A stretch of DNA of 45,541 bases from Caldifarciminota bacterium (GTDB lineage: Bacteria > Hydrothermota > Tepidihabitantia > B3-TA06): the NCBI GenBank assembly GCA_023128825.1, contig JAGMDF010000075.1, positions 1-45,541 on the forward strand, read 5' to 3'. The translations under genes and the position numbers were made by a program. Of this stretch, positions 1 to 45,541 are shown piece by piece; position 1 is the stretch's first letter, and every line of letters starts with the position of its first letter. The notes below the pieces were generated by a model that was given only the letters and a program-made list of their open reading frames with translations, did no database searches and was not told where the DNA came from.

Positions 1-353
1 GAGACCATAAGGATCAGTGTGCGGTTCGCTCGGTCGGTGGTAACGCTTGCGTAGAACTCCTTTGAGAAATCAACAGCTTCAGAGCAGAGCAGGCGGTCAA
101 CGCGTTCGCCCTTTATCTCCATGCCCAAAATCGCATCCGCGTGGGATTCGACCTCCTCCATCGTGTGTGCGAGTTTGACTCCTCCGGCCTTGCCCCGACC
201 GCCAACGCCTACCTGTGCCTTAAGCACACATGGCAGACCTATCTCCCGGGTGGCAGTGCTCGCCTCAGCAGCGGAAAACACAAGTTGCTCCTGGGGGATG
301 GGTATATCGGCCCGAGCGAAAAACTCCTTTGCCTGATACTCCAGCAGCTTCAC
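1..353 (-). CDS. sucC: Succinyl-CoA synthetase beta subunit (ADP-forming), N-terminal part, cut by window edge
   Basis: I read this directly from the minus strand, since the ORF track lists only shadows here. The translation begins MKLLEYQAKEFFARADIPIP and continues through LKAQVGVGGRGKAGGVKLA, the glycine-rich nucleotide-contacting stretch of the ATP-grasp domain in SucC. The family couples succinyl-CoA hydrolysis to nucleotide phosphorylation in the TCA cycle, together with SucD, which would lie beyond the left edge. I chose GTG at 353 because AAGGG lies 5 nt upstream and the family normally starts a few residues before the EYQAK motif; the frame stays open further upstream to another GTG. 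About 117 residues are present. A good promoter lies immediately upstream, so this is probably the first gene of its operon. Confidence 0.93.
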   Translation of the reverse strand, partial: MKLLEYQAKEFFARADIPIPQEQLVFSAAEASTATREIGLPCVLKAQVGVGGRGKAGGVKLAHTMEEVESHADAILGMEIKGERVDRLLCSEAVDFSKEFYASVTTDRANRTLILMV

Positions 354-370
354 ATTAACCCTTGGGCGGA

Positions 371-398
371 AGAATACGCCAAATAGAGCCTCTGTCAA
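371..398 (-). promoter_or_regulatory. Sigma70-type promoter of sucC
   Basis: On the minus strand TTGACA (398-393), a 16-bp spacer and TATTCT (376-371). The predicted leader is only about 12 nt and still holds the AAGGG ribosome site. Confidence 0.7.
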
Positions 399-571
399 GC
401 TTTTTGTCGCTGTTGAAGTATCCCTCCCACTCGGTATAAGGGACCAACAGGTATCCGACTTCACTCATAATCGAGGGGTAGTATGCTTAACATCCCCCCT
501 CAATCAAGTTTCTCTTCTTTTTTCAAAATCCTTTGTAGACCTATCGCTCCGGCTTCCGGCAACCTCTTTAT

Positions 572-3500
572 TTAACGCAGGAGGAGGAGCTTCTGAACCG
601 CGCTGTAGTCCGGGCTCTGCATCCTTAAGAGGTACACCCCCTGAGGGAGCGCTCGGCCCAGATCGTCCTCGCCGCTCCACAAGACGAAGTGATAGCCCGG
701 CTGAATGCTGCCGTCAACGAACGTACGAACCTTCTGACCGGTAACGTCGTATAGGGCGAGCGAAACCGCGGCCTGGCGTGGCACTGCAAATCGAATAGCG
801 CATCTGCCGCGCAAAGGATTGGGGGCTACCTGAGAAAGCTCGAATACGGTTGGCAAAGCCTCCGCAATACCTGAGGTGCCGCCGATCTTAACCGGCTCCT
901 CCCACTCAGGATTGTGAGTGTCGTTGGATTTGACAAGGACAATCCCCACAGGCGGTCCGGCTTCAACCTTGGAAGCATCACCCATTATCGTTACATACGC
1001 GCTGTCCCGCCCACGAAGGATGAAGGACTTAGGATACAGAGCGTATATCCAGGGCGTCTGTGAAGAGATCTCCTTTACAACCAGATCCCTCATTCCTAAG
1101 TTATAGACCCAGAAGCTGCCCCGCATGGTTTGTCTGTCCACGACAGCGGTATCAGGTTTACAGCAGATATGAGGCGGGGTCTCCTCCACAAGGAGCTTGA
1201 CCGGTTCCAGGGCCGTGGGCTCATCCGGATCGTTGGAGTAAACCCTGATGTAGGCGTTGTAGACACCCTGTCTGAGTTTCTCCGGCGTAACGGTTACGTG
1301 AACGTCATGAGAGCCTGATGGTTCTACGTCAAATGCTGCAGGCGGAGAAACCGAGATCCACTGACGGTTGGGAACGATCCCGGTAACCTCAAGTGTCCGG
1401 TCGCCTTCATTGGCAACGGTAAGGTCATCCTCGGTTTTGTTCCGTGCCTCATTCTCCCAAGAGAAGAAGAAGTGAAGGGTATCCGGTGAGAGCGCTATAT
1501 CCGGCGTACCCATGTTCAGCCGCACGGGCAGCCTGCGTTGTTCCTCGTCAGGATCGTTGGTAGAAAACAGCACACCGCCCTCAAATATCCCGAAGCCAAA
1601 CCCGGCGGTGTCGATCGTAATCGAAACCGAAACGCAGCTCAAGCTGTCACCGGAGGGAATACTCAAGCTGGTCGGGTCTATCTCCTTGATCCAAGGGGTC
1701 GAAGAGGAGATAGAAGAAACCTCAAGCCCTGCACGACCCTCGTTTGTTACATCGCAAGCGATGGTTAGGGAATCGCCCGCCGGCATGTTGAAGACCACGG
1801 TGTCGGGGGTAATCTCTATATCCGGCCAGTCGCCCTTTATCAGCTTCACCGGATGATAAGCGACGGTTCTGTCCGGATCGTTGCTCAAGATGCGGATCCT
1901 GCCCAGATAGATATCGTCCGGGAGTCCTGCGGTGTCCACAAAGAACTCTATCTGGCGATCTTCACCAACCGACACGGTGCAAGCACTGGGGCAGATTGAG
2001 TCGATCCAGGTTGACTGGTAGGACGAGATCTGCGCGACCTGCAGGATGTCGGTGCCTGTGCTGGAGATGGTAAACGAGGAGGAGAGCGATTCTATCTCCG
2101 CATCTAACCAGGTGGTGTCGGGAGAGACAGTCAACTCGGCCCTGCTTACCCCTACCAGGATATTTTTATCTACCCAGCCATAATGATTTGCTCCGGTTAC
2201 CCTAAGTTCCATGAAGCCTGGGGTAGGTGAGATCTCCAGGGCGGCTACACCCGATGCGTCCGTATAAGCCCAGGCATAGACGTTCGGGGACTGCCGAGCG
2301 CAGACAAGCATCCCTCTGACAGGATAACCGGCCTGGGAGCTAACGGTGACGTAAAGGGTCTGTGGGCCTTCCACAACGGGCGGATGGCTGACTATAAACT
2401 CGGACGGCTCACGGGAGTGAACCGGCATGGCAGGATCACCGTGCAGGTTAAGCTCGTAGATGGACCAGCGACCGTACGAAACGTTTCCCCACCCAGCATT
2501 CTCTTCCTTAGCCGTGGCCAACGCCGGGCCGATCTCCGGGTTGTCCAGGCCGTATACCTCCTCGAAGAAGGAGACGTCAAGGCACTCCGAGGGACCACGC
2601 GTAGGAGGAGTGCCCCAACCGTAGCGGGAGTTTCCAACCCACGCGACCGTGCCGCCGTGCTCGGCCCACTGGAAGGCTTCAACCAGACACCCGCCGAACC
2701 CATCGTAGTCAAACGCACCAACAAGACAGGATATCGCAACGTACACGGGCATCCTGTCTGCGTTGGTAAGTGCCCTGGCTTGCCAGTTGTAGAAGGGCGG
2801 CTCACCATTCAAGTGCCCGCAGCAGATGACGATCTCGTTGCCGTGAGCGCAGTGATGAACAAGTCCTACCCCTGCGTTGAGTGAATCCTCTAACCCGTTA
2901 CGGGTAAGCGTACCCTGAGTCTCATACATCCTGGCAATGCTCGTTCCCGGATGCGCCAGGGCGGCGATCGCATCGTTGGTTCCGTCTCCTGAATAAGGAG
3001 GATTACGATCGGGCCAGAGGATCTCCGAAGGCAGCAGCAGCTTGGAGGCAAAACCCTGTGGCGGATTATCCTGATACACCACCACCTTGCCTACAAAAAG
3101 GTCCGCTTCCTGGGCATCATTCACGCATGCCCTGCCCACTGCAACCTCGGCTGAAAGATCAACCCCGTCGTTCATCTCACCGAAGACATTGTTACCGTTG
3201 GCATCCCAATCACCGTCAAGGCAGCCGAAGTACATATCCGTGGGGATGGTATCCTTAGAGCTTCCCGCATAGCTTGCGACAAAGCAATCCCTTGTGGGTA
3301 CAAGCTCTTCGTCGCCGCCGAGCAGAAGATACTCAAGCCCACACTGCTCGTGGGCAAAGATAACGAAGTTGCGAATCTGTTCTGCAAGGTCCCTGCCGGA
3401 AAAGCGTGAGGCAATGCTTTCCAGAGAAACCACGGTGTCGCGAACCCCTCTCGCCGTGTTCCAATCGGCAAGCTTCTGAAACTCACCTCGAAGTAAGGAA

Positions 3501-4204
3501 GGTGTAACTATCGCATGACGATAGCTTTCCTCAGCCGCAGGCTGGAACGTAACCCGTGGGGCCAGGGCTTCGGGATTCTCGACCAGAGCCTTGATCCTGG
3601 CACTAACCATGCGTTGCTGACTTGGGGTGATGCCTGCGGGCTGTATGTAGCCTGGGTCGGGCTCATACCCTACGGTAAGCACCATCCGTTCCGCAAGTTC
3701 CAACTTGCCCTCGGCAGGCGTGTAGCGCAGCGGACGAATCGCTATCAAGGCAACCCTCTCGCCCTCAAGCAATCCCTGGTATAGAACCTGGGCTTCGAAA
3801 TCCGAAACCGGAGTGCTGGAAGCGTAGATTTCCTCACGCGGCCCCACAAACTCGACCCCAGCGGTACTTAACGGTCGGGCGGGCTGAGCAGGATAAAGCG
3901 AGGCTTCTACGTAAGCTGTCTTCACGCTCAAAGCCTCAAGCTTAACATCTGCGACCTTCATCCCTCCGGGAATAAGATAGCGCTTCGTCATAAAAGGCAC
4001 GAGAGGGTAGCCCGGTGGAGCATCGTAGGAGGCTTCCTCGAAAGAAACCAACGTGTACTCTCCGAGCTTCTCTATACTGAGTTCGGTCAAAGGCAGCTCA
4101 AGAACACAGCGAAGCTCCCCGGCCTCAAGCGCCCCGTATGAGAAAACCGTCAACACCAAGCACGCTCCCAAAAGGATTCCGAGGCCGTAAGGCCTTGTCT
4201 TCAT
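572..4204 (-). CDS. Secreted gingipain-family (C25) cysteine peptidase with Ig-like repeats and C-terminal sorting-type domain
   Basis: A 1210-residue protein with an N-terminal signal peptide (MKTRPYGLGILLGACLVLTV). Residues about 30-220 resemble a gingipain propeptide. About 225-530 is the C25 catalytic domain: the segment YLLLGGDEELVPTRD, the probable catalytic His near 454 in HHCAHGNE, and the catalytic Cys near 493 in ISCLVGAFD. Both active-site residues are present. Several repeated Ig/ASH-like units follow (recurring SPDT...SNDPD pattern, about 680-1120). The last 90 residues are a FlgD-like beta sandwich (APNPLRG...GVYLLRM), the kind of C-terminal domain used for export and surface anchoring in FCB-type bacteria. 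It probably acts outside the cell on proteins. It starts 11 nt after the TolB-like gene ends and is probably cotranscribed with it. The substrate and the export machinery cannot be told from this window. Confidence 0.9.
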   Translation of the reverse strand: MKTRPYGLGILLGACLVLTVFSYGALEAGELRCVLELPLTELSIEKLGEYTLVSFEEASYDAPPGYPLVPFMTKRYLIPGGMKVADVKLEALSVKTAYVEASLYPAQPARPLSTAGVEFVGPREEIYASSTPVSDFEAQVLYQGLLEGERVALIAIRPLRYTPAEGKLELAERMVLTVGYEPDPGYIQPAGITPSQQRMVSARIKALVENPEALAPRVTFQPAAEESYRHAIVTPSLLRGEFQKLADWNTARGVRDTVVSLESIASRFSGRDLAEQIRNFVIFAHEQCGLEYLLLGGDEELVPTRDCFVASYAGSSKDTIPTDMYFGCLDGDWDANGNNVFGEMNDGVDLSAEVAVGRACVNDAQEADLFVGKVVVYQDNPPQGFASKLLLPSEILWPDRNPPYSGDGTNDAIAALAHPGTSIARMYETQGTLTRNGLEDSLNAGVGLVHHCAHGNEIVICCGHLNGEPPFYNWQARALTNADRMPVYVAISCLVGAFDYDGFGGCLVEAFQWAEHGGTVAWVGNSRYGWGTPPTRGPSECLDVSFFEEVYGLDNPEIGPALATAKEENAGWGNVSYGRWSIYELNLHGDPAMPVHSREPSEFIVSHPPVVEGPQTLYVTVSSQAGYPVRGMLVCARQSPNVYAWAYTDASGVAALEISPTPGFMELRVTGANHYGWVDKNILVGVSRAELTVSPDTTWLDAEIESLSSSFTISSTGTDILQVAQISSYQSTWIDSICPSACTVSVGEDRQIEFFVDTAGLPDDIYLGRIRILSNDPDRTVAYHPVKLIKGDWPDIEITPDTVVFNMPAGDSLTIACDVTNEGRAGLEVSSISSSTPWIKEIDPTSLSIPSGDSLSCVSVSITIDTAGFGFGIFEGGVLFSTNDPDEEQRRLPVRLNMGTPDIALSPDTLHFFFSWENEARNKTEDDLTVANEGDRTLEVTGIVPNRQWISVSPPAAFDVEPSGSHDVHVTVTPEKLRQGVYNAYIRVYSNDPDEPTALEPVKLLVEETPPHICCKPDTAVVDRQTMRGSFWVYNLGMRDLVVKEISSQTPWIYALYPKSFILRGRDSAYVTIMGDASKVEAGPPVGIVLVKSNDTHNPEWEEPVKIGGTSGIAEALPTVFELSQVAPNPLRGRCAIRFAVPRQAAVSLALYDVTGQKVRTFVDGSIQPGYHFVLWSGEDDLGRALPQGVYLLRMQSPDYSAVQKLLLLR

Positions 4205-4215
4205 CCTAAACCTCC

Positions 4216-5337
4216 TTATTCTTCCTTTGTCTCGATCTCGGCAAGCAGCTGCTCGGCTGAGATGGGTTGATTAAGTGAGACGATATAAGTGCGGGGTCGA
4301 CCGTCGCCTCTGTTTGACTGGAACAGGAGCCAGTTACCGTCGTTCGAAAGATCGGGGGTAGTATCCGTCCTCTCATTGTAGGTGACAGGTATAACCTCGC
4401 CAGTCCGCCGGTCGCAAACAAATACGTCAAACTGTCCGCCCCCGTTACGATCCGAGACGAATGCTATCTTGCGGTTGTGATCACCGAAGTCGGGGTAGAT
4501 ATCTCTCCCTGGCCAATCCGTGACCCTCTCTACTAGCTTCCCTCTGGAGTTCATGATGTATATATCGGGCTGTAGTCTGCGATAATCTGCGTAGACTATC
4601 AGTTTGCCGTTGCTGGAGTAACGGGGGAACCGATCCATGTAGGCGTCGTGCGTAAGCTCGATAAGCTCACCTGTCTTGCGATCGTAGAGAGCTATCTCCC
4701 CGGACTTGGTATCCACAGAGAGGTAGAAGAAGAGCACAGGTAAATCATTACTGACCCAATCCGGCGTTTCACAGAGTGATGAGAGGCCGCTGAGTAGCAC
4801 TTCGGGCTCACCACCTTCAGCGTTATAATATACAAGCTCCATACCCGTGTCGTCGGCTGTGCTGCGGATGTAGAAAAACTGATCCCGCGAACCTCCAAAG
4901 CAGGGAGTCGCGTTGTATCGGTCGTCAGCGGTAATCCAACGGAAGTTCTCTCCTGAAAAATCCATACTGCCTATCTGACCGTTTTTCATGGAATGGAAGA
5001 CGATCTTCCTGCCGTCAGGTGAAAAGCGCGGCGTCATAGCGATAGAGTCGGAGACGGGCTGCGGGAAGAAAGGTTCAAGCCCAAGGTATACGGCGACCTT
5101 CGTGCGAAGGAATACATCCGAGGCGAGTTTCAAGTCGAGATCCGCAAGACGCTTCCACGTTTCAATCGCCTGGACGGCTGAATCATCTTCACAGTAGCGC
5201 CTTGCAAGTTTGTATACTGCACGGGCGTTATCCGGACTCCGGGCAACCTTCTCCTCAAGCGAGGCAAGGCTTAGCTTAGCTTGCAGACTCCCTGCAACAA
5301 ACAAAACCCCCATCAAAAGAAAAGCAATTCTCTTCAC
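4216..5337 (-). CDS. Secreted TolB-like beta-propeller protein with N-terminal helical repeat
   Basis: 373 residues starting at GTG 5337, with AAGGAG 5 nt upstream. A signal peptide (MKRIAFLLMGVLFVAGSLQA) is followed by a short TPR-like helical stretch (about residues 25-90, ARAVYKLARRYCEDD). Repeated WD40/TolB-type blades then recur with the signature RFSPDGRKIVF, RYSSNGKLIVYAD, DFGDHNRKIAFVSDR and DLSNDGNWLLFQSNR. Such propellers are protein-interaction scaffolds in the periplasm or at the surface. No Pal or TolQRA genes are nearby, so I do not call it tolB. It is the first gene of a two-gene unit with the C25 peptidase, which suggests a chaperone, partner or anchoring role for that peptidase (inference). 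Confidence 0.8.
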   Translation of the reverse strand: MKRIAFLLMGVLFVAGSLQAKLSLASLEEKVARSPDNARAVYKLARRYCEDDSAVQAIETWKRLADLDLKLASDVFLRTKVAVYLGLEPFFPQPVSDSIAMTPRFSPDGRKIVFHSMKNGQIGSMDFSGENFRWITADDRYNATPCFGGSRDQFFYIRSTADDTGMELVYYNAEGGEPEVLLSGLSSLCETPDWVSNDLPVLFFYLSVDTKSGEIALYDRKTGELIELTHDAYMDRFPRYSSNGKLIVYADYRRLQPDIYIMNSRGKLVERVTDWPGRDIYPDFGDHNRKIAFVSDRNGGGQFDVFVCDRRTGEVIPVTYNERTDTTPDLSNDGNWLLFQSNRGDGRPRTYIVSLNQPISAEQLLAEIETKEE

Positions 5338-5374
5338 TCAAACTCCTTGGTTCAGTTTAAGGCTTTTGACTACT

Positions 5375-5402
5375 ATTTTAACCTCCGTATCATGATTGTC
5401 AA
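5375..5402 (-). promoter_or_regulatory. Promoter of the propeller-peptidase operon
   Basis: Minus strand TTGACA (5402-5397), 16-bp spacer, TAAAAT (5380-5375), about 38 bp before the GTG start of the propeller gene. Confidence 0.7.
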
Positions 5403-5445
5403 GCTCGCAGAATCGGCCAAGCAGATCAAAACAGCCGTCCTTTAT

Positions 5446-6573
5446 CTAATTGACAACTACTACCTTGCGCACGGCATCAAACCCGTCAGCTTCCATGCGG
5501 ACGAGGTAGACGCCTGTCGCGACCTTGCGGCCGCAGGCGTCGCAGCGGTCCCATGAACAAGAGTGGCGGCCCGGCTCAAAGACGTCGTTTTCTATGGACT
5601 TAACCCAGCGCCCATCAACGTCGAAAACGTCCACCTTCACCCAGCTTGAGTGAGGAACGGTGAACTTCACATGGCACCCGGCTGAGATCGTGTTTCCGGG
5701 TATCTCAAGGGCAAAACAGTCGGGAAGAGCCACGCCCTCTTCAGCTATACCCGGATACCATAAAAAGCTCACCTCAAAATCATCATCAGGGCAGTCATCA
5801 TTTACAAGCTCCGTGCTAGCTGAAAGTGCCTGGCTATGACGATCGGTGAGCACGTCGTAGGTCGGGAAGCAAACGTCAATGGTGTGTGGGTTGCCTGCGC
5901 TGTTGCCGCGCCAGTCCAGGAACTTGATATTCTTGAGTGCATGCCATAGCTCAACGTTATTGGAGTCGAGGTCGCGAACCTCCATGCGTACATGGATATC
6001 ATGCTCCACGTGGAAGCCGAAGTTCTCGATAGTGGCGGTGATCGTGATCTTGCTGCCCTCGTCGTAGACATCAGGCGGCTCGTCCGGAGGCTCAGGCCAG
6101 ACCATGTCGATCACGCCGACGTCGTGGGAGAACAGGCAGGTTACGTAATCTCGTACGGTGTCGTTAGTCTGTTCCTCTTCTAAATCCAGAGAGACAATAC
6201 CGAGAAGCGCGTACTCAACCCAGGGACCTTCATTGTTCCAACCTACGTCTCGGCAGACACCATCAGGCGTCCATTCACCTACCTCAACCTCTATGGAATC
6301 AGGATAAGACCCTATGTAGTCAACTATCTGGGTATCTGCAAAAACGGTGTCTCCCTCATCCTCGTCGATCGCGATGAACTCGACCGGGAAGTTGGTCTCG
6401 GCCTCCTCCCCCAGGTTGGCTATACCCAGGGTGGGTGTTATGGGAACGCCCGCCTCGATCCACTCGGTGCCGGTATCAGGCTCTATCATCGCATAGCAGG
6501 TCAGGTCGTGCGCCCCGTAACTTACGGATACACAGAGGGTTACCAGTCCGGCAACACAAAGAAAGGTTTTCAT
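5446..6573 (-). CDS. Short secreted paralog of the tandem surface-protein array
   Basis: I place the start at ATG 6573 (MKTFLCVAGLVTLCVSVSYG, a signal peptide) because AAGGAGG is 5 nt upstream; the GTG at 6579 in the ORF track overlaps that site. About 375 residues. It matches only the C-terminal third of the neighbouring 929-residue protein: the PHDLTCY-type start, two CARDB-like beta domains with the phrase KITVTATIENFGFH or its variant, and a C-terminal module with CSWDRCDACGRKVA. Nucleotide identity with 6600-7200 is so high over long stretches that a recent duplication or gene conversion is likely. Function unknown; probably extracellular or surface-exposed. It begins 11 nt after the upstream paralog ends. 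Confidence 0.8.
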   Translation of the reverse strand: MKTFLCVAGLVTLCVSVSYGAHDLTCYAMIEPDTGTEWIEAGVPITPTLGIANLGEEAETNFPVEFIAIDEDEGDTVFADTQIVDYIGSYPDSIEVEVGEWTPDGVCRDVGWNNEGPWVEYALLGIVSLDLEEEQTNDTVRDYVTCLFSHDVGVIDMVWPEPPDEPPDVYDEGSKITITATIENFGFHVEHDIHVRMEVRDLDSNNVELWHALKNIKFLDWRGNSAGNPHTIDVCFPTYDVLTDRHSQALSASTELVNDDCPDDDFEVSFLWYPGIAEEGVALPDCFALEIPGNTISAGCHVKFTVPHSSWVKVDVFDVDGRWVKSIENDVFEPGRHSCSWDRCDACGRKVATGVYLVRMEADGFDAVRKVVVVN

Positions 6574-6584
6574 ACTCACCTCCT

Positions 6585-9374
6585 TTAGTTGATTATCACT
6601 ACCTTGCAGACGTCTTTGAACTCATCGGCTTCCATTCTGACGAGGTAGACGCCTGCCGCGACCTTGCGGCCGCAGGCGTCGCAGCGGTCCCATGAACAAG
6701 AGTGGCGGCCCGGCTCGAAGACGTCGTTTTCTATGGACTTAACCCAGCGCCCGCCCGCGTCAAAAACATCCAGCTTAACCCAGCTTGTGTGCGGCACTAC
6801 GAACCTAACCTGGCAACCGTCTGAGATCGTGCTTCCGGGTATCTCAAGGGCAAAACACTCAGGAAAAGCCTCGGCTCCTTCAACTATTCCGGGTGGATGC
6901 CTTACCTTGCAATCGTTCTTAGGACACGCGTCGCGCTCAAGCTCAGTGCAGCAACTTATCGAGAAGCGGTGCTCGTTGAGCACGTCGTAGGTCGGGAAGC
7001 AAACGTCAATGGTATATGGGTTGCCTGCGCTGTTGCCGCGCCAGTCCAGGAACTTGATATTCTTGAGTGCATGCCATAGCTCGACGTCGTTGGAGTCGGC
7101 GTCGCGAACCACAAGGCGCACATGGATGTCGTGCTCGGCATGAAAGCCGAAGTTCTCGATAGTGGCGGTGACCGTGATCTTGCTGCCCTCGTCGTAAGGC
7201 GGCTCCTCAGGCCACTCCATATGGATCACGCCGACGTCGTGCGACCACAGGCAGGTCACGTTGTTACGAACGGTGTCGTTGTACGGGCAGTGGTCGGAGA
7301 GGTCAGGACCAACCTCACCCAGACGAACCAGACCGATCAGCTCGTAGTAGACGAAGGGAAGAGTATCGTCGCAGAGGCCTTCGGGGGTCCACGGCAGGGT
7401 GGTCCCGTAAGTGGTGTCCCCCTGATTAAAGGGGCCGCTCATCAGGGAGGTCTCATTAAAGACGGTGTCAGAGGTCTGCTCGTCAACGACGATGAACTTG
7501 ACATCGAAGAACTCTGCATCAGGCTCGGCCTGAAGTCCGATGTTTGCAATCGCGAGCTTCGGAGTGATAGGAACGTCGGCCTCGACGTACTCACCTGATG
7601 GCTCCATACGGTAACAGGTCAGGTCATGCGGATCATCGTAGTAGCAGGGAGGCTCAGGCAGAGGCGAGAAGTCAAGGTGGGTGTAGAGCTCGATCGGCCA
7701 CGTGTAGTAGTCGCCATAGTAGGCACCCCACTTGAAGTCGGAGGAGGGGCCGTGATCAGGGCCCAGCCATGTCCCGCTGCGGCCCGGGCCGGGGCCGAAG
7801 TAGCACGCCATCGGATCGGTCCAAACATACAAGCCGAGCTGCTGTAGAAGGCCTGCCCAGTTGCCGTAATCGGCGCTGGTATGGGCTGCCCAAAGGTTGC
7901 CTGGGGTGCCGGTGCTGACCCAGACGGGCCGATCGAAGACGACCTCGTTCCAATCGTGCTCAATCCTGGTATCGCAGTTCTTCCATGCCACAGGGTAGGA
8001 GCCATCGGCTACGCCGCCGCAGCCGTTCTCCGCTTCCCAGACCTCGAGCCGCGAGTAGGTGTAGTTCGCCTCAGGGCACGCGTCGAGCCATATACGTCCG
8101 CCGGTCACAAGCGCGCCGCCTTCCATGGGATAGGTCGTACCAAGACGGCACTGGTAAGCACCTATCCAGCCGTAGGCGTCGGCGAAGTTCCAGTAGTAGC
8201 TCAGGACGCCGTCGCAGCCCACTGTGCTCCTCACTATGAGGGTATCGTTGTGCTTGCACTCGTCGCTAGCGAGCATGGAGTACGCAACCTTGCGGTAGGA
8301 ATGGGTATCAGGCGACGGATAGAGCTCGCCAGGCGTCCAGCACGGGCAAACCATGGTGTCGTACTCGCCGGGCATAAGACTGAAGCCGGAAACGGTATGC
8401 GCGTAGACCAGCGAGTCGTCCTCGTCGTAGATATCCACACTGACCGGGAAGTGCTCGACTTCCTCACCGATGTTGCGGACTACCACTATCGGCTGGATCT
8501 CGGTCCAGCGAAGCACCGTCCCACCCGGTGAAAGGAAGACGTACGCCTGAACGTCGTGCTTGAAGACCCGCTTGTAGCCGGCGCGAATAACCCGGCCGTT
8601 GACAAGTAAACCTCCATAGGTTATACCCATTGTACCCATAGGATTCTCGATGCCGGTCTTGCCGCCGTCCGCAGTCCAGCCGTGACTCGAGGATTGGTAG
8701 AAGAAGTGGATAAAGTGGTAGCTGAAGACTATGCCGCAGGCGCCCTGGTTGATGAGCTTCATCTGCCCACCAAGGGTAAGGGCGAGCTCGAAGTTGTAGG
8801 TGTGGTTGTTGGCGTGACCCTGTGTATCGTACCACTGGACGTACAGCTGCTCCTGCATCGCATCGTACGAGTGGTAAACACGGTTGTCGTCGCTGGGCAC
8901 AGGGGTCTGGGTCGGATCCATATCCTGCCAGAGCGGTGCAATAACCGCGTTGGGAGCATCGGTAACCGGGAAGGGCGGGATGGCCGACGGAGGAGTGGAG
9001 AAGCCGTCCTCCGCGGCCGGATCGAAGCTGACCCAGCCGTCAGGGGACACGTAGAGTATATCGCCCGGCTTATACCAGCTGCCGTAGTACCAGAAGGAGT
9101 CAGGCAGTTGATACTCGTAGGGCTTGTCGTTGTAGGGAGCCCACTTGTTGGGGCCAGTAATGTCCACGAATCCAGGCAATCCAGCCACAGGGGGATCGGA
9201 AAACGGAGGGCCTGGCTCGGCGTCGTCATACATCCAGTACCAGCCGTTTGGTTCTGCTCTGGGCGGGGAGAACCAGCTGACGCTGCCGGACGCTGCAAGA
9301 GAGCCTCCCACAAACGCCAAGCTCCCCAGAACCGCCACCAGAAGCAACCTTGGAACACAAAGAAAGGTTTTCAT
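6585..9374 (-). CDS. Large secreted surface protein, paralog 2 of the array
   Basis: The start is ATG 9374 rather than the 9428 in the track: a strong AAAGGAGGAGG site precedes it and the protein then begins with a clear signal peptide (MKTFLCVPRLLLVAVLGSLA). 929 residues. About 25-260 is a beta-rich N-terminal domain with many aromatic residues (YWMYDD, SFWYYGSWYKPGD, PDGWVSFDP). CARDB-like domains with the phrase PIVVVRNIGEEVEHFPV follow, then a Trp/Tyr-rich middle part, further CARDB-like domains, and a C-terminal FlgD-like module carrying two closely spaced cysteines (DRCDACGRKVAAGVYLVRM). It is colinear with the 953-residue paralog upstream except for this last module. Function unknown; probably an envelope or extracellular protein. 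Confidence 0.85.
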   Translation of the reverse strand: MKTFLCVPRLLLVAVLGSLAFVGGSLAASGSVSWFSPPRAEPNGWYWMYDDAEPGPPFSDPPVAGLPGFVDITGPNKWAPYNDKPYEYQLPDSFWYYGSWYKPGDILYVSPDGWVSFDPAAEDGFSTPPSAIPPFPVTDAPNAVIAPLWQDMDPTQTPVPSDDNRVYHSYDAMQEQLYVQWYDTQGHANNHTYNFELALTLGGQMKLINQGACGIVFSYHFIHFFYQSSSHGWTADGGKTGIENPMGTMGITYGGLLVNGRVIRAGYKRVFKHDVQAYVFLSPGGTVLRWTEIQPIVVVRNIGEEVEHFPVSVDIYDEDDSLVYAHTVSGFSLMPGEYDTMVCPCWTPGELYPSPDTHSYRKVAYSMLASDECKHNDTLIVRSTVGCDGVLSYYWNFADAYGWIGAYQCRLGTTYPMEGGALVTGGRIWLDACPEANYTYSRLEVWEAENGCGGVADGSYPVAWKNCDTRIEHDWNEVVFDRPVWVSTGTPGNLWAAHTSADYGNWAGLLQQLGLYVWTDPMACYFGPGPGRSGTWLGPDHGPSSDFKWGAYYGDYYTWPIELYTHLDFSPLPEPPCYYDDPHDLTCYRMEPSGEYVEADVPITPKLAIANIGLQAEPDAEFFDVKFIVVDEQTSDTVFNETSLMSGPFNQGDTTYGTTLPWTPEGLCDDTLPFVYYELIGLVRLGEVGPDLSDHCPYNDTVRNNVTCLWSHDVGVIHMEWPEEPPYDEGSKITVTATIENFGFHAEHDIHVRLVVRDADSNDVELWHALKNIKFLDWRGNSAGNPYTIDVCFPTYDVLNEHRFSISCCTELERDACPKNDCKVRHPPGIVEGAEAFPECFALEIPGSTISDGCQVRFVVPHTSWVKLDVFDAGGRWVKSIENDVFEPGRHSCSWDRCDACGRKVAAGVYLVRMEADEFKDVCKVVIIN

Positions 9375-9409
9375 AACCTCCTCCTTTTTGGTTATTAGCC
9401 CTACATAAG

Positions 9410-9438
9410 ACAGCCTAGCAATTTCCATGCCAGGCTGT
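9410..9438 (-). other. Hairpin in the leader of the 929-aa paralog
   Basis: ACAGCCTnGCA is repeated as its near-perfect complement (10 of 11 pairs) around a 7-nt loop, 36 nt upstream of ATG 9374. A TATAAT lies at 9506-9501 on the minus strand without a good -35 box. The gene's transcription signal is therefore uncertain, and the hairpin may belong to its 5' leader. Confidence 0.4.
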
Positions 9439-9452
9439 ATGGATATAAAGCG

Positions 9453-9490
9453 TTACCCCTCAACGCTTCGCTGAGCCGCTTCTATCGGGG
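9453..9490 (-). repeat. Degenerate copy of the GGGGTAA palindromic element
   Basis: On the minus strand it reads CCCCG, about 26 nt, then GGGGTAA, with a CTCA/TGAG stem inside and GCGAAG in the loop. The same frame (CCCCG...GGGGTAA) occurs at 19594-19627 and, reversed, at 34052-34085. It is the least convincing of the three copies. Confidence 0.4.
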
Positions 9491-9585
9491 CAGCATCGGA
9501 ATTATACAAAAAGTTAATTGCGGAGAACTTGGGAACAATAACCAGCCGGGGTCCCAAACAGAAGCGTGTTTCTGTTTAAGCTAAT

Positions 9586-9613
9586 AAAAAGAGGGGAGCC
9601 GGCGGCTCCCCTC
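9586..9613 (-). terminator. Intrinsic terminator of the 953-aa paralog
   Basis: A perfect 10-bp stem GAGGGGAGCC / GGCTCCCCTC with a 3-nt loop is followed on the minus strand by TTTTTATTAG. It lies 23 nt beyond the stop codon of the 9636-12497 gene. Confidence 0.9.
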
Positions 9614-9635
9614 AAGGGTTAATCTTTTGTGCGAG

Positions 9636-12497
9636 TTAGTAAAGCACTATCTTCTTGGTAGCACTGAAGCTCGCGGCATCCATACGAACGAGGTAGATGC
9701 CCTGTGCAACGCTGCGTCCGAGATCATCGGTGCCGTTCCACACAACACTGTGGCGACCAGGGGCCTGGTTGCCGCTGACGAGCGTGGTAACGAGCTTACC
9801 GGTGATGTCGTAGACCTTCAGACTGACGTTGACAGTCGCAGGTACCGCAAACGAGATCGTGGTGGAGCCGACGAACGGATTCGGGGTGATCGCCTCTAAA
9901 GCGAACGGCAGACCGGCAGGCGTCTCGGCGATTCCGGTGTTGATGTGGCGGACCTTCGCATCGTCCTTCGGGCAAGCGTCGTCCACGAGCTCGGTGCGGC
10001 AGGTAAGGGTCTGGTGGTGACGATTGGTGAGCACGTCGTAGGTCGGGAAGGTGACGTCTATGGTGTATGGGTCGCCCGTGACGTTGCCGCGCCAGTCGAG
10101 GAAAGTGATGCTCTTCAGGGCATGCCAGAGCTCCACGCTGTTGGAGTCAATGTCGAGAACTACAAGGCGCACCTCGACGTCGTGCTCCGCGTTGAACCCG
10201 AAGTTCTCAACCGTGGCCGTTACCGTGATCTCGCTGCCCTCGTCGTAGTTGTTGGGCTCTTCGTCCGGTTCCTCAGGCCAGGTCATAGCGATCACACCGA
10301 CGTCGTGCGACAAGAGGCAGGTCACGTTGCGGCGAACGGTGTCGTTGTACGGGCAGTGGTCGGAGAGGTCAGGACCGACCTCACCCAGAAGCACGTAGCC
10401 GATCAGCTCGTAGGAGACGAAGGGAAGAGTGTCATCGCAGAGGCCCTCGGGCGTCCACGGCGATGTGGTCCCGTAAGTGGTGTCCCCCATATCAAGGGGT
10501 CCGCTCATCAGCGAGGTCTCGTTGAAGACGGTGTCAGAGGTCGTCTCGTCAACGGCGATGAACCCAACCTTGAAGAAGTCTGCATCGGGTTCGGCCTGAA
10601 GGCCCCTGTTGGCGATCGCGAGCTCAGGGGTGATGGGAACGCCGGCCTCGACGTACTCGCCTGATGGCTCTTCCATGCTGTAAACGGTCAGGTCATGCGG
10701 CTTGTCGTAGTAGCAGGGAGGCTCAGGCATAGGCGAAAAGCCAAGGTGCGTGCAGAGCTCGATCGGATACGTGAAGTAATTGTAGTTGGGGTAGCCGTAG
10801 TACATACCCCAGTGGAAGTTCCAGGATGCGCCGTGATCAGGGGCACTCCAAGTCCCACTGCGGCCCGGACCGGGGCCGAGGTAGCACGACATTGGATCGG
10901 GCCAGGGATTGAGGCCAAGGCCTATCAGGCGGCCGCCCCAGAGGCCGAAGTTGGCGCTGGTATGGGCTGCCCAAATGTTGCCCGGGGTCTCGGCTGGGAC
11001 CCAGATGGGTGCGTCGAAGGTGACCTCGTTCCACTCATACGCAATCCTGGTATCTAAGTTCTTCCATCCCGTATGGTAGGAGCCGTTGGCCACGGCGCCG
11101 CAGCCGTTATTCGCTTCCCAGACCTCGAGCCGCGAGTAGGTGTAGTTCGCCTCAGGACACTCGTAGAGCCATATACGTCCGCCAATCACAGACACGCCGC
11201 CATTTGCGGGGTAGGTAGTAGAAAGACGCCACTGATAGGCACCTATCCAGCCGTAGGCGTCGGCGAAGTTCCAGTGGTAGCCCGACATCCCGTCGCAGCC
11301 CACTTTGCTGATCACTTCCAGGGTGTCGTTGTGCCTGCAGAGGTCGCTATCGAGCATGGAGTACGCAACCTTGCGGTAGGAATGGGTATCAGGCACCGCA
11401 TAGAGCTCGCCAGGAGTCCAGCACGGACCTACGATGGTGTCGGTGGCACCGGGCAGAAGGTCGTTGATGGAGATGCTGAAGTGGTAAACCCGTGAGTCGT
11501 CATCCTCGTCGAAGATATCGATGGTGACCGGGAAGTGCTCGACTTCATTACCGATGTTGCGGACTACCACTATCGGCTGAATCTCGGTCCAGCGAAGTAC
11601 CGTCTCAGCAGGTGAAAGGAAGACGTACGCCTGAACGTCGTGCTGGAAGATCCGCTTGTAGCCGGCACGGATCCTGCGGCCGTTGGCAACGGTGCCCTGG
11701 TAGTATACGCCGTGCTCACCGGATTGGTTCTCGATACCGGTCTCGCCGTTGTCCGCAGTCCAGCCGTGACTCGAGGATTGGTAGAAGAAGTGGATAAAGT
11801 GGTAGGAAAAGACCACGCCGCACGCACCCTCGGAGAGAAGCTTGATCTGCCCACCAAGGGTAAGGGCGAGCTCGAAGTTGTAGGTGTGGTTGTTGAGGTG
11901 ACCCTGTGTATCGTACCACTGGATCCACACCTGCTCCTGCATCCCATCGTACGCGTGGTAAACACGGTTGGTGTCGCTGGGATCCGGGCTTTGGGTCGGA
12001 TTCATGTCCTGCCAGAGCGGTGCAATAACCGCGTTGGGAGCATCGGTAACCGGGAAGGGCGGGATGGCCGACGGAGGAGTGGAGAAGCCGGGCTCCGCGG
12101 CCGGATCGAAGCTGACCCAGCCGTCAGGGGACACGTAGAGTATATCGCCCGGCTTATACCAGCTGCCGTAGTACCAGAAGGAGTCAGGCAGTTGATACTC
12201 GTAGGGCTTGTCGTTGTAGGGAGCCCACGGGTCGCCGGAACTAATGTCCACGAATCCAGGCAACGCAGCCACAGGGGGATCGGAAAACGGAGGGGAGCTG
12301 AGGTTGTCGTACATCCAGTACCAACCGCTTGCCGCGTTAGGTGGGTAGGCCCAGCTTACGCTGCCGCCCTCTACGGGCGTTGTTCCCAAGCCATCAGTAG
12401 CGGGAAGCGCCTCACCTCCATCAACGACTTGCGGAGCCGCAAAGGCCAGCACCGCAAAGCTGAGGATTAGCGCTACCGCGAAAAGCTTTTTACTCAT
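9636..12497 (-). CDS. Large secreted surface protein, paralog 1 of the array
   Basis: 953 residues with a signal peptide (MSKKLFAVALILSFAVLAFA). The start ATG has AAGGAGG upstream. Domain order matches the 929-residue paralog almost throughout: the aromatic-rich N-terminal beta domain, CARDB-like domains, the GPGPGRSGTW segment and further CARDB-like domains. The C-terminal 90 residues differ: here they are a standard FlgD/T9SS-type sandwich (ITPNPFVGSTTISFAV ... GTDDLGRSVAQGIYLVRM) without the cysteine pair. It has its own strong promoter and terminator, so it is a single-gene unit and probably well expressed. Function unknown. Confidence 0.87.
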   Translation of the reverse strand: MSKKLFAVALILSFAVLAFAAPQVVDGGEALPATDGLGTTPVEGGSVSWAYPPNAASGWYWMYDNLSSPPFSDPPVAALPGFVDISSGDPWAPYNDKPYEYQLPDSFWYYGSWYKPGDILYVSPDGWVSFDPAAEPGFSTPPSAIPPFPVTDAPNAVIAPLWQDMNPTQSPDPSDTNRVYHAYDGMQEQVWIQWYDTQGHLNNHTYNFELALTLGGQIKLLSEGACGVVFSYHFIHFFYQSSSHGWTADNGETGIENQSGEHGVYYQGTVANGRRIRAGYKRIFQHDVQAYVFLSPAETVLRWTEIQPIVVVRNIGNEVEHFPVTIDIFDEDDDSRVYHFSISINDLLPGATDTIVGPCWTPGELYAVPDTHSYRKVAYSMLDSDLCRHNDTLEVISKVGCDGMSGYHWNFADAYGWIGAYQWRLSTTYPANGGVSVIGGRIWLYECPEANYTYSRLEVWEANNGCGAVANGSYHTGWKNLDTRIAYEWNEVTFDAPIWVPAETPGNIWAAHTSANFGLWGGRLIGLGLNPWPDPMSCYLGPGPGRSGTWSAPDHGASWNFHWGMYYGYPNYNYFTYPIELCTHLGFSPMPEPPCYYDKPHDLTVYSMEEPSGEYVEAGVPITPELAIANRGLQAEPDADFFKVGFIAVDETTSDTVFNETSLMSGPLDMGDTTYGTTSPWTPEGLCDDTLPFVSYELIGYVLLGEVGPDLSDHCPYNDTVRRNVTCLLSHDVGVIAMTWPEEPDEEPNNYDEGSEITVTATVENFGFNAEHDVEVRLVVLDIDSNSVELWHALKSITFLDWRGNVTGDPYTIDVTFPTYDVLTNRHHQTLTCRTELVDDACPKDDAKVRHINTGIAETPAGLPFALEAITPNPFVGSTTISFAVPATVNVSLKVYDITGKLVTTLVSGNQAPGRHSVVWNGTDDLGRSVAQGIYLVRMDAASFSATKKIVLY

Positions 12498-12619
12498 TGT
12501 TTGTTCCTCCTTGAAAAGGTTGTTTTCTGCATAAGGGGTTTTTCCTCTAATTGTCGCCCTTTGCTTGGTCTATTTACGTTTCACCTCCTTTTCACAGTTT
12601 ATCGTTTCCTTGTTTCGAA

Positions 12620-12647
12620 AGTATAGGGTTTTTCTCGTGCTTGTCAA
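12620..12647 (-). promoter_or_regulatory. Strong promoter of the 953-aa surface protein
   Basis: Minus strand TTGACA (12647-12642), 16-bp spacer, TATACT (12625-12620). The leader to ATG 12497 is about 115 nt, much longer than others in this window. Confidence 0.8.
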
Positions 12648-12952
12648 GACCCCCGGCGGGAATCGGAAACAACTACACGAGTACCCTTATCGAAGTTGTC
12701 CAAAGAACCTGTTATCCTTAATCGAGATGTAGCAAGTTGCGTGCCACCTGCCCTTTCTTCTGTGCGGCGCGTATCTGCGCGACTTATGAAAACAAAGGCC
12801 GCCAAGCCCCAGCCCGAATGTCCCTTTAGTGAATCTTGGTTGCAGAAAAGCTTAACTCCCGCATAAAGCCTGAGAACTTAACATCCCACTCGATTATGAG
12901 ATTGCGCCGGGTTGCGATCCTTTTGCTGAAGGCGAAAAGGAGGATAGACGGC

Positions 12953-12980
12953 TTGACTTTCCCCCTCTGTAAAGTAGACT
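12953..12980 (+). promoter_or_regulatory. Promoter of the glycan operon, leaderless type
   Basis: TTGACT, 16-bp spacer, TAGACT. Only 9 bp separate the -10 box from ATG 12990 and there is no ribosome-binding site, so the transcript should start at or next to the start codon. Confidence 0.7.
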
Positions 12981-12989
12981 TTATCTGTT

Positions 12990-13901
12990 ATGAAGGTCTC
13001 AGTGTCAATCATAGTGCCTGCCTTTAACGAAGAAGAAAACATCCCGTTCCTGGTGGAGGAGTTCGCGACGCTTGCCAAAAAGGAACCGAGGTTTGATTTT
13101 GAGGTTTTGTTGGTAGACGACGGAAGCACGGACGAAACCTTTTCCGTGGCTACTGCCGAGGCAAAAAAACATCGTTTCTTGCGAATTCTGCGCCATCGGA
13201 CGAACTTCGGCGTCACCCGGGCGCTAGAGACTGGATTCGAGAATGCAAAGGGCGAGGTGTTCGTCTTCTTCCCGGCGGACCTGCAGTTCGTGGTAGACGA
13301 CATCCCAAGATTGGTGGAGCCGATCCTTGAGGGAAGGGCTGAACTGGTCACCGGCCGCAAGATCGGGCGATATAAGAAGCGCTTCGTCTCAGGGGTCTAC
13401 AACACACTCTCAAGGCTGTTATTCCGGATCAATGTAAGGGATTTGAACTCGGTGAAGGCGTTCCGGCGCGAGGTTGTTGAGGATATATCCATGCGCAAGG
13501 ACTGGCATCGGTATATCGTGGTGCTTGCCGCCAAGGACGGCTGGAGGATCGAGGAGGTAGACGTTACCCTCAGACCTCGAATGCACGGGCGTTCCAAGTT
13601 CGGATTCTGGCGCATCCCTCTTGGGGTGCTCGATCTTATCTCTGTCTCGTTCCTTCTTCGCTACTCACGCAAGCCGATGCTTTTGTTTGGGACAATGGGG
13701 GGGGTAAGCATAGGTCTGGGCATAATCGCCGGGCTGGTCGCTATCGGGCTGCGCATCGCAGGCATCGGCTTCCGGCCGCTTCTCTACCTCGTGATCCTCC
13801 TGGTCGTTACCGGTCTGCTTTTGATGATGGCCGGCTTCCTCGCAGAGCAGGTGGCACAGATTCGTGCCGAGATTGAGGATTTGAAGCGGCGGCAACGCTA
13901 G
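12990..13901 (+). CDS. Family 2 glycosyltransferase, dolichol-phosphate-mannose-synthase-like, membrane anchored
   Basis: 303 residues. The GT-A fold is clear: SIIVPAFNEEENI at the N-terminus, LLVDDGSTDET (nucleotide-binding Asp), and FFPADLQF in the position of the metal-binding DxD region, here as PADLQ as often seen in the DPM/GtrB branch. The C-terminal 90 residues contain two transmembrane helices, the usual layout of enzymes that glycosylate a lipid carrier. It probably transfers a sugar from a nucleotide donor to polyprenyl phosphate at the inner membrane. It is the first gene of a four-gene operon, 3 bp ahead of the GT4 gene. Confidence 0.9.
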   Translation: MKVSVSIIVPAFNEEENIPFLVEEFATLAKKEPRFDFEVLLVDDGSTDETFSVATAEAKKHRFLRILRHRTNFGVTRALETGFENAKGEVFVFFPADLQFVVDDIPRLVEPILEGRAELVTGRKIGRYKKRFVSGVYNTLSRLLFRINVRDLNSVKAFRREVVEDISMRKDWHRYIVVLAAKDGWRIEEVDVTLRPRMHGRSKFGFWRIPLGVLDLISVSFLLRYSRKPMLLFGTMGGVSIGLGIIAGLVAIGLRIAGIGFRPLLYLVILLVVTGLLLMMAGFLAEQVAQIRAEIEDLKRRQR

Positions 13902-13904
13902 CCC

Positions 13905-15071
13905 ATGCGGGTTCTCTACCCAACTCACAACTATCCAAGGTTTACCGGAGACCCATCCGGGGCTTTTATTGAGGAGTTGTTGCGTGCACTGCCTGAGGAT
14001 GAAATAGAGCCTCATGTACTCTGCCCGCATGCATCGGGATTGAGCCTGACGGAGATAAGGGGGAATGTAAAGATACACCGCTTCCGCTATGCGACTGATA
14101 AGGATGAAACCCTGGCCTACGAAGGCAAGATGCTTGCCGTTTTCAAGCGAGGTGTGAAGGGGTTAAGACTTCTGGCATCATTTCTTAACGCCTTTGTGAG
14201 GGAGATGAGAGTAATAATTGAAGAAAAAAAAATCGATCTTATCCATGCGCATTGGCTTCTACCCGCAGGTGTTGCGGCGCGGGCGGCCCTTTCAGGATCA
14301 CACCTTCCCTTTCTTTTAAGCGTACACGGGACGGATGTACGACTGCTTGAAAAATTGCCCTTTGGCAACTCGCTTGCCCGCCGGGTACTGAAAAGGGTTC
14401 AACTTACCCTGCCTGTATCCAGTTATCTCGACGATAAACTTGCCAAGTTAAGTGGCCGCTTGCTACCAAGGACGGTACTCTCGATGCCTGCCTCAGGGAT
14501 CTTTCTCGCACCGCCCAGAAAGAGGTTGATTCCAAGTGTGGCTGCAGTAGGCAATCTCACTCATCAGAAACGTTTCGATCTCTTAATCAAAGCCTTAGGA
14601 ATACTCCACAGGAATGGATACCACTTTGAACTCATCCTCGTGGGTGAAGGACCCGCGAGAAATACATTAGGGAAACTAGCTGAAAAGGAAGGGATAGCCG
14701 ACAAGGTTGAATTCCTTGGCAAGTTACCACACTACAGGTTGCCGGAGGTGCTTAAAAGAGCCGGGGTAATGGTGCTTCCGTCGGTGGGTGAAGGGTTCGG
14801 GTTGGTTCTGGTAGAAGCTCAGCTTGCAGGTCTTGCCGTGGTCGGCACGGACGCTGGTGGGCAAAGAGAGATTATTCAACATCAGAAAACAGGAATTCTC
14901 ACGAAGCCGGATGATCCAGCAGCCCTGGCCCAAGCAATTAAAGAATTATATTCTAATAAAGAAAAGACCCTGAAGATGGCTTTTAAAGGACAGCAATCAG
15001 CCAAAGATCGTTTCCTAGCTGTTCCTACGGCCATCCGGCTCACCGATATATATAGAAGAATCCTGAAATGA
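13905..15071 (+). CDS. Family 4 (GT-B) glycosyltransferase
   Basis: 388 residues. N-terminal Rossmann-like half with a GDPSGAFIEELL loop and IHAHWLLPAG. The C-terminal donor-binding half has VGNLTHQKRFDLLIKAL, LVGEGPARNTL and the EX7E signature in EGFGLVLVEAQ, which binds the nucleotide sugar. It resembles enzymes that build envelope polysaccharide or glycolipid. Its stop overlaps the next start (ATGA). Confidence 0.9.
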   Translation: MRVLYPTHNYPRFTGDPSGAFIEELLRALPEDEIEPHVLCPHASGLSLTEIRGNVKIHRFRYATDKDETLAYEGKMLAVFKRGVKGLRLLASFLNAFVREMRVIIEEKKIDLIHAHWLLPAGVAARAALSGSHLPFLLSVHGTDVRLLEKLPFGNSLARRVLKRVQLTLPVSSYLDDKLAKLSGRLLPRTVLSMPASGIFLAPPRKRLIPSVAAVGNLTHQKRFDLLIKALGILHRNGYHFELILVGEGPARNTLGKLAEKEGIADKVEFLGKLPHYRLPEVLKRAGVMVLPSVGEGFGLVLVEAQLAGLAVVGTDAGGQREIIQHQKTGILTKPDDPAALAQAIKELYSNKEKTLKMAFKGQQSAKDRFLAVPTAIRLTDIYRRILK

Positions 15072-16075
15072 AGCAAGAAATAGATTCCACGGCTAGACTG
15101 AGGACTACACGGAGGGGAAAACCCTGGAAGAAGGTTCTGCGCTGGACCGTCCAAGTTGCAGTGATCGGGGCAATAGGCTTCTTTCTTGTAAGGACGGTCG
15201 TTCGCAACTGGCACGAGGTAGCCGAGTTCCCATGGCATTTCAATCCCTGGTTACTTATCCTTTCCTTACTGGTACTTGGCGGAACGATCTTTTTCATGAT
15301 CGTGCTGTGGCGCTGGCTGCTGGCAAGGCTGGGGGGCAAGATTCCTTTGAGCGTTGCGTTCAGGATATTCTCGATCTCCTCTCTCGGACGCTATCTGCCC
15401 GGCAAGGTATGGCAGGTTGCGGGAATGGTATATCTTGGGCGCAAAGAAGGAGTGCGGGCCGAGGCCGGGGTGTGGGCGGCGCTTCTTGCCCAGGTACTTG
15501 CCGTGCTTTCCGGATTCCTGGTAACCCTTGCGGCACTTTTTGTAGAGCAGAAGCGGATGCTTGCCCCGCTACTTGATAGATTAGGAGTGGAATCGATCTC
15601 CCTGTGGTGGTTCATTCTGCCGCTGGTGGTGATTCTTGCACTTCTCCATCCCAGGATACTGGAGCAGATAACCAACCTTCTTTTGAGATTGCTTAAACGC
15701 GAACCGATTCGCTTCGAACTCTCCTATCCCGGACTTCTGGGATTTTTTCTTCTATATCTGGTGAGTTGGCTTCTCTACGGCACCGCGTTCTATCTATTTC
15801 TTGCATCGGTGAATCCCGTTCCCCTGAGCGACTGGGTGGTAGTAACCGGTGGTTTTACGGCGGCATACATAGTTGGACTTCTGGCGATATTCGTTCCCGG
15901 CGGATTGGGGGTGCGCGAGGGACTCCTGGCTCTGTTTCTTGCCGGGCTTGTAGGATCGGGTGTAGCTGTAGCCCTTTCATTCGGCCAGAGGCTGTGGTTT
16001 ACGGCAGTAGAGTTGACTTTTGTGGCAATTTCGGTTATCTTCCTGCGGAGGAAAAATGGCAAAGAAAAAAATTGA
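15068..16075 (+). CDS. Flippase-like integral membrane protein (LPG synthase TM / UPF0104-like)
   Basis: 335 residues with about eight hydrophobic segments after a basic N-terminal tail. The segment SISSLGRYLPGKVWQVAGM is typical of the lysylphosphatidylglycerol-synthase transmembrane family, as is VPGGLGVREGLLALFLAG near the end. It lacks a C-terminal aminoacyl-transferase domain, so it is not a full MprF. In glycan operons such proteins are thought to handle lipid-linked intermediates. It starts by a 4-bp overlap with the GT4 gene. Confidence 0.82.
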   Translation: MKQEIDSTARLRTTRRGKPWKKVLRWTVQVAVIGAIGFFLVRTVVRNWHEVAEFPWHFNPWLLILSLLVLGGTIFFMIVLWRWLLARLGGKIPLSVAFRIFSISSLGRYLPGKVWQVAGMVYLGRKEGVRAEAGVWAALLAQVLAVLSGFLVTLAALFVEQKRMLAPLLDRLGVESISLWWFILPLVVILALLHPRILEQITNLLLRLLKREPIRFELSYPGLLGFFLLYLVSWLLYGTAFYLFLASVNPVPLSDWVVVTGGFTAAYIVGLLAIFVPGGLGVREGLLALFLAGLVGSGVAVALSFGQRLWFTAVELTFVAISVIFLRRKNGKEKN

Positions 16076-18602
16076 TAAAAGGTTCAAGAAAGAGCATCCA
16101 CAAAAACCTGCTGGAAGCAAACGCGGGTTTAAGATGCAGCCCGGCTGGCTGGTCCTCGGGCTTGCCGTATTGGTGATAGTTCTTTTTGCAAATACCCTCT
16201 TGCCCGGACACCTGATAGACGGCTCGGACCAGCTTATCTCGGGTTATATGTTCAAAAGTTTCGCCGTCGAGAGCTTGAAGACGACCGGTGAGTTTCCGCT
16301 GTGGAACCCTTACATCTTCGGCGGCCTGCCATACGTGGACGCAATGCACGGCGACGCCTTTTATATTACGATGCTGCTACGCTTCATCTTCTCAATCGGC
16401 AAGGTCATGGCTTTGGTGTTCATAACCCACATAATCGCCGCAGGCGCCGGGATGCTTCTCTATCTCAAGGAGCTCAAGCTTAAAACGGCCACCGCTTTCC
16501 TGGGAGCGCTGGCCTACATGTTCACCGGGGTGATTGTATCCTACGTCCTTGCCGGACACGACAGCAAGGTTGTGGTTACCTCGCTTCTGCCCTGGGCGAT
16601 GCTTTTCATACATCGAGGGTTCAGGCTCGGGAAACTGCTCGACTTTGCATTGCTGGGTCTGGTGTTCGGTCTGGGTCTCATAAGTCCCAACGTGCAGATG
16701 ATGTACTACACCTTCCTTATCTGCGGCTTCTACGTGCTTTATCAGATGTATCTTGCCTACAAGGACCACAGGAAGGCCAAGCCCGTTCTCAAGCCGTTTC
16801 TCTTATCCATAGGATCGGTAGCTGTGGGGATCGCCATCTCTGCGGCGCAGATGCTTCCAGGCATAAGTTATCTGGGATTCTCTCCTCGTGCCGGAGGCGG
16901 ACGGGGCTGGGATTTTGCCACCTCGTGGTCTCTGCCTCCGACGGAGCTTATTGATCTCTTGAATCCTCGTTTCTCAGGGATACTGCAGAACTACTGGGGA
17001 GCCAACGCGTTCAAGCAGCACGCCGAGTACTTCGGGATAATTATAGTGGCGCTCCTGATAGTGGGATTGATCCTTGCCTGGCGAAGGCGGGAGACAAAGT
17101 TCTTTGCAGGATTCGGGATCTTTGGATTATTGATGGCCCTTGGCGGCAACACCCCTTTCTACTACATCCCCTACTACGTGTTTCCTTTGGTGAAGAGCTT
17201 CCGCGCCCCGGCTATGATCTTTTTTACCGTGACCTTCTCGATTATAGTGATCGCGTCGCTTGGGCTCGAGCAGACGCTTTCCCCCGACCCCCGGATCGAA
17301 AGAAAGAAAGGCAAAAAGAGAGATACCCTTACCATCGTATTCGCGGTGCTTGCAGGACTCGTGTTCATACTCGCGTTGTGGTCCACCGCGGCGCCTCAGG
17401 GTTTCGGCAACTTCGTGGAAGCTCTCGCCAAGGGCGAACTGATCGGCAGATTCTCACGATTGCGCGCCAACATCACCAACGCATCGGGCGGCTTCTGGCT
17501 TGCGTTTCTGTTTCTGGCAGCAGGATGGTTGACGATCTTCCTATGGCGCCGCCTGCCAAAACTCAAATGGCTGTGGACACTCGGACTGGGTGCGGTTCTA
17601 TTCCTCGATCTCTGGCTGGTGGACAGACACTTCGTAAAAATCGTAAGGGATCAGGCAGGCAACCCTGTCTCGGCCCAACAGCTATACGCGCCTGACGAGG
17701 TGGTGAGTTTTCTCAAGAGAGACCCTGGGGTATACCGGGTCTTCCCGCTTCAGTTCAGAGGGCAGGACCTTTACCGCAGGGATTCCTACCTGATGCTGCA
17801 CCGCATCCAGTCCCTGGGCGGGTATCACGGCAACCAGCTTGGGCGCTACCAGGAGTTCATCGGCTCGCCCGGAACCATCATGTTCCGCGACGCGCAAAAC
17901 TTGAGGTATCCTGCTTTCCTTACCGCGCTGGACGTAAAATATCTGATAGGATTAAGGCTGCCCGGCCCGGAGGATTCCGAGCGGCTTTCACCTCAGGATC
18001 AGCAAACCCTTTACGCGATCTATTCCGACCTTGCACCCTGGCTTGATACGACCACGAGCTCGTTCAGGCCGGTATTCGCCGGTCAGCGCTACGTGATCTA
18101 CCGCAATTACGGACAGCACTCCAGAGCATGGCTATGCGTCGACGTTGAGGTGATCGGCGAGAACGAAGCTATCCTGACTCGGATGAAACGAGTGAATTTC
18201 GATCCACTTAAAACCGTGATACTTGAAGAGAAACCCGAAGGCTGGCGACCCTCAGCGGACCCATCAGATACAACCTCTCCAGGCCAGGTTCAGATAACCC
18301 GCTACGAACCGAACGTAATCGAGATCGCCGCAGATGTTAAACGACCGGCTGTGCTGGTCTTATCCGAAAACTGGTATCCTTACTACAGGGCGTGGGTTGA
18401 CGGCTCCGAGCGCAAGGTCTACCGTGCCGACTACACCCTGCGTGCGGTAGTGCTTGAACCCGGCAACCACCAGGTGGTCTTCCGCTTCAAATCACCCTAT
18501 CTAACCGCAGGGGTATGGATTACGATTGTGGCTCTGGGACTGGTTGGATTGGCAGTTGCCCTGTCGTTGATTGCTAATCGCAAGAAGCGGAAAGAGTCCT
18601 GA
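16056..18602 (+). CDS. YfhO-family polytopic membrane protein
   Basis: I start at ATG 16056 (MAKKKIDKRFKKE), with GCGGAGG just upstream; the 16020 start in the track has no ribosome site. 848 residues, overlapping the previous gene by 20 bp. A lysine-rich cytoplasmic tail is followed by 12 or more membrane spans (GDAFYITMLLRF, NPYIFGGLPY). A C-terminal extracytoplasmic part about 200 residues long follows (SENWYPYYRAWVDGSE, LEPGNHQVVFRF), then one final helix (AGVWITIVALGLVGLA). This is the layout of YfhO proteins, thought to be GT-C-like enzymes that glycosylate envelope polymers. It closes the operon. Confidence 0.88.
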   Translation: MAKKKIDKRFKKEHPQKPAGSKRGFKMQPGWLVLGLAVLVIVLFANTLLPGHLIDGSDQLISGYMFKSFAVESLKTTGEFPLWNPYIFGGLPYVDAMHGDAFYITMLLRFIFSIGKVMALVFITHIIAAGAGMLLYLKELKLKTATAFLGALAYMFTGVIVSYVLAGHDSKVVVTSLLPWAMLFIHRGFRLGKLLDFALLGLVFGLGLISPNVQMMYYTFLICGFYVLYQMYLAYKDHRKAKPVLKPFLLSIGSVAVGIAISAAQMLPGISYLGFSPRAGGGRGWDFATSWSLPPTELIDLLNPRFSGILQNYWGANAFKQHAEYFGIIIVALLIVGLILAWRRRETKFFAGFGIFGLLMALGGNTPFYYIPYYVFPLVKSFRAPAMIFFTVTFSIIVIASLGLEQTLSPDPRIERKKGKKRDTLTIVFAVLAGLVFILALWSTAAPQGFGNFVEALAKGELIGRFSRLRANITNASGGFWLAFLFLAAGWLTIFLWRRLPKLKWLWTLGLGAVLFLDLWLVDRHFVKIVRDQAGNPVSAQQLYAPDEVVSFLKRDPGVYRVFPLQFRGQDLYRRDSYLMLHRIQSLGGYHGNQLGRYQEFIGSPGTIMFRDAQNLRYPAFLTALDVKYLIGLRLPGPEDSERLSPQDQQTLYAIYSDLAPWLDTTTSSFRPVFAGQRYVIYRNYGQHSRAWLCVDVEVIGENEAILTRMKRVNFDPLKTVILEEKPEGWRPSADPSDTTSPGQVQITRYEPNVIEIAADVKRPAVLVLSENWYPYYRAWVDGSERKVYRADYTLRAVVLEPGNHQVVFRFKSPYLTAGVWITIVALGLVGLAVALSLIANRKKRKES

Positions 18603-18611
18603 GATAATCAG

Positions 18612-18646
18612 AAAAAGCCCGCTCCCCACATGGCAGGGGAGCGGGC
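18612..18646 (-). terminator. Intrinsic terminator after the 245-aa lipoprotein gene
   Basis: An 11-bp perfect stem GCCCGCTCCCC / GGGGAGCGGGC with an 8-nt loop, followed on the minus strand by TTTTTC. It sits between two convergent genes. On the plus strand it lacks a T tract, so any help for the YfhO operon would be partial. Confidence 0.85.
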
Positions 18647-18684
18647 AGAGTTCTGCTCCACAAATCCCTTGGATTAACGAGTTG

Positions 18685-19422
18685 CTATAAGTGAACCCAT
18701 AAGAATGGCTTAAACGCGGTGGATTTGTTGGAAAGCTTGTCCCCAATACCCTTCTTGGTGGCAACCTTAACCACATATGGCTTGGCGAGTACTGGTGGGG
18801 AAACACCGAATATGTGAGAGCCTTCGGTATCAGAGGCATCCAGGACAACCTCAGTGGGGCCCTCCACCGGATCGGCGAGCTCAAGCAGGGCTTCAATATC
18901 TGGATCGGCAAGGTCTATCCCTTCTGCGTCGTAGATTGCCACCTCATAAGTGAGGTAATCTTCCCCTTCGTAAGAAAGTTTCTTCCACTTTAACTCAACA
19001 GCATCGCCGGTAAAAGTATCAGCGGGAGTAGCAATCTCGATCACGGGCAGGGTCTTGACCGTTACCTTATCGTACTCTTCCAAATCTTCGCCGTCAAGCA
19101 ACCACAGGGTATAGGTATAGTCGGTATTCGGAGTGAGGGTATCCACATCGGCGTAGATGGTTCCTTGGAGCTCGATCTGGACCGTATCCCGGGCATCGGA
19201 GCCTTCGCGGCCGAACACCGCCCGCTCATCCGTTACGCCGGTTCCGGTAAATACGTACTCGATGTCAACGAATGCAAACTCCTTGGACGCGCCCAAGGCC
19301 TGGATGGAGTTGATGCGCGAGGCGGTATGCGCTACGCCCTTGGTGAGTGCCTTCTTCAAGAAATCGCAGCCCGCCAGGGCCAGGGCGATCAAAAGGATGG
19401 GAAGAATCCTTTTTATACTCAT
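18685..19422 (-). CDS. Secreted lipoprotein with fibronectin-like beta domains
   Basis: 245 residues. The start ATG 19422 follows AAGGAGG. The signal peptide ends in a lipobox (LALAGC), so the mature protein should be lipidated at Cys 19. Two beta-rich domains follow with Fn3-like phrases (LTPNTDYTYTLWLLDGE; VELKWKKLSYEGEDYLTYEVAIYD). Function unknown; probably an outer-membrane or periplasmic lipoprotein. Single-gene unit with its own promoter and terminator. Confidence 0.82.
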   Translation of the reverse strand: MSIKRILPILLIALALAGCDFLKKALTKGVAHTASRINSIQALGASKEFAFVDIEYVFTGTGVTDERAVFGREGSDARDTVQIELQGTIYADVDTLTPNTDYTYTLWLLDGEDLEEYDKVTVKTLPVIEIATPADTFTGDAVELKWKKLSYEGEDYLTYEVAIYDAEGIDLADPDIEALLELADPVEGPTEVVLDASDTEGSHIFGVSPPVLAKPYVVKVATKKGIGDKLSNKSTAFKPFLWVHL

Positions 19423-19443
19423 TAAGACCTCCTTGGTTTCCTC

Positions 19444-19471
19444 ATCCTACTCGCCGGAGAACCTCTGTCAA
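19444..19471 (-). promoter_or_regulatory. Promoter of the 245-aa lipoprotein gene
   Basis: Minus strand TTGACA (19471-19466), 16-bp spacer, TAGGAT (19449-19444), then a leader of about 20 nt with AAGGAGG. Confidence 0.75.
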
Positions 19472-19518
19472 CCCCGTCTTTCCAATAGATCTTTCTGAAT
19501 TGAGATTAGGGTTATTTC

Positions 19519-19628
19519 ATGCTCCCTTTGTCCTTCGGACAAAGGTTCGCAGAGCGTTCGACGGAACTTCGTTCCGTTAGCCGCATTCGGGGTCCCCGCA
19601 AGACCACGAAGTGAGCTTGTGGGGTAAA
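19519..19628 (+). repeat. Composite palindromic element, copy 1
   Basis: The order is ATGCTCC, hairpin CTTTGTCC-TTC-GGACAAAG, TTCGCAG, a second hairpin ACGGAAC-TTC-GTTCCGT, GGGGTCCCCG, a third hairpin CAAG..CAC-GAA-GTG..CTTG, then GTGGGGTAA. The same order of fixed blocks occurs on the minus strand at 34052-34140 with different but still paired stem sequences. It fills most of the 327-bp gap between the lipoprotein and mfd promoters. Confidence 0.7.
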
Positions 19629-19712
19629 TAAGCGTTGATAAACTCCGAGCCGTTGTCTGTCTGACTAAACCGATACCCTTCGAATAGATTATTTTTGAGG
19701 AACGTCGTGCCT

Positions 19713-19740
19713 TTGACATTCCGGCCATAATCCCTACAAT
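19713..19740 (+). promoter_or_regulatory. mfd promoter, leaderless type
   Basis: TTGACA, 16-bp spacer, TACAAT, then 9 bp to ATG 19750. No ribosome-binding site lies between them. Confidence 0.75.
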
Positions 19741-19749
19741 CAACCCTTC

Positions 19750-22656
19750 ATGGGTGAACACCTTGATAAAAAAGACCTCTATGAGCGCTTTCTTGAATCC
19801 GATGCGTTGATTCGCTTCTTTGATTTATCCGAGCTGCCTCGCTCGGTTTCAGGGCTGCCCGGAGGACTGCGTGCCTTCTTTCTTAGAGCACTTCGGGAGA
19901 GCGGGAGCCAGATACTCTACCTGGCGAAGAATGAAGACGATGTTCAACGCCTGCTCCTCGATCTGGAGGGGATTGATCGTGCAGGAATAGTGGCGATTCG
20001 CAGGATCGAGAGCCTCAACCTGTTACGTCTTCCTTCCGGCGCGCCGAGACTGATCCTATGCCCTGCGGAGCTGTCCGAGCAAAGCATGGGTTGGGAAGAT
20101 GACCGTGCCTCGCTTTATTTCGAGCTTTCGGGCGAGGTGGAGCTCGAGGCGGCTCTGGGATGGCTTGCCGACAACGGGTTCGAGCGGGAGAGCCTGGTGA
20201 CCGAGCCGGCAGAGTTTGCACAAAGGGGAGGGATTCTGGATGTCTTCTCCCCCTTGTGGTCCGAACCGGTACGCATTGAGTTCGAGGGCGACAGGGTTGT
20301 TTCCCTGCGACGCTTCGACCCCCTGACCCAGCGTTCGCATGAGAAACTTTCCTCGGTAGAGGTCGTATCCAACAAGCCCCCCGATAGCCAGGGTCCAACG
20401 CTCCGTGAGTATCTAAAGGATAGCTTGACAATCTCCGCTCTGCCTGAGGTCTCACCCCGACTACTTCTTACCGACAAGGCCGGAGAGTTCGACTTCGGAT
20501 TCGCGCCTGCCGGAAAGGTTCTGGGGCGTTTCGAGGAACTTGCAGAGCTCTCAGTCCAGGGTCTTGAGCTTCTTTTTGCGGTAGACCCGGAGCACGGGGA
20601 ATCCTACCTCTCGCATCACCTTGAGCGTTTCAAGTTGGTGGACGCTCACCTTTCAGGCGGCTGGGTGGCGAGAGCGGAGGGCTATGCGGTGTTTACCGAG
20701 AATGAGCTTTTCGGGGTCAGGCACAAACGAAGGATACCGAGGCATTTCAAGGGCATACCGCGTGACGCGCTCTACGAACTCCATCCAGGCGACTACGTGG
20801 TTCACATAGACTACGGCATCGGCATCTACCAGGGGCTAAAGCGTTTGGAGATCGGCGGGCAGGAAAAGGAGTTCTTAAAGATAGCTTATTCAGGCACGGA
20901 CGTTCTTTATCTGCCTGTGGAGAACCTTGGGCTCCTGGACCGCTACATCGGTGCCGAGGGGCACGCGCCCCGGGTCTCGAGGCTGGGCTCCGAGCGCTGG
21001 AAGCTTGCCCGCAAGCACGCCCGTAAATCCGCATACGACTATGCGCAGGAGCTTTTAGCCCTCTATGCTAAACGGTCGGTGGTGCGCGGCCACGCGTTCA
21101 GCCGGCATCCGGACGAGATGGAGTGGATCGAATTGACTTTTCCATACGAGGAGACACCGGATCAGCGCAAGGCGATCGAGGGGATCATCGCGGACATGGA
21201 GACTCCTCTCCCAATGGACCGGCTGGTGTGCGGTGAGGTGGGCTACGGCAAGACCGAGGTGGCGCTGAGGGCGGCCGTTAAGGCCGCTCTGGATTCAAAG
21301 CAGGTGGCAATGATGGCTCCGACCACCATCCTTGCGCTTCAGCACTACCGGACGTTCACCCAGCGGTTAAAGAACCTCCCCATAAGGGTCCAGATGCTCT
21401 CACGCTTCGTTCCTCAAGCCGAACGCCGCAAGACGCTCGCAGACCTGGCCGAAGGCAAGGTAGACGTCTTGATCGGCACCCACGCGCTTTTGGCGGATTC
21501 GGTCTCCTACAACGATCTGGGGCTTTTGATCATAGACGACGAGCACCGATTCGGGGTTCGCCAGAAGGAGAAGATTAGAAGAAAGAAGGCCGAGATAGAC
21601 ACCTTGACGCTGACCGCTACGCCGATCCCGCGAACGCTCTACATGAGCCTGGTGGGCATAAGGGACGTATCGAGGATCGAGACCCCGCCCGTTGGCCGAA
21701 AGGACGTGGTGACCGAGGTATCTAACTGGTCGGACGATATGGTAAGGGAATGGGTGCTGCGCGAGCGCTCAAGGGGAGGCCTGGTGCTCTTCATACACAA
21801 CAGGATCGAGACCATCGAGTCGTTAAGACGCAGGCTGGAAAGGCTTCTGCCGGGTTTAAGGATGCAGACCGCTCACGGCCAGATGCCGGAGCGCGATCTG
21901 GCAGCGATCTACGATAGATTCCTGGAGCACAAGGTAGACGTATTGATCTCCACCGCCATACTTGAGTCAGGGATAGACATACCGGACCTCAACACGATAA
22001 TCGTTGATCGCGCTGATCTGTTTGGCCTTGCGGATCTGCATCAGCTTCGCGGAAGGGTAGGCAGGAGCCAGCGCCAGGGATATGCGTTGTTCATCGTTCC
22101 GCGAAGGACCACCGACGATGCAAAGAAGCGGCTGGCGGCAATCAGGGCTTACGCGGAGCTGGGTGCAGGATACAGGCTGGCGGTAAGGGACATGGAGATG
22201 CGCGGGGTGGGCAATCTTTTGGGAACCCAGCAGCACGGTCACGTGAACGCTATAGGATTCACTCTGTACACAAAGCTCCTGGCCGAGGCGGTGGCAAGGC
22301 TCAAGGGCGAGGAGTGGTTCACCGAACCTGTGCTGGAGATTGACCACGGGGCGTACCTGCCCGAGACCTACATTTCAGACCCGGCGGAGCGGGTGTCGCT
22401 GTATAAACGACTATTATCGGTGGAGGAGGAGAGAGAGATCGACGCGTTGCACGAGGAGTTAACCGACCGCTTCGGTAAGATGCCTGAAGCTGCGATGAAG
22501 ATACTGGACATCGCCCTGGTTAGGGCATTAGCGAGGAAAAAGAAGGCGACCAAGGTCAGCTTCCGAAAGGATGCCTGGTTTATACTCACAGCCGACCGCA
22601 CCCTGCGCGGCACCGGCCCGTTCCCTACGCTGCTGGATCAGCTAAGGAAATTGTAG
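19750..22656 (+). CDS. mfd: Transcription-repair coupling factor Mfd
   Basis: 968 residues, compact compared with about 1150 in E. coli. The N-terminal third is a UvrB-homology region ([21 protein letters not shown]). The RNA-polymerase-interacting CarD-like domain begins near 343 ([19 protein letters not shown]). The RecG-like translocase has Walker [10 protein letters not shown] near 495, the DEAH-box equivalent [12 protein letters not shown] near 595, and the C-terminal helicase lobe with [13 protein letters not shown] and [14 protein letters not shown]. The TRCF C-terminal domain follows ([15 protein letters not shown]). Mfd removes RNA polymerase stalled at DNA lesions and recruits UvrA. 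The start matches a leaderless promoter. Convergent with the small minus-strand gene. Confidence 0.96.
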
Positions 22657-22723
22657 CACAAGCCTCAGCGTGCCCCTGGCGAGTTTGTCCGCCTTTATAA
22701 AAGAGGCCAGAACTCGATCTACT

Positions 22724-23014
22724 TCAGCACCCGGTCTTCCACGCCCAAGAACCGGAACAAACCAATATAAGATGCTTGCCCAACCTCGCTCCGGCCTGCG
22801 GAGCGGCCCACAACAAGACCTTCTCCACCCAGTCACGATCCGGAACATCATTTGATTCACGGGCATAGGTGGTGCTCGGCAAACCGGCAGCCTCCCCAGC
22901 ACTAGACCTGAGAAACGGACAAAATCCATACTTACCCAACGCCTCTGTCGTCTTCCTGTAATGATCGGGTGAAGGGTTCTTAAGGTCAAAAGATATGATA
23001 GCAAGCGAAGCCAT
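22724..23014 (-). CDS. Small protein with Cas2/VapD-like N-terminal pattern; possibly frameshifted
   Basis: The start is ATG 23014, directly after AAAGGAGGAGG; the longer ORF in the track has no support. As read it ends at TGA 22724-22726 after 96 residues (MASLAIISFDLKNPSPDHY...). The N-terminus (a hydrophobic strand, then D-L plus a helix ending GKYGF) recalls small ferredoxin-fold proteins of the Cas2/VapD/SinR type, but this is only a pattern. A +1 shift at GGG TGC TGA would extend it into the overlapping frame: AEVDRVLASFIKADKLARGT..., ending at 22642 and giving about 123 residues. That extension looks protein-like. It has a strong divergent promoter shared with argS. Either a mutation, a programmed shift or chance explains the second frame. 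Confidence 0.55.
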   Translation of the reverse strand: MASLAIISFDLKNPSPDHYRKTTEALGKYGFCPFLRSSAGEAAGLPSTTYARESNDVPDRDWVEKVLLWAAPQAGARLGKHLILVCSGSWAWKTGC

Positions 23015-23054
23015 TCGACCTCCTCCTTTGTTCGGATTGCTATAGCAATAACTT

Positions 23055-23082
23055 ATATTAACTCCCTTTTCAGGCATGTCAA
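23055..23082 (-). promoter_or_regulatory. Promoter of the small minus-strand gene
   Basis: Minus strand TTGACA (23082-23077), 16-bp spacer, TAATAT (23060-23055). Its -35 box is 14 bp from the -35 box of the divergent argS promoter. Confidence 0.7.
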
Positions 23083-23096
23083 GTCCCCTCTCCTGC

Positions 23097-23125
23097 TTGA
23101 CACAAGCATCCCGCAAGGTTACACT
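23097..23125 (+). promoter_or_regulatory. argS promoter
   Basis: TTGACA, 17-bp spacer, TACACT, then a short leader with AAGGAGAG before the TTG start at 23146. Confidence 0.7.
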
Positions 23126-23145
23126 TCTATCAAAGGAGAGATTGA

Positions 23146-25011
23146 TTGAAACCAAACGAGAACAAATCCCCTAGTTATGTGCTGGATGAGCTTTACTGGG
23201 AAGTGCACCATCTGGTTTTAGATTTAGCAGATACTCGTAATGAAATTCGCAGTGCCCCTAGGGGTTCGGATGCAATCTACGCGGTTCCCTGCTTTTTACA
23301 TGCAAAGATTCAAGGTGAAAATCCGGTCAAATCGGCAGAAGAGTTTGCAGAAAGATGGAATAAAATAATTCACGGTGATGATCCACTTAGTCAAACGCAC
23401 CAGAGGTGGTTTCCCAACTCGGTTATCCAACGCTTCGAAGCCTCAAGAGGCTACGTAAATGTATTTGTAGATCAAAAGGCTCTCCATACACGCATACTCA
23501 AAGACCTGCTAGATTATGGTGAAGAGTATGGCCATTACCCGAAGCTCAACAAGACCATGGTTGTTGACTACTGCTCGCCCAACATCGCCAAGCCTTTGTC
23601 GGTAGGGCATTTAAGATCAACCATCATCGGCCAGGCGCTTATAAATATCCTAAGGGCCGCCGGATACAGGGTAGTGGGCATAAACTTCATGGGCGACTGG
23701 GGCACCCAGTTCGGCAAGCTCTTATATGCGTTTGAGCAGTGGGGTAACGAGAAGAAGTTGGAAGATGAGCCGATCCAGCATCTATTGGAACTTTACGTGC
23801 GCTTTCACAAGGAGGCTAAGGAAAATCCGGCTTTGGAGGATGAAGGTCGGGCGGCGTTCAAGAGATTACAGCAGGGAGGAGAAAAGGAGCGAGCGCTCTG
23901 GCAGCGCTTCCGAGAAAGTAGCCTTGAGGCCTTCGAAAAGACGGTAGCCCGACTGGGGGTTAAGTTTGACCACAACTGGTTTGAGAGTGAGTTCGAGGAA
24001 AGGGCGCGTGAGCTTGTGGATGAGCTGTTAGCTAAAGGGATAGCTGAAGAATCCGAAGGAGCAATAATAATCCGATTCAAACCTTTATGGCCAGGCAAAC
24101 CACCTGAGCCTCCGCCAACCCAATCTCCACTTGTAATCCGTAAGTCTGACGGAACCACCCTCTACCCGACACGCGATCTCGCTTCAGCCGTGGAAAGAAT
24201 CGAAAGGTTCCAGCCGGTTCATAGGTTGTTATATGCTGTAGCTTCAGAACAAACCCTTTACTTCTCCCAGTTATGGAATGCCCTGGAGGAGATGCGGAAA
24301 AAGGGATTCTTCAAACATGCGAAGATAAATCAACCAGGGATACTTGAACACGTCCGCTTCGGTATGGTCTCGCTGCCCACGGGTAAGATTTCCACACGCG
24401 AGGGTCGGATCGTTTACCTGGACGAACTCCTGGACGAGGCCGAGCGCCGTGCACAGGAGATAATCAAGGAGAAGAACCCGGATATGCCGAAGGATGCAAG
24501 GGCACAGGTTGCCCGTAAGGTCGGCATAGGCGCGGTGATATACGCCGATCTTTCGCAGGATCGCATAAAGGACATCACCTTCGAGTGGTCGAAGATGCTT
24601 AGCTTTGACGGCAACAGTGCTCCTTATCTGCAGTACGCGGCGGTGCGCTGCGCAAAGATTCTCGAAAAGGCAAAGTCCGAGGATAGAGAACGGTTAGATA
24701 CGCTGAATGAGCAAGATATCCCAGCGCTTGCCGAAGAGTTAAAGGAGCCGGAAAGCGTTAAACTTTTGATGCATCTGGGTCGCTTCCCCCAGGCGATAGC
24801 TGAGGCTGCCGAGCGTTACGCCCCCCACGTTTTGGCCTCATACCTCTACGACCTGGCGGTCCTCTTGAGTCGGTTCTACACCCAGGTGCCTGTTCTTAAA
24901 GCCGAGACCGATGCGGCGCGTCTGGCAAGGCTGGAGCTTGTCGAGGCCACTGGCCGGGTCTTAAGAAAAGGGCTTGCTCTTCTGGGGATCGAGACGCCGG
25001 AGGAGATGTAG
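23146..25011 (+). CDS. argS: Arginyl-tRNA synthetase
   Basis: 621 residues, class I synthetase charging tRNA-Arg. TTG start at 23146 with AAGGAGAG 5 nt upstream. The first 140 residues form the N-terminal additional domain (VNVFVDQKALHTRILKDLL). The catalytic core begins with VDYCSPNIAKPLSVGHLRST; the first His of the HxGH signature is replaced by Ser. Further family blocks are NFMGDWGTQFGKLL, STREGRIVYLDELLDEA and APYLQYAAVR, and the C-terminal anticodon-binding DALR-type domain ends LALLGIETPEEM. The codons for the first 130 residues look AT-richer than the rest. Followed by an intrinsic terminator. Confidence 0.95.
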   Translation: MKPNENKSPSYVLDELYWEVHHLVLDLADTRNEIRSAPRGSDAIYAVPCFLHAKIQGENPVKSAEEFAERWNKIIHGDDPLSQTHQRWFPNSVIQRFEASRGYVNVFVDQKALHTRILKDLLDYGEEYGHYPKLNKTMVVDYCSPNIAKPLSVGHLRSTIIGQALINILRAAGYRVVGINFMGDWGTQFGKLLYAFEQWGNEKKLEDEPIQHLLELYVRFHKEAKENPALEDEGRAAFKRLQQGGEKERALWQRFRESSLEAFEKTVARLGVKFDHNWFESEFEERARELVDELLAKGIAEESEGAIIIRFKPLWPGKPPEPPPTQSPLVIRKSDGTTLYPTRDLASAVERIERFQPVHRLLYAVASEQTLYFSQLWNALEEMRKKGFFKHAKINQPGILEHVRFGMVSLPTGKISTREGRIVYLDELLDEAERRAQEIIKEKNPDMPKDARAQVARKVGIGAVIYADLSQDRIKDITFEWSKMLSFDGNSAPYLQYAAVRCAKILEKAKSEDRERLDTLNEQDIPALAEELKEPESVKLLMHLGRFPQAIAEAAERYAPHVLASYLYDLAVLLSRFYTQVPVLKAETDAARLARLELVEATGRVLRKGLALLGIETPEEM

Positions 25012-25063
25012 GCAAATCCTCCTTTTCTCCTGACGGAGAAAAGATCGGAGAAGAATAAAAGGA

Positions 25064-25090
25064 AGTGGCCGACGAAGTCGGCCACTTTTT
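25064..25090 (+). terminator. argS terminator
   Basis: Stem AGTGGCCGAC / GTCGGCCACT with loop GAA, followed by TTTTT. A weaker hairpin CTTTTCTCC-TGAC-GGAGAAAAG lies just before it (25022-25043). Confidence 0.9.
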
Positions 25091-25136
25091 ACCTGCAATC
25101 TTCTACCCTGCAACAAAAAGAACCAGGTTAACTCCC

Positions 25137-25164
25137 TTGACAAATCCTATAATAGAGATAGTAT
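25137..25164 (+). promoter_or_regulatory. MarR-gdpD promoter, leaderless type
   Basis: TTGACA, 16-bp spacer, TAGTAT, then 6 bp to ATG 25171. The 6-bp gap is why I prefer this ATG over the GTG at 25168. Confidence 0.65.
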
Positions 25165-25170
25165 AAGGTG

Positions 25171-25644
25171 ATGGTGCGCACGATTGACGAACAGATCAAA
25201 CGTCTTGAAGAATTGGGGGCTATCCTTGTGCGAGGGTTGCAGCTCGTAGGCTCGGCCGGGCCTTTCGGCAGCGAACTTTCGTTCTCCCAGTACCTTATCC
25301 TGCAGACGCTTCTTGAGAAAGATGCTCTGCGGATGAATGAACTGGCGTTGACCCTGGGTGTCTCAAAGGCCAACGTCACCGGGCTTGTCGATCGCATGGT
25401 ACGTTCAAGGTTCATTGAACGTATGCGCTCCGACGATGATCGACGAGTCGTATTCGTTTCCTTGACCCCGAAAGGACGCAGAACCGTCCAGAGGATGCTC
25501 AACATGCAGCGTAAGGAATGGCGACGAATAATGGAAACCATACCGTCTCGAAATCTTGCCATCTTCATGGACTCCCTCGATCAACTCGCCCACGCCCTGG
25601 CAGAGAGAACTCGTGAAGCCACTCTGCCCGATGAAAAAGACTGA
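25171..25644 (+). CDS. MarR-family transcriptional regulator
   Basis: 157 residues. Winged helix-turn-helix with the MarR signature: QYLILQTLLEKDALRMNELALTL (first helices), VSKANVTGLVDRMVRSRFIER (recognition helix) and RSDDDRRVVFVSLTPKGRR (wing). Flanking N- and C-terminal helices would make the dimer interface. The phosphodiesterase gene starts 58 bp after its stop and is probably cotranscribed and controlled by it (inference). Confidence 0.9.
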   Translation: MVRTIDEQIKRLEELGAILVRGLQLVGSAGPFGSELSFSQYLILQTLLEKDALRMNELALTLGVSKANVTGLVDRMVRSRFIERMRSDDDRRVVFVSLTPKGRRTVQRMLNMQRKEWRRIMETIPSRNLAIFMDSLDQLAHALAERTREATLPDEKD

Positions 25645-25702
25645 TTCATCCTGCCTGTCGCCGATCAACGCATCAGGCAAACCCCTTCACAAGGAGAAGA
25701 TT

Positions 25703-26596
25703 TTGAAACCAGGCCGCCGGGCAAGGGCCCTCGTGGTTCTCGCCATGAGTGCGGTCCCGGCCTTCGCCTTCCTTGATCGGACAGAACCGCCCTTGATACT
25801 TGCTCACCGGGCAGGAGCGCTTGTTGTGCCAGAGAACACCATTGAGGGATGGGCCGAGTCGAGGATTCGTTACCGGCCCGACGTGTGGGAACTCGACGTG
25901 CGCCTTACAGCAGACGACAGCCTGGTGGTTATCCACGACGAGGCGGTTGACCGCACAACCAACGGCTCAGGGCTGGTCAGAGAGATGACATTTACCCGGA
26001 TCCGCTCCCTGGATGCAGGGTTCTGGTTCACCCCGGATTCGGGCAAAACATACCCCTGGCGAGGGAAAGGGGTTCGGATACCGACCATTGGCCAGGTCTT
26101 TGACTCTTTCCCGGACGACAACTTCAACATAGAGATCAAGGACTCACTTACATACGCGGCGGCCCGCCTGGTAGGGATCATCCGCGAAAAAAGAATGCAG
26201 AATCAGGTGGTTGTGGCCTCGGTGTATACCGAGGTTTTGGAATGCTTCAGGGAATTTGATCCATCTGTGGCCATCGCCGCCACGCCGGACGAGGTCCGTA
26301 GGTTCGTTCTCTGGGGTAAGATGGGGCTTGGATTCCTGGCCAGGACCACGATGGACGCGGTACAGGTGCCCGAATACTCAGGCTCCATACACGTGGTTAC
26401 GCCTGGCTTCGTTAAACGCTGTCACCGTAAAGGTATCCAGGTGCACGTCTGGACCGTCAACGACGCGGAAGCCATTAAACGTTTGCTTGAAATGGGCGCA
26501 GACGGCGTCATCACCGATCGGCCCGATGTTGCAGACAGGGTTTTCAAAACCATGGGGTTCCGCAAATTCCCCCGTAACACCCGTAACACCCCGTAA
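25703..26596 (+). CDS. Secreted glycerophosphodiester phosphodiesterase
   Basis: I choose TTG 25703 because AAGGAG lies 7 nt upstream and the product then begins with a signal peptide (MKPGRRARALVVLAMSAVPAFA); the track start at 25556 lies inside the MarR gene. 297 residues, GDPD TIM barrel: LILAHRAGALVVPENT carries the catalytic His-Arg and the metal-binding Glu-Asn, and ELDVRLTADDSLVVIHDE holds the second metal ligands and the general acid/base His. The end DGVITDRPD is also typical. It should release glycerol-3-phosphate from glycerophosphodiesters outside the cytoplasm. The last residues (RNTRNTP) are encoded by the flanking GTAACACC tandem repeat, so the C-terminus has been altered by repeat expansion. 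Confidence 0.9.
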   Translation: MKPGRRARALVVLAMSAVPAFAFLDRTEPPLILAHRAGALVVPENTIEGWAESRIRYRPDVWELDVRLTADDSLVVIHDEAVDRTTNGSGLVREMTFTRIRSLDAGFWFTPDSGKTYPWRGKGVRIPTIGQVFDSFPDDNFNIEIKDSLTYAAARLVGIIREKRMQNQVVVASVYTEVLECFREFDPSVAIAATPDEVRRFVLWGKMGLGFLARTTMDAVQVPEYSGSIHVVTPGFVKRCHRKGIQVHVWTVNDAEAIKRLLEMGADGVITDRPDVADRVFKTMGFRKFPRNTRNTP

Positions 26597-26648
26597 CACC
26601 CCACCCGTAACACCCCACCCGTAACACCCGTAACACATCGTAACACCC
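26571..26648. repeat. Degenerate short tandem repeat (CCCGTAACAC unit)
   Basis: About eight head-to-tail copies of a 9-15 bp unit built on CGTAACACC, starting inside the last codons of the phosphodiesterase gene and ending 6 bp before the -35 box of the next promoter. The complementary strand has runs of three or four G separated by TGTTAC. Confidence 0.85.
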
Positions 26649-26653
26649 ACCAC

Positions 26654-26681
26654 TTGACATACGCCAATAAAGCGTTATCTT
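26654..26681 (+). promoter_or_regulatory. Promoter of the 131-aa lipoprotein gene
   Basis: TTGACA, 16-bp spacer, TATCTT, then 9 bp to GTG 26691. Confidence 0.65.
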
Positions 26682-26690
26682 TAGGATGAA

Positions 26691-27086
26691 GTGAGAAAAC
26701 TGCTGCCGATTCTTATAGTTCTTGCAAGCGTGCTGGTGGGGTGCGGACGCAGGGTTACGGTTACTGGGGCGCTAACCCATAGCGAGACCGGCCGGCCCAT
26801 CGTCGGAGCGTGGGTTTACGATCCGACCATTGACACGCTCGCGATAGACTCACTTGCAACGCCCGATATTGAACCGCTTGACGGCATACACCCGAATAAA
26901 CAGATAGTCACCACTGACAGCGCTGGCCGCTATTTGTTGCAGAACGTCTCGGCGCGCTCACACTTCATCTACTTTGCCGCCGGGGATTTTGAGTGGATCA
27001 AGGTGAACTTCAAAGCAAAGGGGCGCGACTCGATATTCGAGCTAAACGTCAAGCTCGAGCCCGAACCCATCGAGGTGATTTACTAG
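26691..27086 (+). CDS. Small lipoprotein with carboxypeptidase-regulatory-like domain
   Basis: 131 residues from GTG 26691. Signal peptide with lipobox LVGC, then a single beta-sandwich domain with the pattern VTGALTHSETGRPIVGAWV and DSAGRYLLQNVSA, as in CarboxypepD_reg-like folds. Probably attached to an envelope membrane; role unknown. Its 3' end converges with the KAP NTPase gene, 11 bp apart. Confidence 0.75.
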   Translation: MRKLLPILIVLASVLVGCGRRVTVTGALTHSETGRPIVGAWVYDPTIDTLAIDSLATPDIEPLDGIHPNKQIVTTDSAGRYLLQNVSARSHFIYFAAGDFEWIKVNFKAKGRDSIFELNVKLEPEPIEVIY

Positions 27087-27097
27087 AAGAGTTATTC

Positions 27098-28369
27098 CTA
27101 CCCAAGTCGGTCAAACAAAAGCGCCAAAGATTCGATCTGATGATCTACACCACCGGACTTATACTTTATTGATAGAGATTCGCGAATGGCATGGCAAATA
27201 TCGACAATTGCTCTTTTGAAAGCAAAGTCTCTTACAATCCCCCCATGCTTCATGTAAAGCCTATCTTGACGTGCTTTACTCGGACTCTCCCCTGAGTACG
27301 AAAGCTGAATGATCACATCTCCATCTCGCTTAGCAAAAGAGTAAACATTAGGATAAACCTCCCTAAGCAGTAAAAGAGGAAATCCCAAAAATACGTCTGA
27401 CTTCTGAGTCTCCTCAACCCTAGAGAGTAGAGCGATCATTCTTTCAATGGCACGAAGAACTCTTCTAGGATTACCAATCGTCTGAGAATCATAGATTTTG
27501 CTCCAGCATTTCCCTATCGCTTTGTCTAGTTCCTCCGGGATATCCTCTTGGATAAACGCCCGATATTTAGCCTTAATAAACTCCTGAAACTGTTTACTGC
27601 TAGGCAAGGGAATCCTGTGCATCCTATCGATTAACTTTTCGAGATACCAATGTCCATCTATATTAACATCTTTTCCAAAGCATGCTGTAATTGCATCTGA
27701 TACGACTTCATCGTCTAAAGCAACAACGAAGATTACCTCGTTGCTATTGAAGAATAACCTAAGTTTCTCTAATAGATCGAGAGCTTGATCTGGAAGACAT
27801 CTATCAAGGTCATCCAGAAGAATAACCGCATAGCTTCCCTCCTTTTTACCCCTCAACTCCAACCCCTTTTTTATCAACTCCCCAAATTTATTGCGCACTT
27901 CATCCTTAGTTCGCTTCCAAATCTTACGTATTTCTTTTACCGGGAGACGTGCATTTAAGTTCGCTCCCCCAGGTATTCCAACACCTACTGACACCGAAGA
28001 GATAAGCTCCAACAATGTATCCAGAAGTTTTTCGCTTACCTTAGAGCTTAGCCCGAAGTGCTCCGCGACTTCCGAAACCAAAGCGGCTGAAAGGTCAATC
28101 CGCCCCGAAAACTTCAATAACTCAATTGGGCCCACGACTTCAAATTCGTTAGAGTCTCCGATTTCATTCTTCACACATTTGAGGAAGCTCGTTTTACCTG
28201 TCCCCCACTCGCCTGTGAGGCCAATCACGTATGGCGGATCGGTGGCCCTTAACTCTTCTACAAATTGCGGGACAAGTTTATCAAAACCCAGCAAGTCGTT
28301 TTTGATATCGTCAATCGGTTCGTGCCGCTTGAAGCGGATAGTTGGTTTAAGTTCTTCGGCTTCGGTCAT
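27098..28369 (-). CDS. KAP-family P-loop NTPase, apparently soluble
   Basis: 423 residues. Start ATG 28369 follows AAGGAG. Walker A GEWGTGKT at 53-60 and Walker B AVILLDDLDRC at about 181-191, with the KAP hallmark of Asp-Asp-Leu-Asp-Arg, then VIFVVALDDEVV as sensor-like strand. Most bacterial KAP proteins have transmembrane helices inserted between Walker A and B; here that insert (about 100-175) is a charged, soluble helical segment with a short SVGVGIPGG stretch. KAP NTPases are found in phage-defence and membrane-associated systems. The gene is AT-richer than its neighbours, stands alone with its own promoter, and is likely acquired. Which target it acts on is unknown. Confidence 0.85.
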   Translation of the reverse strand: MTEAEELKPTIRFKRHEPIDDIKNDLLGFDKLVPQFVEELRATDPPYVIGLTGEWGTGKTSFLKCVKNEIGDSNEFEVVGPIELLKFSGRIDLSAALVSEVAEHFGLSSKVSEKLLDTLLELISSVSVGVGIPGGANLNARLPVKEIRKIWKRTKDEVRNKFGELIKKGLELRGKKEGSYAVILLDDLDRCLPDQALDLLEKLRLFFNSNEVIFVVALDDEVVSDAITACFGKDVNIDGHWYLEKLIDRMHRIPLPSSKQFQEFIKAKYRAFIQEDIPEELDKAIGKCWSKIYDSQTIGNPRRVLRAIERMIALLSRVEETQKSDVFLGFPLLLLREVYPNVYSFAKRDGDVIIQLSYSGESPSKARQDRLYMKHGGIVRDFAFKRAIVDICHAIRESLSIKYKSGGVDHQIESLALLFDRLG

Positions 28370-28386
28370 CGCTTCTCCTTTGCGTT

Positions 28387-28414
28387 AATATACAAAAAAC
28401 CTGCCCTTTGTCAA
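28387..28414 (-). promoter_or_regulatory. KAP NTPase promoter
   Basis: Minus strand TTGACA (28414-28409), 16-bp spacer, TATATT (28392-28387). It is back to back with the phosphorylase promoter, with 12 bp between the two -35 boxes. Confidence 0.75.
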
Positions 28415-28426
28415 CCGTTACCACCC

Positions 28427-28454
28427 TTGACTCCCTACAATCTCACGGTATCCT
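28427..28454 (+). promoter_or_regulatory. Phosphorylase promoter, leaderless type
   Basis: TTGACT, 16-bp spacer, TATCCT, then only 5 bp to ATG 28460. This fixes the start, which lies 195 bp inside the longer ORF of the track. Confidence 0.75.
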
Positions 28455-28459
28455 TACCC

Positions 28460-29767
28460 ATGTCAATCTCTGCCTGCGAGTTCATCCGCCGCAAGAAAGA
28501 GGGAGGGATAAACGATCCCAAGGATATAAAGGAGTTCATTCAAGGTTATCTGGACGGAACCGTGGCCGACTACCAGATGTCCGCCTGGCTCATGGCGGTC
28601 TCGTTCAACGGGCTATCGGATGCCGAGCTTTTCGTCTACACCGAGGCGCTCGTAGAATCGGGTGAGCGGTTCGATCTCTCGGAAATCCCCGGGGTTAAGG
28701 TTGACAAGCACTCCACCGGCGGGGTCGGGGACAAGGTGTCCTTGATTTTGGCTCCCTTGGTCGCATCATGCGGGGTTGCGGTTCCCATGGTTTCGGGCAG
28801 AGGGTTAGGCCACACCGGCGGGACGTTGGACAAGCTGGCCTCGATCCCGGGATTCCGAACCGATCTTACGGTTGATGAGTTCAAACGGTTTCTATCTGAG
28901 ATCGGGGTGGCCATGATGGGCCAGAGTGCTGATTCGTGCCCGGCGGACGGAAGGATCTACGCCTTGAGGGACGTGACCGCCACGGTGGAATCCATTCCCC
29001 TTATAGCCGCCTCGATCTCTGCAAAGAAGATCGCCGAGGGTGCGGAAGGTCTGGTCCTGGACGTCAAGGTAGGCTCAGGCGCGTTCATGACTGACGAACA
29101 GTCAGCCGAGCTACTTGCCCGTGAGATAATCTCAATCACTCGCAGATTTGGTGTAAAGACGACCGCCGTCTTGACCGACATGAACCAGCCGCTTGGCAGG
29201 GCGATCGGCAACGCATTGGAGGTCGCAGAGGCAATCGCATGTCTTAAAGGCCAAGGACCGGCTGATCTGAGAAAGATAGTGCTTGAACTCGCTGCCGAGA
29301 TGCTCGTGCTCGCTGGACGCAAGGATCGTGTCGAGGCGAGAAAAAGAGCGGAAGATGCTTTGGAGCGAGGCAGGGCCCTGGATAAGTTCAGAGAGATGGT
29401 AAGGATACAGGGAGGTGATCCGAGGATCGTGGACGATCCGGTCCTTCTACCTCAGGCTGGCGGGAAGATCAAGGCAAGCTCCGAGCGTTCCGGAATCGTG
29501 CAATCAATAAACACCTATCAGATAGGGATGCTGGAAGTGAAACTGGGCGCTGGCCGCAGACGCAAGGAAGATTTAATAGATCCTGCGGTGGGGTTTGAGA
29601 TTTACAAGAAGATCGGTGATGAGGTACGAGAAGGCGAGGCGCTGGCGACCGTTCACGCAAGCGACGAATCTAAAGGGCTTAGGGTCGCGGAGGAATTGAA
29701 GGGCTGCTTTGAGATCGGAGAGGAACCGGTAAGCACGCCGTCGCTGATAATTAAGAGAATCGCGTAG
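28460..29767 (+). CDS. deoA: Thymidine / pyrimidine-nucleoside phosphorylase
   Basis: 435 residues starting MSISACEFIRRKKEGG. Phosphate-binding and catalytic blocks are intact: KHSTGGVGDKVSLIL (near 80) and SGRGLGHTGGTLDKLASIPGF (near 110), then VKVGSGAFM (near 205). The C-terminal barrel-sandwich domain is present (GVVQ-like SGIVQSINTYQIGM). It splits thymidine or uridine with phosphate in pyrimidine salvage. The sequence does not settle deoA versus pdp specificity. The 65 codons upstream in the ORF track run across the divergent promoter and are not real. Confidence 0.92.
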   Translation: MSISACEFIRRKKEGGINDPKDIKEFIQGYLDGTVADYQMSAWLMAVSFNGLSDAELFVYTEALVESGERFDLSEIPGVKVDKHSTGGVGDKVSLILAPLVASCGVAVPMVSGRGLGHTGGTLDKLASIPGFRTDLTVDEFKRFLSEIGVAMMGQSADSCPADGRIYALRDVTATVESIPLIAASISAKKIAEGAEGLVLDVKVGSGAFMTDEQSAELLAREIISITRRFGVKTTAVLTDMNQPLGRAIGNALEVAEAIACLKGQGPADLRKIVLELAAEMLVLAGRKDRVEARKRAEDALERGRALDKFREMVRIQGGDPRIVDDPVLLPQAGGKIKASSERSGIVQSINTYQIGMLEVKLGAGRRRKEDLIDPAVGFEIYKKIGDEVREGEALATVHASDESKGLRVAEELKGCFEIGEEPVSTPSLIIKRIA

Positions 29768-29827
29768 ATTGTCCTGCCTTGATCTCCTAAGAGACGCAAA
29801 ACTTAAACTTAATTGGACTGCAAGGGT

Positions 29828-29855
29828 TTGACTTCCGTCTCGCCGCGTGTAGAAT
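29828..29855 (+). promoter_or_regulatory. gyrA operon promoter, leaderless type
   Basis: TTGACT, 16-bp spacer, TAGAAT, then 6 bp to ATG 29862; no ribosome-binding site. Confidence 0.75.
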
Positions 29856-29861
29856 ACAGTT

Positions 29862-32309
29862 ATGGACGATAGCCGAATCAACGATAGTCGAATGCAGCCC
29901 GTATACATAGAGGACGAGGTTCGCCAGTCATTCCTCGACTATGCGATGAGCGTCATCGTGAGCCGCGCCCTGCCAGACATAAGGGACGGCTTAAAGCCGG
30001 TTCAGCGCCGCATCCTTTACGCGATGAAGGAGCTGGGGCTCGAACCTGCTAAGGCTTACCGCAAGTGCGCGGCGGTGGTGGGCGAGGTTTTGGGAAAGTA
30101 TCATCCGCACGGCGACCAGGCGGTCTACGACGCATTGGCGCGCATGGCTCAGGATTTCAGCCTGCGGTATCTGCTGGTGGACGGCCAGGGCAACTTCGGG
30201 TCCATAGACGGCGACCCGCCTGCCGCATACCGCTACACCGAGGCCAAGCTCGAGAGGCTGACCCTGTCGCTCCTGGATGACCTTGATAAGGAAACCGTTG
30301 ATTTCGTGCCCAACTTCGACGGTTCGCGTAAAGAGCCCGAGGTGCTGCCCGCGGCTTTCCCTAACCTTCTGGTAAACGGAGCTTCCGGCATCGCGGTGGG
30401 CATGGCCACCTCCATCCCTCCCCATAACTTCTCAGAGATCACCGACGCCCTTACAGCCATGATCCGCGATCCTGAGATTACCGATGAGGCGTTGGCCGAG
30501 ATCATCCAGGGACCTGACTTCCCTACCGCGGGGTTGATCCTGGGTCGCGATGGCATCAAGGAGGCCTACAGGACCGGCCGGGGCAGGGTAATCGTGCGGG
30601 GGAGGGCGCGTTTCGAGGAGCCAAGACCGGGGCGCCAGGCTATCGTCATAACCGAGATACCTTATCAGCTGAACAAGTCACAGCTCGTCGAACGCATAAT
30701 CAACCTCGCACGCTCAAAGAAATTAGCTGACATCTCAGACCTGCGTGACGAATCGGGCCGCGAGGGAATCCGCATCGTTATAGAACTCAAGCGCGGCGCG
30801 AACCGCGAGGTTGTTCTAAACCGGCTCTACCAGCACACCCCGCTGCAGTCCACATACTCGATCATACTCCTGACCATCGACAAGATGACCCCCAAGATAT
30901 ATCCCCTGAAAAAGATACTGGAACAGTTTCTGGAGTTTCGCTATGAATGCGTGCGCAAACGCACAGAATTCGAGCTGCGCAAGGCCTCCGAGCGCGCGCA
31001 CATACTTGAAGGGTTAAAGATAGCGCTGGACAACATAGACGAGATAGTACAGATCATAAAGAAGTCTAAAGATACCCCTTCAGCCAAGGAAAAGCTCATG
31101 GCCAGGTTTAAGCTCTCAGACGTTCAGTCGCAGGCGATACTCGACATGCGGCTGGCGCGGCTTACCGGTCTTGAACGTGAAAAGATCGAGGCCGAGTACC
31201 GCAACCTGATCGCAGAGATCGAGCGGTTACGTTCGATACTCGCCTCCCGTGCAGGGGTAATGGCGGTGATCACCGAGGAGTTTAAAGAGCTCAAGAGGCG
31301 CTTCGGCGACGAGCGCCGCACCGAGATCCGGGACGAGAAGCCTGAAGAGATTACCTTGGAGGACATGATCGCGGAGGAGGACGTTACCATCACGCTTACC
31401 CTGAAGGGCTACATCAAGCGAACCCCGGTATCCGGGTACCGCAAACAGGGCAGGGGCGGAACCGGCAGAGGAACCATAGACCTGGGCAAACAGGACATGG
31501 TCTCCACCCTTCTCACCGCCTCCACCCACGACTCGATGCTATTCTTCTCCAACCTGGGACGCGCTTATCTGCTTAAAGCTTATGAAGTACCTGAGGGCTC
31601 GCTTTCCGCCAAGGGCCGCCCGGTGTTCCAGCTGTTCAATCTTGACGAGGGCGAGCGCATCACCCAGCTTCTGCGGGTCAAGGAGTTTGCCGAGAACGCT
31701 CACGTGGTTTTCGTTACAGAGCGGGGCGTTATCAAGCGCACCCCGCTTAAGCTTTTGGAAAACACCCGCCGTTCAGGTGTAATCGCCATAACCCTGAAGG
31801 AAGGGGATAGACTGCAGGATGTGCTTCTTGTGGGGAATGCAACTGACATCTGTCTGTTCTCGGCCCGTGGTCAGGGTGTCAGATTCTCCACTGATGAGGT
31901 GCGGCCCATGGGCAGAGCCGCCGCAGGGGTGCGAGGAATTAAGCTGGCCCGGAAGGACAGGCTGGTGGCCGCGGTGCTGGTGTGCGACGATGTCTCGCTT
32001 CTGTTCGTCACCCAGCAGGGCTACGGCAAGCGCATGAAGTTTGAAGAAATCCGACATATCCACAGGGGCGGCAAGGGTGTTCGCGCCATCGCGGTGAACG
32101 AGAAGTCAGGACCGCTTGTCGGCGTAAAGGTCATCGGTGAAGCCGGACACGCAATCATCGTAACCAAACACGGAACCGGTATCCGCATAGCCGCCAAACA
32201 GGTAAAGTTCCAGAAACGTGCATCGCTGGGCGTACGTCTCATCTCCCCGCATGAAGACGACGAGGTGGCCGAGGTCGCGATCGTTCCTGAAGACGAGGAG
32301 CAGATATAA
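29862..32309 (+). CDS. gyrA: DNA gyrase subunit A
   Basis: 815 residues. The breakage-reunion domain has [33 protein letters not shown] and the active-site Tyr near 125 in [11 protein letters not shown]. The coiled-coil tower carries [21 protein letters not shown]. The C-terminal six-bladed beta-pinwheel starts near 510 and contains [10 protein letters not shown], a variant of the GyrA box, which favours gyrase over topoisomerase IV. It negatively supercoils DNA with GyrB, which is not in this window. First gene of an operon with the deaminase, rsmD and coaD. Confidence 0.93.
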
Positions 32310-32349
32310 CATCATCGAAAGCCAGGATCACCGCAGAAGGCGATACGAG

Positions 32350-32814
32350 ATGAACAAAGCACCTGAACGGATCCCCTGGGATGCCTATTTCATGAAGATA
32401 GCACGGCTGGTGGCCCAGCGGTCAACGTGCATCCGCCGCAAGGTAGGTGCGGTGATCGTTCGGGACAAACACATACTTACCACCGGCTACAACGGCGCGC
32501 CCAAAGGACTTGCCCACTGCACCGAGATAGGGTGTCTGAGAGAGGAGCTGGGGATACCCTCAGGCGAGCGGGTAGAGATATGCAGAGGGATACATGCCGA
32601 GCAGAACGCGTTGGTTCAGGCCGCGCGATTCGGGATATCGCTCGAAGGCGGCGTGCTCTACTGCACCACTCAGCCCTGCGTCACGTGCGCCAAGCTTTTG
32701 ATAAACGCGGGTATTGAAAGGATCATCTACCTCGAGGGCTACGCCGACAAGCTTGGGAACCGGATGCTCATCGAGTCGGGCGTGGAACTCGAGAAACTCA
32801 AGCTCGAGGAGTAG
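32350..32814 (+). CDS. Deoxycytidylate (dCMP) deaminase-like zinc enzyme
   Basis: The start is ATG 32350 ([20 protein letters not shown]), 40 bp after gyrA, not the 32218 of the track inside gyrA. 154 residues. Zinc-binding HAE motif in [11 protein letters not shown] and PCxxC in [10 protein letters not shown] are intact. The insert LPHC-type segment [10 protein letters not shown] with additional Cys/His is typical of dCMP/ComE deaminases. It probably converts dCMP to dUMP, feeding dTMP synthesis. Confidence 0.9.
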
Positions 32815-32816
32815 CC

Positions 32817-33371
32817 ATGCCAAGAATCGCCTCAGGCGAGTTCAAAGGTCGCAACTTGCGTTATCCAGAGGGGGCAAGGTTCAGACCCACCATGGACAAG
32901 GTAAAGGAGGCGCTGTTCTCGATGCTGGGAGAGGATATAGTTGACGCCAGGGTGCTTGATCTCTTTGCAGCAGCAGGTGCACTGGGATTGGAGGCGCTCT
33001 CAAGAGGAGCGCGTCAGGCGGTGTTCGTGGAGCAGAACCCCGAGGCTTGCAGGCATCTTGAGGCGAATATCCGAGCCCTTAAGGTATCTGACCGCACCAT
33101 AGTGATTCGCCAGGACGTTCGCATCTACCTTAAACAATCGAAGTTCTTCGCAACCCATATCTTCTGCGATCCGCCCTACTACTCCAGCCGGGCCAAAGAG
33201 ACACTCGCGCTCCTTGCCGTCAACCCCGGAGTGACCACCGATGCCCTGATCGTTCTCGAACACGCCTCGGACAAGGAGATAGTGCTGCCTGGATCATTGA
33301 AGATAAAGGATTCGAGGGAGTACGGTGATACCAGGTTGAGCTTTATCGGCAAGAAAGAAAGGAGTGTTTGA
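32817..33371 (+). CDS. rsmD: 16S rRNA (guanine(966)-N2)-methyltransferase
   Basis: 184 residues; starts 2 bp after the deaminase. SAM-binding motif VLDLFAAAGALGLEALSRGA and the catalytic DPPY in ICDPPYY-like FCDPPYYSS are present, and the N-terminal RIASGEFKGRNLRYP is typical of RsmD. It methylates G966 of 16S rRNA during 30S assembly. The rsmD-coaD pair is a widely conserved gene order and supports both calls. Confidence 0.93.
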   Translation: MPRIASGEFKGRNLRYPEGARFRPTMDKVKEALFSMLGEDIVDARVLDLFAAAGALGLEALSRGARQAVFVEQNPEACRHLEANIRALKVSDRTIVIRQDVRIYLKQSKFFATHIFCDPPYYSSRAKETLALLAVNPGVTTDALIVLEHASDKEIVLPGSLKIKDSREYGDTRLSFIGKKERSV

Positions 33372-33856
33372 TGAGGATTGCCGTCTACCCGGGCACGTTT
33401 GATCCCATAACCTACGGGCATCTTGACGTTATAACGCGCGCACTCTCCTTGTGCGACAGGCTCGTGGTGGCCGTGGCCGATCGCAGGGAGAAGGACCCGC
33501 TCTTTTTGGCCCAAGAGCGCGCCGAGCTGATACGGGAAGTCTTAAAGGACGAACCTCGTGTAGAGGCGGAGGCATTCTCAGGCCTTCTTACCGAGTTCGC
33601 CAAATCAAAGAAAGCGACGTTCCTTATCCGAGGATTGCGCGCCGTATCCGACTTCGACTACGAGCTGCAGATGGCATTGACCAACCGCAACCTTGCACCC
33701 GAGATAGAGACCATCTTCCTCATGCCTGCCGAGCGCTATATCTTTGTCTCCTCGTCACTTGCAAAGGAAATCGCAAGGCTGGGCGGCGACGTTTCGGAGC
33801 TTGTGCCGCCCACGGTCGAGAAGGCCTTACGCGAGCGCTTCGCGGGCAACTGCTGA
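33371..33856 (+). CDS. coaD: Phosphopantetheine adenylyltransferase
   Basis: 161 residues from ATG 33371, overlapping the rsmD stop by one base, with AAAGGAG upstream; the TTG at 33368 is less likely. Nucleotidyltransferase motif PGTFDPITYGHLDVITRA and the ISSTxIR-equivalent FVSSSLAKEIARLGGDVS are intact, with LIRGLRAVSDFDYELQMA between them. It makes dephospho-CoA from phosphopantetheine and ATP, the penultimate step of CoA synthesis. Confidence 0.95.
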   Translation: MRIAVYPGTFDPITYGHLDVITRALSLCDRLVVAVADRREKDPLFLAQERAELIREVLKDEPRVEAEAFSGLLTEFAKSKKATFLIRGLRAVSDFDYELQMALTNRNLAPEIETIFLMPAERYIFVSSSLAKEIARLGGDVSELVPPTVEKALRERFAGNC

Positions 33857-33903
33857 GCCGTTTTGCCCTTGGTGGAAATGATTATCACCTTTAAGAAGCA
33901 GGA

Positions 33904-33958
33904 GCAAGGCACAGCGTGTCCCTTGAGCGGTTCATACGCTCACAGGGTATGCCTTGCC
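33904..33958 (-). repeat. Palindromic element with ACCCTRTGAG/CTCAAGGG core, copy 1
   Basis: Outer arms GCAAGGCA / TGCCTTGC, inner stem GAGCG / CGCTC. Read on the minus strand the core is ATACCCTGTGAG ... CTCAAGGGACA, matching the core of the element at 34176-34241. It lies 48 bp after coaD. Confidence 0.65.
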
Positions 33959-34051
33959 ACTACGAATTCTGACTAGAGAGATATTTTACGGGGCGTATAA
34001 TCCCCTCCCCCTTTATCCGGTTTGAGACCGTCCACCAGGGAGGGGGAGCTA

Positions 34052-34140
34052 TTACCCCACGCCGTTACTACGTAACGCCGCGGGGACCCCTAGGACAGTT
34101 CTATACTGCGATCTTTTTACCGCCAGGTAAAAAGGAGCAT
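34052..34140 (-). repeat. Composite palindromic element, copy 2
   Basis: On the minus strand: ATGCTCC, hairpin CTTTTTACC-GGTAAAAAG, ATCGCAG, GGGGTCCCCG, hairpin with GTTAC-GTA-GTAAC, GTGGGGTAA. The fixed blocks match copy 1 at 19519-19628 while the stems differ and stay paired. The middle hairpin of copy 1 is absent. Confidence 0.7.
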
Positions 34141-34175
34141 ATAATTCCCTCCCACTTGACGGAGGGACGAAGCAG

Positions 34176-34241
34176 GTATGGGCACGGCATACCCTATGAG
34201 ATGTACAACATCTCAAGGGGCAGGCCCTGCCGTGCCCATAC
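34176..34241 (+). repeat. Palindromic element with ACCCTRTGAG/CTCAAGGG core, copy 2
   Basis: Perfect 14-bp outer arms GTATGGGCACGGCA / TGCCGTGCCCATAC enclose ATACCCTATGAG ... CTCAAGGGGCA with an inner stem GAGATGT-ACA-ACATCTC. Together with the two flanking elements this leaves nothing gene-like in the 476-bp gap 33857-34332. Confidence 0.7.
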
Positions 34242-34298
34242 AATCCGGGAGAAGGTGCGTCCTTTATAAGTATCATACCAGCTATCGCGTTATCGAAC

Positions 34299-34326
34299 TT
34301 GACAGTAGGACTATCTTACCTATCAT
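34299..34326 (+). promoter_or_regulatory. hslU promoter, leaderless type
   Basis: TTGACA, 16-bp spacer, TATCAT, then 6 bp to ATG 34333. Confidence 0.75.
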
Positions 34327-34332
34327 AGAAGC

Positions 34333-35721
34333 ATGGCTGAAGCTTTGGAGAAACTTAGCGCTCCGTTGGGAGTGTTGATCCAGAACGGCATGTTCACGCC
34401 GTCGCAGATAGTCAGAGAGCTTGACCGCTACATCATCGGCCAGGACGCGGCCAAGCGCGCGGTGGCCATAGCCTTACGCAACCGCTGGCGCCGACAAAGG
34501 GTCAAGGGTCCCTTGCGTAACGAGATATATCCAAACAACATCATGATGATCGGCCCAACCGGGGTGGGCAAGACCGAGATCGCCCGCCGACTTGCACAGC
34601 TGGCCCAGGCACCGTTCGTCAAGGTCGAGGCGTCCAAGTTCACCGAGGTAGGATACGTTGGCCGGGACGTTGAGTCCATGATCCGCGAGCTTGTCGAGAT
34701 CTCGGTCAAGATGGCGAGGGAGGAGCAGACCTTAAGTGTTCAGGCAAAGGCAGAAGAGCACGCACGGGAGAAACTGGTTGACCTTCTCTTACCCGGCATG
34801 CCCCCGCCCAGTGAAGGGGAACCCGATAACCGCGCCGAGACACGCGCCAAGCTCAGAAGGATGCTGGACGCCGGCAAGCTGGACGAACGCACGGTGGAAA
34901 TCCACACCTCACGTGAACCGGCAGGGCTGTTCGACCTCTTCCGCATGAGCGGCATGGACGAGGTCAACGTTGAGCTTCAGGATATGCTTCAAAACGCTTT
35001 GCCGCGCAAGCAAAAGGCGCGCAAAGCAACCGTAAAGGAGTCCCTGCGGATACTGACCCAGGAGGAGGCGGCCAAGCTTGTGGATATGGAGGAGGTAACC
35101 CGGCTGGCAAAGGAACGCGCAGAGAACTCCGGGATCGTGTTCGTAGACGAGATAGACAAGATCGCGGTGGGCGAGGGAACCGGCGGCGGTCATGGCCCTG
35201 ACGTATCGCGCGAAGGGGTGCAGCGCGACCTTCTGCCAATCATTGAAGGCTGCAACGTATCAACCAAATACGGGCTGGTTCGCACCGATCATATCCTGTT
35301 CATCGGCGCGGGCGCGTTCCACAAAACCAAGCCCTCGGACCTGATACCCGAGCTTCAGGGTCGCATGCCCATAAGGGTGGAGCTTGACTCGTTGACCAAA
35401 CAGGATTTCGAGCGCATACTTACCGAGCCGGAGACGGCGCTCGTGAAGCAGTACCAGGCGCTGGTGGAGACCGAAAACGTCAGGCTCTCGTTCACCAAAG
35501 ACGGAATAGCGGCGGTTGCCGAGATCGCTGCGCTGGTCAACGAACGTTCCGAAAACATAGGCGCGCGCAGGCTTCATACGGTGATGACCACCTTATTGGA
35601 GGATTACCTTTTCAACCTTCCTGAGTCGGGCGAGCGGGCGATTAAGATCACCGGCAAGGCCGTTCGCGCCAAGCTCGACGCCATCGTCGCCGACGAAGAC
35701 CTCAGCCAGTACATACTGTAA
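34333..35721 (+). CDS. hslU: ATP-dependent protease ATPase subunit HslU
   Basis: 462 residues. AAA+ unfoldase: Walker [10 protein letters not shown] near 75, pore loop GYVG in [12 protein letters not shown], Walker [13 protein letters not shown] near 270, family block [12 protein letters not shown], and sensor 2 GARRLHT near 414. The I domain lies at about 130-240. The C-terminal EDLSQYIL is the tail that docks into and activates the HslV peptidase, so an HslV partner is expected, yet no hslV is adjacent as it usually is. Convergent with the nuclease operon, 3 bp apart. Confidence 0.94.
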
Positions 35722-35724
35722 GAC

Positions 35725-36453
35725 TCAATACTTCTGAGTCGAAGGCTGAACTCTATAGCATTGGATTACAAGCATCTTGGGATTCCGAACGTATGTGAAA
35801 CGGCTATTCCTTAAGTCACACAAATCAGAAAATTTGTACCCTTTTGTAAAGTCGAAGAGGATATAATACCCCCTCCTGAGTCGTGGACGATCGTTAATAT
35901 AATCCACAAGTTGTTTAATACCTACATTTGGGTCAAAGTTCCCGCTGTTCTTCACTTCAACTACGATCTCTACTTTCTTTGCGATTAGTATGTCAACAAA
36001 GCCACGGCCAGAGGGGATTTCTTTGTAGGCATAAATGCCATGACCCTGACAAAACCAAACGATTGAATTAAAGACAAACCCTCGGGTAATGTCTTCCCTT
36101 TGTCGCCCCTTATTCCAGATCAACCGATAGTGGTCTCGTGGAAGTTGGTAGTACAATTTGGTAAAGAAGTCGTCAAATAAACCTTTTAATTCCGACTTAG
36201 CTATCGTGGTTATTTCCTTAAGGTAGGGGTAAACGCCTTCCGCGAATTGTCTCCGACTGATGCCATTTACTAAGAAGAAAGGATTGTTCCCCTGAACTGT
36301 TTTCTCTAAGTTCGCGAGCGTGAGTTTGTTCTCCCGTATTAATCCTGCAACGCTTTCCGCAAATGGAATTTTGAATGCTGAATCCGCCTTTAGGTCATTC
36401 TCTGATAAGTAATCGGTGAGTTTAACTAAGACCTGTCCTACTATATCAACCAT
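35725..36453 (-). CDS. PD-(D/E)XK-type nuclease of a four-gene operon
   Basis: 242 residues. The C-terminal half has a restriction-endonuclease-like core: a Glu near 145, GFVDILI with Asp 154, EIVVEVKN with Glu 166 and Lys 168, then a helix with Gln 181 (GIKQLVDYIN). That is the D...ExK...Q arrangement of Mrr/NERD-like nucleases. The N-terminal half is helical and not recognised. The gene overlaps the preceding wHTH gene by 8 bp and is the last of four. AT-richer than the flanking hslU. I infer a DNA-cleaving effector, probably defence-related; no named system fits. Confidence 0.72.
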   Translation of the reverse strand: MVDIVGQVLVKLTDYLSENDLKADSAFKIPFAESVAGLIRENKLTLANLEKTVQGNNPFFLVNGISRRQFAEGVYPYLKEITTIAKSELKGLFDDFFTKLYYQLPRDHYRLIWNKGRQREDITRGFVFNSIVWFCQGHGIYAYKEIPSGRGFVDILIAKKVEIVVEVKNSGNFDPNVGIKQLVDYINDRPRLRRGYYILFDFTKGYKFSDLCDLRNSRFTYVRNPKMLVIQCYRVQPSTQKY

Positions 36454-36826
36454 TGGCCCCCAAATTAAACTGTGTTTTTAGGTATCGGGAGATTCTTAGA
36501 ATCTTCTCAAACTGGTTTTTAGAGTAAATCGCATTCCTTCCAGATGATCTTCGATCAACCAATCCCTCTTTCCAGAGTAACGAGAGTCCAGAAGAGACAT
36601 CCTGTTTGTGCATATTCAGATCGCTAGTCAATTGGTCAAGAGTTCGTTTCCCGTCCACCGCTAGATAAATCCTTGCCAAGTTTCTGCTATTACCGAAGAC
36701 GGCATAGGCATTTTCGCGGGCTTTTGGAGTTGCGGACAACATGAATCCGAGTTTGTGATTTATTTCTTCCACCCTGGCTCTAATCTCAAGAATCTGATCC
36801 TGAGTTATTCTATCGGGCTCATCCAT
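36446..36826 (-). CDS. Small winged-helix protein, third of a tandem wHTH trio
   Basis: 126 residues; ATG 36826 with GGAGG 7 nt upstream, placed inside the end of the previous gene. N-terminal helix (ITQDQILEIRARVEEINHKL), then an ArsR/MarR-like winged helix: NLARIYLAVDGKRTLDQLTSDLN, recognition helix KQDVSSGLSLLWKEGLV, wing RRSSGRNAIYS. It has the same layout as the two upstream products. Likely DNA-binding or a scaffold; the partner is probably the nuclease encoded next. Confidence 0.7.
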   Translation of the reverse strand: MDEPDRITQDQILEIRARVEEINHKLGFMLSATPKARENAYAVFGNSRNLARIYLAVDGKRTLDQLTSDLNMHKQDVSSGLSLLWKEGLVDRRSSGRNAIYSKNQFEKILRISRYLKTQFNLGANG

Positions 36827-36828
36827 AC

Positions 36829-37176
36829 TTATTCCTCCGCTTTAACCTCTCCCTTGCTGCTGGGAATTTCGGGCACCTCTATTCCCATTTCTTCGAGAGA
36901 GAACACTTTACGTTTCTTACGGCCCTTGAGTTCCTCTATCAGCCCTTGTTGTTCCCAAGCTTTCCACCATCCGGATATCGTAGCAATCGACACTCCAGTC
37001 GCTTCTGCAATTTCCTTAACACCGTTCTTACCATCAGTCATATGGTAAGCTAAAAGCTTTTTCTCGTCGTCAAGAACAGCACGCAACACTTCCTTAACGT
37101 GGGGTATGGCTTGAATCTTAGTCCACTTCAAAATCTCGGCCAAAAGAGCCCGCTCGTCCATGTCTTCATAAGGCAT
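36829..37176 (-). CDS. Small winged-helix protein, second of the trio
   Basis: I start at ATG 37176 (MPYEDMDERALLAEIL), 5 nt after GGAGG, rather than TTG 37188. 115 residues. N-terminal helices with a KLLAYHMTDGK strand-turn, then a helix-turn-helix NGVKEIAEATGVSIATISGWWKAWEQQGLIE and a basic wing KGRKKRK. An acidic tail follows (SSKGEVKAEE). It starts 2 bp after the stop of the first wHTH gene. Confidence 0.7.
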   Translation of the reverse strand: MPYEDMDERALLAEILKWTKIQAIPHVKEVLRAVLDDEKKLLAYHMTDGKNGVKEIAEATGVSIATISGWWKAWEQQGLIEELKGRKKRKVFSLEEMGIEVPEIPSSKGEVKAEE

Positions 37177-37178
37177 TC

Positions 37179-37508
37179 TTACCTCCAATCAATGTCGTAC
37201 CTTTTTACGGCGTTTCCATCTTTTCCATCAATCAGGTTTTCGTCCTTCAACTTCTTGATCAATCGACTGACACCGCTACCAACCATTTCTGTTGCTTCCG
37301 CTATTTGAGTTTGATTTTTTGCCCCATCAAGCATATCGTATACTTTTCGGCGCTTGGGGATGCTAGCTTTAGGGCCTTCCTCTAAAAGTTCCTTGATTCT
37401 CGTTTTTTCACCTTCTATCGCCTTTTGCAAAGCGACCTTATGGACCAGTTTTAAGGTACGATGAAGTTCTCTGACTTCATTTAGGAGTTCTTCGTTTATG
37501 TCAGGCAT
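37179..37508 (-). CDS. Small coiled-coil winged-helix protein, first of the trio
   Basis: I start at ATG 37508 (MPDINEELLNEV), directly after AAGGAGG, instead of 37544. 109 residues. The first 45 residues are heptad-like helix (LLNEVRELHRTLKLVHKV). The C-terminal half is a winged helix: KVYDMLDGAKNQTQIAEATE, recognition helix VGSGVSRLIKKLKDENLIDG. The phrase pattern DG-K-N-x-(T/V)-x-(Q/E)-IAEAT also occurs in the next protein, so the genes appear to be diverged duplicates. Confidence 0.7.
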   Translation of the reverse strand: MPDINEELLNEVRELHRTLKLVHKVALQKAIEGEKTRIKELLEEGPKASIPKRRKVYDMLDGAKNQTQIAEATEMVGSGVSRLIKKLKDENLIDGKDGNAVKRYDIDWR

Positions 37509-37559
37509 AGTTAACCTCCTTGTTAAACATTTGCCATAGTTCACTTACTCACACAATTA

Positions 37560-37587
37560 ATTATAGTGAAAAACAAGCCCCTGTCAA
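37560..37587 (-). promoter_or_regulatory. Promoter of the wHTH-nuclease operon
   Basis: Minus strand TTGACA (37587-37582), 16-bp spacer, TATAAT (37565-37560): a full consensus, the best in the window. The leader is about 45 nt with AAGGAGG. Confidence 0.85.
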
Positions 37588-37722
37588 GTCGATTGTGCAT
37601 TAGTTGCGCTTAAGTTTGAACTTTGTTTTCAATCTCCTATATTAATTGGACTTGCAAGTTTAATCGTTCGCAAATAAAAACATTGGGCGCACAAAAGTTC
37701 CCGGCCTCATCTACCCCCTGAT

Positions 37723-37748
37723 AAAAACAGGTGGCATTCGGCCACCTG
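37723..37748 (-). terminator. Orphan intrinsic terminator-like hairpin
   Basis: Stem CAGGTGGC / GCCACCTG with loop of 5, followed on the minus strand by TTTTTATC. No credible gene reads into it from the right. It could end a short unrecognised RNA starting between 37750 and 37970, or insulate the wHTH operon. Confidence 0.55.
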
Positions 37749-37881
37749 GTAATTGTTCTTCTTGTGTTAAATATTACCCGCCGGCGAGGGCTTGGAGTTT
37801 GGTCTGGGCGCATAATAACGCCAGCTACCTTTACTACCCGGATAACGCAAAAATACCCCAAAATCACCCCGAAATGTCCAG

Positions 37882-37914
37882 CTTTTGACCACCTTTTGAC
37901 CACCTTTTGACCAG
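37882..37914 (+). repeat. Three 11-bp direct repeats upstream of the MutL-like gene
   Basis: CTTTTGACCAC twice and CTTTTGACCAG once, head to tail. The period is one helical turn, and the block ends 57 bp before the -35 box at 37972. The remaining sequence of the 510-bp gap 37509-38018 shows nothing else beyond the promoters and the hairpin. Confidence 0.75.
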
Positions 37915-37971
37915 CTTAATTGTGCCGAGTTCGATGTAAACCTGACCGGATTTGCACGGAAAAGGCAGGGC

Positions 37972-38000
37972 TTGACATCGCCCTTGGGGAGGGGTATAGT
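37972..38000 (+). promoter_or_regulatory. Promoter of the MutL-like gene
   Basis: TTGACA, 17-bp spacer, TATAGT. The leader of about 12 nt carries GGAAGG before ATG 38019. Confidence 0.8.
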
Positions 38001-38018
38001 AAGCGGAATGGAAGGTTT

Positions 38019-40877
38019 ATGGATTTAAGTAAGTGCGAGCACGTGCTTGTCACCGACATCGGCAGCACCACGACCAAGGCGCTGCTGATTACGCGCAAGG
38101 GCGATAAGTACCGCTTCGCCGGTGAGTTAGAGGTTCCCACCACCGTAGAGAAACCTGCAGAAGACGTCAAGATTGGCCTCATCGAGTCGGTGCGGAAGCT
38201 TGAGCAAAAGACCGGCGCCAGGATTCTTGCCGACGGCAGGATAGCTATTCCATATCTGACCACCTCATCGGCGGGCGGCGGGCTTCAGATTTTGGTGTTC
38301 GGGCTATCCGCGGTCGAGACCGGCCGCGCGGCGGAAATGACCGCCTACGGCGCTGGCGGCGTGATTTTGCAAACCTTCACAATAGACGATGCTATCCCGG
38401 CGGTGGACAAGATGCGTCTGATCCGCGAGCTTCACCCTGATTTAATTTTAATGGCCGGCGGTGTTGACGGCGGCGCGATCTCAGGCGTGGTTCGTCTGGC
38501 CGAGTTATTGTCGCTGGCCGACCCTGAGCCGAAGTTCAGGCTATCAGCGCGGATACCGCTTGTCTTCTGCGGCAACGTAAACGCGCGCGGGTTCGTTACC
38601 CGCGTGCTTGAGGATAAGTTCGAGCTGCACGTTACCGACAACATCCGCCCGAACATGAATGAGCTTGCTACCGAGCCGGCCAAGCGCAAGGTGCACGAGC
38701 TGTTCATGAAGAACGTGATGGAGCGCGCCCCTGGCTATGCCGAGCTTAAGAACTGGGTGGCCGCGGACATCATCCCCACACCAGCAGGGGTCGAGAATAT
38801 CTTAAGATTATACGGCGAGAAGCTTAAGGCAAACATCCTTATGGTGGACATGGGCGGCGCGACCACCGACATCTTCTCGAATATAGGCGGAGCCTATCAC
38901 AGGACGGTGGCGGCGAACATCGGGATGAGCTACTCGGTATCGAACATTTTGGCCGAGGCCGGTGTGAAGCGGATAATGCGGCATCTGCCCGACGGGTTCA
39001 CAGAGACCGAGGTGCGCGATTACATCTCAAATAAGATGCTGAACCCGACCTACGTGCCGCGTTTTGCGTGCGAGCGGGTGCTTGAGCAGGCCGCGGCAAT
39101 CGAGGGGATCAGCGTGGCCTGGGAGCAGCACATCGAGATGAACTTCAAGGTCTCGCGGATAGGACGCCTGGATAAAAGGAGATTAAGGAAGGACGTCAAC
39201 AAGTTCGAGGAGCTGTTTTATATGACTGAGTACCGCTACTTCCAGCTCTCGGATATTGATTTGATTATCGGCGCTGGCGGTGTGCTTTCTCACGCTGAGA
39301 GAAAGGAAGAGGTGTTCTGGATGCTTGCCGAGGGGTTCAGGCCTTCGGGGATCACGAAGCTCGCGGTTGACCGCGGGTTCAAGAGCCCGCACCTCGGGGT
39401 TTTGGCAAAGCTGGACGCTGAGGTTGCGCTTGGGCTTTTTGAGGATGAGTGCCTTGAGGAGATCGGCTACGTTGTGGCGCCGGTTGGCAAGCTTCATCCC
39501 AAAAGGCTGGCGCTCACCATCAAGGACAGCCGAGCATCCAAGGCTTACGCGCTGCAGGCCGGGGAGTTTTTGTATCTTCCCCAGGGCGGCGATCTGAAGA
39601 TACTGCTGGAGAAGGGGTTGTGTATTAGCAACAGCCTTGAAAGGTTCGAGTTGAACACCTCGCTTCCCGTGCTTTTCGACTGCCGTGGCAGGGGCGAAAA
39701 GCTGCTGGGCGTGCCGCTTGCCTGCTCAGGGATAGAGGAGTTCTCACAAGCCGCAGGGGTGTTCAAAACAGAGGTAAGGAAAGAAGCGGCTGAGATATCG
39801 GAGGGCACCTACAAAATCCAGCGCCGGCTGCCATACGAGGGCGAGATATTCGTTAGACCCGGCCAGGAGGTAAAGCCCGCTGATATCATAGGCGAGAACC
39901 GGTTCGGCCCGCCAAAGCTCTATATCATCGATATGCAGCGAGTCGTAGGATACGATAAGCCGTTGAGTGAGGAGGATTTCCTCAAAGGAATCAAGGTAAA
40001 GATCGGTGATACGGTCAGACTGGGACAGAACATCTTTCACTTCAAACCCAAAGGCGCATTGCAGATTCCATACAACTGTCAATCTCCCATCAGGGGCATA
40101 GTGACGGGTATCGAGCAAACCAGTAAGATGATAATTTTGCGTGAGATACAGGACTACGACGGCAGGCCTCACGTTGTAGACGTGGCCGGCAAGCTGGACG
40201 TAAAGCCAGGACACATCAAGGCGCACATAAAGTTCCAGGAGGGCGACTTTATCGAGATAGGCCGGATAATTGCCCAAAACACGTCACAAGGCCGATTCCT
40301 GGTGGCAAAGGCCACCTCAACCGGGATGTTAAAAAAGATAAACACTAAGGACGGCACGGTTACGATCCAGTACCACATCACACCCATCACGTTGAAATCG
40401 TTCGTTTCGGGCAAGGTGAGCAGGGTCAAGGAGAACCTGGGCGTCGAGATAACAGGCCAGGGCAGGAGGCTTTACGGCATCATAGGCTTCGGCGGCGAGG
40501 CATCGGGCAGGCTGGCGTTTCTTGATGCCGCCGACGGGCTTGAGGGGTCGCTGAAAGATCGGGTATTGGCGGTGGCAAGCCCGATTGACGATGGGTTCTT
40601 GAGAAAGGCTGCCGAGGTCGGCGTGGCCGGGCTAATCGCGCCCTCGATTCACAACGCCGATTGGGTCCGGTTCTACGGCTCCGAGATCGGGGTGGCGCTG
40701 ACCGGCGACGAGCAGATACCGTTTACGTTGATACTTACCGAGGGATTCGGGCGCTTTGCGATGAACGCGCGCTACCGTAGCTTCTTTGAGGCCTCGGCGG
40801 GCAAGCTGGCAAGCATTTCGGGGCGGACACAGATTCGCGCAGGCGTCACAAGGCCCACGGTCATCGTAAGCGATTGA
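38019..40877 (+). CDS. MutL-like (glutamate mutase accessory) ASKHA ATPase with long C-terminal extension
   Basis: I choose ATG 38019 (MDLSKCEHVLVTDIG), after GGAAGG and the promoter; the track start at 37920 precedes the promoter. 952 residues. The first 470 match the MutL family: phosphate-1 loop TDIGSTTTKALL (near 11), TTSSAGGGLQILVFGL, TPAGVENILRLYG, phosphate-2 loop MVDMGGATTDIFS (near 273) and LIIGAGGVLSHA. The family is thought to use ATP to service B12-dependent mutases. About 480 further residues are unusual: a small barrel with GEIFVRPGQEVKPADIIGE near 607, similar sandwich-barrel stretches, and an end GRTQIRAGVTRPTVIVSD. No mutase subunit gene is nearby. Confidence 0.8.
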   Translation: MDLSKCEHVLVTDIGSTTTKALLITRKGDKYRFAGELEVPTTVEKPAEDVKIGLIESVRKLEQKTGARILADGRIAIPYLTTSSAGGGLQILVFGLSAVETGRAAEMTAYGAGGVILQTFTIDDAIPAVDKMRLIRELHPDLILMAGGVDGGAISGVVRLAELLSLADPEPKFRLSARIPLVFCGNVNARGFVTRVLEDKFELHVTDNIRPNMNELATEPAKRKVHELFMKNVMERAPGYAELKNWVAADIIPTPAGVENILRLYGEKLKANILMVDMGGATTDIFSNIGGAYHRTVAANIGMSYSVSNILAEAGVKRIMRHLPDGFTETEVRDYISNKMLNPTYVPRFACERVLEQAAAIEGISVAWEQHIEMNFKVSRIGRLDKRRLRKDVNKFEELFYMTEYRYFQLSDIDLIIGAGGVLSHAERKEEVFWMLAEGFRPSGITKLAVDRGFKSPHLGVLAKLDAEVALGLFEDECLEEIGYVVAPVGKLHPKRLALTIKDSRASKAYALQAGEFLYLPQGGDLKILLEKGLCISNSLERFELNTSLPVLFDCRGRGEKLLGVPLACSGIEEFSQAAGVFKTEVRKEAAEISEGTYKIQRRLPYEGEIFVRPGQEVKPADIIGENRFGPPKLYIIDMQRVVGYDKPLSEEDFLKGIKVKIGDTVRLGQNIFHFKPKGALQIPYNCQSPIRGIVTGIEQTSKMIILREIQDYDGRPHVVDVAGKLDVKPGHIKAHIKFQEGDFIEIGRIIAQNTSQGRFLVAKATSTGMLKKINTKDGTVTIQYHITPITLKSFVSGKVSRVKENLGVEITGQGRRLYGIIGFGGEASGRLAFLDAADGLEGSLKDRVLAVASPIDDGFLRKAAEVGVAGLIAPSIHNADWVRFYGSEIGVALTGDEQIPFTLILTEGFGRFAMNARYRSFFEASAGKLASISGRTQIRAGVTRPTVIVSD

Positions 40878-40888
40878 CTTGGCGGGCG

Positions 40889-41089
40889 TCAAATGGGAGA
40901 TTCTACGATGCGGATTTCTTCCTCGGTGAGGTTATAGAGTTCGTACACAAGCTTATCAATCTCCGTGTCGGTGGCGGCAATCTGGCGTTCCAAAACTTTA
41001 CGCTCGTGTGAGACAAGGGGCTTAAAAGCCTGCGACTCTCGTTCATTAACTCCTTGTCTGACTTTTAACACTATGCACTTTCCATGCAC
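40889..41089 (-). pseudogene. Broken C-terminal end of a type IIG restriction-modification gene
   Basis: A 66-residue ORF whose last 40 residues (LERQIAATDTEIDKLVYELY, then NLTEEEIRIVESPI) align with the C-terminus of the intact Eco57I-like protein at the right edge (LQRQIDYTNSEIDKLVYELY, DLSEEEIKIVEGVK). No methylase or nuclease motifs precede it. It is a remnant, not a copy that could act. Confidence 0.8.
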
Positions 41090-41235
41090 TTTGCTTCACC
41101 TTTTTTGGGGGTTTGCTGTAGTTTTGTTTCTACTATTATTGTAGATAACGGGCGGCGACAATTGGGCTTAAGATGTGCCGCGATGTAACCATTTACTCGA
41201 TTTCTCTCTCACATGTTACATAATCAATCTTTTAG

Positions 41236-41386
41236 GTGGAGCGCGGGTTCTCTAACCCGCGCAAATATCATTATTGAACGGACTGGAGTACCCTATGGGC
41301 TACCGTAAAATTAGTACCCCAAGGAGCACGCTGTACCCTATGGGATACCAAGTATCCCAAGGGGCATACTAAGTCCGTTCTCCATG
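41236..41386. repeat. Hairpin repeat GTGGAGCGCGGGTT, copy 1, with an 83-bp insert
   Basis: Hairpin GCGCGGGTT-CTCT-AACCCGCGC, then AAATATCATTATTGAACGGACTGGAG and, after the insert, AGTCCGTTCTCCAT. The intact copy at 43003-43066 has the two arms GAACGGACT and AGTCCGTTC almost touching. Confidence 0.8.
41289..41371. repeat. Two palindromic TACCCTATGGG elements inserted in the hairpin loop
   Basis: TACCCTATGGGCTAC ... GTACCCCAAGGAGCA followed by TACCCTATGGGATAC-CA-AGTATCCCAAGGGGCA. The core matches the elements at 33904 and 34176. The segment lies exactly between the arms of the hairpin that is closed in the second copy. Confidence 0.7.
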
Positions 41387-41387
41387 C

Positions 41388-41452
41388 TCATCTTGACGCT
41401 ACCTCCACGATTTTTATTTCCTCCTCCGTCAGGCTTTTCACCTTCCCCTTGA
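41388..41452 (-). pseudogene. Second broken end of a restriction/methylase gene
   Basis: Minus-strand reading gives VKGKVKSLTEEEIKIVEVASR and a stop: the same (S/T)EEEIKIVE ending as the type IIG protein, here only about 20 residues. The hairpin repeat follows its stop by 1 bp, just as the intact gene is followed 4 bp on by the other copy. Confidence 0.65.
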
Positions 41453-41477
41453 CTGGGGAGGATTAAAGAGTGGGTGA

Positions 41478-41654
41478 CTATAACTTTAACCCTGCCTTTG
41501 CTGACTTTTCTATGAGATAGTTGATAAAGGCCGAACAGGCTACAAGCATATACTTGGAGTCGGCAAAGTCGCAGGTTGATTGCTCGCTCATCGCGTGTCT
41601 TATACCATCAGCATCGCTTGTGTAGCCATATATTGCTTCGTACCCGTCCTTTGG
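41478..41654 (-). pseudogene. Broken C-terminal end of an AbiJ-like HEPN abortive-infection gene
   Basis: A 58-residue open frame with no start: AIYGYTSDADGIRHAMSEQ ... SKYMLVACSAFINYLIEKS. From memory this YGYTSDxDGIRHA...LVSCSAFxNYLI ending is the conserved tail of proteins with an AbiJ N-terminal domain (HEPN-type). A stop codon closes the frame just upstream, so only the tail survives. It lies in the gene graveyard between the MutL-like gene and the nuclease pair. Confidence 0.65.
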
Positions 41655-41735
41655 CTAGCTTGTGCCCGTCTTTTGGGTAGGGCTGCGTTAGCAGACGTGT
41701 GGGTGATTAAAGTTAGGGGGTGTCAAATGGGGGAA

Positions 41736-42713
41736 CTACTGTTCGGTTTCTTCGATAACTTTGACTAAATCCTTCTCAGTAATCTGAACTGTTTTAAGTT
41801 TTCCCTCCTTGGAAGCAGTCGCCTCAATGGGATAAATATCTATTGTGAGCATGAAAATGGTTTTTCCGTTATAAACCACGAAGGGCGTTGATTGTTCTTG
41901 GTGGGATAAAACCAACTTTAAATCAGAATTAGATGTGTTGAAAATAATCAAGTACCCAAACGGTTCACTGTAATCTCTAGTATATCGATATATCTGAGTG
42001 AAACCCTTGGCGATGTAGCTTTTTTTATTTGGAGCGTTGAAAATCTTAACATCTGCTATCAACGGATCATCGCTCTTCTGGGCAGCAACCAAATCAGCTT
42101 CTCCAGATATAGACTGCGGTTCTATTGAAAAATCCAGACCTTGGTCATGCAAGTATTCGTAAAGATGCATCGCTAGAAGTCTCTCCCCCTTCTGAGTATT
42201 GTTCTTCCATAATTCAAACAGTTTGTCCCGTTGAAACCACTCGCACTTATGCTTGTACTTTCTTAAGAGTGCCAGGATTGCGCGTTGGTCATCAAGTTGT
42301 TCGTCAAGATAATCATATAGGGGTTCCACAAAAAGGGACTTGAAAAGGTCTGAGGCGTTAGAAAGTGAGTTTTCTAAAGAGTATATTAAACCTGCATTTA
42401 TTTCTGAATCTTTCGAAGACCTCTCGATACACCCTTTTAAAACAAGATATGATAACGCCACTAGCCCTTTCTCATCTTCTGGGTAGAACGGACCAGAAAG
42501 ATTGCCTGTGGGTATATTAATAGCAGGCCCTTGTATCTCTTCAGGTATATTATGTTCAATTTTCTCTAGAATTCCAAGAAAAATGGAGTTGCTGTTGATG
42601 TAGCCCCAGAATTGTTGGACAACTGCATGAAGTACTTGAGAGTCAGCACCATTAACCCTGCGCATCCGTTTTTGTAGCTTGTATCGCAAATTCTGTACAT
42701 AGTTTGGATCCAT
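41736..42713 (-). CDS. PD-(D/E)XK-type protein of a two-gene cassette
   Basis: 325 residues; ATG 42713 with AGGAGG overlapping the stop of the zinc-ribbon gene, so translation is probably coupled. Residues 1-190 are helical and not recognised. The C-terminal part has SGEADLVAAQKSDDPLIADVKIF (E205, D207, D221, K223) and a helix with Gln 240 (KGFTQIYRYTRDY), an arrangement matching restriction-endonuclease-like folds, followed by strands (FGYLIIFNTSN). AT-rich like its partner, next to a type IIG system. I infer a nuclease effector; substrate unknown. Confidence 0.68.
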   Translation of the reverse strand: MDPNYVQNLRYKLQKRMRRVNGADSQVLHAVVQQFWGYINSNSIFLGILEKIEHNIPEEIQGPAINIPTGNLSGPFYPEDEKGLVALSYLVLKGCIERSSKDSEINAGLIYSLENSLSNASDLFKSLFVEPLYDYLDEQLDDQRAILALLRKYKHKCEWFQRDKLFELWKNNTQKGERLLAMHLYEYLHDQGLDFSIEPQSISGEADLVAAQKSDDPLIADVKIFNAPNKKSYIAKGFTQIYRYTRDYSEPFGYLIIFNTSNSDLKLVLSHQEQSTPFVVYNGKTIFMLTIDIYPIEATASKEGKLKTVQITEKDLVKVIEETEQ

Positions 42714-42721
42714 AAACCCTC

Positions 42722-42952
42722 CTAGAAGTTTATGCTTATTTCAAAATTTTTGGTTAGATTCTTTATGGCTTCCCTTACCCTTCTACTTTCCTTTCGATAT
42801 TCGTTCAAGTAATCATCCAGTTGGATATTTGATTTACATCCTCTACAGATAACAACATCCCTGACTTTTACTTGCTTGAGGAATATATCATTGTAGAAGC
42901 CACATCGAGGACATGGCACATCAATGGATAATCTATCCAAACTAAACATCAT
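42722..42952 (-). CDS. Small zinc-ribbon protein
   Basis: 76 residues. Two CxxC knuckles, VPCPRCGFYND and VICRGCKSNIQLDDYL, make a four-cysteine zinc ribbon, followed by a basic helical tail (EYRKESRRVREAIKNL). Likely a nucleic-acid-binding or adaptor subunit for the nuclease-like protein encoded 8 bp downstream. Promoter is weak or unusual: TTGACA at 42993-42988 with TGACTT 16 bp further. Confidence 0.65.
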   Translation of the reverse strand: MMFSLDRLSIDVPCPRCGFYNDIFLKQVKVRDVVICRGCKSNIQLDDYLNEYRKESRRVREAIKNLTKNFEISINF

Positions 42953-42965
42953 CTTTCCAATTAAG

Positions 42966-42993
42966 AAGTCATCCTAAACCACATTCTTGTCAA
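42966..42993 (-). promoter_or_regulatory. Possible promoter of the zinc-ribbon/nuclease pair
   Basis: Minus strand TTGACA, 16-bp spacer, TGACTT. The -35 box is good; the -10 box departs from the TANNNT seen elsewhere. Confidence 0.35.
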
Positions 42994-43002
42994 CTCCCTC
43001 CC

Positions 43003-43066
43003 GTGGAGCGCGGGTTCTCTAACCCGCGCAAATATTATTGAACGGACTGGAGAGTCCGTTCTCCAT
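43003..43066. repeat. Hairpin repeat GTGGAGCGCGGGTT, copy 2, without insert
   Basis: GCGCGGGTT-CTCT-AACCCGCGC, AAATATTATTGAACGGACTGGAGAGTCCGTTCTCCAT. It ends 4 bp from the stop codon of the type IIG gene. Confidence 0.8.
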
Positions 43067-43070
43067 ACCC

Positions 43071-45541
43071 TCATTTCACCCCCTCCACTATCTTAATCTC
43101 CTCCTCGCTCAGGTCGTAGAGCTCGTACACCAGCTTATCAATCTCCGAGTTGGTGTAGTCAATCTGGCGTTGCAGGCGTTTCTTGGTATCCGGGACTTTG
43201 GCTTGGGCCAGCTTTTTGTTCAAATCAAGCATCCGCTCCACCAGCTTTACCATCGTGTCGTGGCGCTTCTTATCCTCAGGGTCGTCAAAGTCAATGGTGC
43301 GAATGGGGAGGGGTTTTAGGTTTACGACCTTTACTTGTGCAAAGGTTCTTCCACTTTCCTTTACACGTTCGACATATAGGAAATTCAGCAACTTAGAATT
43401 GTATATTCCGAGGAAATATTTGAGTGAGAATAAAGGCTCCTTCAAATGAATAACATGAGTGCTATCTAAAGTCAGGTATTTCTCTGTGTCTATTGTAGCT
43501 CGTAACCGATCACTTGTTTGGCGACTTATCAACTTTCCTGAAACCTTAAACATTTGGGGATTAGTATTACTCCAGAGCTTTTCAGGTGCATAGAATACAT
43601 AATGACCGCCGAACTCTAAAAAATATCGGTCTATATCGCGCCCTCGGATTACTTTTTCCCACTTCTTACCTGTTGGTGTAGTCGAAAGAAACTGTTTGTT
43701 ATCCCCAGTGATTATACCTTGATAGACGGTGCAAATGCTACCTAAAGGAACACATGGTTTTTGCTTAATTCTATCGAGCAATGCTATAACTTTGGGGTTC
43801 ATTAGAAGGTTAAACTGGGGGGCTTTTAAGAATATTTCTCTGTTGGCGATGGTTGTTTCGGGAGTATTAAACACCTGATATGAATTTGCAGTTTCAACAA
43901 CTGCCTTCCGAATCCTCTTATTCGGTGTAAAGACAAAAATGCCACTTCCACCTAGCTCTGCTTTCGGGAATACTTTGTATCTCAGATCCACAATTCTAGA
44001 AAGACTACCTTCTTCTATCATTAACTTCCTGAGGTCTTGGAAATAAAAACTAGTAAAGAATAAATTAGGGATGATAAAAGAAAACTCTCCCTTGGGTGTA
44101 AGCAGCTTGATACATTTTTCCATAAATAATCCGAAGAGGTTCATTTTATACTGAGCCGCATGTGGATATTTATTGCTGTAATATGAGATTATCTCTTTGT
44201 CTTCAGATTCCTGTTTTCTTCCGAGGAGTAAGCTCCGGTACGGCGGATTCCCTATCACTGCGTCGAAGCCGCCCGCATCCATGATGTCCTTGAACTCAAC
44301 CTCCCAGTCAAAGGCGTTGATGCGGTACTGCGCCTCATCGTCGAACATGTCGGCCTGCTTACCTTGGTAGAAATCCAAGCCGATCAGCGAGTTGCCGCAC
44401 TTTATGTTCGAGCCCAGGTCGGGCAGCGCCCGCTGGTGGAATATCGCAAGCTGGCGCTTCAACGTCTCCTCACTCTCGCCCTCCAGCACCTTTAAGAGCA
44501 GCGAAAGCTTGGTGACCTCCACCGCCTGCAGGTCTATGTCCACCCCGTAGATGTTATTTAATAGTATCCGCTTGCGCTCCTCGGTCGAAAGCCGCCACTC
44601 CCGCTCCGTTACCTGATAAAGCTGCTTGCGGTGCTTTTCCGGCCCATCTTCGATGTAGTAGTCGCGGTGCCAGTCCAAAAGATACTGGTAAGCACCCAAA
44701 AGGAACGACCCCGACCCGCACGCCGGGTCAAGTATCCTGAGCTTTGCCGCCTGAGCAGGCGTCTTGCCCTTGCACAGCTTGCCCACCGTGTTGGAAACGA
44801 TATAGTCAACTATGTAGGTTGGAGTGTAGTAGACCCCGCCCGCCTTGCGAACCTCAGGCTTTTCTTCAACCTTTGCATAGTGCGCCTTAGTAAGCCGGAT
44901 GACCTTGCCCAGGAACTGCTCGTACACCTGGCCCAGGATGTCGGCAGGCAGAACCGAGAACTCGTAAGGGCTGTCCGGGTAGTAAATGTCCTTGATGATG
45001 CGCTTGAGCTTGTCGTTATCTATTGTAAGATTCAGGGTGAGATCATCGGGCGGCTCTTCCCTGCCCTTCTCTTTCTTGAAGTGGAACAGCCCGGAGTTGT
45101 AGCGGTCGTCGGCATCGCGGAATAACTGGGTGAGACGCTTGTAGATATTAGCTCCGTTCATGATTGACTGGAGCCTTCCATACCCCTCGATTCCCCGGTC
45201 CTCGCAGATTCGCAGGAAGATGATACGGTCAATGGTCTTCTGTACAGCGAAGTTCAGTTGACGGGTGGAGAGCTTGGGATTACGGAGGGCGATGTTCCGG
45301 GCAAGCTCGTCGCGCCACTGCTCTATCTCGGCCAGGAAAGCATCGTCTACCTCGGCGGTGCCTCGCTTCAGTTTGGTCGATTCAACATATTTGTCGAACG
45401 AACCCTTGAGCACCGCATCCTTGGAGAAGATGGAGGCGATTTCATCCCAGCGGTCGATGTAGTCCTTGTATTCGATATAGAGGATACGGGCTGTTGACGC
45501 CTTGTCGGTCTGCACCGGCTTGATGCGACAGTCGTAGACCG
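43071..45541 (-). CDS. Eco57I-like type IIG restriction-modification protein, N-terminus beyond window
   Basis: At least 822 residues. The frame is open to the right edge (…VYDCRIKPVQTDKASTAR), and the family has an N-terminal nuclease domain there, so the GTG at 45515 in the track is not the start. Counting from it: helical region to about 220, motif X GGVYYTPTYIVDYIV near 227, SAM motif I LDPACGSGSFLLGAY near 262, NIYGVDIDLQAVEVTKLSL, catalytic motif IV GNPPY near 425, then a target-recognition region (about 560-760, TVYQGIITGDNKQFL, VIRGRDIDRYF) and a helical tail ending YELYDLSEEEIKIVEGVK. It methylates adenine N6 and presumably cuts DNA with the missing N-terminal domain. The 5' two thirds are GC-rich and the recognition region AT-richer, suggesting an exchanged specificity segment. 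Confidence 0.9.
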   Translation of the reverse strand, partial: VYDCRIKPVQTDKASTARILYIEYKDYIDRWDEIASIFSKDAVLKGSFDKYVESTKLKRGTAEVDDAFLAEIEQWRDELARNIALRNPKLSTRQLNFAVQKTIDRIIFLRICEDRGIEGYGRLQSIMNGANIYKRLTQLFRDADDRYNSGLFHFKKEKGREEPPDDLTLNLTIDNDKLKRIIKDIYYPDSPYEFSVLPADILGQVYEQFLGKVIRLTKAHYAKVEEKPEVRKAGGVYYTPTYIVDYIVSNTVGKLCKGKTPAQAAKLRILDPACGSGSFLLGAYQYLLDWHRDYYIEDGPEKHRKQLYQVTEREWRLSTEERKRILLNNIYGVDIDLQAVEVTKLSLLLKVLEGESEETLKRQLAIFHQRALPDLGSNIKCGNSLIGLDFYQGKQADMFDDEAQYRINAFDWEVEFKDIMDAGGFDAVIGNPPYRSLLLGRKQESEDKEIISYYSNKYPHAAQYKMNLFGLFMEKCIKLLTPKGEFSFIIPNLFFTSFYFQDLRKLMIEEGSLSRIVDLRYKVFPKAELGGSGIFVFTPNKRIRKAVVETANSYQVFNTPETTIANREIFLKAPQFNLLMNPKVIALLDRIKQKPCVPLGSICTVYQGIITGDNKQFLSTTPTGKKWEKVIRGRDIDRYFLEFGGHYVFYAPEKLWSNTNPQMFKVSGKLISRQTSDRLRATIDTEKYLTLDSTHVIHLKEPLFSLKYFLGIYNSKLLNFLYVERVKESGRTFAQVKVVNLKPLPIRTIDFDDPEDKKRHDTMVKLVERMLDLNKKLAQAKVPDTKKRLQRQIDYTNSEIDKLVYELYDLSEEEIKIVEGVK

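Follow-up and report, generated by a model that had tools for sequence, protein, structure and literature searches.

A GlmL/MutL-type ATPase fused to a putative partner subunit in a relative of Candidatus Stahlbacteria

The fused gene and its surroundings

The stretch of DNA analyzed here (the window; 45,541 nucleotides) belongs to a genome related to Candidatus Stahlbacteria (WOR-3) assemblies. A single open frame at 38019..40877 on the forward strand encodes a fused protein of 952 amino acids (A), which consists of a MutL-type ATPase, a linker, and a second half of the type found in a separate protein, here termed C. The original prediction described a MutL-like ATPase of twice the usual length, and this is borne out by comparison with the canonical GlmL of Peptoclostridium, which has 461 amino acids.

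The gene is preceded by a candidate sigma-70-type promoter of near-consensus sequence (TTGACA-17-TATAGT; 37972..38000, forward strand), recognized by consensus match only. It agrees with the consensus at 11 of 12 positions, and the ATG at 38019 follows 18 bases behind it. At a looser threshold, seven promoter-like sites were found between 37500 and 41800, compared with 3.1 expected in shuffled sequences. An alternative, longer ORF with a TTG start at 37920 opens upstream of the candidate promoter. The ATG at 38019 is thus well supported as the start, as the promoter lies directly upstream of it and the longer ORF begins before the promoter. The position of the promoter suggests that the fused gene forms its own transcription unit, and no conserved operon partner was found in the loci read.

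Three consecutive small winged-helix/HTH proteins are encoded upstream of the fused gene on the opposite strand (36446-37544). Downstream, also on the opposite strand (41736-45515), are an Eco57I-type methylase gene (43071-45515) and a 325-aa ORF. Other restriction- or defence-like genes, recognized by N-terminal sequence alone, seem to lie near the copies in three related genomes (G001, G002 and G007; loci L028, L029 and L030), so insertions may be frequent at this site. Elsewhere in the window, a gene on the reverse strand (572-4204) encodes a protein of 1210 amino acids that combines a gingipain-like Peptidase_C25 domain with an Ig domain of the FlgD type, and further FlgD_ig proteins follow up to position 12497.

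The fused gene is present in six other genomes of the eight-member family to which the window's genome belongs (f1). In four comparisons, dN/dS was 0.17-0.25 for residues 596-952 compared with 0.05-0.18 for the ATPase domain. The extension is therefore maintained, with ratios not far from those of the ATPase domain, and the occurrence of the gene in six further genomes together with these ratios rules out an assembly error or a pseudogene.

The ATPase domain occupies residues 9-477 (38043..39449, forward strand) and matches the Pfam MutL model PF13941 over profile positions 1-449 of 450 (E 1.9e-95; 320.8 bits against a cut-off of 27). In alignment with GlmL, we identified the phosphate-1 motif DIGSTTTK (residues 13-20; 38055..38078, forward strand), the phosphate-2 motif DMGGATTDIF (residues 277-286, with DMGGATTD at 277-284; 38847..38876, forward strand), and the adenosine motif GAGGVLSH (residues 418-425, with GAGG at 418-421; 39270..39293, forward strand). 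All three ASKHA motifs are intact, and their positions match those in Peptoclostridium GlmL. The domain is complete, as had been proposed; by its motifs it is a member of the ASKHA ATPases, and ATP hydrolysis is predicted. The protein matches but does not reach the NCBIfam cut-offs for GlmL and the GlmL subfamily, scoring 190.4 bits against 475 for NF040745 and 139.9 against 204.05 for TIGR01319, or that for Or-4, the GlmL-like protein of the ornithine pathway (NF040744; 191.6 against 600 bits). The fused protein thus shares with GlmL, the accessory protein of methylaspartate/glutamate mutase, the whole ASKHA domain and the ATPase motifs. However, GlmL lacks both the linker domain and the partner half. 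The gene contexts also differ. In Peptoclostridium, which served as a positive control for gene neighborhood, GlmL sits between glmS and glmE, whereas neither of these genes nor any other mutase gene occurs near the fused gene in the window, in agreement with the initial observation that no mutase is nearby.

The extension and its stand-alone homolog

About 475 residues follow the ATPase domain. The first of these form a linker domain of about 118 residues (478-595; 39450..39803, forward strand) that is missing from the canonical 461-aa GlmL and is common to the MutL proteins of about 600 amino acids found in this phylum. The roughly 480 extra residues noted at the outset are therefore present, but only about 357 of them are a genuine addition, as the linker also occurs in the ordinary MutL of the phylum.

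The addition consists of three parts with approximate borders. A first barrel-sandwich-hybrid-like unit, similar to RnfC_N and NqrA_N, spans residues 596-712 (39804..40154, forward strand) and includes GEIFVRPGQEVKPADIIGE at residues 608-626. A second barrel-sandwich-like unit was delimited from alignments at residues 713-788 (40155..40382, forward strand). The remainder, residues 789-952 (40383..40874, forward strand), is a beta segment plus an alpha/beta domain homologous to C and ending in TQIRAGVTRP..VIVSD. Among 20 members of the extension/C family, the Pfam models matched most often are RnfC_N, Biotin_lipoyl and NQRA_N, for the most part weakly, which agrees with the barrel-like segments proposed originally. 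RnfC_N is matched in 15 of the 20 at E values up to 1, the best being 5.5e-7; for the extension in the window itself, the match is to NQRA_N and falls short of the curated cut-off. When the family profile was compared with the N-terminal domain of E. coli RsxC/RnfC, hhalign gave probabilities of 64-86, compared with 0.5 or less for unrelated E. coli proteins and 5-7 for GcvH. The barrel-sandwich module of the extension thus appears to resemble RnfC/NqrA. The resemblance is confined to the N-terminal barrel-sandwich-hybrid domain; the nucleotide-binding and further domains of RnfC and NqrA are without a match. Structure prediction of residues 470-952 from a three-row alignment (the window, L026 and L027), a depth that is too low, gave a pLDDT of 31.

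A whole-protein search of the eight f1 genomes returned three types of match. Long relatives share 60-88% identity with the window's protein. Stand-alone MutL proteins (B) of about 600-630 amino acids align to residues ~1-562 with 38% identity. The third type is a separate small protein, the stand-alone C of about 373-378 amino acids, which shares 36% identity over residues 715-950 (E 4e-36). A profile built from C matches the extension with an E value of 4.5e-45, and the homology covers the barrel, the beta segment and the alpha/beta domain. As C aligns to the extension and B to the first 562 residues, the fused protein corresponds to B and C in one chain. The layouts of C and the extension are not identical. 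C consists of one barrel unit, the beta segment, the alpha/beta domain and a KOW-like tail, whereas the fusion carries a second barrel-like unit and lacks the tail.

No Pfam, NCBIfam or PDB family matches C above cut-off, and a PDB search with the C profile gave chance-level matches only. We found no relative of the fused protein or of C in viral contigs; plasmids contain only canonical GlmL-type matches and no homolog of C. Literature searches for MutL or C in WOR-3 returned nothing, and the main text of two papers on WOR-3 contains no mention of a mutase or of cobalamin.

Distribution across the phylum and origin of the fusion

We surveyed 147 genomes of the candidate phylum WOR-3/Stahlbacteria. 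The whole-protein query (P0001) detects MutL and/or C and was matched in 142 of these, and the C profile was matched in 139. Since P0001 spans both halves, the presence of MutL was counted from matches to the MutL region alone. Ten genomes gave no match to MutL, eight none to C, and five none to either; among genomes at least 90% complete these numbers are four, four and three. As separate genes, MutL and C are near-universal in this phylum. C is missing from 5 of the 10 genomes without MutL compared with 3 of the 137 with it (p 2e-5), an association confounded by assembly gaps because the two genes are often neighbors. The clearest loss is in G126 and G127, two genomes of one genus that are about 95% complete and lack MutL, C and a further small protein, D.

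D is a protein of ~110-115 amino acids with the core 'FLESVKPLSFLGSQ'. It is found in 133 of the 147 genomes, mostly between gcvPB and MutL (for example L076:1525-1866 and L083:8065-8385, among others), and has no NCBIfam match above cut-off. MutL adjoins D in 82 of the 124 genomes that have both, and gcvPB in 75 of 101. Across many families the genes typically run gcvPB, D, MutL, with C next in line if it is a neighbor. In 28 genomes no more than 1.5 kb separates MutL from C, and in nine genomes that were read the gap ranges from -1 to ~120 bases. A single in-frame stop separates MutL and C in the same frame in four genomes (G122, G133, G134 and G011); those in G133, G134 and G011 are read as adjacent separate genes and not as fusions. 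In the window's genome the core MutL (L040:3-1133, contig G000:C60) is cut by a contig edge, so the missing gcvPB and D probably reflect an assembly gap. The stand-alone C of f1 is followed by a PorV-like (type IX secretion) protein (L036:11125-12141) and then accA.

A second, diverged and paralogous MutL-C pair occurs in five families (f13, f30, f33, f34 and f37) in overlapping frames, the overlap being 8 bases in three genomes. Fused copies are found in f1 and in seven genomes of a second family, f10. Trees of the MutL and C halves agree on four groups: the core pair, the split pair, the fused copies of f1 and the fused copies of f10. Single and double origins of the fusion in f1 and f10 were compared by the AU test, with a p value of 0.36. 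Most genomes with a fused copy also keep a separate MutL-C pair, and the fusion is therefore an additional paralogue. In G004, from the same genus as the window's genome, the separate pair is present and no fused copy was found.

Client enzymes and proposed function

MutL has been described as a chaperone in the reactivation of glutamate mutase (PMC4682846). Glutamate mutase E (PF06368) is found above cut-off in none of the 147 genomes, and methylmalonyl-CoA mutase (MCM) is present in 102 of 147, yet all eight genomes of f1 lack it. The 16 matches to the B12-binding domain in f1 fall into two sets, nine radical-SAM proteins of the B12-binding type and seven IMP dehydrogenases, the latter being false matches; ten of the 16 were identified by Pfam scan and six by near-identical N-termini. 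As both mutases are missing from its family, neither glutamate mutase nor MCM is the client of the window's fused paralogue. None of the known C-terminal domains of the MutL family corresponds to the extension, and the relatives that were read have no mutase next to the gene. Of the interpretation offered originally, the additional module is confirmed and a job other than classical mutase repair is probable, while the suggestion that the module is carrier-like or binds nucleic acid finds no support: alignments read by eye revealed no lipoyl or biotin consensus around a lysine at the hairpin (e.g. MKM or ES-K), and the sole hint of nucleic-acid binding lies in a part of C that the fusion lacks.

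A two-subunit precedent exists in the diol dehydratase reactivase DdrA/DdrB, in which an ASKHA-type ATPase acts on its client enzyme together with a second subunit. We consider it reasonably probable that the product of the fused gene is a two-subunit, ATP-driven chaperone or reactivase condensed into one chain, with C as the partner subunit. The N-terminal GlmL/MutL-type half would open and close with ATP binding and hydrolysis, and the C half would dock on the client enzyme. The ATP cycle might then strip or re-seat a subunit or cofactor of the client, as is thought for the two-subunit diol dehydratase reactivase, and the fusion would fix the two subunits at a 1:1 ratio. The parallel with DdrA/DdrB and EutA is an inferred one; these proteins belong to different families, and the partner half in the window is RnfC/NqrA-like.

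Among possible clients of the core pair, glycine decarboxylase is the best candidate by position, with gcvPB just upstream, although our confidence in any specific client is low. A more detailed proposal is that the pair acts on glycine cleavage, with the barrel of C imitating the lipoyl H-protein and docking on GcvPA/PB while the ATPase frees the stalled enzyme. The conserved order gcvPB, D, MutL in a wide range of families, and the position of C immediately after MutL in 28 genomes, are consistent with this proposal, and barrel-sandwich folds would be common to the H-protein and C. However, the extension is closer to RnfC than to GcvH by hhalign, and the linkage to gcvPB may only reflect a shared housekeeping operon and gives no direct information on the fused copy in the window, which is unlinked. 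In addition, G126 retains gcvPB although it lacks MutL, C and D, and the system is therefore not strictly required for glycine decarboxylase. On balance we regard this proposal as not very likely. We also think it unlikely that the protein is a repair factor for another adenosylcobalamin enzyme, most plausibly the class II ribonucleotide reductase NrdJ. GlmL is itself linked to an adenosylcobalamin enzyme, and NrdJ is the one such enzyme found in f1, where it occurs in all eight genomes including that of the window. However, many genomes with MutL have no NrdJ match (e.g. much of f5), and three genomes that are 92-95% complete (G064, G025 and G026) have MutL and C while NrdJ, MCM and glutamate mutase E were not detected and B12-binding matches are weak only. 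Among the f10 genomes with a fused copy, NrdJ matches are absent (G103, G105 and G120) or weak only, and no gene linkage was seen.

The frequency of RnfC_N and NQRA_N among the Pfam matches and the hhalign similarity to E. coli RsxC would fit an extension that serves electron transfer or an Rnf/Nqr-type complex, with the ATPase as activator of a redox enzyme. This appears improbable, as the barrel is the sole part shared with RnfC and the distribution of RnfC across the phylum does not follow that of MutL: in many genomes that carry MutL and C (e.g. f19 and f21) no true RnfC was found, yet G126, G127 and G142, in which neither MutL nor C was found, do have it. A nucleic-acid or ribosome-related function is the most doubtful of these alternatives. 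The KOW-like tail that terminates the stand-alone C (one member matches Pfam KOW, E 0.0019) points in this direction, but the case is weakened because all the fused and split paralogues that were inspected lack this tail, and we found no further domain that binds nucleic acid.

To return to the chaperone or reactivase that we favor, a broader version can be put forward tentatively. MutL and C together might be a novel type of ATP-driven enzyme chaperone that is built from two subunits and belongs to the core equipment of the whole phylum, and whose client is not a B12 mutase and is possibly glycine decarboxylase, and the protein in the window might be a specialized one-chain copy with a client of its own.

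In short, the window holds a GlmL-type ATPase joined to an unnamed partner that occurs almost throughout the phylum. Relatives of this protein are labelled 'glutamate mutase L', a name that implies a pathway with a B12 mutase, which is lacking in these genomes. The fusion indicates what the missing partner subunit may be and opens the question to experiment, as it supplies one fused chain, or two short genes that can be co-expressed, together with a shortlist of clients. Should C prove to be the partner, this ATPase family would be a two-part machine in a hardly cultured phylum, with a role beyond B12 mutases.
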